Origin: Calothrix sp. C42_A2020_038
GTDB taxonomy: Bacteria; Cyanobacteriota; Cyanobacteriia; Cyanobacteriales; Nostocaceae
Assembly: GCA_015272395.1 (NCBI GenBank)
Contig: JACYLQ010000025.1
Location: forward strand, 1 to 40,919
DNA length: 40,919 nt
Reading direction: 5' to 3'
The notes beneath the pieces were generated by a model that did not search any database, was not told the origin of the DNA, and worked only from the letters and a program-made list of their open reading frames with translations. Within the stretch, counting starts at the first letter, position 1. Every line of letters begins with the position of its first letter. Both the position numbers and the translations under genes were made by a program. Of this stretch, positions 1 to 40,919 are shown piece by piece.

Positions 1-54
1 CGCGCGGAACAAGAACGTCAACGCGCGGAACAAGAACGTCAACGCGCGGAACAA
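1..54 (+). repeat. 21-bp tandem repeat coding for RAEQERQ
   Basis: The unit CGCGCGGAACAAGAACGTCA plus A is repeated 2.5 times without a mismatch and continues off the window edge. It is in frame and encodes three heptad turns of the coiled-coil tail. Copy number probably varies between strains by slippage (inference). Confidence 0.85.
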
Positions 55-123
55 GCTGAAACACAGTTAGAAGCTTTACGCGCTTTACTTCGAGAAAAAG
101 GAATTAATCCAGAACAACTTTAA
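1..123 (+). CDS. C-terminal end of a Uma2-family (DUF820) protein, 5' part outside window
   Basis: Only the last 40 codons are present, open from the window edge to a TAA. They read as a charged helix made of repeats of RAEQERQ, followed by the tail AETQLEALRALLREKGINPE and QL. This kind of tail (variable coiled coil, then LRALLREKGINPEQL) is what I know from cyanobacterial Uma2-family proteins, a PD-(D/E)XK nuclease-like family that is highly multiplied in cyanobacteria and of unclear function. The catalytic domain lies outside the window, so the family call rests on the tail alone. Confidence 0.6.
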   Translation, partial: RAEQERQRAEQERQRAEQAETQLEALRALLREKGINPEQL

Positions 124-177
124 CTAATTTAAAAATTTAACTCTTGTGGTATATTCACCGGGGAACCGTTGCCAAAA

Positions 178-828
178 TTATCGGCGCCGTTCTTGAAGTT
201 TGCGGTATACGTCTTTGATGTCTACTTTGTGATGTGCTAATGCGACCAAAGTATGGTAAATCAAATCTGCAACTTCGCCTGCAATTTCATCAGGATTATC
301 ATCTTTGAAGGCCATTACGACTTCAGCACCTTCTTCACCAATTTTCTTCAAAATCTTATTATCGCCACCTGCGAACAATTTACACGTATAAGACCCTTCA
401 CTAGGGTGATCGCGGCGGTCGCAAATTACTTGAAATACCTGTGATAAAGTATCTGCGGGTGGGGCAATTATGTTACCCTCAATTTGGTGGAAACAACTGC
501 GCTCTCCAGTGTGACACGCAACATCACCGATTTGTTCAACACTGACTAAAATTGCGTCGCTATCGCAGTCGTAACGAATACTCTTTATACGTTGTGTATG
601 ACCTGAAGTTGCACCCTTGTGCCAAAATTCTTGACGCGAACGACTCCAAAACCAAGTTTCTCCAGTCTCCAAGCTTTTTTGCAGTGATTCGCGATTCATC
701 CAAGCCATCATCAAAACTGTACCATCCAAATAGTCTTGGACAATCGCTGGTACAAGACCTTTGTCATCGTAACGAATTTTGTCTGTTGGGATAGCGTTTT
801 GAAATGAATGTGGCTCAGAAGAAAACAT
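178..828 (-). CDS. hisIE: HisIE, bifunctional phosphoribosyl-AMP cyclohydrolase / phosphoribosyl-ATP pyrophosphatase
   Basis: A cytosolic enzyme that does steps 2 and 3 of histidine synthesis: it hydrolyses PR-ATP to PR-AMP and then opens the adenine ring. The N-terminal HisI domain (about residues 19-115) shows the metal-binding DCDSDA motif at 87-92 and the conserved cysteines C105 and C112 ([14 protein letters not shown]). The C-terminal HisE domain (about 127-216) shows GEEGAEV (164-170) and EVADLIYH (185-192), the acidic residues that hold Mg2+ in this MazG-like fold. The length of 216 aa is usual for the fused form. The ATG at 828 fits; a few residues shorter is possible. It stands alone here. 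hisB lies 16 kb away, so the His genes are scattered, as is usual in cyanobacteria. Confidence 0.95.
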
Positions 829-950
829 ACCAGTTGTTTATTGGTAAGAATGACTTATGCAATCAACATACCATTTTAAACAAGGCAACTGGCATAATTT
901 TATCTAGAAAACTAGAATCGTTTGTTTTAAACTTGTTTTAAAACAGCTAG

Positions 951-1136
951 TTAAACAGCAAGACTTCTATGCATTGCCGACTGCATTCTAACAGCACTCA
1001 TTGCTACTTTGTGAGCTTTTGGAGCTTCTCCGTACCAATGAATAGCCGAATTAAAAGCAGCTCGGTAGACATCCTGACACTCTTGTGATAAAGAGCGAAT
1101 TTCAACAGGCAAGTCTTGATTACATTTGTATAACAT
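951..1136 (-). CDS. ChaB-like small protein
   Basis: A 61-aa protein with the ChaB signature: a DLPVEIRSLSQECQDVYRAAF start, a central aromatic stretch (NSAIHWYGE) and AHKVAMSAVR near the end. ChaB proteins were named as possible regulators of the ChaA cation antiporter, but the biochemical role is unsettled. Many cyanobacteria carry one or two short copies. There is no chaA gene nearby. The ORF is divergent from hemL, 106 bp away, so the two promoters share that gap. Confidence 0.75.
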   Translation of the reverse strand: MLYKCNQDLPVEIRSLSQECQDVYRAAFNSAIHWYGEAPKAHKVAMSAVRMQSAMHRSLAV

Positions 1137-1242
1137 ATCGTTATTTTTTTGGTTCAGCTATTCTTTTACGATATAAGTTCTATGATATTTTTGCGCCTAT
1201 CCGAAGATAGAGCTTCATTTTTAGCACCGTAGGAGATAAACC

Positions 1243-2541
1243 TTGGTAAATACCACAATTAAAACCACAAAATCACAAGAAATTTTTGCTGCGGCTCAAA
1301 ACCTCATGCCTGGTGGCGTTAGCTCTCCTGTCCGCGCGTTTAAATCAGTCGGTGGACAGCCAATTGTATTTGACCATGTGAAAGGAGCTTATATTTGGGA
1401 TGTTGATAATAATAAATACATTGACTACGTAGGCACATGGGGTCCTGCAATTTGTGGTCACACACATCCTGAAGTTATTAATGCGCTTCATGCAGCTTTA
1501 GATAAAGGTACTAGCTTTGGCGCCCCTTGTGTTCTTGAAAATGTTCTCGCGTCAATGGTTATCGATGCTGTACCAAGTATTGAAATGGTACGCTTCGTTA
1601 ACTCTGGTACCGAAGCTTGTATGGCAGTACTACGATTGATGCGGGCGTTTACTGGACGTGATAAAATTATTAAGTTTGAGGGCTGTTATCATGGTCACGC
1701 TGACATGTTTTTAGTGAAAGCGGGTTCAGGTGTGGCAACGCTCGGTCTTCCCGACTCTCCAGGGGTACCAAAATCAACCACTGCTAACACCTTAACTGCT
1801 CCTTACAACGACTTAGAAGCAGTCAAAGCACTATTTGCAGAAAACCGTGATCAAATTGCTGGTGTTATCCTTGAACCAGTAGTCGGTAATGCTGGGTTCA
1901 TTACTCCCGATGCTGGTTTCTTGGAAGGATTACGCGAATTAACCCACGAACACGGTGCTTTACTTGTGTTCGATGAAGTCATGACTGGTTTTCGTATTGC
2001 TTATGGTGGCGCCCAAGAAAAGTTTGGTATTACACCAGATTTAACAACTTTAGGTAAAGTTATTGGCGGTGGTTTACCAGTAGGAGCTTACGGTGGGCGC
2101 CGGGATATCATGTCAATGGTGGCGCCAGCAGGTCCGATGTATCAAGCAGGAACATTATCGGGCAATCCTTTGGCAATGACAGCAGGAATTAAGACATTAG
2201 AACTGCTACAAAAACCGGGTACTTACGAATACCTAGATAGAATAACCAAAAAGCTATCTGATGGGTTGCTACAAGTTGCGAAACAGACAGGTCACGAAGC
2301 TTGCGGGGGGCAAATAAGCGGTATGTTTGGTTTGTTCTTCACATCTGGACCGGTACGTAGCTACGAAGATGCGAAAAAGTCCGATACTGCCAAATTCGGA
2401 CGCTTTCATCGCGGAATGCTGGAACATGGTATTTACTTGGCACCCTCTCAATTTGAAGCTGGGTTCACTTCAATCGCTCATAGCGATGAAGATATTGACC
2501 AGACCATAGCAGCTGCACGAGAAGTAATGTCAAGTTTATAA
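1243..2541 (+). CDS. hemL: Glutamate-1-semialdehyde 2,1-aminomutase
   Basis: A PLP enzyme that turns glutamate-1-semialdehyde into 5-aminolevulinate, the entry to heme, chlorophyll and bilins. The 432-aa length is typical. The PLP-binding lysine is K272 in [18 protein letters not shown], and the PLP-contacting aspartate lies in [12 protein letters not shown] (about D244). The SGTEA loop (121-125) and the mobile GSGVATLG segment (161-168) are also intact. The start is TTG at 1243, with AGGAG at 1231-1235 placed 7 nt upstream; the next codon but one offers GTG at 1246, which would remove only the first residue. It is monocistronic here and convergent with the Trypco1 gene. Confidence 0.97.
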
Positions 2542-2585
2542 AGCATTAACCATGAAAATTTAGTCACTTTGGATGTGGGAGGTGG

Positions 2586-2885
2586 TTAGCTTCCCCATTC
2601 CAAGTTAATTTCCAAATTTGCTGTACCAGTACCTTTTGCTAGTACAGCCGTTAACCTTCCTGCATCTATACCTATTTCTATACCAAACTTAACACTAGCT
2701 TTATCAGGCTTAACTTTTTGCACAGTTTCCGAAATCTCCTTCACAAGAGATTCGATAGCACTAGTAACCTCACTAAAAGGTCGAGTTTGCATCCCAATTT
2801 TGCGGTCGCCTATCGAAGTCGCCTCAACTCGGACAATTGTACCATCTGCAAGCTCGACAGAAATCATTTTGCTCTGAAATTCCAT
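2586..2885 (-). CDS. Trypsin-co-occurring domain 1 (Trypco1) protein
   Basis: A 99-aa protein with a beta-rich start (MISVELADGTIVRVEA), a helix (SEVTSAIESLVKEISETVQKV) and a beta end (KPDKASVKFGIEIGIDAGRL ... ANLEINLEW). This matches the single-domain proteins called CU044_2847 or Trypco1. In comparative genomics that family occurs beside trypsin-like proteases and other parts of predicted biological-conflict systems; no direct activity is known to me. Here no protease gene is beside it. Its neighbours are hemL (convergent) and, 225 bp away on the same strand, the SWIM/SNF2 pair. The family call comes from pattern recognition without a search. Confidence 0.7.
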   Translation of the reverse strand: MEFQSKMISVELADGTIVRVEATSIGDRKIGMQTRPFSEVTSAIESLVKEISETVQKVKPDKASVKFGIEIGIDAGRLTAVLAKGTGTANLEINLEWGS

Positions 2886-3061
2886 CTTAGTTTTATTTAC
2901 TTACTCCGCTTTTATAGCATTTAAGCTCATGTCAAAAATATAACTCCTTTTACAATACCTACACGGTCGTTTGAAGTTTAAATGTAGCTTGCAGCCATTT
3001 TATAACAGAGATTGTAAATAATGTATAAGACCTAACACGTTATATTTAAGATTTCCTTCCC

Positions 3062-3092
3062 GATACCTGACTTCTTAAAGAAATCGGGTATC
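3062..3092. repeat. Dispersed hairpin repeat, copy 1
   Basis: Arms GATACC (3062-3067) and GGTATC (3087-3092) enclose TGACTTCTTAAAGAAATCG, which itself can fold. It resembles the hairpins at 24253-24280 and 25301-25333 in sequence and in position. It lies about 20 bp past the stop codon of the SWIM gene and may act as a terminator or 3' RNA stabiliser (inference). Confidence 0.7.
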
Positions 3093-3110
3093 AGGGGTAT
3101 TGTTGGATAT

Positions 3111-4022
3111 TTAATTTTTTCCTTCACTAACATTCATGGCAGCGATTACAGCTTTCTGGCTAACATCTTTATAAACACTGTCTAAATATCTCATCACAAT
3201 ATCAGCCGTTGAAAAATTCGGCGTAATTTCTTCATCTTTGGCTAAAGGGATTGAGCCTAAAATATCCAAAATTGTTTCACTAGTAGATGGTGCAATTACA
3301 ACCAAAGAAGGCTCTAAAGGTTGATGATAATTCCAGTAATTATCTATACTAATTGGGTATTGTTTTGCTACTAATGGTTCACAGGCGCCAACAACTTCCG
3401 ATTGATTAATATTGGTAGTATCTTCGGTTGTGTAATCATTATCATTATCAAATTTCTCGACATTTTCTACCTGAGTCAAACCAGCATCACGCGCGCGTAG
3501 CTTACGCAAATTACTAATAATTTCTGTTTTCGTGCGTCCGCGTAACTGAAATAATACAAATGGGTCTTCGCTGAATCTATCACCTAATTGATAGTAAACA
3601 GCAGCAATATGCTTACAAGGGTTTGCCTTATCAGGACACGAACATTTACTTCTAACATCCGAAAGTGTAAATGGAAAAAGCGACAAACCATTACTAGTAA
3701 AAACTTGCTCAATATTTTGTGGCATTTCTCCAGCTAATAATTTAGCGGCAAAAATAACCTTTTGTGACATAGTTTCAATTACATAACCCCATTCTTCATC
3801 ACTAAAAGGGTCAAGCGACAGCGAAACGCTGTAAGGTTCAGCTTCGCTGCCTTGAACTTTTGCTAAAACTCTGGCGCCTTTAAACTCGATACTCAGAACA
3901 TTGCCTTGACGTGCGTAATTTCTCGCACGTTCTAAACGTTTTTTAAAACGATAAGAATCAAGTAATTCTAGCCACCGTTGTGACCACCATTCACGACTTG
4001 CTTGTAATGTATAATCAGCCAT
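3111..4022 (-). CDS. SWIM zinc-finger protein paired with SNF2 helicase
   Basis: About 303 aa. The SWIM motif CxCx(n)CxH is visible as CSCPDKANPCKHIAAVYYQL in the middle of the protein, between an N-terminal domain (REWWSQRW ... YARQGNVLSIE) and an acidic linker with a conserved-looking C-terminal segment. SWIM domains bind zinc and are predicted to contact DNA or protein. The gene follows the SNF2 gene by about 50 bp on the same strand, an arrangement common in bacteria, so the two products probably work together on nucleoprotein. I chose the ATG at 4022 (MADYTLQASREWW) over a TTG nine codons upstream, because the upstream residues come from the heptamer-like repeat between the genes. Confidence 0.88.
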   Translation of the reverse strand: MADYTLQASREWWSQRWLELLDSYRFKKRLERARNYARQGNVLSIEFKGARVLAKVQGSEAEPYSVSLSLDPFSDEEWGYVIETMSQKVIFAAKLLAGEMPQNIEQVFTSNGLSLFPFTLSDVRSKCSCPDKANPCKHIAAVYYQLGDRFSEDPFVLFQLRGRTKTEIISNLRKLRARDAGLTQVENVEKFDNDNDYTTEDTTNINQSEVVGACEPLVAKQYPISIDNYWNYHQPLEPSLVVIAPSTSETILDILGSIPLAKDEEITPNFSTADIVMRYLDSVYKDVSQKAVIAAMNVSEGKN

Positions 4023-4075
4023 TTGGATTTTGGATTTGTCGCGCGACAATAAATAGATTTTTGATTTTAGATTTA
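4021..4075. repeat. Degenerate heptamer repeat (GATTTTG type) between helicase and SWIM genes
   Basis: The stretch repeats TTTGGAT, TTTGGAT, GATTTTTGATTTTAGATTTA around a GTCGCGCGAC palindrome (4038-4047). The same kind of sequence (AATCCAAAATCTAAAATCC) is seen at 10027-10045. Short tandemly repeated heptamers of this sort are common between genes of Nostocales. It fills the gap between two co-directional genes. Confidence 0.6.
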
Positions 4076-7000
4076 CTCGTCATCAATTACAGCGCTTCTG
4101 TCAAGTAGCAGTAAATCACGTAACTGGTTTGTATCTAATTCGGTTAACCATTGCTCTCCGGCGCCTACTACTTGTTCTGCAAGTTGTTTTTTACTCTCTA
4201 TCATGTCGTGAATTTTTTCTTCTAATGTTCCAGTACATACGAACTTATGAACTTGAACATTACGAGTTTGACCAATCCGAAATACACGGTCAGTAGCTTG
4301 GTTTTCGACGGCAGGGTTCCACCATCTGTCGAAGTGGAAAACATGATTTGCGCGCGTTAAGTTCAAACCAACACCTCCAGCTTTCAAGGAAAGAATCATG
4401 ACTGGTGGTCCTTGGGGGTCATGTTGAAAACGGTCAATCATTTCTTCGCGCTGTTTCTGACTAGTAGTACCGTACAAAAAGAAAATTTCTTTGCCTAGCT
4501 GTTTTTCTAAGTGCGGTTGCAGTAATTTACCCCATTCGGCAAATTGCGTAAAGATTAAAGCTCTATCACCTTCAGCCAAAGCAACATCTAACATTTCTTC
4601 TAATCGTTGTAACTTACCCGAATCTTTAATATTGATTGAATCTTGCTTGAGGTATTGAGCTGGGTGATTACAGACTTGTTTAAGTTTGACTAAAAGTGCC
4701 AAAATCATACCGCGTCGCTGTACACCTTCAGCATTTTCAATTTCTGCTAAAGATTCTTCGACAACTCTTTGATACAACTTCGCTTGTTCAGAAGAAAGAC
4801 CACAAAATACGGTCATTTCTTGTTTTTCGGGTAAATCTTGAATAATTTCACGGTCTGTTTTTAGGCGCCGTAAAATAAACGGTTGTACTAACGATCTTAA
4901 TTGTCCCAAAGATGAAGTATCGCCATATTTTTCAACGGGTATAGCAAAGCGTCGTTGGAAAAATTGTTTATTACCTAGATATCCAGGGTTGAGAAAATCG
5001 AGAATTGACCAAAGCTCTTGTAAACGGTTTTCTACAGGTGTACCTGTCAAAGCAATACGGAAGCTTGTTTCTAACTGTCGTACTGCCTGAGATTGTTTGG
5101 CATCTGAGTTTTTGATATTTTGAGCTTCGTCTAGTACAATTGTTTGCCACTCAACAGTTTGTAACAATTTCAAATCGCGATGAATTAATGAGTAGCTGGT
5201 AATCAGCACATCGTGCTTTTTAGCTGCTGTTTCAAATAGCTTACCTTTTGGACGCTTATCGCCGTGATACTGTAAAACCTTGAGAGTTGGGGCAAATTTC
5301 TTAAACTCCCGTTCCCAGTTTCCTAGCACTGAAGTTGGACAAACGAGTAAACATGGTTTTTCGAGCGCAGCTTGTTGTTTGAGATGTAATAAAAAGGCTA
5401 TGAACTGAATAGTTTTACCCAGTCCCATATCGTCGGCAAGACAGGCGCCTAAACCCCAACGTTCAAGAAAAGCTAGCCAAGCGACCCCGCGTTCTTGATA
5501 AGGACGTAGTGTACCCTTAAAATCTTTGGGTGTAGGTAATGGGGCAATGGCTTTATTATTAGTTAATGCTGTAACTAGCTCTTGTAAGGCGCCGTTGGCT
5601 TCAAAACTGACAACTGGTAATTTTTCAATTGTCTGAGTATCACCACTACTTAAACGCAGTGCATCTTCGAGTGACAGCGACATTTGGTCTTTTCGAGAAG
5701 CAAAAAAGTTTTGTGCTGTTTTAATATCAGTTGGACGTAACTCAACCCACTCGCCATTAATTTCCACCAATGGACTATTTAAAGCTACTAACTTATCAAA
5801 CTCAGCTTTGGAAATAGTTTGTCCACCAATCGCCAATTGCCACTCGAAATTTAATAAAGATTGTAGACTAAGGCGCCCTTGCTTTTGAAGGGTTTGAGCA
5901 GTAATTTTCAATCCTAAACGATTTGCCCATCCTTCACGGTTCGCCAAGCTGGGTGGTAAAATTACACCCAAACCACTATCTTCAAACCGCCAAGCTACAG
6001 CTTTGATAAACTCATAAGCTTGCATGGGGTTGAGAGAGCAAGATGTAGGAAAGTCAGTTTCAAGACTTTCTGCAAGAAGAGGATATAACCGCGAAGCTAA
6101 CCCCAAACCTCGTAAAAAAGTTTCCTGTGGCTGCTCAATAGTGCGATTTTGATAAGTAAAGCTTTCAACAGGATTTTTCCAAATTGTCGCTGCATCGATT
6201 AAAAAATCAGCATTATCTGTTGCTTGCAGAAAATATTCCAAACTCCACTCTGTTTCTCCAGGAGCGGGAGAGCGTAATACAAAACAAGTGCGGAACAGCG
6301 TTTTTCCTGCTAGCTGATATTCTAACGGCATCATCCAAGCTTTGAGTGCAGCTTGCACACGTTCCATTTCGGAAGTTGTTGCATTGGAATTTATAGAACT
6401 TACTGTAGCAGTTGGAGAAGCTGTTAAACCTTGTAACCACTGACGTACAGACAAAGGTAACCCTGCGATCAAACGTGCTTCTGCTGCTCCTGGGGTGCTT
6501 ACCATTCCTCGTACCTGAGTATCAATAACAGTATTCAGGAAATCGAGTAACAATTTTTGCGGTTCAATAGGAAAGTCAATTGTCAAGTATTGAGTATTAT
6601 TTTGATACGTTCGGCAGGCAAGAGGCATTTGCTGCGAAAACTTTTCTAAGCGATAATTATCAACAGCACTATCTAAAATTGCTTGCCACTTAGAAACAAA
6701 AAAATCATCAGACTTTTCTAATATTGGTAAAAATTTACACCGAGAAATTAAATCTAAACTCCAACGTGCGATTTGTGACCAAAAGCGTAAATCTCCACCC
6801 AAGTAGTAACTGTTTAAATTATCTGTTTCAACATTTAGAGGTAGTGATGCTAGTAATTTAATTGCATCTGCGGGTTCTAAACAAAATCCTTCGATTTGCC
6901 AAGGTTGTAAGTATTTTGTTTGTACAGTCTGGGGATCAGGATCAACGACAGCACCAGAGTGGAGTGGTGATATTGTAAATGTGTTTTCTAAGGTACCTGT

Positions 7001-7318
7001 GGAAATACAAGTAGGTAAAGCAATTATTTGTGAGACACTTGGTAAATTTGTTTCCGTAATAGCTGTAGCTTTATTAGCGCGACGCGATGAGGTCTTTACT
7101 GGAGTATCGAGATTTGATTGCTGTAGCGATTTTGGAAGGTCAATCCCAAGAGTTTGCATCCACTTTAATAGTTCTTTTGGTGCCATTGCCAAAGGATTTT
7201 CCAATATTTCTAAAACAACTTGGGTAGAAATTGATTCTTGGGTTCTCCAAGTTTCCCCCCAAATAAATAAACAGCTACCCCGACTTTTGATTAACCAAGT
7301 TCCGTGTAAAATTGCCAT
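4073..7318 (-). CDS. SNF2-family DEAD/DEAH-type helicase/translocase
   Basis: A 1081-aa ATP-driven DNA translocase of the bacterial SNF2/Rad54-like group. Walker A is in LADDMGLGKTIQF (about residue 630), Walker B is VLDEAQNIKN (about 729), and motif III is IALTGTPVENRLQELWSILD. The second RecA-like domain carries LSLKAGGVGLNLTRANHV and ends in motif VI, QATDRVFRIGQ (about 1015). The first 600 residues form the large poorly conserved N-terminal region (MAILHGTWLI ... GETW start) found in this cyanobacterial type. Such proteins are expected to remodel nucleoprotein or stalled RNA polymerase; the exact substrate is unknown. All motifs are intact. It is the first gene of a pair with the SWIM protein. 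Confidence 0.95.
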   Translation of the reverse strand: MAILHGTWLIKSRGSCLFIWGETWRTQESISTQVVLEILENPLAMAPKELLKWMQTLGIDLPKSLQQSNLDTPVKTSSRRANKATAITETNLPSVSQIIALPTCISTGTLENTFTISPLHSGAVVDPDPQTVQTKYLQPWQIEGFCLEPADAIKLLASLPLNVETDNLNSYYLGGDLRFWSQIARWSLDLISRCKFLPILEKSDDFFVSKWQAILDSAVDNYRLEKFSQQMPLACRTYQNNTQYLTIDFPIEPQKLLLDFLNTVIDTQVRGMVSTPGAAEARLIAGLPLSVRQWLQGLTASPTATVSSINSNATTSEMERVQAALKAWMMPLEYQLAGKTLFRTCFVLRSPAPGETEWSLEYFLQATDNADFLIDAATIWKNPVESFTYQNRTIEQPQETFLRGLGLASRLYPLLAESLETDFPTSCSLNPMQAYEFIKAVAWRFEDSGLGVILPPSLANREGWANRLGLKITAQTLQKQGRLSLQSLLNFEWQLAIGGQTISKAEFDKLVALNSPLVEINGEWVELRPTDIKTAQNFFASRKDQMSLSLEDALRLSSGDTQTIEKLPVVSFEANGALQELVTALTNNKAIAPLPTPKDFKGTLRPYQERGVAWLAFLERWGLGACLADDMGLGKTIQFIAFLLHLKQQAALEKPCLLVCPTSVLGNWEREFKKFAPTLKVLQYHGDKRPKGKLFETAAKKHDVLITSYSLIHRDLKLLQTVEWQTIVLDEAQNIKNSDAKQSQAVRQLETSFRIALTGTPVENRLQELWSILDFLNPGYLGNKQFFQRRFAIPVEKYGDTSSLGQLRSLVQPFILRRLKTDREIIQDLPEKQEMTVFCGLSSEQAKLYQRVVEESLAEIENAEGVQRRGMILALLVKLKQVCNHPAQYLKQDSINIKDSGKLQRLEEMLDVALAEGDRALIFTQFAEWGKLLQPHLEKQLGKEIFFLYGTTSQKQREEMIDRFQHDPQGPPVMILSLKAGGVGLNLTRANHVFHFDRWWNPAVENQATDRVFRIGQTRNVQVHKFVCTGTLEEKIHDMIESKKQLAEQVVGAGEQWLTELDTNQLRDLLLLDRSAVIDDE

Positions 7319-7854
7319 CTGCGAAGCACTAAATAATTACTAAATAAAATACAGTTTTGACTATTTATTCGCTGAGATTATGTATTATACAAAATAGCGC
7401 TTTTTTTGAATAAAAAGCTAACCTTAAAAACTGTTGTTCAAAAGCTATTGTTCAGTACATCAGAACCCATTCATGATTCAACTTGTAGCAAGTTGGTTTT
7501 GTCCGCATGATATCTAATATCCACAATCGGACTGTCTAGGTAATGGTAGTATTTCATCCCCTAACATCTTATAGTCTAGGGTAGGACATTTGTTGTACTG
7601 CTTTGATTGTACAACGGTTAGTGGGTAAAGGCAGAGGCAGCAATGAAGTAGAAGATGTTGCAAAAATATAATATTGTAGAGATGAAGCTTGCAACGTTAG
7701 CTACAATGTGCTTAAACCTTGAAAAAGGGACTCTGTGAAAAAACTTATAGATATTTACTCAAAAGTCTTAACTTTGATCACAACCAGCCATAGTACATAA
7801 ATGTTAGGATTGCCACAGAGAGAGAAAAGAGATCGTAGAAGGAAAAAAAACTGA
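7319..7854. other. Intergenic region between SNF2 gene and pnp, with two inverted repeats
   Basis: A 536-bp AT-rich region that must hold the two divergent promoters. Two dyads stand out: CAACTTG-TAG-CAAGTTG (7479-7495), a 7-bp stem with a 3-nt loop, and GTTGTAC-N10-GTACAAC (7592-7598 and 7609-7615), about 240 nt before pnp. The second looks like an operator or a leader hairpin, but its spacing does not fit the NtcA box. No ORF of note was seen. Confidence 0.5.
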
Positions 7855-10005
7855 ATGGGAGAATTTGAGAAGTCAATATCTTTTGATGGACGGGATATTA
7901 GACTGACAGTCGGCTTGCTTGCTCCCCAGGCTGGTGGGTCTGTTTTGATACAATCTGGGGATACGGCAGTTTTGGTGACAGTGACACGCTCAGAAGCCAG
8001 AGAAGGTATCGATTTTCTACCTTTAACTGTAGATTACGAAGAAAGGCTGTACGCAGCAGGAAGAATTCCAGGAGGGTTGTTACGCCGTGAAGGACGACCA
8101 CCGGAAAGAGCAATTCTGACTAGTCGTTTAATTGACCGTCCATTACGTCCACTTTTTCCATCTTGGTTGCGCGATGACCTGCAAGTGGTAGCATTGACGC
8201 TTTCGATGGATGAATTAGTCCCGCCCGATGTATTGGCAGTTACAGGTGCTTCAATTGCAACACTGTTAGCAAAGATTCCATTTAACGGTCCAATGGCAGC
8301 CGTGCGCGTCGGCTTAGTAGGTGATGATTTTATCATCAACCCTACTTATGCAGAAATAGAAGCAGGTGACTTGGATTTAATCGTAGCAGGTTCGCCTGAC
8401 GGCGTAATTATGATTGAAGCTGGTGCAAACCAACTACCTGAGCGCGATATTATCGAGGCAATCGAATTTGGCTACGAAGCGGTGCAAGATTTAATCAAAG
8501 CGCAGCAAGATTTGATAGCCGAAATGGGTTTGGAAGTAATTTCACAGGAACCACCAGAAGTAGACGAAACCTTAGCAAATTTCATTCGCGAGCGTGCTAC
8601 GGAAGATATCAAAAAAATCTTAGCGCAGTTCGATCTGACAAAAACCGAGCGTGATGTTGCCCTAGATGCAGTCAAGGACAGTGTTAAGCAAGTTATAGAG
8701 GAAATGCCAGAGGATGACCCGATACGTTTAGCTGCGACTGCGGACACAAAAGCTTTGGGTAATACTTTTAAAGAAATTACCAAATACTTTATGCGGCGCC
8801 AAATCATCGAAGATAATGTCCGTGTGGATGGGCGTAAACTCGATGAAGTACGTCCGGTCTCATGTCAAATAAGCGTTATTCCTAAGCGTGTTCACGGAAC
8901 TGGCTTATTTAACCGTGGACTGACACAAGTTCTATCCGCGTGTACTCTTGGTACACCTGGTGATGCTCAAAATTTGACTGATGATTTGCAGATAGATCAA
9001 GAAAAGCGCTACATGCATCATTACAATTTTCCTCCTTTCTCTGTTGGGGAAACTAAACCTTTACGGGCGCCAGGTCGGAGGGAAATTGGTCACGGAGCTT
9101 TAGCGGAACGGGCAATATTACCAGTGTTACCAAGCAAAAACGAGTTCCCTTATGTTATTCGTGTGGTTTCCGAGGTTTTATCTTCCAATGGTTCTACTTC
9201 AATGGGGTCAGTATGTGGTTCGACTCTTGCCTTAATGGATGCAGGTGTACCAATTACGAAACCTGTTAGCGGTGCTGCGATGGGTTTAATCAAAGAAGGG
9301 GACGAGATACGGGTACTCACTGATATTCAAGGTATTGAAGACTTTTTGGGTGACATGGACTTTAAGGTAGCGGGAACCGACTCTGGAATTACTGCCCTAC
9401 AAATGGACATGAAAATTTCCGGGTTGTCGATAGGAGTAATTGCTCAAGCTATTGACCAAGCGAAAGCTGCACGCTTGCATATTCTTGAGAAAATGCTACT
9501 GGCAATCGACAAGCCGCGTCCAGAAATGTCGCCATTTGCTCCACGTTTACTTACCATCAAGATTGACCCAGATATGATTGGTTTAGTCATTGGACCTGGT
9601 GGTAAAACGATTAAGGGTATTACTGAAGAAACTGGCGCCAAAATCGATATCGAAGATGATGGCACTGTCACCATTTCTGCCCTTGATGAAAATAAAGCCA
9701 AGAAAGCACGTAATATTGTCCAAGGCATGACACGTAAACTTAACGAAGGTGATGTTTACGTAGGTCGCGTGACTCGAATAATACCAATTGGTGCATTTGT
9801 AGAATTTTTGCCTGGTAAAGAAGGCATGATTCACATTTCGCAGCTTGCCGACTATCGTGTTGGAAAAGTTGAGGATGAAGTTGCTGTTGGCGATGAAGTG
9901 ATTATTAAAGTCCGCGAGATTGATAACAAAGGTCGAATTAATCTCACCCGCTTAGGTATTCACCCCGACCAAGCTGCTGCCGCACGCGAGGCCGCAACAA
10001 AATAA
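7855..10005 (+). CDS. pnp: Polyribonucleotide nucleotidyltransferase (PNPase)
   Basis: A phosphorolytic 3'-5' exoribonuclease that also adds heteropolymeric tails to RNA in cyanobacteria, which lack a separate bacterial poly(A) polymerase. The 716-aa protein has two RNase PH domains (about 10-215 and 310-535) with an all-alpha linker between them. A KH domain (about 560-620) with [20 protein letters not shown] and a C-terminal S1 domain (about 625-695; [20 protein letters not shown]) follow. The FFRR-like RNA-binding loop of the second core appears as [12 protein letters not shown]. The ATG at 7855 is preceded by GAAGGA. It is monocistronic and converges on the PrsW-type gene after only 29 bp. 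Confidence 0.97.
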
Positions 10006-10017
10006 CTAACACGGATT

Positions 10018-10045
10018 TATCGATAATCCAAAATCTAAAATCCTT
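10018..10045. repeat. Small palindrome plus heptamer-like repeat after pnp
   Basis: TTATCGATAA (10018-10027) is flanked by GGATT and AATCC, which extend it into an imperfect stem. AATCCAAAATCTAAAATCC follows. It overlaps the end of the convergent PrsW-type gene and resembles the repeat at 4021-4075. It may help end transcription of either gene, but there is no U-run. Confidence 0.45.
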
Positions 10046-11606
10046 CCTGTTCTGCTTTCTCCATTTCTGAAACTATTTGTTGGCTGCGATTTAAGTATGT
10101 AACAAATAGTAAAATGGAGAAGGCAAGAATACCGAAACCGATAATGCTGTTTGAAAAAGTGTTGTAACAACCATGTAGTACAGCAGAAACTGTTAGACCA
10201 ATAAATATAATTGAGCCTTGTCGAGATGGATTTATGGCTGCTAGTCCAATAAAATAACCACATATACCAGCCCAAATGGCATGATAAAGTGGTAAGGAAA
10301 CAAATCTAATAGTGTTTATCAATACATAAAAACCAAAATCGCTTTGCCCTCTGACCAAACTTTCGGCATATCTGTAAGAGTAACCAACACCTTCTGCAAC
10401 AGCAAATCCTAAACCTGACATTGCTCCATAAAAAGCTGAAGTTAGCGGGTCTTTTAATTTACCAGTACGTAGTAAGAATAAATAAATAGGTAAAGCTTTG
10501 CATGATTCCTCAAGAACACCAACTCCTAAAATAAAACCAATTAATTGAGGAATGATTCCTTCTTGTCGAACTGCTGTGTAAAGAAGGGTGAACGGTGGTA
10601 CTTTTTGTAAAAATAACAGTATTGGAATACCAACTAATACCGTAAAGAAGCTACACTTTACAGTAGTTGTCCAAGAGAACACTGTTGGTTTGAGCAAATC
10701 ATACAGCACTACTCCCCAAATTGATGAATAATAAATACCTAGAATAAAAGCAATTGAACCAAGACCAGATGTTCTTGCAATTAGGCTAACTGCTAAAGGG
10801 AATAAACCAAACAATAAAAGTAGTCTAACTGTATTACTATTGTATAAATTATCGCTTAGAACATCTTTTAGCGGCACAATTGATTCAAACTTGAATGTGC
10901 GTAATGTTGCTAAAAATTCTGTGTTTGGCGCCGATTTAACTGGTATGACTGGTGTAAGTTTACATACTCCAACTTCAAATTGTTGAAACCAAGCTGGTAT
11001 TTCTTGTTGGAGTTCTCTTCCGTAAACTTTGACTATCCGAATTGATTCGATTTTTAATCGCACTAATTCTTTACGAAGAATTGCTGTCGAAAGGGACTGA
11101 TTAGGTATTTCTGCTGATTCTAATAAGATTTGTAGAGTATCTTTTACAATACTAATTTTGGTTGGTTTAATATTCTGTTTTTGAAAAGCATTATTTAAAA
11201 TAGATGTTATGGCTTCAACGTTTCCTAGACTTGCAAGTTGTTTGAGTTGGAGTTGTGTTTGAGTATGGGTATTTGATGTGACAGTTCTAGCCTGCTCTAA
11301 GTTGGTATTTAAATACTCTAAGTCAAATTCAGCTTCCCAGCAAGGAAAATCTTCATCAACTTGCTGTGCATAAATCTTGACTTTTTTAATAGTAGAGGCG
11401 CCTAATTTGGTCATACTTTGACGCATGAATGCGACCAAAGTGGTTTGGTTGGGGATTTGGTGTGATTTGAGCCAAACGAGTAAACAATTATCTTGAAGAG
11501 TCGCTTCTGCACTGATGCGTTGATTAATTAGTAAACGATTCAGAAGTGAAGAAATTGCTTTGGGGTCGCCTTTTTTTGCTTGTTCAAGAATGTTTGGCTG
11601 TGTCAT
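10035..11606 (-). CDS. PrsW-type intramembrane metalloprotease with duplicated N-terminal domain
   Basis: A 523-aa membrane protein. The C-terminal half (about 265-510) has around eight hydrophobic segments and the PrsW/CPBP-like motifs: GVLEESCKALPIYLFLL (EExxK), YGAMSGLGFAVAEGVGYSYR and LPLYHAIWAGICGYFIG. PrsW in Bacillus cleaves an anti-sigma factor in the membrane; the substrate here is unknown. The N-terminal half is soluble and contains two copies of a domain of about 80 residues. The two share AI-S-LN, the leucine-rich middle and endings KKVKIYAQQVDEDFPCWEAE versus RIVKVYGRELQQEIPAWFQQ. I take this as an internal duplication. The domain is one I associate with cyanobacterial proteins but cannot name. 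Confidence 0.85.
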   Translation of the reverse strand: MTQPNILEQAKKGDPKAISSLLNRLLINQRISAEATLQDNCLLVWLKSHQIPNQTTLVAFMRQSMTKLGASTIKKVKIYAQQVDEDFPCWEAEFDLEYLNTNLEQARTVTSNTHTQTQLQLKQLASLGNVEAITSILNNAFQKQNIKPTKISIVKDTLQILLESAEIPNQSLSTAILRKELVRLKIESIRIVKVYGRELQQEIPAWFQQFEVGVCKLTPVIPVKSAPNTEFLATLRTFKFESIVPLKDVLSDNLYNSNTVRLLLLFGLFPLAVSLIARTSGLGSIAFILGIYYSSIWGVVLYDLLKPTVFSWTTTVKCSFFTVLVGIPILLFLQKVPPFTLLYTAVRQEGIIPQLIGFILGVGVLEESCKALPIYLFLLRTGKLKDPLTSAFYGAMSGLGFAVAEGVGYSYRYAESLVRGQSDFGFYVLINTIRFVSLPLYHAIWAGICGYFIGLAAINPSRQGSIIFIGLTVSAVLHGCYNTFSNSIIGFGILAFSILLFVTYLNRSQQIVSEMEKAEQEGF

Positions 11607-11964
11607 AGCAGACTAAGAAGAGGAGATTTGCAACGAAGTTGCTAATCCCAAAATGGCTTTTATAGTTATTTTTCTACAACCGCAAAAATACGCAGTTATT
11701 CAATTATTTTTTTCTGGAATCAAATTAACTAACAGAATAAATTTTTGATCAGACTGTATTGATAGTAGGGTCAGATTTTTTCTTAGACTGTATCAATAGT
11801 TATATGTCTAGACTACTACTTGAATTTATAAAGTTCTTACAAATCTCCTACAAATGATTTAGGTATCAGCTATATCAAAGCAGAATATTTGATGTAAGTT
11901 AGTTAAATGTACATAAGTGTACAGTTATAATCACGCAATTCAAACAATTTAACTAATTAGCGTT
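11607..11964. promoter_or_regulatory. Divergent intergenic region with a candidate promoter and a direct repeat
   Basis: The region lies between two divergent genes. A TATAAT box (11926-11931) with a weak TTAAAT at the -35 spacing precedes the GTG of the DUF3146 gene. TGTACA-TAAG-TGTACA (11908-11923) overlaps the spacer and could be an operator. A 15-nt direct repeat, AGACTGTATTGATAG at 11751 and AGACTGTATCAATAG at 11785 (34 nt apart), lies towards the PrsW-type gene. No ORF was seen. Confidence 0.4.
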
Positions 11965-12228
11965 GTGAGTGCTAAACGTCTACCTGAAACTACTGCCCAT
12001 GTTCGGATTGTACGCCAATCGTGGCAGCAAGGCTTACTTGAGGGCGAAGTGCGTGCGGGCGATTTCGAGTGGCAGTTTCAATGGCATTTTCGTCAAGGGG
12101 AACTGAGAGTTAAACCTTCTCAAGGTCGGGCATTGATTAAGGAACCGCTTGGTCGCTTTTTGGAACAAAAGGATTATCAACTCGAACCAGGAGGTGATTA
12201 TGCATTTACAATTCGAGCCGAATTATGA
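11965..12228 (+). CDS. DUF3146 family protein
   Basis: An 87-aa soluble protein with a GTG start: MSAKRLPETTAHVRIVRQSW, then EGEVRAGDFEWQFQWHF, and the tail LEPGGDYAFTIRAEL. I recognise this as the short cyanobacterium-restricted family DUF3146, which has no known function. There is no signal peptide and no metal motif. The GTG was chosen because it follows a candidate promoter and the reading frame is well conserved from the first residues. Family assignment is from memory of the pattern. Confidence 0.65.
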   Translation: MSAKRLPETTAHVRIVRQSWQQGLLEGEVRAGDFEWQFQWHFRQGELRVKPSQGRALIKEPLGRFLEQKDYQLEPGGDYAFTIRAEL

Positions 12229-12285
12229 GTGAAAAGTATTGAGGAGTCACTGTTTTGCATAAGTTTCCTGTGTTATTACAAGTAG

Positions 12286-12309
12286 CTCCTCAGCACTTTC
12301 ACTGAGGGC
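12286..12309. terminator. Stem-loop between convergent genes
   Basis: CCTCAG (12288-12293) and CTGAGG (12302-12307) form a 6-bp stem around CACTTTCA between the ends of the DUF3146 gene and the RuvX-like gene. There is no clear U-run, so Rho-independent termination is only possible. Confidence 0.35.
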
Positions 12310-12310
12310 A

Positions 12311-12730
12311 TTACTTATTGTGTGTTAGTCGAGTTAGATATCGTTCGATAAGCAAAATAGCGACGATATCGTCAATTGGTCGTGGAGGCTGACGCATACC
12401 TTGAGGAAGAAGTTTATTTAGTCCTTTGGGAGGATACATTTGCCAGTAGCGGTCACGTGCTTCTAAGGTTGTATAGCGTTCATCAACCAAAATGATATTT
12501 ATTGTTTCTGTTAATTCATCGTTTAACTTTTTTTTCCATTGTTTAGCAGTAGTTTGGTCACCCATTACCAAGAGCGTTACCGGAAACTTCTGTCGCAGTT
12601 GCGAGATTTGTGTAATTGCATCTGGCGCCAGAATAACTTCATGGTGGTAGAGCTGTCGGTCTAGTCCCATTACCGCTACACCACATTTATCTTTTCCTGG
12701 GTCAAAACCCAAAATCATTGGTTGCGTCAT
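12311..12730 (-). CDS. YqgF/RuvX-like RNase H-fold nuclease
   Basis: About 139 aa. It begins MTQPMILGFDPGKDKCGVAV, with the first catalytic aspartate of the RNase H fold in FDPGKDKCG. LLVMGDQTTAKQWKKKL, ILVDERYTTLEARDRYW (the DER-T-A motif) and RPIDDIVAILLIERYL (second and third acidic sites) follow. This is the pattern of the YqgF/RuvX family, thought to trim pre-16S rRNA or resolve junctions. Cyanobacteria carry this divergent form next to DUF3084 genes. The frame opens 20 codons earlier; I prefer ATG 12730 (or ATG 12736), because the upstream residues are encoded by GAGTTA-type repeat sequence. It lies 100 bp after the DUF3084 gene on the same strand. Confidence 0.82.
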   Translation of the reverse strand: MTQPMILGFDPGKDKCGVAVMGLDRQLYHHEVILAPDAITQISQLRQKFPVTLLVMGDQTTAKQWKKKLNDELTETINIILVDERYTTLEARDRYWQMYPPKGLNKLLPQGMRQPPRPIDDIVAILLIERYLTRLTHNK

Positions 12731-12830
12731 AAACATTAAGGAGTTAAGAGTAGGGTGCGCTACCAATAATCTAACAACGAAGCTAACCATCCAACCGGGT
12801 CATATATCAACTACTAACTGATACTTAGAA

Positions 12831-14321
12831 TCAAGTACTAAAAATCACTTGTCCATTGTGAATTGCGATGAGCCTAACTCTTAAAGGTCCAGCTGTATAA
12901 GTATCTTCTGCGGCAATTGCCCGAATTTCCACAGGTTGTTGATATTGTCGCAGTTGTGCTAAGAAGCGAAGGAATGTACTGTCAATTTGAATATCATTTA
13001 ATATACCCGCATTCCGGGCACGGAATTGGGAAGCTGAAATTAATAAATCGAGTCTTTGACGCATTTGATATGATGTCATTGTATTGGGGTCAGCAGTTGT
13101 AGTTGCTAAAAGTTGACCACCTCGAAACACAATTTGGTTGAGAGTCGCATCAGTAAAAAATTCAATTCGCTTTTCACCACGAACATAATTACCTGCTGAA
13201 AACACACGTACTACATACTCACGTCCATTCTCGATTTGCTTACTCAACTGCTGTATTTGCTCATTTGAGATTTGCAAAATACCACCTTCTGGTAGTTTGG
13301 TTCCAGGTTCGGTAAGTTCTGAGATTGCATTGCGGTTTGCTTCTTCCAAAAGTTGATGTACAGCTTGTTTTGCCGCACTTGGTTGCTGAACGCTAACTAC
13401 AGCAGATGCTAGAACTTGGCCACGAACTAGAGCTAATTTACCTAGACGCAAGTCGCGGAACGATTGATAATATTTTTCAAGTCGCGCGACTTCTTGTTCT
13501 AAATAATCTTGCTGTGATTCTAGTTCTTTGAGACGTGACTCACGCTGGGCAATTATTTGCTCACGTGCAGTAATTTCAAGATTACGTTTTTGAATTAATT
13601 CGTCGAGTTGGCTGATTTTGCGGTCACGTGATTCGATCGCGTCTTTACGCTTGGCAAGTTCACGGTCACGTCGCTGAATAGCGTTTTTAGCTTCATCTAT
13701 TGCCGTTTTAGCCTCATTAAATAATTTTTGACTTTCTGCTCTTTGTTGGTTTATTTGTTGCTGAAGCTTTTTGCGTTCATCGTAAACACTTTGTAATTGC
13801 GATATCGCCTGCTGATACTGTGCTACAACTTGACCAAGACGAGTTTGTGTTTCCCGAAGTTGATTTTGAGTTTGTGCTTGTAGTGTTAGCGTCTTGTTAA
13901 GTTGAGTTTGTGTCTCTCTTTGCTTTTTGTTTGCTTCTTGTAAGTTTTGATTTGTACCTTCCAAAAGTTTTTGTGCTTCAGCTTGCTGTTGCTTTGCTTG
14001 GCCTAGCTCATTTGTCACCTGGTTAATTTGAGCTTCAGCATTAGTGAGTTGTTCACGCTTACGTCGTAAATCTTTCTGGATGTTTTCTAACTCAAATACG
14101 CCTTTTCGCAATCCATCATCAGCAAGAAACAATATTCCTAATGTTGAACCTGAAATCCCAATCCCTGTTAATATTGTTACTACTACGGCTGTATTTTTTG
14201 GACGCAAGTTAAATAGCGAGAGTCGTTTCTTACCCACCCGTGTACCTATTCGGTCTCCAACAGTGGCGATGAAACCTCCCAATATCAAAATTGCTGTAAT
14301 CAGGATGTACGCGGTGGTCAT
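12831..14321 (-). CDS. DUF3084 membrane-anchored coiled-coil protein
   Basis: A 496-aa protein with two N-terminal membrane helices (about 2-20 and 46-68) separated by a short basic loop (GDRIGTRVGKKRLSLFNLRP). A coiled coil of about 210 residues rich in Q, E, R and K follows (about 75-285), and then a globular C-terminal domain of about 200 residues. The start MTTAYILITAILILGGFIAT and the loop are the signature of the cyanobacterial DUF3084 family. It has no known function; its architecture suggests an envelope scaffold or tether. The gene is upstream of the RuvX-like gene on the same strand, and that pair is likely to be co-transcribed. Confidence 0.88.
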   Translation of the reverse strand: MTTAYILITAILILGGFIATVGDRIGTRVGKKRLSLFNLRPKNTAVVVTILTGIGISGSTLGILFLADDGLRKGVFELENIQKDLRRKREQLTNAEAQINQVTNELGQAKQQQAEAQKLLEGTNQNLQEANKKQRETQTQLNKTLTLQAQTQNQLRETQTRLGQVVAQYQQAISQLQSVYDERKKLQQQINQQRAESQKLFNEAKTAIDEAKNAIQRRDRELAKRKDAIESRDRKISQLDELIQKRNLEITAREQIIAQRESRLKELESQQDYLEQEVARLEKYYQSFRDLRLGKLALVRGQVLASAVVSVQQPSAAKQAVHQLLEEANRNAISELTEPGTKLPEGGILQISNEQIQQLSKQIENGREYVVRVFSAGNYVRGEKRIEFFTDATLNQIVFRGGQLLATTTADPNTMTSYQMRQRLDLLISASQFRARNAGILNDIQIDSTFLRFLAQLRQYQQPVEIRAIAAEDTYTAGPLRVRLIAIHNGQVIFST

Positions 14322-14478
14322 ATAATGCCTACCGTTCCTCTAGGTTATAAATTATACCAGATAAAATCCTGATGTATAGAATATTCAAGAATGGCAATAT
14401 CAAAATGTAATGCGCCATATACTCCGTTACTGATGAGCTGCTACTAATTTAATTAAGTGAATTAACCTTTTATACAGA

Positions 14479-14579
14479 GCGGTTTACGCCGTTTAAAACA
14501 GTATCTGGGCGCCGCAGGACTAACAAGAGCGTTTAGTCAGGACTTAATGCTGCCAGGAATACCGAGTACGGCGTTCCGC
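14479..14579. ncRNA. Candidate structured RNA element between ntcA and the DUF3084 gene
   Basis: A long-range stem closes about 100 nt: GCGG (14479-14482) and ACGCCGT (14486-14492) pair with ACGGCGT (14568-14574) and CCGC (14576-14579). Inside lie CTGG/CCAG (14505-14508 and 14553-14556) and a hairpin GACTAA/TTAGTC (14518-14523 and 14533-14538). It lies 158 bp upstream of the DUF3084 start and about 100 bp past the ntcA stop. It could be a small RNA, a 5' leader or a 3' UTR; strand and family are unknown. Confidence 0.4.
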
Positions 14580-14677
14580 ATTTTCAACTGTTGGTAGTGC
14601 AGTTGTGTTGGTGACAATAGAGATTCACACCAGACGTCACATAAATTCTACGTCACCAAAATTTCCTCCAACGACGT

Positions 14678-15349
14678 TTAAGTAAATTGGCGGCTCAAAG
14701 TCACAGGTTTATGGACAGTAATTTTTTTCTTGTGGATTGAAATCATCTTCTTTTCGCGTAAATCACCCAATAACCTGGTAACAGTTACACGAGTCGAACC
14801 AATTGCTTCAGCGATGGCTTGATGCGATAACTTCAAATCAATTGTGATTCCATCAGCACAAGGAACCCCAAAATCGCGACAAAGAATTAATAAAAAGCTC
14901 ACTAACCTTGAACCCATGTCTCGGTGTGCGAGTGTTTCAATCATCATCTCTGTTTGCAATATCCGCGAGGATAGTCCACGCAGCATCAGCATTGATAATT
15001 CAGGGTTTTCCTTCAATGCTTGTTCGACTTGCTCAATTGGGGCTGACAGCAATTCCACAGGGGTAAATGCAACCGCATGGTAAAATCTGTCCGACTTATT
15101 TCCCGTCAGTAATGACAAAACACCAAAAACACTATTTTCCCTCAGCAGCGCAACCGTTATTTCTTCTCCTGCTTCGTACACCCTGGAGAGCTTTACAGCA
15201 CCTTTAAGAAGAAAATAAACTCGTTCGGCAGGGTCGCCGGGAAAAAATATGGTTTTATTACGTTCAAACGTTTCCACAACAGGTGGAAACGCTCCGGTCG
15301 CCATCTGACGAAAAACATTTGCTAGGGCTTTATCTTGTGTCACGATCAT
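14678..15349 (-). CDS. ntcA: NtcA, global nitrogen-control transcription factor
   Basis: A CRP-family regulator that binds 2-oxoglutarate, with PipX as coactivator, and activates nitrogen-assimilation and heterocyst genes. The 223-aa protein has an N-terminal effector-binding beta-roll (about 25-110; [20 protein letters not shown]), a long dimer helix, and a C-terminal helix-turn-helix whose recognition segment is [20 protein letters not shown] (about 174-193). Length and sequence are those of heterocystous cyanobacteria. An NtcA box lies 88 bp upstream of the ATG, so autoregulation is likely. It is divergent from fabI. Confidence 0.98.
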
Positions 15350-15437
15350 CTCCCTTTCCCCTACCCAATGCCGGAAAATTAAAACAGATTACCTAAGAAT
15401 ACACTTGAAAATTCAATAATACATTGTCAACCTTTTT

Positions 15438-15451
15438 GTACTTTCCTATAC
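15438..15451 (-). promoter_or_regulatory. NtcA box upstream of ntcA
   Basis: A perfect match to the NtcA consensus GTA-N8-TAC: GTA (15438-15440), CTTTCCTA, TAC (15449-15451). Because the site is palindromic, it can serve ntcA (minus) or fabI (plus). On the ntcA strand, TTGACA and a TATTAT follow within 25 nt, which would suit an activated -10 box only loosely. Autoregulation of ntcA through such a site is known in Anabaena. Confidence 0.75.
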
Positions 15452-15683
15452 TCAACCTCGCTTTCTCAACGTCCACAACATTTGTTTGTTCAACATGATA
15501 CATAATTTTTCATTCCTTCGGCTACTACTTTTTGATAACTATTTACAAAAACCCTCTCACCGAGATTTCATTCAAAAAAAGCTTAAATCGAAAACAAAGA
15601 ATCTTCAGAAATAACTGATTCATTGGTAATAACAAGAACACTTATTGAAACTGCTTTTGAAGTAATCGTTCATGGGGGGCGCT

Positions 15684-15710
15684 TGTAATGCTCCCACAAA
15701 AGACATTACA
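15684..15710. promoter_or_regulatory. Inverted repeat upstream of fabI
   Basis: TGTAATG (15684-15690) and CATTACA (15704-15710) form a perfect 7-bp dyad with a 13-nt spacer, ending 43 nt before the fabI start. It could be an operator or a leader hairpin. No regulator can be named. Confidence 0.4.
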
Positions 15711-15753
15711 TTCTAGTATGCTCCTAATTATCTGTCTGTCTCCAAATATATAT

Positions 15754-16530
15754 ATGCTGGATTTAACCGGAAAAAATGCGCTTGTTACAGGTGTAGCCAA
15801 TAACCGTTCAATTGCTTGGGGTATAGCCCAACAGTTACACAAAGCTGGGGCAAATCTGGGTATTACCTACCTGAGTGACGAAAAAGGCAAAATGGAAAAA
15901 AAAGTTAAAGAACTTGTTGAACCACTCAACCCAAGCTTATTCCTGCCCTGTAACGTTCAAAATGATGAGGAGATTCAATCGACTTTTGCAGCAATTAGGG
16001 AAAAATGGGGCAAGTTAGATATACTCATTCACTGTCTAGCTTTTGCTAACAAAGATGATTTGAGCGGTGAGTTTAGTCAAACTTCCCGTTCCGGTTTTAA
16101 CACTGCCTTAGAAATTAGTACTTACTCGCTTGTCCAACTGGCAGGCGCCGCAAAACCCCTGATGAGTGAGGGTGGAAGTATTGTGACTCTAACTTACCTA
16201 GGCGGTGTACGCGCTATCCCTAATTATAACGTGATGGGAGTCGCAAAAGCTGGGTTAGAAGCCAGCGTTCGCTATCTTGCCAGCGAACTAGGTCCTCAAA
16301 GTATTCGCGTCAATGCAATTTCCGCAGGTCCAATTCGGACCTTAGCATCTAGTGCGGTTGGTGGCATCTTGGATATGATTCATCATGTTGAGCAAGTGGC
16401 GCCCCTACGTCGAACTGTAACACAAACCGAAGTCGGTAACACCGCTGCTTTCCTATGCAGCGACTTGTCAAGCGGTATCACTGGACAAGTGATATACGTC
16501 GATGCTGGTTATGAAATTATGGGAATGTAA
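15754..16530 (+). CDS. fabI: Enoyl-[acyl-carrier-protein] reductase (NADH), FabI
   Basis: Catalyses the last step of each fatty-acid elongation cycle. The Rossmann nucleotide site is GVANNRSIAWGIA near the start. The catalytic pair is Y158-x6-K165 in PNYNVMGVAKAGLEASVRYL, with the second tyrosine in LTYLGG. The frame opens 22 codons earlier, but I start at ATG 15754 (MLDLTGKNALVTG), which gives 258 aa, the usual FabI length, and removes a non-conserved leader that overlaps the inverted repeat. hisB follows after 87 bp filled by a heptamer repeat, so co-transcription is possible. Confidence 0.95.
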   Translation: MLDLTGKNALVTGVANNRSIAWGIAQQLHKAGANLGITYLSDEKGKMEKKVKELVEPLNPSLFLPCNVQNDEEIQSTFAAIREKWGKLDILIHCLAFANKDDLSGEFSQTSRSGFNTALEISTYSLVQLAGAAKPLMSEGGSIVTLTYLGGVRAIPNYNVMGVAKAGLEASVRYLASELGPQSIRVNAISAGPIRTLASSAVGGILDMIHHVEQVAPLRRTVTQTEVGNTAAFLCSDLSSGITGQVIYVDAGYEIMGM

Positions 16531-16540
16531 TAGAGTAAAG

Positions 16541-16616
16541 TTAGGAGTTATGAGTTAAGAGTTATCAGTTACTAACTCCCAACTCCCAACTCCCAACTCT
16601 CAACTCCCAACTCCTT
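16541..16616. repeat. Heptamer tandem repeat (CCCAACT) array with inverted partner
   Basis: From about 16572 to 16613 the heptamer CCCAACT is repeated about six times with single changes. The preceding 16541-16571 holds the reverse type (GGAGTTA, GAGTTA, GAGTTA), so the RNA could fold into a long hairpin. Short tandemly repeated heptamers are well known in Nostocales. The array ends 4 nt before the hisB ATG and takes the place of a normal ribosome-binding site. Shorter relatives occur near 12736 (GGAGTTAAGAGT) and 33084 (GGAGTTACAACTC). Confidence 0.85.
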
Positions 16617-16617
16617 T

Positions 16618-17229
16618 ATGCAAACCCTCACTTCCCCAACCCAACGTGTAGCTACTGTTTGTCGCACTACTGGCGAAACTGATGTTGAAGTTACAATCAA
16701 TCTAGATGGTACAGGCGTTTGCCATGCTGCCACCGGTATTCCTTTTCTCGACCACATGCTACATCAAATCGCTTCCCACGGACTAATTGACTTAAATGTG
16801 CGCGCTACAGGAGACTTACATATCGACGACCACCACACTAACGAAGATGTTGGTATTACTTTCGGACAAGCTTTAAATAAAGCTTTAGGTGATAGAAAGG
16901 GAATTGTTCGCTTTGGCAACTTTCTCGCACCTCTTGATGAAGCTTTGGTTCAGGTCGCTCTTGACTTTTCTGGGCGCCCTCATCTTAGCTATGGATTACA
17001 AATTCCTACACAAAGGGTGGGAACATATGATACTCAACTAGTGCGTGAATTCTTTGTCGCTTTAGTCAATCATAGCCTCACAACACTACATATTCGCCAA
17101 TTAGATGGTATTAATTCTCACCATATTATCGAAGCCACATTCAAAGCTTTTGCGCGCGCGACCCGAATGGCCGCTGAAATTGACCCTCGTCGCACAGGTG
17201 TTATTCCCAGTTCTAAAGGAGTTTTATAA
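16618..17229 (+). CDS. hisB: Imidazoleglycerol-phosphate dehydratase
   Basis: Removes water from imidazoleglycerol phosphate in histidine synthesis, using a di-Mn2+ site. The 203-aa monofunctional form is complete. The metal-binding histidine motifs are [13 protein letters not shown] (about 43-55), [10 protein letters not shown] (about 71-80), VNHSL and [15 protein letters not shown] near the C-terminus. No phosphatase domain is fused, as is usual outside gamma-proteobacteria. The ATG directly follows a heptamer array, so no Shine-Dalgarno sequence is visible. Confidence 0.96.
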
Positions 17230-17232
17230 ATT

Positions 17233-17251
17233 TGTGAACCATTGGTTCACA
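17233..17251. terminator. Palindrome between convergent hisB and hydrolase genes
   Basis: TGTGAACCA-T-TGGTTCACA is a perfect 19-bp dyad followed by TTTTGATT. A second partial copy (TTGTGAACCAATAG) begins at 17271. It lies 3 bp after the hisB stop and may act as a terminator for hisB, and possibly for both genes. Confidence 0.5.
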
Positions 17252-17289
17252 TTTTGATTAGAACGTGAATTTGTGAACCAATAGTTTTC

Positions 17290-18180
17290 CTAAGAATGTA
17301 TTGCCAGCCAATTGATAATTTCTGCATTAACCTTGTCTGGAACTTCATCATGAGGACAATGACCAGCACCAGGAATAGGAACTATTTTAATTTTTTTCCC
17401 AGAAGACAAGGCTTGTTCATAAATTTTTGCCCCACTTATTGGTGTCCAAGGGTCATCTGTGCCCCAAATAACTAGTAATGGTACTTCCACCTTGGGTAGT
17501 AATTGATTTGGATTAGCACCAGGAGGAGCCGTCAATATCGACGCAAAAACTTTTTGGGCACCTGGGTCACACGATGGTTCATATAATAAATCTACAAGTT
17601 CATCGGTGACAGCATTGCGGTCACGATACACCTGGTATAATGTACGCCGAATTTGGTGCTTCTGACGAATCCGGTTAAATACAAATGAACCTGTAATGGG
17701 GTGATTGACCAAGCGATTAAAAGCTGACATTACAATGCGTAACGGTGGGTTTAACTCGTTCGGACGGTGATTTAAGCCACCTGCACAGTTAATTAATACT
17801 CCTCCTGCAGATATCTCTGGATGTTCTGCCAATACAGTTAAGCCAATCAACGCGCCAATCGAATTACCAATAAATACTGCTCGTTGCTGGATATATTCTT
17901 TCCAAAAATCTTTCAGCAAGTCCACCCAAATTTCAACACTGTAATTTATCGGCGCCTTTTCTGAACCACCAAACCCCAATAAATCAATAGCAAATACACG
18001 ATAGCCCGCTTCAGCTAATACGGGTATATTTTTACGCCAGTGTCCTATTGAAGCACCGAAGCCATGAATAAGTACTAACGGTTTACCCGTACCCATTACG
18101 GTGTATTGTATCCTATAGCCTTGCCAAGTCCAAAAGTGTTTTTCAAGTGGAGTTTTTACTGATAGCTGTTGAGTAGTCAC
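17290..18180 (-). CDS. Alpha/beta-fold hydrolase
   Basis: A 296-aa soluble hydrolase of the classic fold. The oxyanion-hole segment is HGFGASIGHW (39-48), the nucleophile elbow is GNSIG (105-109, Ser107), the acid is probably in WGTDDPW (about 245-250), and the catalytic histidine is in AGHCPHDE (about 273). The close relatives I recall are cyanobacterial and plant-type esterases of the pheophytinase/dephytylase-like branch. The substrate cannot be told from the sequence. It is convergent with hisB and divergent from the NADAR gene. Confidence 0.85.
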   Translation of the reverse strand: MTTQQLSVKTPLEKHFWTWQGYRIQYTVMGTGKPLVLIHGFGASIGHWRKNIPVLAEAGYRVFAIDLLGFGGSEKAPINYSVEIWVDLLKDFWKEYIQQRAVFIGNSIGALIGLTVLAEHPEISAGGVLINCAGGLNHRPNELNPPLRIVMSAFNRLVNHPITGSFVFNRIRQKHQIRRTLYQVYRDRNAVTDELVDLLYEPSCDPGAQKVFASILTAPPGANPNQLLPKVEVPLLVIWGTDDPWTPISGAKIYEQALSSGKKIKIVPIPGAGHCPHDEVPDKVNAEIINWLAIHS

Positions 18181-18358
18181 TGTTAGTATTAAGTTTCCTA
18201 AACTATCTTCTAATATTTTAAGTTTTATTGCTGCAAAAAGTAACTTATGTTGATAATCCTCTGTCTAAAGGCAAATAGTCTGTGCAATCGTGTACAGGCA
18301 TGATAATTATTGATATATCAAAATATATGAAAAAATTTTTACAAAAGTTTTTATTCCA

Positions 18359-18829
18359 ATGACAATATATTTCTATAAAGTCTGTGACCCATACGGTTGT
18401 TTTTCCAATTTTTCTCTCCACGCAATTGAAATAGAGGGGACGATTTGGCCGACCGTTGAACATTATTACCAAGCGCAAAAGTTTGTGGGTAGTCTAGATG
18501 CTGCAATTATTCCAGCAATTTACGCAGCACAGACACCGGAAATTGCAGCAGCGCTAGGACGGGATTGTCGGCGATGTCTTCGTCCAGATTGGGATATAGT
18601 TAAAACCAAAGTTATGCAAAAAGCTGTCTATCAAAAGTTTTTTACCCACATCGACATTCGTGAAGTTCTGCTAAATACAGGAGAAGAATTACTTGTCGAA
18701 GATTCTCCATGTGATTATTTTTGGGGTTGTGGCGCCGATAAAAGTGGTCAAAACCATCTAGGCAAAATCCTGATGTACGTGCGCAACGAACTTCGGAACT
18801 TGCACTCGTGTAAAATTATAACAGTGTAA
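18359..18829 (+). CDS. NADAR-family protein (YbiA-like N-glycosidase)
   Basis: A 156-aa single-domain protein. Family hallmarks are FYKVCDPYGCFSNFSLHAIE at the start, WPTVEHYYQAQKF (about 31-43) and DYFWGCGADKSGQNHLGKIL (about 119-139). NADAR proteins act on ADP-ribose or ribosylated compounds. Known roles are the hydrolysis of riboflavin-pathway intermediates and, in some bacteria, removal of ADP-ribose from guanine in DNA as an antitoxin to DarT-type toxins. No DarT-like gene lies beside it, so a toxin-antitoxin role is not shown. The ATG at 18359 gives the usual length. It is convergent with lepB. Confidence 0.88.
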   Translation: MTIYFYKVCDPYGCFSNFSLHAIEIEGTIWPTVEHYYQAQKFVGSLDAAIIPAIYAAQTPEIAAALGRDCRRCLRPDWDIVKTKVMQKAVYQKFFTHIDIREVLLNTGEELLVEDSPCDYFWGCGADKSGQNHLGKILMYVRNELRNLHSCKIITV

Positions 18830-18832
18830 GCA

Positions 18833-18865
18833 AAAAAGAGCGCTTATATTTAAAGCACTCTTGGC
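18833..18865 (-). terminator. Rho-independent terminator of lepB
   Basis: On the minus strand, AAGAGTGCTT and AAGCGCTCTT pair with one mismatch around a short AT loop and are followed by a run of six U. It begins about 13 nt past the lepB stop. The stem could also slow transcription from the NADAR gene on the other strand. Confidence 0.75.
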
Positions 18866-18877
18866 GCTTATTAGGAA

Positions 18878-19516
18878 CTAAGGATACACAGGAGAGCGAT
18901 CAATACCACCGACTTTATTGAGTGGCCAAAATCTCACCACTGCACGACCAATAATATTTTCGCGAGGGACTAAACCCCAACAACGCCCATCATAACTTTG
19001 AGCGCGGTTGTCACCAAGTACAAGATATTGTCCTTCTGGTATCGTTGTGGGTCTGGATAAAAATGGTGGTTGTGGACCGGATGTGCAAACTTCAACCGAT
19101 GTTTGTTGGTTTTCAGCTAAATATTTTTCCGTTAATTGCTTGCCATCAACGAAAACTCGACCTTCCCGAATCTCAATTTTTTCTCCAGGTAGACCAATCA
19201 CGCGCTTAATAAATGCATCTTGATATTCTTCTCTTTGTAGTTCTTTAGTAGGTGAAAATACTACAATGTCACCACGTTGTGGGTCAGAAAATCTATACTT
19301 TAATTTATCAACTATAATCTTGTCAGCTTCCCACTGATTGGGAGTGCCATGAAGCGTTGGTTCCATCGAACCAGAAGGAATCCAACGTGCTTCGGCAACG
19401 AAAGTACGAATCCCTAATGCAAGAACTACGCTTAGTATAACCGTTCTGCCTAGTTCTCCGATCCATGAATGGTCAGGTTGTTTGTTCGAGTTATTGTCAG
19501 ACACTTGATTCTGCAT
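18878..19516 (-). CDS. lepB: Signal peptidase I
   Basis: A membrane-bound serine protease that removes Sec and Tat signal peptides on the outer face of the cytoplasmic or thylakoid membrane. The 212-aa protein has one N-terminal membrane helix (about 24-41, LGRTVILSVVLALGIRTFVA). The catalytic Ser50 lies in PSGSMEPTL, and the general base Lys104 in DAFIKRVIGLPGEKIEI. The box E-like GDNRAQSYDGRCWG is also present. All elements are intact. It is divergent from pyrC, 234 bp away. Confidence 0.96.
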   Translation of the reverse strand: MQNQVSDNNSNKQPDHSWIGELGRTVILSVVLALGIRTFVAEARWIPSGSMEPTLHGTPNQWEADKIIVDKLKYRFSDPQRGDIVVFSPTKELQREEYQDAFIKRVIGLPGEKIEIREGRVFVDGKQLTEKYLAENQQTSVEVCTSGPQPPFLSRPTTIPEGQYLVLGDNRAQSYDGRCWGLVPRENIIGRAVVRFWPLNKVGGIDRSPVYP

Positions 19517-19750
19517 GTAGTTACTTACAATAATAGATTGATACGCTGTTAATGTATCCGTCTAGGTTCATAGACGATATTTTTTTATCTTAACTATACA
19601 TAACTGATATTCGGGTGATGTTTCCATCTTGACGTGCTGCATGGGGCGGTAAAAATGAACTTTTTTGTCGTGATAGTTAAAAACTGATGGTTTAGAGGGC
19701 AACCAAGTTTAACCTAAAAACATAATCTTTACTTCCAAGGGGAAATTTGT

Positions 19751-21088
19751 GTGAGTGCATTTAACTCTATGTCATCTCCTACTAGTTTACTGATTCGCCG
19801 CGCAAGCATCATCTTACCTAACGGGGAAATGATGGTTGGTGATGTTCTTACGCGCGATAGCACGATAGTTGAAATCTCGCCCCAAATTGAAGCGAACTCA
19901 CCGACTATGGAAATTGACGCAGAAGGGTTAACTTTGTTGCCTGGAGTTATCGACCCACAGGTTCACTTCCGCGAACCAGGACTTGAACATAAGGAAAACT
20001 TATTTACTGCTAGTTGTGCTTGTGCCAAAGGCGGAGTCACTTCATTTTTAGAGATGCCGAATACAAGACCTCTAACTACTAATCAACAGACTTTAGACGA
20101 CAAGTTGCAGCGTGCCTCCCAAAAGTGCTTGGTTAATTATGGCTTTTTTATTGGAGCAACATCAGATAATTTACCTGATTTACTTTCTTGTACCCCTACG
20201 TGTGGAATCAAGATTTTTATGGGGTCGATGCATGGTCAACTATTAATAAATAGTGAAGCCCTACTCGATCAAATATTTGCTACTGGTAAACGTCTAATTG
20301 CAGTTCACGCTGAAGATCAGGAACGTATCAACCAGCGGCGCCAAGAGTTTGCAGGTATTACTGATCCAGCAGTTCATTCACAAATCCAAGATAACCAAGC
20401 AGCACTTCTAGCAACACAACTAGCGTTAAAACTTTCTAAAAAGTATCAACGGCGGTTGCATATTTTGCATATGTCCACAGCAGAAGAAGCTGAATTGTTA
20501 CGTCATGACAAACCTAGTTGGGTTACAGCAGAAGTTACACCGCAGCACTTGCTTTTAGATACAAGCGCTTATGCAAAAATCGGTACGCTTGCACAAATGA
20601 ATCCTCCTTTACGCACACTCCACGATCGGGAAGTGTTATGGCAAGCATTGCACGATGGTGTCATCGATTTTATTGCTACCGACCATGCACCTCATACTTT
20701 AGAGGAAAAAGCTCAACAGTACCCGAATAGCCCTTCTGGAATGCCTGGAGTCGAAACTTCCTTGGCATTGATGTTAACCGCAGCGATGGAAGGAAAATGT
20801 ACTATTCATCAAGTTGTAAACTGGATGTCAACTGCTGTGGCCAAGTCTTATCAGATACCAAATAAAGGCGCAATAGCTGTAGGTTATGATGCCGACTTAA
20901 TTATCGTTGACTTAAAAAATTATCGTCCTGTACTGCGAGAAGAGTTATTTACAAAGTGTGGATGGAGTCCTTTTGAAGGTTGGAATTTAACTGGATGGGT
21001 ACAAACCACAATTGTTGGTGGTCAAATTGTCTATCACCAAGGCAAACTTTGTACTTATGTGCGTGGTAAAGCTTTGCAATTTGGATAA
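19751..21088 (+). CDS. pyrC: Dihydroorotase-like amidohydrolase
   Basis: Expected to close carbamoyl-aspartate to dihydroorotate in pyrimidine synthesis. The 445-aa protein has the amidohydrolase barrel: GVIDPQVHFREPGLEHKE (about 66-82), a lysine in GIKIFMGSMHG that would be carboxylated, HAEDQ, LHILHMSTAEEAEL, and the late aspartate in FIATDHAPHTLEEKA. The first zinc ligand of the usual HxH motif is glutamine here (Q70-V-H72). As far as I recall, the cyanobacterial proteins share this change, so it is probably not a recent mutation. The GTG start is preceded by AAGGGGA; a start at residue 7 is possible. Confidence 0.88.
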   Translation: MSAFNSMSSPTSLLIRRASIILPNGEMMVGDVLTRDSTIVEISPQIEANSPTMEIDAEGLTLLPGVIDPQVHFREPGLEHKENLFTASCACAKGGVTSFLEMPNTRPLTTNQQTLDDKLQRASQKCLVNYGFFIGATSDNLPDLLSCTPTCGIKIFMGSMHGQLLINSEALLDQIFATGKRLIAVHAEDQERINQRRQEFAGITDPAVHSQIQDNQAALLATQLALKLSKKYQRRLHILHMSTAEEAELLRHDKPSWVTAEVTPQHLLLDTSAYAKIGTLAQMNPPLRTLHDREVLWQALHDGVIDFIATDHAPHTLEEKAQQYPNSPSGMPGVETSLALMLTAAMEGKCTIHQVVNWMSTAVAKSYQIPNKGAIAVGYDADLIIVDLKNYRPVLREELFTKCGWSPFEGWNLTGWVQTTIVGGQIVYHQGKLCTYVRGKALQFG

Positions 21089-21142
21089 TCTACTCAGTAC
21101 AGTTACGGTATGTAACAATAATCAATTTTTGATTCAATTAAT

Positions 21143-21168
21143 AACTCGCCAAGAGCGAGTTTTTTTTA
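21143..21168 (+). terminator. Rho-independent terminator of pyrC
   Basis: AACTCGC (21143-21149) and GCGAGTT (21155-21161) form a 7-bp stem around CAAGA, followed by about eight T. It lies 55 nt after the pyrC stop and separates pyrC from the long leader of the patS-like gene. Confidence 0.9.
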
Positions 21169-21757
21169 TCTATACTTCAACTTTCCAATTAATTAAAAAC
21201 TATTTTTGCGGTTTTTACTGACTGATAAATCTACTGATTCAAACAAAAAATACTTAGATATTCAATTATTTATGAAAAACAAAAATATTTAATGATTTAG
21301 ATACTTAAGCAAATAACTTTAAGTATTTTGTTTTTTTGACTTTACGGATAAATACTCAGGTTGAAAAAAAAACTCTATGTAAAGCTGATACAAAGTTCAA
21401 TTTTTTTTTGATCAATGTCAATGATAATAAAAAATTCACAACAGTTTTTCATTTCTTTATGCTTTTGGATAAAACATACATTTAATGCCAAATGGATACT
21501 TGGTTATATTAATCATGAACTAATGTATTAGGTAACTTGGATGACTTTTATTTCAGTCTTGTTCTGTCAGGTTAGTAATTTTTCAAAAAATAATCCCAAA
21601 ATTTCCGGTTGCTACAAAATCATGAGTGTAATAGCACAGAAGGCTTTTGCGAAGAAACTGAATGTCTGTTCCCTTCGTCTATAAAGCCTGTAATAATTTT
21701 ATTTTTTCAATAAATATTCGACTGATGAAACTATTAATTTAAATCGAGGAAAGAAAA
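21169..21757 (+). promoter_or_regulatory. Long AT-rich upstream region of the patS-like gene
   Basis: A region of 589 bp without a convincing ORF. TTCCGGTT (21603-21610) contains TCCGGT, close to the TCCGGA motif reported for heterocyst-specific (DIF-type) promoters of Anabaena. It is followed after 17 nt by TGTAAT (21627-21632), a plausible -10 box. Just downstream, AGGCTTT (21641-21647) plus GCGAAG can pair with CTTCGT plus AAAGCCT (21683-21689), giving a leader hairpin. A near-match to the NtcA box, GTA-N8-GAC, is at 21532-21545. All are inferences from motif similarity. Confidence 0.4.
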
Positions 21758-21850
21758 ATGATAGTATTATTTGACAGCGAAAGAGGTAGCGGTAGAGTTA
21801 AGGCATTAATATCTTTAGAGGATGACAGAGGTAGTGGTAGAATCAGTTAA
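21758..21850 (+). CDS. PatS-like heterocyst-inhibitor peptide with two RGSGR motifs
   Basis: A 30-aa ORF with a strong ribosome-binding site (GAGGAAAG, 21746-21753) and an ATG at 21758. Residues 1-13 read MIVLFDSERGSGR, which aligns without gaps to MLVNFCDERGSGR, the short form of Anabaena PatS (9 of 13 identical). Anabaena PatS stops there. This ORF continues with VKALIS and ends LEDDRGSGRIS, so a second RGSGR follows at residues 24-28. The second half (ALISLEDDRGSGR) looks like a duplicate of the first. In Anabaena, the ERGSGR or RGSGR peptide is made in developing heterocysts, moves to neighbours, and binds HetR to stop differentiation. Here two copies might be released by processing, or one might serve as an extended ligand (inference). 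It is convergent with the sigma-like gene 25 bp away. Confidence 0.82.
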   Translation: MIVLFDSERGSGRVKALISLEDDRGSGRIS

Positions 21851-21875
21851 ATTCCAACAATCCTTTATCCACTCT

Positions 21876-22508
21876 TTATAAATAACCCTCATCTTGAGCG
21901 AATTGACGCAATTTCGGTATACACTGGCGTTGATAAAAACTACTTAAAGTCGAGACTGTTAAACCGTACTCGCTCGCTAACTCTCTCCAACTTACTTCTG
22001 GTGGTAAGCGTTTCAAGATTAACACCTGACAATTTACATCCGGTCGTCCTTGAATATGAGTTTGGCGCAAGTCCCCGCTCTTGTCACACTTCGCCCACAG
22101 TTTTACGTTTTCTAAAATTGGAGGAGTATCCGGAGGCGCCGCAATATTCTCAATAGGGTCGTATATTTCACTCTTGTCGCCCGAAGATAACTGTAATACA
22201 TTTGATGGTGCTTTTCTAATCTGATCTTCTTGTATTTTTAAATACAAATCTTGCAGCCTGTGCTTTAAGTATACATTCAGCCAAGTAATAACGGTTCCTC
22301 GGTCAGGGTCATAACCTTCACATATGTTACGGCAGAAATATAGCCAAGTTTGCTGCAAACCATCTTGATAATAAGAACTATTCTCCTTCCAAAGCTTGCC
22401 AGCAACTAAACGAATGATTTGCGTCAAAAGTCGTTGGCGTTGTGGACTTCCTGGTGGATGTCCACAAGCTTCTTCAACTAACCGACGTAATTCCTCCAGT
22501 TGACTCAT
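21876..22508 (-). CDS. Sigma-70-like transcription factor (cyanobacterial short type)
   Basis: A 210-aa protein with a sigma region 2-like N-terminal half (YYQDGLQQTWLYFCRNICEG, then YDPDRGTVITWLNVYLKHRL). A linker rich in D, P and S follows, and then a C-terminal helix-turn-helix resembling region 4 (ILKRLPPEVSWRELASEYGL, then TVSTLSSFYQRQCIPKLRQF). Nostocales have many such ECF-like genes, often next to DUF1822/CHAT genes; none are here. It could be a true sigma factor or a sigma-derived regulator. It converges on the patS-like gene. Confidence 0.75.
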   Translation of the reverse strand: MSQLEELRRLVEEACGHPPGSPQRQRLLTQIIRLVAGKLWKENSSYYQDGLQQTWLYFCRNICEGYDPDRGTVITWLNVYLKHRLQDLYLKIQEDQIRKAPSNVLQLSSGDKSEIYDPIENIAAPPDTPPILENVKLWAKCDKSGDLRQTHIQGRPDVNCQVLILKRLPPEVSWRELASEYGLTVSTLSSFYQRQCIPKLRQFAQDEGYL

Positions 22509-22878
22509 ATCAGTAAAACTTCAGCTGCCGCACTGCGATACAACAGTTTTAATAGTGATTTATGATTTACATAAGCAGTATTACCCGCAATCGTGATATT
22601 ACCTGTTGGATGAGAAAAGGAAAAGAGGAAAAAGAAAAAAACAGAAGAAATTAGTTACTAAGCTTGATTCTTTGACGAATATCCCGAATATTCCAATTAG
22701 TGAGTTTAACCTGACTTTTCACGTCATGTGGAAAAACTAACGTAGAACCTGACCCCCAACCCGCGCTCTTGGAAGGGTGCAACTGCTCCCCTCTCCTTGC
22801 ACTCCTGGGGGTTGGGGGAGAGGTTTTTAACCCAAGGGTGAAAAGTCAGAGTTTAACAAAGGTGCAGATTTGACATCC
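22509..22878. other. Intergenic region holding a MITE
   Basis: Upstream of the sigma-like gene the sequence is AT-rich and purine-rich (GAAAAGGAAAAGAGGAAAAAG, 22613 onward, in part). The MITE at 22711-22849 fills the rest, up to the hairpin at the end of the TnpB element. No ORF was seen. Confidence 0.6.
22711..22849. mobile_element. Intact 139-bp MITE with terminal inverted repeats and 8-bp target duplication
   Basis: The ends are perfect 12-bp inverted repeats: CTGACTTTTCAC (22711-22722) and GTGAAAAGTCAG (22838-22849). The direct repeat AGTTTAAC flanks both sides (22703-22710 and 22850-22857), which is the mark of transposition. The inside has a second, looser inverted pair (ACCCCCAAC and GTTGGGGG). 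It has no coding capacity, so it would be moved by a transposase encoded elsewhere. One end is repeated, in inverse orientation, at 29650-29689. Confidence 0.88.
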
Positions 22879-22911
22879 TCACCGGGCACTCTGCCACGGT
22901 GATTCCAAAGA

Positions 22912-24139
22912 TCACTCTTTGAGCTTCCTCTTTCCCCGACTCGACTTACTTAGAGGAGTTTCCTCACCTAAGCAGAGGTCGATGTCTCCAGAGGCGTTTA
23001 ACGTTCCCATGTGCCCCACGGTACGAAGTGCAAGTTCCAAGATGTTGATAGCAGCGTTCCAGTCCCGGTCTAAAACAAACCCACATTGATGACAGCAATG
23101 TGTTCTTTGACTTAACGACTTCTTGACAACTTCCCCACAGTTAGAGCAGTTAGTACTGGTGTAGTGAGGTGGAACGGCAATCGTTGCCACCCCAAACACT
23201 TTGCCAAAATACTCCAACCAGTTGCGAAATGCCGACCAAGCCGCATCACTAATCGACAAGCGCCAGTTTCCGGTTCTTAACCATGTTCTGTACTTGCAAG
23301 TCCTCATAGGCAACCAAGTCGTTAGACTGGATAACGCACCTTGCCAACTTCACGGCAAAGTCTTTACGCTGCCTACTTACCTTCAAGTGCTTCCGACTTA
23401 AACGATTTCTCGCCTTGGCTCTATTCTTGGAACCTTTAGCTGTGCAAGAAAGTCTTTTGCTCAATCGTTTAAGTGCCTTTTCTGATTTCCTCAAGTGACA
23501 AGGGTTTTCTACGACCTGCCCGTTCGAGTCGGTGTAAAAATGTTTCAGTCCAACATCAAGACCCAGGGTCTTACCTGTTGGTTCTCGCTTCTCAATCCGT
23601 TCGACATCGAGACAAAACTGAACGTAATAGCCATCGGCACGACGAACAATCCGAACCCGCTTAATAGTCCCCGTCCTTAAGGACGGGGTCTTAATCAACT
23701 GGTAGAAATGCAAATCACGAGTTCCCCACAATTTGAAACTTCCAGCTTTAAACCCATCGGTGAAAGTGATAGAGCGTCTATCTTCAGACAGCTTCCAGCC
23801 ACAAGTTTTGTACTCAACACAACCATGTGTTTGGTACTTTTTAAAGCGTGGGAAACCTTTCTTCGCTACCTTCTTTTTACAGTTGTCGTAGAACCGAGCA
23901 ATAGCCGACCAAGCCCGTTCAGCAGAAGCTTGACGAGCCATCGAGTTGAGCTTGTTCGCCCAAGGGAACTCACGAGCAAGCACTTTACAATAAGCGCTCA
24001 GTTCATATCGCCCAATTCCCTTGTTATCCATCCAGTATCTGATGCAAGAATTGCGGACAAAACGCGCCGTACGAATGGCTTCATCAAGCCGCTCATACTG
24101 CTCGTTTGTTCCCTCAAGCTTTGCCTCAAATACCAGCAT
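22912..24139 (-). pseudogene. tnpB: RNA-guided endonuclease TnpB, frameshifted
   Basis: Two overlapping frames carry the two parts of one TnpB. The first (23249-24139) starts MLVFEAKLEGTNEQYERLDE, holds the RuvC-I aspartate in TLGLDVGLKHFYTDSNG and the RuvC-II glutamate in NDLVAYEDLQVQNMVKN, then stops after NRKLALVD. The second (22912-23313) takes up at LSISDAAWSAFRNWLEYFG, with a zinc ribbon (CSNCG ... CHQCG) and the RuvC-III aspartate in LDRDWNAAINIL. One extra base near 23252-23262 explains the break. All catalytic residues survive, so the damage is recent or the shift is tolerated. Programmed frameshifting is possible but unproven. Confidence 0.88.
23669..23688. repeat. Perfect 20-bp palindrome inside tnpB
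   Basis: CCCCGTCC-TTAA-GGACGGGG lies inside the reading frame, coding for PSLRTG within KTPSLRTGTIK. It resembles the element's own left-end hairpin (CCGTCCT-AGA-AGGACGG plus GGGC). The surrounding protein reads well without these residues, so it looks like an in-frame insertion of an end-type hairpin (inference). Confidence 0.7.
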
Positions 24140-24252
24140 TTTACGTTGATGTGGTTGATATAAAAATCATACCTTGAACACAAAATCAAGAAAAGCCGTC
24201 CTAGAAGGACGGGGCTTTAAACCCTTTATTTTCGGTAAAGTTTGGCGCCGCT

Positions 24253-24280
24253 TAGATTCCTGGGAGAAGTCGGGAATCTA
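24253..24280. repeat. Dispersed hairpin repeat, copy 2
   Basis: TAGATTCC (24253-24260) and GGAATCTA (24273-24280) form a perfect 8-bp stem around TGGGAGAAGTCG. It starts 6 bp past the truB stop. It is the same family as 3062-3092 and 25301-25333, and is possibly a terminator. Confidence 0.75.
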
Positions 24281-24286
24281 AATATT

Positions 24287-25177
24287 TCAACTTACAGGTT
24301 CAAATACCATAGTTGGAATCAACAAGTTATCTTTCAATTCCCCAATACCTAGAAATAAATTGTCCTCAGTATAAACTCGCAAGTATTGTGCATTGAGTTT
24401 AGTTGTGATTTTTGCTACACGCTGTCCCTGGCGCCATTTTAAGGCATGGTCTCCTGACAAGTTAATTTTAGAAAAATGCTGCAATGGTTGATCAGGCGAA
24501 GTTGGTTGAAAGTTTCCTGCCTGTATTTGCGTTTCTAGCATATCAATACTAACACTGCTAGCCAAATTAAAACCACTACTAACAGTACGTTGTAATGCGG
24601 CTAGTGTTCCACCTACATGTAAAGCTTCACCTAAGTCGCGTGCAATTGACCTGATGTAAGTACCCGTACCACAAGCTATCGCCACATCCAATTCTGGAAA
24701 CTCACCTCGGCGCCAATTTAAAACATTTATACTAAATACTTCCACTGTTCTCACAGGCGCCTCAACAGCAACACCTTGCCGCGCTAAATCATAAAGTCGC
24801 TTACCGTTGACTTGAATTGCACTGTAACTGGGTGGTATTTGGTTAATCTTACCTAAAAACTGCGACAATAAATCTTTAACATTTTCTAATTTTAACTCTG
24901 GACAAGCGCACAATTTGATTACTTCACCTTGTAAATCATCCGTTGTTGTAGTTATGCCAAAACGAATCGTAGCGTTATAAGCTTTGTAACTAGGCAGATA
25001 TTGTAGTAAGCGAGTAACCTTACCGAGGGCAATAGGTAATACACCAGTAGCGGCAGGGTCTAAAGTTCCAGCATGGCCAACACGTTTGAGATGCAGCAAC
25101 TTACGAACCTTCGCCACACAATCGTGCGAAGTCCAGCCAAATGGTTTGTTAAGATTCAGAAAGCCTTGCAATGACAT
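24287..25177 (-). CDS. truB: tRNA pseudouridine(55) synthase
   Basis: Makes pseudouridine 55 in the T-loop of tRNAs. The 296-aa protein begins [15 protein letters not shown], and the catalytic Asp40 is in [15 protein letters not shown]. It also has the motifs [38 protein letters not shown] and [18 protein letters not shown]-terminal PUA-like segment ([13 protein letters not shown] ... [17 protein letters not shown]) completes the family layout. It is single, downstream of no obvious operon partner, and followed by the hairpin repeat. Confidence 0.96.
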
Positions 25178-25300
25178 ATTCTTAGGGACAGGTTAACCAA
25201 CAAATTTCAGCACCAACGCAAAATCATTGTAAACCTGCCCTGTAACAATCGTAATTGTTGCGGGACAAGCAGGATGCCTGTGTCACAAGAAACATAGAAC

Positions 25301-25333
25301 AGATTCCTTACTTCTTGAAGAAGTCAGGAATCT
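25301..25333. repeat. Dispersed hairpin repeat, copy 3
   Basis: AGATTCCT (25301-25308) pairs with AGGAATCT (25326-25333), and inside ACTTCTT pairs with AAGAAGT with one T/C mismatch between the stems. It is followed by a small duplication (AATCTTAAGAATCTTAAG). It lies 24 bp after the stop of the DUF1400 hydrolase gene. Confidence 0.8.
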
Positions 25334-25356
25334 TAAGAATCTTAAGGGTATACAAA

Positions 25357-27066
25357 TTAAGGTTTTTGTTGTTTTTGAATTTCTTTCAAACCACTATTAA
25401 ATGCTTGTGCTAATTCGGTAGATGTTAGAGACTGAATCAAATTGAGTCCTAATGGCTGACTGGAAATTGCTTTCGCGTAAGCTGCATTCAAGTATGGCGC
25501 GTATTTAGTCATACCCGCAACATAAGATTGGAAGAAAGGTAATGAGAGCGAATTTAAGTATTTACGCGCTTGTGCTGGGTCATCACCAACTATGTTTGAG
25601 GGTAGTCCAACTTGGTCTGTACTGCCTTTACCTTCACCAATTGCAGAAAAGTGAGTGCCTCCTTGCAGCACAGCTAAGTATTTTTGCTGGTTTCCTATCC
25701 AAGAAAAAGGTAATATCTGCTCATACAAAGCTGGTGCAACAGTGTCATCACTACTAGCGACAATCATCACGGGAATCTTAATATTATTCAACCCAGTTTC
25801 ACCAAAAATGCTACTGGTAATAGGGTTAACAGCAATTACGGCTTTGATGCGTTCGTCGCGTAGGTTATGTTTTATGAGTGGACTTTTGCTTTGCAGTTCT
25901 AAAGCACGACATTGTAACAATAAAGATACATTCCATGTCTCTTTAAGCGCTTGTGGTTTGCAGTCTTTTTGTAGTTGTGCAAAGTTGATTTGCGCTCCTG
26001 CTAATGCTAACCCGGTATATCCACCAAATGATTGACCGAATATCCCTACTTGCTCAAAATTGAGGCGCCCGCGAAACTCTGATTTATTACGCTGTTGCAC
26101 TTGGTCAAGGACAAATTTGACATCAAGAGGACGGTTATAAAATTCGTTTGGTTCAGCAACTTCATTAGCACTACCCTTCATCAGCGAACTTAGCTGTTTA
26201 GTATCGCTACCAGGGTGGTTAGGAACAACGACAGCGAACCCGTGAGAAGCAAGATGCGAACCGAGATACTCGAAATTGCTACTGTCTGTTCCCACACCGT
26301 GGGAAATGACAATTACAGGCACCTTGTCTATTCCATTCGGTAAATAAACATCAGTCAGTAAAAACCGATTGCGAACAGCATCAAGAAATCTATATGTTTT
26401 CTTAGATGTGACAAATTTACCTTTACGGCGAAAATCGGGAAGCTTGGCAAACGAGAGTGAAGTTTGCTCTACAGCTGCTTCGATGTTGGCTTTTTGCGAT
26501 ACTGCTGCCATTGCTTTCCCGGTATCGCTAACCATTTTTTCTAGTTCAGAGGCAATTCCTAGAGTTCGTGCTAAATCAATACGAATGCTAGAGCCAGGAT
26601 ACTCGCGTAGCAAACCTAGTAAAGTCAGTCCTCCAGGGTCTGCCGCAGCTAAAATTAGAGCCGACCGCAATGCATGAAAACCAGACTTTTCTTGACGCGA
26701 TTCAGTCTTGATCACTTCTCCTAACCTCCGTAGTAGGAATTCACCTTGTGGGGTATAGAGGAACTGTGATACTGCTACGGCATTCGCTTTAATCGGACTT
26801 TGTAGTACTCTTCGTAATTCTTGAAGTTGTCCTCGATTGAGATACTGGGCGTAAACCGCTAGACTTTCGTCAACGGCGCCTGTCCTGACAAACTCCTCTA
26901 GCGCAGTAACGGAGATTGACCGTTCCAACGCTGAATAAGATGCATAAACTTTCTGTGCCGCTTGTGCCGAATCACTCATTTCAAAAGTGGGCAGCAACAT
27001 TGAAAGTACCAGCAACAAAATATTCCTTCGCAGGGTGCTGGTCCAGATACCAAACAAGCTTTTCAT
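25357..27066 (-). CDS. Secreted alpha/beta hydrolase with DUF1400 domain
   Basis: A 569-aa protein. An N-terminal signal sequence is visible (basic start, LLLVLSMLL core, AQAA cleavage region around 33-36). A DUF1400 domain of about 130 residues follows (VYASYSALERSISVTALEEF ... VYAQYL), then a dienelactone-hydrolase-like fold with the oxyanion region VISHGVGTDSSNFEYLGSHL, the nucleophile in GIFGQSFGGYTGLAL (about Ser345) and the late histidine in GGTHFSAI. This architecture is common in cyanobacteria. Export to the periplasm or outside is likely; lipase or esterase activity is inferred. Confidence 0.9.
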   Translation of the reverse strand: MKSLFGIWTSTLRRNILLLVLSMLLPTFEMSDSAQAAQKVYASYSALERSISVTALEEFVRTGAVDESLAVYAQYLNRGQLQELRRVLQSPIKANAVAVSQFLYTPQGEFLLRRLGEVIKTESRQEKSGFHALRSALILAAADPGGLTLLGLLREYPGSSIRIDLARTLGIASELEKMVSDTGKAMAAVSQKANIEAAVEQTSLSFAKLPDFRRKGKFVTSKKTYRFLDAVRNRFLLTDVYLPNGIDKVPVIVISHGVGTDSSNFEYLGSHLASHGFAVVVPNHPGSDTKQLSSLMKGSANEVAEPNEFYNRPLDVKFVLDQVQQRNKSEFRGRLNFEQVGIFGQSFGGYTGLALAGAQINFAQLQKDCKPQALKETWNVSLLLQCRALELQSKSPLIKHNLRDERIKAVIAVNPITSSIFGETGLNNIKIPVMIVASSDDTVAPALYEQILPFSWIGNQQKYLAVLQGGTHFSAIGEGKGSTDQVGLPSNIVGDDPAQARKYLNSLSLPFFQSYVAGMTKYAPYLNAAYAKAISSQPLGLNLIQSLTSTELAQAFNSGLKEIQKQQKP

Positions 27067-28300
27067 CGCAAAACGTCTGCACGGTGATGTTGTTTGATGA
27101 GGCGTTTAAAACTGGTAGTTATGCGGACACCCTAGATGATTTGATTCGATTTCGCCTCAACTAAAAATTATTCGTAGTACTAGAACTTTTTCTAGCTATA
27201 AAATTCTAAAAAAGAACTGTGGTAGAGCAACTGGGCTATGTAGGCTAATTTACCTATTTGGAAAAAATATTTTATCCAACTAGGACATCATAACAGATAA
27301 TAAAATAATACGCCTCAGTATGTAAAAAACAACCATGAAGAAGCGACATCTTTGATTAAAGATACCGTAAAATTACTGAAACAAAATTTCGTTTCAATAA
27401 TATCTATTGTTTTCTTCAAATAGTGACTAATCTCCATACCGCAAGCACAATGGCGCCGACAAACCCATTGATTGTCAGACTTTTTGAAGCGATTAGAGTA
27501 AGTGCAATAACTGATACAACATAAATAAATATTAAAGTAAAAATTGGTATAAAAATTAAAACCACACTTAACCTCAATATCTAATGATTTAGCAAATGCA
27601 GTATAGACAATTTGACGACTTTGCACACTCAAAACTATTATTTTTGCGGTGACAATAATTAAGTGTAAAGACGAATAATAGTGTAGCAAAAAATGAGAAT
27701 AAAAAAGCACACATATAGCAAATAATTACAGATAAATTTTGTATTATTTACTTTTTTACGAGAGCGCAAGTAGCGTAAGTAATATTATGTTCTATTAAAT
27801 ACTTACAATTAAGGAAATTGAAGGGAGCGTAAGTAAAAACGTTAATTTATTTTATGGAAAAAATAAAACGAATCCAATCGTAAGAATACTGATTCCAAAA
27901 CATTAGTATTGTTTATGGTATTCACAATAAATTAACAATGCGCTCACACTTATTAACAGAGGTGTTAGTAGTCGTCTGTGTCATTAGTTTTGGGGTTGTG
28001 GAAAGATTGGCAAAGGATGATGAACGGATGTAACGGATGAGTAGTTTTAAGTAGCCGGACTTTGTTTGTAACCAATAACCCATCGGTTACATCCCCTGTA
28101 TCTGTTGCCAGCCAACTTCCCAAAAATTATGACATGAACCAGTAGATTGAACTACCCCACGGATAAATCTGGGGGGTTCCAACTCACTGGATAAGTTTCG
28201 TTTACCTTAATTTTAATTTTACCATCAGGACTGCGATTAAAATTGCGCCCCGGCTTACCCCCCATAAATAAAATTTATGGACTGCGCTCAACATTTTTGT
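27067..28300. other. 1.2-kb gene-poor region with short repeats and a possible IS remnant
   Basis: Very AT-rich. No ORF here looks like a protein. Three copies of AGCGYAAGTA occur at 27763, 27772 and 27826. GATGTAACGGATGA-type words near 28027 recur, in reverse, at the end of ligA (30825 onward). At 28154-28176 an imperfect hairpin CCCCACGGAT-AA-ATCTGGGG precedes, on the minus strand, the end of a 37-codon ORF (starting near 28264) containing GKPGRNFNRSPDGKIKIKVN. This may be the tail of a degraded mobile gene, but I do not recognise it. Confidence 0.45.
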
Positions 28301-29500
28301 TCAAAAAAAATCCGCCATCCAGGGAGAGGCGCCTGCACCTGTAAATCCTGTAAATATCTGCGTTGCAGAAGTAATTGCATTTTCTGTTGCCTCTAATTTT
28401 CCAGTCAATTGCAATTGTCGAGGCGTAAACAAACCTGTGTATAGTGGAGCGAATGCTCGAATATTCGTTTTCAATTCACCTTTACCGCCGATAGTGACTT
28501 GACCGTGCCCGTTGGCGACAGCCAGAATAAATCTGTTATTATTCTGCGGTAGCAAATCATCTTGGATTTCCAAGTGTAGTTCAGCTTGGATGTTTTGAGC
28601 ATATCCCCGTCTTTCAAGCGCTTTGACCACATCAACAATGCGTAACATCCATTTTGTCATTGATGTAAGCTTGGCTGTTTGTTCAGGAAGTACTAAAGTT
28701 AGCACATCAACCAATGCACTTCTATAACGCACTGTATCGATTTGTGAGCGATGACTGCTCAAAAATGCCCAAAAGGTTTGTATTGCTTTGGGTGTTAGTA
28801 GAACCCAATCTTTTACGTAAATATCATCGCTTGTCTCACTGCGGTGCTGAGTAAAGATAATGTACCCTTGGGGGTGACTCGAAGCGCCAATCAGATAAGC
28901 ATAAATTTGTTGTGAATCTCTTGGACGGGCGATTTCTGCCCAAATAATACTATTACGCTCCAAATTGCCGTTGTGAGAACGGGCAAAGTTGTGATGAAGC
29001 TGCTGTAAAATCACGGATTCGCAACTAACCGACGTTAAGGGTAACTCCGGTTTTCCAACTTGAATGCTTGCTGTTTTAATTTCCCAATTACAAAAATTAC
29101 CTGCTTGCTCATATCCGGTATTACGGTACAGTCCCTGCACTGCTGGAAATAAAACTGAAATTGGCACACCTTCGTCGTAAATCTCCTTGACCACGCTTTC
29201 CATTATTGAATTCGCGGCGCCGCTCCCTCGATACTCTGGTGCAATTCCTACCGCTGCAATACCTGCCATTGGTACAAATTCACCACCCCAACACTGTCCA
29301 AATGGTAAAATCGCGCCACCACCGACTATTTGCTGATCTTGACGGAGGATACGAAATTTTTCGATTCCAACAGAGTCGGCGTAACTTTCGCTATCCGTTG
29401 GTGACATCATAAAGCACTGACTAAGAATTTGTTGGAGCTTGGAAAAATCCGCCGAATCCCTTACTTTACTATACTCAAACTTACATTCAAATGAAGGCAT
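28301..29500 (-). CDS. Eis-like GNAT N-acetyltransferase
   Basis: A 399-aa protein built as two GNAT units plus a C-terminal sterol-carrier-like domain, the layout of Mycobacterium Eis. The acetyl-CoA loop is VGIAPEYRGSGAANSIM (84-100), and VLFPAVQGLYRNTGYEQAG (about 115-133) holds the tyrosine expected as general acid. The protein ends in WMADFF; in Eis the carboxylate of a C-terminal phenylalanine acts as base, and the terminal Phe is kept here. Eis acetylates many amines, including aminoglycosides; the cyanobacterial substrate is not known. It is single, with no clear neighbour. Confidence 0.85.
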   Translation of the reverse strand: MPSFECKFEYSKVRDSADFSKLQQILSQCFMMSPTDSESYADSVGIEKFRILRQDQQIVGGGAILPFGQCWGGEFVPMAGIAAVGIAPEYRGSGAANSIMESVVKEIYDEGVPISVLFPAVQGLYRNTGYEQAGNFCNWEIKTASIQVGKPELPLTSVSCESVILQQLHHNFARSHNGNLERNSIIWAEIARPRDSQQIYAYLIGASSHPQGYIIFTQHRSETSDDIYVKDWVLLTPKAIQTFWAFLSSHRSQIDTVRYRSALVDVLTLVLPEQTAKLTSMTKWMLRIVDVVKALERRGYAQNIQAELHLEIQDDLLPQNNNRFILAVANGHGQVTIGGKGELKTNIRAFAPLYTGLFTPRQLQLTGKLEATENAITSATQIFTGFTGAGASPWMADFF

Positions 29501-29576
29501 GATTGATTTACGGTAGTATGCACCTACATAATATTACATGAAGTATGTCAGATTCTCGACAACTTAGACCGCTGGT

Positions 29577-29689
29577 TTGGAGAGGGGTTTAAAAACTATT
29601 TTTCTTTCTTCGTATGAAACCACCTCTTCCCTAAGAAGAAAGGGGATTTAGGTTCTACATTGGTTTTTCCACATGACGTGAAAAGTCAG
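29577..29689 (-). mobile_element. One-ended copy of the MITE family
   Basis: Read on the minus strand it begins CTGACTTTTCACGTCATGTG and continues nearly as in the intact copy (GTAGAACCT shared) for about 40 bp, with about two changes. The inside then differs and the other 12-bp end is not found before about 29540. It is either a truncated copy or a different subfamily sharing one end. Confidence 0.65.
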
Positions 29690-29959
29690 ACAAGACTGTA
29701 TTGCTTGCGGGCATTTCCAGCAAACGTGGGGGTTTTGAATGCCAAGTTTGGTTAAATCTGCATTCCACTGAGTTTGAATCGATGTTAAACGCTGATTATG
29801 ATATTCACCTAAAAAGTTTTCTCTTGAAACACCTTGACGTTTGCTTGACTCTTTTGCCACTTTTTCACCATTTACCAACTGCTTCAAAAACGCTTGCGGG
29901 CCATATAACCCTGGTATTGCATCTACGGGGCGCCCTGCACTGTCTAATTTGACTTCATG
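29690..29959 (-). pseudogene. Remnant of an unknown gene interrupted by a MITE end
   Basis: An open frame of about 85 codons without a normal start reads VKLDSAGRPVDAIPGLYGPQ, AFLKQLVNGEKVAKESSKRQ and ends in LTKLGIQNPHVCWKCPQ just before the MITE, which supplies the last codons and stop. Upstream, a double stop (29963 onward) cuts the frame, and LYFEDNKN in a neighbouring frame suggests a frameshift. The piece is protein-like in composition, but I cannot assign it to a family. Confidence 0.55.
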
Positions 29960-30183
29960 TTTTTATTATCCTCAAAGTAGAGTGCGTGAGATTATGATAG
30001 CTTTTGATTCAGTAAAGACTAATTTTGAAATTTGATGTTCCTAACTTTATTTTTCTTTACATAATTTTTTTCATATACTTGATTAACTCTTTTTCCGAAA
30101 TCAATCGTTCTCGAATTGTTGTATTTTAATAAGAGTCAATAACTCATGCAAATCTTTGATTTCAACTCGTTCTGGGAATAACA
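29960..30183. other. Upstream region of the COG3650-like gene
   Basis: AT-rich. The gene remnant's broken upstream frame lies at its left edge. The rest presumably holds the promoter of the COG3650-like gene, but no clear -35/-10 pair was seen. Confidence 0.3.
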
Positions 30184-30618
30184 ATGGCTAAAATATTTAA
30201 TTGTAAAACACTATTTGTTGCATTAGGATTAGGAATTACTACAGTTTCTTTATTTGCACCCGTTGTTTGGGCTAACTCAAGCAAAACCCAAATAGTGGCT
30301 CAGAGTGCCGAAAGATTCCGTGTTGTTGGTAATGAACCATTTTGGGGTGTAGATGTCAGCCAAAAGGGTATTGTGTATACCTGGCTTTCGGATACTCAAA
30401 GAAAGCAGACTTTTCGTTATGTGGCGCCTCAAAAAGCCGAAGGACGACCTCTTGATGTTTTGAGAGTTTACCGTTTAGGTGGAAGGGCTGATAATTTATT
30501 AATTATTAATAAAGTTAATGGTTATTGTAGCGATACTATGTCAGATACTAAGTATCCTTATACAGCAACTTTGATTTTAGGTAATACAGTTAGAACAGGT
30601 TGCGCTGAGAAAAGATAA
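30184..30618 (+). CDS. COG3650-like secreted protein
   Basis: A 144-aa protein with a signal peptide (LFVALGLGITTVSLFAPVVW ANS, cleavage near residue 31). The family pattern follows: RVVGNEPFWGVDV, GIVYTW, FRYVAPQKAEGRP and the strongly conserved NKVNGYCSDTMSDTKYPYTA, ending GCAEKR. I recognise it as the COG3650 type (predicted envelope protein, no known activity). Two cysteines (YCSD and GCAE) probably form a disulfide. The ATG has a weak upstream site. It stands alone. Confidence 0.78.
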   Translation: MAKIFNCKTLFVALGLGITTVSLFAPVVWANSSKTQIVAQSAERFRVVGNEPFWGVDVSQKGIVYTWLSDTQRKQTFRYVAPQKAEGRPLDVLRVYRLGGRADNLLIINKVNGYCSDTMSDTKYPYTATLILGNTVRTGCAEKR

Positions 30619-30648
30619 AAAAGGTGCAATATGGTGTATGATTGCACC
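30615..30648 (-). terminator. Rho-independent terminator downstream of ligA
   Basis: On the minus strand, GGTGCAAT and ATTGCACC form a perfect 8-bp stem around a 10-nt loop, followed by six U. It lies 165 nt past the ligA stop and abuts the end of the convergent COG3650-like gene. Confidence 0.75.
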
Positions 30649-30812
30649 AGACGTTGGAAAGAAAGATTATGACCCGTCAAAGTATTTCACTTACATAATC
30701 AACTTTTTGACCGCTTTGAACAGATAGCTGCACAGCCCTATTTATAACCTGAAGTAAATTTTATCCGTAAAAGTTTTCACTTGGTGCATCCACTCAACCT
30801 ACACTTAACGAA

Positions 30813-33095
<2,283 letters not shown>

Positions 33096-33122
33096 TCATA
33101 ACTAATAATTTTTTTCCTCACT

Positions 33123-34181
33123 TTACCTATGCCAGTCTTCTACTTCGTAAAGAAACTTTGTACCAGCGATTAATTTACGGTTTGCAGAAGTACTTTGAAC
33201 AAAGACCGTGTATTTTTCCAGGTTATTTGGTTTGATACGAACTGTAGAACCTTCAGGTAAACCTAACATCTCGCGCGCGGCTTGTCCCTCAAACAAATCC
33301 CCCGTCACCTTATCCATTAAAATAATCTCTTTATGACCTTGAATGGTTTCTGTTTTGGTAAACTCATAAAATCCTCGCCCAATTTTGAAATATAAACCAT
33401 TTTCTAAAACAAACCCTTTAATAGAAATGTTATCGTCAACATCTAGAACCTGAAATCTACCTGGAGGTACAGCACGCAAATCACTAGTTTGAAACATTGA
33501 TGTTTCTTCACGGTTCATCATCGAATTAAAAATCCGATTTAACCCACGACTCATTCGTCCTTCTGCGATAACTTCTTGTTCATATGCTTGCAGTTGTTCA
33601 TGCGAGGATTGTTGATAACAAACAGCTAAAAATAAGTCAGTAATATGGGAAAATTGGTCAAGGTTAATATGAAAACCACCCGATTGCTGGGCTAGTTCTT
33701 GATAAAATGGTGTTGCGTGCGAACGATTCAGTGCCTGCACACCATAAACGGTAATACCTTTTTCTGCTAATTTTTGGATTTCCTGGCGCCAGTTTAACTT
33801 TTGTGGATTATGTGCAGGTGCATGGGGAATATCATCACCAATTAACACTAAAGATTTTGACGCAGACTCTGACCAAGCAAAAGATTGCGCTTCGTGTAAA
33901 ACTAATTCGTAACATTCGGGTGCATCACCACCACCTGTTGGTTCTACATTTTGAACAAAATTACAAATTGCGTCGATATCACTTGATAAATTAAACTTTT
34001 TAGTGACATATGTTGAACCTGCATCACAATAGTCACCATGTGCAATAATACCAATTTTAATCAATGGTATTTCATTCATTAAACGAGTAACGCTTTCTTT
34101 GATTTTTCGCCGTACTTGTGTTAAACAAGGATACATGCTACCTGTTGTATCAAAACTAAAAACAACTTCTATACTGCTCAT
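33123..34181 (-). CDS. VWA-domain protein
   Basis: About 352 aa. A von Willebrand factor A domain fills the first 200 residues, with the metal-ion site DTTGSMYP (D11, T13 and S15 in the chosen frame), GIIAHGDYCDAGS and NVEPTGGGDAPECYE as the second and third loops. The last third is a separate domain (AVPPGRFQVLDVDDNISIKG ... VRIKPNNLEKYTVFVQ). No signal peptide is seen, so it is probably cytosolic. I chose ATG 34181 (MSSIEVVFSFD); a TTG two codons earlier is possible. The partner is unknown. Confidence 0.82.
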   Translation of the reverse strand: MSSIEVVFSFDTTGSMYPCLTQVRRKIKESVTRLMNEIPLIKIGIIAHGDYCDAGSTYVTKKFNLSSDIDAICNFVQNVEPTGGGDAPECYELVLHEAQSFAWSESASKSLVLIGDDIPHAPAHNPQKLNWRQEIQKLAEKGITVYGVQALNRSHATPFYQELAQQSGGFHINLDQFSHITDLFLAVCYQQSSHEQLQAYEQEVIAEGRMSRGLNRIFNSMMNREETSMFQTSDLRAVPPGRFQVLDVDDNISIKGFVLENGLYFKIGRGFYEFTKTETIQGHKEIILMDKVTGDLFEGQAAREMLGLPEGSTVRIKPNNLEKYTVFVQSTSANRKLIAGTKFLYEVEDWHR

Positions 34182-34259
34182 AATCAAATTCTCTTTTATC
34201 GTTTTGATTCAATTTTAACTTCTATCAGTAATGAATTGGCAATAATTAAACGTAATCTT

Positions 34260-34320
34260 AGAGGTTGTTTGAAAAGTATTACTAAGAATTGTGTTGGGTT
34301 CCACTACGTTACACCCAACC
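34260..34320. repeat. Dispersed repeat with hairpin, copy A
   Basis: The first 28 bp (TTGTTTGAAAAGTATTACTA in the middle) match 38363-38392 with about three changes. Then GTTGGGT and ACCCAAC (about 34294-34319) form a hairpin around TCCACTACGTTAC. It lies between the VWA gene and the kinase pair. Confidence 0.65.
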
Positions 34321-34452
34321 TACTTTAATTATAAGTCCTTAAAGTAGCATAATATAATAGACAAACAAGTGCTTGATTTGTAACTGTATTAAAACAGCTT
34401 GCAATTAATGTAGTACTATAGTACTATAAAAAAATAAAAAAAGCAAGTATAT

Positions 34453-35829
34453 TCAACTAAAAGGTAGTTGAATGATAAACTCAGTTCCTTTATTTGGTGA
34501 GGAAATACACTCAAGGGTACCTCCATGTTTCTCAGTGATGATCTGGTAGCTGATAGAAAGTCCTAAACCTGTGCCTTTACCTTCAGATTTTGTGGTATAA
34601 AATGCATTAAATATCTGGTCACGTACTGACAAATCCATTCCTTTACCGTTGTCTCCTATTTGAATGGTGACATATTCTTTATCAGCAGTAGTACAGATAC
34701 AGATTAAAGGAGCTGTAAGCACAGTGTCTGGAGTTAAATATTTTCCTCTATCGCTTTCCCAGTTATTCTCCTGTATGGTTTCGTCAATAGCATCGATAGC
34801 GTTAGCGATTAGATTCATGAAAACTTGGTTAAGTTGTCCTGGGTAACAGCGAACAGGGGGGAAATTGCCGTATTCTTTGACTACATGAATTGCTGGACGA
34901 AACGTTTGAGCTTTCAGACGGTGCTGGAGAATCATTAGGGTGGTTTCGATACCTTCATGAATATCCACAGCTTTTTTTTCTGCTCCATCTGCGCGCGAAT
35001 AATTTCGCATCGACTGCATGATTCCGCGAATTTGGTCACTTCCTAATTTCATTGACGAAATTAGTTTAGGTAGGTCTACGGAAATATGATCTAAATCTAT
35101 TGATTCGATGATTTCTTCAATTTCCTGACCTGGTTGGGGAAACTTTTCGCGATAAACCTGAATTAGCTGTATTAGGTCGCGCACATACTGACTGGCATGA
35201 TACAAGTTAGTTGAAATAAAACCAATTGGGTTATTGATTTCATGAGCAACCCCTGCCACCATTTGCCCCAATGAAGAAATTTTCTCGGTTTGGACTAGTT
35301 GCAACTGTGTTTGTTTGAGTTCTTCTAGTGCTTGCGAAAGTTCAGCAGTTCTTTCGGTAACTCGTTCCTCTAATTTTTGTTTTTGCTGATCTAACTCTAT
35401 ATTTAAACGCCTTAATTTTAATTGTACGTTAATTCGCGCGATTACTTCTTCTTGCTGAAAGGGTTTTGTGATGTAATCTACTGCTCCCATTTGAAAAGCT
35501 TTAACTTTTTCTGCTGTATCAGCCAAAGCTGTCATAAAAATAATTGGGATATCCTTGGTGATTGGATTCGATTGCAACTTGCGACAAGCTTCAAATCCAT
35601 TTATTTTTGGCATCATGATATCGAGTAATATTAAGTCAGGTGGATTATTCAGGGCTTGCTCGATACCCCCAAAACCATCCATTTCGACTAATACTTCGTA
35701 ACCGACATCGCTTAAAGTTGCATATAACACTTCTAAGTTTGTAGGACTATCATCGATTACCAAAATAGTTTCAGTTTGTCTGGTATCGATATTTTGCTGT
35801 GGCTGATTATGACTTACCATTGTTTTCAT
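34453..35829 (-). CDS. Response-regulator/histidine-kinase hybrid (REC-HisKA-HATPase)
   Basis: A 458-aa soluble protein. The receiver domain (about 21-140) has the acidic pocket DD26-27, phospho-acceptor D70 (LILLDIMMP) and K122. A coiled-coil linker leads to a histidine-kinase core with H196 in VAGVAHEINNPIGFI and the ATP-binding boxes NLIANAIDAID, IGDNGKGMD and GKGTGLGLSISYQI. The receiver-first order suggests it is controlled by the upstream kinase and then phosphorylates another partner. The gene follows the large hybrid kinase by 43 bp on the same strand and is most likely co-transcribed. Confidence 0.93.
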   Translation of the reverse strand: MKTMVSHNQPQQNIDTRQTETILVIDDSPTNLEVLYATLSDVGYEVLVEMDGFGGIEQALNNPPDLILLDIMMPKINGFEACRKLQSNPITKDIPIIFMTALADTAEKVKAFQMGAVDYITKPFQQEEVIARINVQLKLRRLNIELDQQKQKLEERVTERTAELSQALEELKQTQLQLVQTEKISSLGQMVAGVAHEINNPIGFISTNLYHASQYVRDLIQLIQVYREKFPQPGQEIEEIIESIDLDHISVDLPKLISSMKLGSDQIRGIMQSMRNYSRADGAEKKAVDIHEGIETTLMILQHRLKAQTFRPAIHVVKEYGNFPPVRCYPGQLNQVFMNLIANAIDAIDETIQENNWESDRGKYLTPDTVLTAPLICICTTADKEYVTIQIGDNGKGMDLSVRDQIFNAFYTTKSEGKGTGLGLSISYQIITEKHGGTLECISSPNKGTEFIIQLPFS

Positions 35830-35872
35830 ATATCAATATTTATTTATATACATAATAATTTAACCTATTCTT

Positions 35873-38221
35873 TTAATAACGTATATATTCTTGTATGAAG
35901 TTTCTGATTTTTTGGATATTAAGACTCTTTGTATACTTGTTAAGCTGTCTTACAAATATATGGTATTTTTCATCCATTCGAGCAATTTTGTCTAATTCTT
36001 GTTTAATTCCTTTTATTTGTCCTTTACGAGCGTATTCGAGCAGCATTTTCAAATCAGAAACTGGCGGTATTATCATTTCATTCGCAAAAACTGTTACAGC
36101 TTCGTTAGATGATTCAACTGGAGGCGCCGCATAAGTCCAGTTAATTTTTAAATGTTTACTTAAGACACTATATAATTCTTCCGGCTGTATTGGTTTTGTC
36201 AAAAACCCATCGGCGCCTGCAGCTAGAGTTTTTTGGCGGTCAATTTCGTAGACATTAGGTGATGTAATGATAATTGCGATATTTTCAAAAAGCTCAGATT
36301 GACGCATTTTGGATAGCATTTCCCAACCATTCATAATCGGCATAGTAATATCAGAAATAATTAAGTCAGGGTGATATTGCTTGGCTCTAGCTATTCCCTC
36401 TTTACCATTATTTGCTTCAATTATAGTAAAGCCAAGTGGTTCAAGTAAACTAATAAATAAGGAACGATTTTCCCAAGAATCATCAACAACTAATATTTTC
36501 TTTTCACCACCCGAATGACCGATAATTTTGCCACGACTTGTAATAGTACTACTTTCTGTCCAATCTTCCGCTAATTTACATTCAATATCAAATTCAAATA
36601 AACTACCAACTCCAACTTGACTTTTAACTTGAATAGTACTGCCCATCATTTCCACAAGCTTTTGACTAATTGTCAATCCTAATCCAGTACCTTGATTTTG
36701 TCTTTGATTATTTATTATCTGTTCAAAAGGGGAAAATACCATCTTTATTTGCTCAGAACTAATGCCAACGCCAGTATCAACAACTGTAAAACTAATTTTT
36801 ACACTAGAATGAGTAGCATTGTGAAATTTAATTTGTAATTTTACACAGCCAGTATCAGTAAATTTAATCGCATTACTAAGTAAATTTATCAGCACTTGTC
36901 GTAATTTTTTTTTGTCAGCTTTTATTCCTATAGGCAAATTTGGATGTACTTCATAGACAAATTCAATGCCTTTTTGTTCTGCCTTAACTCGACATATTTC
37001 AACTATTCCTTGAATGAATGAAGGTAAATGAAAATCTACAAGTTGTACTTCCATTCGACGTGCTTCGATTTTAGATAAATCAAGAATATCATTAATTAAG
37101 TTCAGTAAGTTAAACCCACATTCATATATAGTTTTTATTCCATGCTTTTGTTCTTCGTTCAAATTTTGAGAATTACTGAGAATTTGAGCATAACCAAGGA
37201 TAGCATTGAGCGGAGTTCGTAACTCATGACTCATGTTCGCTAAGAATTTGCTTTTAGCTTGATTCGCTGCGTCTAATTTTGCTTGTGTATTTTTTTGCTC
37301 ATCAATAATTGTTTGAAGTTGATTTAACAAATCATTGATATTAGCAGCCAGTTTTGAAGTATCAGAATCTTTAGCGGTAGGAACTATTAAATCAAAATTC
37401 AATTTATTTTTGGCTCTACTACTCGTTTGCTGAGTTATTTTGATAATATCTGTAACTGGATGAGATATTTCATGACTAATTGAGCGCATCCATAAATATG
37501 ATATAACAATACTTAAATTTGTACTAACAACAATAATAATTATTCTGATAATATATGCATAAATTAAATTTTTTTCAGCTTGCTCTTCTTGTAGTTCAAG
37601 AATATGAATAATACTTAACAACTGGTTGACAAATTCTTGTGCTTGCTCTTTACTATCACTTTGATGAATTTCCAAAAATGATGCTCTAATTTGAGATAGC
37701 TGCTTTTCTAATAAGCTCGATTCTGTTTGAATTAAAACTTTTTCTAAACTTTGAATATAATCTAAATAACTACCTTTATATTTATCCAATAAGGATTTAA
37801 ATATTTGATTTGATGGTTCTATGCCACGGTCTAATGCAGTAAATAATTGTTTATTTTGTGTAATTTGTGCTAACGCTGCTGATTTTGCCTGTTGAAAATT
37901 TTTAGGCTTTTGCAGTGAAGAAGGAAAACTAGTTAAAGTTAATAAGCTCAATGTATCCGAGCGCAAATTACTGAGTAATTTGCGCTCACGTCGTACCCGA
38001 ATACGCTGCTCGTTTGCTTGGGATTGAAAATAATCACCAATAGCAATTCCAGTCAAACTGCCAAACATTGCCGTGAATATGACAACCATGTACCCAAATA
38101 AAATTTTTTTTTGGATGGTCAAGCGATTATTCCGAATCAGAAACTCAAATAACCTGGATATGGCGACCCCTGACTTTTGTTGCCTGATGTACTTAGGGTT
38201 TTCATTCACTTCGTGATTCAT
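35873..38221 (-). CDS. Membrane hybrid sensor histidine kinase
   Basis: A 782-aa protein. Two membrane helices (about 39-62 and 224-245) border an extracytoplasmic helical sensor. A HAMP-like linker follows, then HisKA with the phospho-histidine in FLANMSHELRTPLNAILGYA (about 332) and HATPase motifs (NLLSNAIKFTD, VDTGVGIS, GTGLGLTIS). A receiver domain with the acceptor aspartate in LIISDITMPIMNGWEM (about 624) and a C-terminal helical segment of about 80 residues follow. The last part resembles the tail found on other BarA-like cyanobacterial kinases. The signal is unknown. Confidence 0.93.
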   Translation of the reverse strand: MNHEVNENPKYIRQQKSGVAISRLFEFLIRNNRLTIQKKILFGYMVVIFTAMFGSLTGIAIGDYFQSQANEQRIRVRRERKLLSNLRSDTLSLLTLTSFPSSLQKPKNFQQAKSAALAQITQNKQLFTALDRGIEPSNQIFKSLLDKYKGSYLDYIQSLEKVLIQTESSLLEKQLSQIRASFLEIHQSDSKEQAQEFVNQLLSIIHILELQEEQAEKNLIYAYIIRIIIIVVSTNLSIVISYLWMRSISHEISHPVTDIIKITQQTSSRAKNKLNFDLIVPTAKDSDTSKLAANINDLLNQLQTIIDEQKNTQAKLDAANQAKSKFLANMSHELRTPLNAILGYAQILSNSQNLNEEQKHGIKTIYECGFNLLNLINDILDLSKIEARRMEVQLVDFHLPSFIQGIVEICRVKAEQKGIEFVYEVHPNLPIGIKADKKKLRQVLINLLSNAIKFTDTGCVKLQIKFHNATHSSVKISFTVVDTGVGISSEQIKMVFSPFEQIINNQRQNQGTGLGLTISQKLVEMMGSTIQVKSQVGVGSLFEFDIECKLAEDWTESSTITSRGKIIGHSGGEKKILVVDDSWENRSLFISLLEPLGFTIIEANNGKEGIARAKQYHPDLIISDITMPIMNGWEMLSKMRQSELFENIAIIITSPNVYEIDRQKTLAAGADGFLTKPIQPEELYSVLSKHLKINWTYAAPPVESSNEAVTVFANEMIIPPVSDLKMLLEYARKGQIKGIKQELDKIARMDEKYHIFVRQLNKYTKSLNIQKIRNFIQEYIRY

Positions 38222-38756
38222 GAGTCGCTCTACTTAAGTAATAATACTTATTAAGATGTAATGCATAACTACATTTTTCAGCATAAAATTGGTTGATGAT
38301 CAGGGTTATATTTTTTTCATAAGCAATACTGGTGAAACCCATAAGGTATGATCTATATTTTTAGAGTTTGTTTGAAAAGTATCACTAAGAACCTAACCCC
38401 TAACCCATTCCCTATAAGGGAAGGGGAATAAGAAAATACAGGTTTCAAAGCCTATCCCCGCACCAGGGAGAAGTTTACTAGAGGAAAGAAGCATATATTT
38501 TTATACTTCATAATCATTTTAAGATTAAGGTAAGTTGGTATAGTATTTGTATCCCTCTAATCAATATTGCCCAAAAACAAAACTAGAATTTACATGCCAA
38601 CTTGAATTACAAGCAAATTTTGTGAACTACCTACACTGATTTGCTGGGTGAGACATCTGCGGTACAGTGTGAGCCACGAGTGCTGTTTGAGGTAAATTTA
38701 AGATATGGGTAATAGGCTCTTCAGGATTTAAAGCAAAGCTCAAGTAGGGGTGTGTG
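38222..38756. other. Intergenic region between kinase operon and codA, with repeat copy B
   Basis: Divergent promoters must lie here. At 38363-38392 the repeat TTGTTTGAAAAGTATCACTA (middle part) occurs in the same orientation as at 34262. It is followed by a CCTAACCCCTAACCC stretch and a TTCCCT-ATA-AGGGAA hairpin (about 38410-38424) typical of intergenic cyanobacterial repeats. No ORF was seen. Confidence 0.55.
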
Positions 38757-40010
38757 ATGAGTGATTATGATTTACTGCTGCGTCAAGCTAAAGTTAAAAT
38801 GGGTACTGATGATTCGGAGTTGCTAGATATTGCAATTAAAAATGGACGCATTGTAGAGATTGCATCTACTATTAACAACGATGCATCTGTTACGCTGGAT
38901 GTATATGGGAAGCTAACTTCACCACCCTTTGTTGAGTCACATATTCATTTAGATTCAGCATTAACTGCTGGAGAACCTCGCTGGAATCAAAGCGGTACTT
39001 TATTTGAAGGTATACAGATTTGGAGCGAACGTAAGCAAAACTTATCTTTAGAAGATATTAAGACACGGGCAATTGCGACTCTCAGACAACAAGCAGAGCA
39101 AGGAATTTTATTTGTACGGACACATGCAGATGTTAGTGAACCCCAACTAATAGCACTACAAGGTTTACTCGAAGTGCGTGATATTGTCAAAGATTGGATA
39201 ACTGTACAAGTAGTGGCATTTCCCCAAGATGGTATTTTCTCAAATCCCGGCAATGAAGCTTTACTCGAAAAAGCTTTACAAATGGGCGCCGATGTCGTTG
39301 GTGGCATACCACATTATGAACTAACGCGCGAATATGGTGTAAAATCGGTTGAGCGAATCTTTGAATTAGCTAGCGAATACGACCGTTTAATTGATATTCA
39401 TTGTGACGAAGTAGATGATGAACAGTCACGGTTTCTCGAAGTTGTAGCAGCCTGTTCAATACGCACTGGCATGAGTACACGTGTCAGCGCTAGCCACACA
39501 ACTGCCTTTGGCTCCTATAACAATGCCTACGCTTTTAAATTGATGGGATTTTTACAACGGGCACAAATAAATTTTATTGCTAATCCACTAATTAACATTA
39601 CTTTACAAGGGCGTGCTGACACATACCCCAAACGTCGAGGTGTAACACGAGTCAAGGAACTTTGGCAAAATGGTTTAAATGTTAGCTTAGGGCATGACTG
39701 TATTCAAGACCCTTGGTATAGTCTGGGTACAGGTAATATGCTTGATGTTGCCCATATGGCTGTTCATGTATGTCAAATGACTGGGATGCCGGAGATTAAC
39801 GCTTGTTACGATATGGTGACAGTTAATGGTGCCAAAACATTACATGTTGAAGATAAGTATGGCATCGAGGTTGGCAAACCCGCATCGCTAATCGTGTTAG
39901 ATATTGATAGCTATTACGATGCTATTCGGTACCGCAGCAAACCACTTTATGTAATTTCACAAGGTAAAATCCTAACTCACACAACACCTGAAGTTACTAA
40001 ATGGCTATAA
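38757..40010 (+). CDS. codA: Cytosine deaminase
   Basis: A 417-aa metal-dependent amidohydrolase that deaminates cytosine to uracil (pyrimidine salvage). It follows E. coli CodA closely: HIHLDSALTAGEPRWNQSGT with the two metal histidines (H62 and H64), FVRTHADVSEPQL, GGIPHYELTREYGV, DIHCDEVDDEQSRFLE with the metal histidine and the catalytic glutamate, SASHTTAFGSYN, and the late aspartate in LGHDCIQDPWYSLGTGNML. The ATG at 38757 is chosen over GTG 38754 because TAGGGG lies 6 nt upstream of it. No permease gene (codB) is adjacent. Confidence 0.93.
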   Translation: MSDYDLLLRQAKVKMGTDDSELLDIAIKNGRIVEIASTINNDASVTLDVYGKLTSPPFVESHIHLDSALTAGEPRWNQSGTLFEGIQIWSERKQNLSLEDIKTRAIATLRQQAEQGILFVRTHADVSEPQLIALQGLLEVRDIVKDWITVQVVAFPQDGIFSNPGNEALLEKALQMGADVVGGIPHYELTREYGVKSVERIFELASEYDRLIDIHCDEVDDEQSRFLEVVAACSIRTGMSTRVSASHTTAFGSYNNAYAFKLMGFLQRAQINFIANPLINITLQGRADTYPKRRGVTRVKELWQNGLNVSLGHDCIQDPWYSLGTGNMLDVAHMAVHVCQMTGMPEINACYDMVTVNGAKTLHVEDKYGIEVGKPASLIVLDIDSYYDAIRYRSKPLYVISQGKILTHTTPEVTKWL

Positions 40011-40051
40011 TTTCCTGCAATTTCTCGTCAAATTAAATTCAGGTTTTATCA

Positions 40052-40122
40052 AGCGGGTGAGGGGAATCGAACCCCTATCATTAGCTTGGAAGGCTAAGGT
40101 TTTACCACTAAACTACACCCGC
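40052..40122 (-). tRNA. trnG: tRNA-Gly (anticodon TCC)
   Basis: On the minus strand, the acceptor stem GCGGGTG pairs with CACCCGC, followed by T as discriminator. The anticodon stem TTAGC/GCTAA (40081-40097) holds the loop CTTCCAA with anticodon TCC, and the T-arm reads GGGGTTCGATTCCCC. CCA is not encoded, as is usual in cyanobacteria. Confidence 0.95.
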
Positions 40123-40197
40123 GTTTTTTCAACTTTTAAAGTATAACACGCCCTCGATAATGAATCAACTATATTTACTCATGATTTTGAGGATAGC

Positions 40198-40919
40198 TTA
40201 GGATTGGCTCGGCGCCAAAGGTTGGATAGTAATATCTATCAGCAGTAGCCCTGATGCATTTTTATTGTCAATATCTCGACCTGGCACTAGCTGTATATTT
40301 TCTCGGTTTTGATCGAAATACGCCTCAGCATATCTTTGACATACATCTTGCATTCCTGGAGTGTCGCTAGTGGCACGAATACCTTTGAAGTTTTCACTTG
40401 GGTTAAAGATATTACCATTGGCATCGATAGATAGTAGAACACCACACTTGACAGGTTGTTTGACTAACTGTCTATCTTTTTCGTCAAGTAAAGGTAATTT
40501 GTTTGGTGTTTTGGTTTTTTGTTTCAACCGAGGAGGATGTTTAAGAATAGGGCTTCGACCAGAGTTAAGGTCTTGTTGTGTTTTCTCTGGTTGGATGGAA
40601 AGGTTTGCTGTCAAAAAGCCTCCTGTGTCAGAAACACCTGACCCTGGAGGTAAAATTGGATTTTTGTCAACGCTTACAGGTGCTGATGATTTCGGTATCT
40701 CTCTCTGATTTCTTACAACTTCTTGCCGTAGTTGTTCTTGTTGGCGGAGTTGTTCTTCAATTTCTTGCTGACGAAGTTGTTCGTCGATTTGTTGCTGGCG
40801 CCGTTGTTCTTGTTGACGGAGTTGTTCGTCGATTTGTTGCTGGCGCCGTTGTTCTTGTTGACGAAGTTGTTCGTCGATTTGTTGCTGGCGCCGTTGTTCT
40901 TGTTGACGAAGTTGTTCGT
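40198..40919 (-). CDS. Q/R-rich repeat protein, C-terminal part, 5' end outside window
   Basis: The frame is open from the stop near 40198 to the window edge, so the start codon lies outside. The upstream part is a 15-residue repeat (QRRQQQIDEQLRQQE, three copies seen) forming a charged coiled coil. A P/S/K-rich linker (VSVDKNPILPPGSGVSDTGG, then PPRLKQKTKTPNKLPLL) leads to a C-terminal domain of about 80 residues: VKCGVLLSIDANGNIFNPSE ... VCQRYAEAYFDQNRENIQLV ... LLLIDITIQPL. The linker plus small alpha/beta end recalls TonB-like proteins, but I do not recognise it firmly. An internal TTG would give only the last 138 residues. Confidence 0.7.
   Translation of the reverse strand, partial: EQLRQQEQRRQQQIDEQLRQQEQRRQQQIDEQLRQQEQRRQQQIDEQLRQQEIEEQLRQQEQLRQEVVRNQREIPKSSAPVSVDKNPILPPGSGVSDTGGFLTANLSIQPEKTQQDLNSGRSPILKHPPRLKQKTKTPNKLPLLDEKDRQLVKQPVKCGVLLSIDANGNIFNPSENFKGIRATSDTPGMQDVCQRYAEAYFDQNRENIQLVPGRDIDNKNASGLLLIDITIQPLAPSQS
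40750..40919 (-). repeat. 45-bp tandem repeat with one GGCGCC per unit
   Basis: Units start at GGCGCC 40797, 40842 and 40887, exactly 45 bp apart, nearly identical, and continue off the edge. Each encodes QRRQQQIDEQLRQQE. A more divergent unit precedes them. This is a coding minisatellite. Confidence 0.9.

Follow-up and report, generated by a model that had tools for sequence, protein, structure and literature searches.

Downstream of the pyrC gene of Calothrix sp. C42_A2020_038 lies a very short open reading frame whose product carries the pentapeptide RGSGR twice. The locus raises the question of whether this frame is a genuine patS gene and, if so, how a precursor with two internal motifs could act on HetR. 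The analysis covered the whole stretch of 40,919 nucleotides (contig JACYLQ010000025.1, positions 1 to 40,919), referred to as the window. The window's genus is Calothrix/Dulcicalothrix, represented by seven genomes including that of the window. Papers are cited by their PMC numbers. The features of the locus are as follows.

18878..19516, minus strand: signal-peptidase-like gene, syntenic in nine tandem relatives
19751..21088, plus strand: pyrC (dihydroorotase), the syntenic upstream neighbour
21604..21609, plus strand: DIF1-like TCCGGT, a weak candidate, the published motif being TCCGGA
21628..21633, plus strand: TGTAAT, possible -10 region, invariant in 7/7 genomes of the genus
21746..21753, plus strand: putative ribosome-binding site GAGGAAAG; the 20 bases ahead of the ATG are 90% invariant across the seven genomes
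21758..21850, plus strand: tandem patS ORF of 30 aa with two RGSGR 15 aa apart, assigned by ORF reading, PatS model, conservation and simulation
21779..21796, plus strand: unit 1, ERGSGR codons, the same hexapeptide as Anabaena PatS-6, base-identical in 7/7 genomes of the genus
21824..21841, plus strand: unit 2, DRGSGR codons, with synonymous variation only in 7/7 genomes of the genus
21876..22508, minus strand: convergent sigma-70-like gene (TIGR02937, 18 bits against a cut-off of 42.9), adjoining patS in the window and in nine tandem relatives

The frame was first described in a sequence-only reading of the window. Its coordinates, its translation (MIVLFDSERGSGRVKALISLEDDRGSGRIS) and the GAGGAAAG upstream of it were all recovered when the sequence was read again. 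In six frames of the window RGSGR occurs exactly twice, at 21782 and 21827 on the plus strand, both times inside this ORF. Simulated windows with the same dinucleotide make-up (n=150) contained on average 0.053 RGSGR per window, and none of the 150 held an in-frame pair within 30 aa. The frame is short enough to have arisen by chance, but the simulated windows do not reproduce the pair, place and frame are the same in ten genomes, and the ribosome-binding site is conserved within the genus. A chance ORF was rejected on the conservation in relatives and the simulations, and is hardly conceivable. The ORF at 21758-21850 is real.

The assignment to PatS was approached through family models and gene order. 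All 13 positions of the NCBIfam PatS model align with residues 1-13 of the window peptide; the score of 23.7 bits (E 2.9e-5) is below the cut-off of 30, and two stretches of the peptide are matched. Four of the five relatives scanned scored 16.3-23.9 bits against the same cut-off and one 33.1 bits, the score of the NIES-4101 orthologue, in which three stretches are matched. The agreement with short PatS at 9 of 13 positions, claimed earlier, holds against the Anabaena-type MLVNFCDERGSGR in locus L065. The order of the signal-peptidase-like gene (which we take to be lepB from reading its sequence alone), pyrC, patS and the convergent sigma-like gene is shared by the window and nine tandem relatives, and one-motif patS likewise sits downstream of pyrC. 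The proposed orthology with PatS is thus supported by the place downstream of pyrC and by the model match, albeit one below the cut-off. Its place and sequence group the ORF with patS, but it departs from the classical definition, since both RGSGR motifs are internal and none is terminal. The observation that the peptide has no free C-terminal Arg is correct for the window, although it is not in itself a novelty: internal motifs are also found in HetN (PMC7761841, excerpt), in PatX and in six one-motif PatS.

The other known RGSGR proteins do not account for the ORF. The PatX model gives the window peptide 13.9 bits (cut-off 30), and only eight residues precede the first RGSGR, where PatX has a hydrophobic signal peptide. 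A misplaced PatX was rejected on this score and on the presence of a separate one-motif PatX in the window's genome. In two of the four scanned relatives below the PatS cut-off, L008 and L009, the PatX model scores above the PatS model, but on the motif alone and below the PatX cut-off. HetN is a dehydrogenase-like protein, whereas the window peptide has 30 aa and no match in Pfam. As for the neighbouring sigma-like gene, it lies beside patS only at nine tandem loci among 71 stretches downstream of pyrC. The reading of it as a dedicated patS partner is nevertheless weakened, because 175 of the 217 genomes of the window's family have a homologue. Farther downstream, at 22912-24139 on the minus strand, two overlapping ORFs could, on reading alone, be the halves of a single transposase-type gene interrupted by a frame change.

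The distribution of motif numbers was determined in 71 regions downstream of pyrC, a non-random sample of 60 regions chosen across genera and 11 others, out of 217 family genomes. A PatS ending at RGSGR was found in 32 regions, a single internal motif in six and a tandem gene in nine, while 24 contained no RGSGR frame under 200 aa. The six one-motif PatS with a tail after RGSGR (L066, L106, L110, L113, L119 and L125, from G198, G084, G086, G074, G079 and G082, respectively) show that not every PatS has a terminal Arg; the tail begins with Phe in five of them. Altogether, ten of the 217 genomes have a tandem patS. The sequence-only reading had made its case depend on conservation in close relatives, and the frame was kept in all six other genomes of the genus, each with two motifs 15 aa apart and 66-72% identity. 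A second genus of three genomes goes beyond two: there are three motifs in G029 and in G028 and four in G027, and every unit in this genus is DRGSGR. Among named genomes, nine of 44 candidate stretches were confirmed as tandem PatS, with two motifs in Calothrix NIES-4105, FI2-JRJ7, HK-06, PCC 7716 and PCC 7103 and in Dulcicalothrix desertica PCC 7102, three in Calothrix CSU_2_0 and Calothrix NIES-4101, and four in C. elsteri CCALA 953. The start-to-start spacing is 15 aa in all seven genomes of the window's genus, 14 in NIES-4101 and 14-15 across tandem PatS.

A profile built from the ten tandem peptides was run over the 217 family genomes and matched 29 of them at E 0.05 or better. The ten tandem genomes scored 7e-17 or better; beyond them a polyketide-synthase-like protein of G198 reached 1.7e-6 and the remainder 0.001 or weaker. 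In G198, an 1859-aa polyketide-synthase-like frame at L062:7975-13551 repeats a 15-aa unit four times, each with ERGTGRVN, a PatS-like motif, and a frame of similar length in G178 (L089) has one unit of this type. Frames of 146 and 135 aa (G033:C140:14982-15023 and G035:C1:501974-502015, respectively) match the profile at E 0.001-0.002. Two pyruvate:ferredoxin oxidoreductase-like proteins, at L064:6239-9952 (G162) and L018 (G157), carry two RGSGR 15 aa apart; the Pfam scan covered the former. Phage relatives were rejected: 17 pattern matches were obtained in viral contigs, and none of them was confirmed as a relative.

The history of the tandem motifs was followed on a gene tree of 72 PyrC proteins, computed by maximum likelihood and standing in for the species tree. 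The ten tandem genomes form one clade (97/97), within which the genus with two motifs (100/100) separates from the one with three to four (100/99). A single gain suffices to account for the tandem motifs. The earlier suggestion that a second copy had been gained is supported by this single clade and by the distribution (9/71 tandem), and the feature proves to be clade-wide, the copy number reaching four. One-motif PatS with an internal RGSGR (five were labelled on the tree, the sixth being G074) fall in the same half of the tree as the tandem clade (92/96). G038, with a PatS ending at RGSGR, is placed nearer the tandem clade than they are (91/81), so the tails after RGSGR may have arisen separately. 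In G027 and G029 two units are identical at 36/36 bases, which at the base level is a clear unit duplication within the three-to-four-motif genus. In the window's genus the RGSGR codons of the two units agree at 13-15 of 15 bases, and the 21 bases before RGSGR at 9-11, which falls under 5% against shuffled codons in one of the seven genomes. Whole-unit duplication is unproven for this genus, because the stretches before the motifs are hardly more alike than shuffled codons. We propose that an ancestor would have lost the stop after RGSGR and gained a second unit, consisting of a hydrophobic stretch, acidic residues, RGSGR and then Val or Ile, and that the sister genus would have continued to three and four units.

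Comparison of the first 29 codons in the seven genomes of the genus indicates which parts of the gene are held constant. Codons 8-14 (ERGSGRV) show no base variation, and in codons 22-29 (DDRGSGRI) all differences are synonymous and affect five codons. Amino acid changes occur in ten of the 29 codons (2-4, 7, 15 and 17-21), leaving both motifs, the preceding acidic residue and the following Val/Ile constant. The bases invariant in all seven genomes make up 90% of the 20 before the ATG and 74% of codons 1-29, compared with 53% of the stretch from DIF1 to TGTAAT, 46% of the leader and 42% of the sequence after the ORF. This pattern bears on whether both units matter. The base-invariant unit 1 is the only one identical to Anabaena PatS-6, and it might be the only active one, with the synonymously varying second unit a by-product or a back-up that adds nothing to the dose. 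We regard this as unlikely, as DDRGSGRI of unit 2 is equally constant in its amino acids in 7/7 genomes and the genus with three to four motifs has DRGSGR in all of its units. The six relatives have ATG at codon 18, from which an additional start could yield a second short PatS as a separate product. In the window this codon is ATA, and such an internal start is very improbable.

The promoter region is less uniform. At the DIF1 position the six relatives of the genus have TCCGGA in four cases, TCCGGG in one and TCCTGA in one, so that the exact motif is present in four of the seven genomes. In the second tandem genus DIF1 is absent within 260 bases. Exact TCCGGA lies within 520 bases of the motif at five of the 47 PatS loci scanned, the window not being counted among the 47. 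The combination of DIF1 and TAnnnT with 17-23 bases between was found at none of the nine tandem loci scanned and gave a single match, with TCCGGC, among all 47. NtcA sites of the form GTAN8TAC were absent from the 260 bases upstream of the ten tandem genes.

Proteins with several RGSGR motifs also occur outside the tandem clade. When the tandem profile was run over 388 genomes drawn from the order, 88 were matched at E 0.5, including secreted-looking multi-RGSGR proteins outside the window's family. Fifty PatX-type loci were then considered. Thirty were the best PatX matches, each of which has a single motif; the other 20 were selected because of their long frames or tandem matches. By motif pattern, 38 had one motif, three had none and nine had several: three in L213, L214, L216 and L231, four in L215 (G361) and L232, five in L217 (G316), 11 in L230 (G224) and 17 in L229 (G308). 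L074 has two copies, and in these ten multi-motif proteins the motifs are 11-54 aa apart. TCCGGA lies within 130 bases of the start in one of the ten genes. The PatX model matches the tandem gene itself in five of the ten; G308 and G224 match without a place being assigned, G267 matches at E 0.0998, and G412 and G333 show no match at E 0.1. In view of these weak or absent matches, the proteins of G267, G412 and G333 are RGSGR proteins with a hydrophobic start and not proven PatX. In G333 a hetR gene (76% over 299 aa) follows the four-motif gene on the same strand. Leptolyngbya has the same patX-hetR order, and the effects of its PatX appeared to be independent of HetR (PMC11298460, excerpt), which calls for caution in assuming HetR as the target in such lineages.

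HetR is present in all seven genomes of the window's genus. In a gap-free alignment to the solved HetR, the six residues that contact PatS-6, taken from the excerpt of PMC4649674 (R223, E253, E254, D256, D270 and D278), are kept in 7/7. Judged by these residues, this HetR should be able to bind the tandem PatS peptides. All seven genomes, the window's included, also encode a one-motif PatX (HRGSGRR). The PatS model revealed no clear further PatS in them; this negative is weak, because at whole-genome scale and E 1 the model fails to find five of the seven tandem genes.

We propose that patS of the Calothrix/Dulcicalothrix lineage probably encodes a tandem propeptide that is cut into two HetR-inhibiting hexapeptides per precursor. 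The precursor would be translated in the cytoplasm, being too short to accommodate a signal peptide. PatS is likely to be cut in the cytoplasm, and PatX is matured by the peptidase PatP (PMC12756182, excerpt). Cuts would flank each motif on both sides, so that unit 1 would release ERGSGR and unit 2 DRGSGR. The published work, as far as its excerpts go, favours a free hexapeptide. XRGSGR is the likely mature form, free hexapeptides bind HetR best, an N-terminal extension should hinder binding, and Arg223 of HetR is close to the free C-terminal carboxyl of PatS-6 (PMC4649674). The PatX hexapeptide binds HetR at 88 nM, while PatX without its signal sequence showed no interaction with HetR in two-hybrid tests (PMC12756182). 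Tandem PatS would on these grounds need cuts on both sides of the motif, including one after Arg. A terminal PatS does not need the latter. Each hexapeptide would bind the hood domain of HetR and free HetR from DNA; each being an inhibitor, one precursor would give two inhibitor molecules.

The peptide might instead remain uncut and bridge both lateral clefts of a HetR dimer with its two motifs at once. The constant 15-aa spacing in all seven genomes of the genus would suit such a bivalent ligand, and two PatS-6 peptides do sit on the lateral clefts of one dimer (PMC4649674, excerpt). The same complex, however, favours ends that are free on both sides, and the motifs lie 14 aa apart in NIES-4101 and 11-54 aa apart in PatX-type proteins. 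We therefore consider bridging improbable. The variable spacing in tandem PatS and PatX-type proteins suits cutting into hexapeptides.

The locus suggests that in the Calothrix-type lineage a heterocyst-spacing inhibitor is produced as several linked copies that need to be cut apart. Calothrix has terminal heterocysts, and a link between this feature and tandem PatS is a possibility. More tentatively, the HetR inhibitor may have evolved separately into a multi-copy precursor in several lineages, with two to four copies in cytoplasmic PatS and 2-17 in secreted PatX-type proteins. The copy number would then set the peptides per transcript and hence the strength or reach of neighbour suppression. 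If this wider reading is correct, a bacterial developmental morphogen would be produced from a tandem propeptide. PatS/HetR is among the foremost bacterial examples of activator-inhibitor patterning. The need for cuts on both sides of each unit would make the PatS protease a sharper target. The loci also offer a natural copy-number series, running from one to four at a single locus and reaching 17 among PatX-type proteins, in which the inhibitor copies per transcript differ; part of it is found in named strains (PCC 7102, 7103, 7716 and CCALA 953).

The survey of PatX by Elhai and Khudyakov from 2018, reportedly the main one, may already mention multi-motif proteins. Since it lies outside the literature covered, the priority of tandem PatS is unconfirmed. 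The literature searched held no paper that speaks of a repeated RGSGR, and papers matching longer forms of the motif were unrelated by title and abstract. Putative PatS-like proteins of 65-115 aa have been reported (PMC5812504), and no tandem precursor appears in the excerpts of that paper or of PMC7761841, PMC11298460, PMC12756182 and PMC7476756.

Among known systems, PatS of Anabaena and Nostoc (NCBIfam NF047415) is alike in its locus downstream of pyrC, its hydrophobic start, its acidic residue followed by RGSGR and its nature as a short cytoplasmic peptide. It differs in having one motif at the very C-terminus, whereas the two to four motifs of tandem PatS all lie internally. PatX (NCBIfam NF047413) shares the internal RGSGR, present in several copies in some lineages, but a signal peptide directs its secretion and PatP matures it (PMC12756182, excerpt). 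HetN likewise acts on HetR through an internal RGSGR (PMC7761841, excerpt), but is a dehydrogenase-like protein with one motif (PMC4133259, excerpt). A parallel in working is offered by the tandem pheromone propeptides of the RRNPPA systems (NprR, PlcR, Rap and AimR), in which one precursor carries several signal peptides, in up to six copies, and cuts are required on both sides (PMC9765709 and PMC11343458, excerpts). These propeptides belong to Bacillota, are secreted and have an unrelated receptor and peptide, so that the likeness to the proposed PatS precursor is one of operation and not of kinship.
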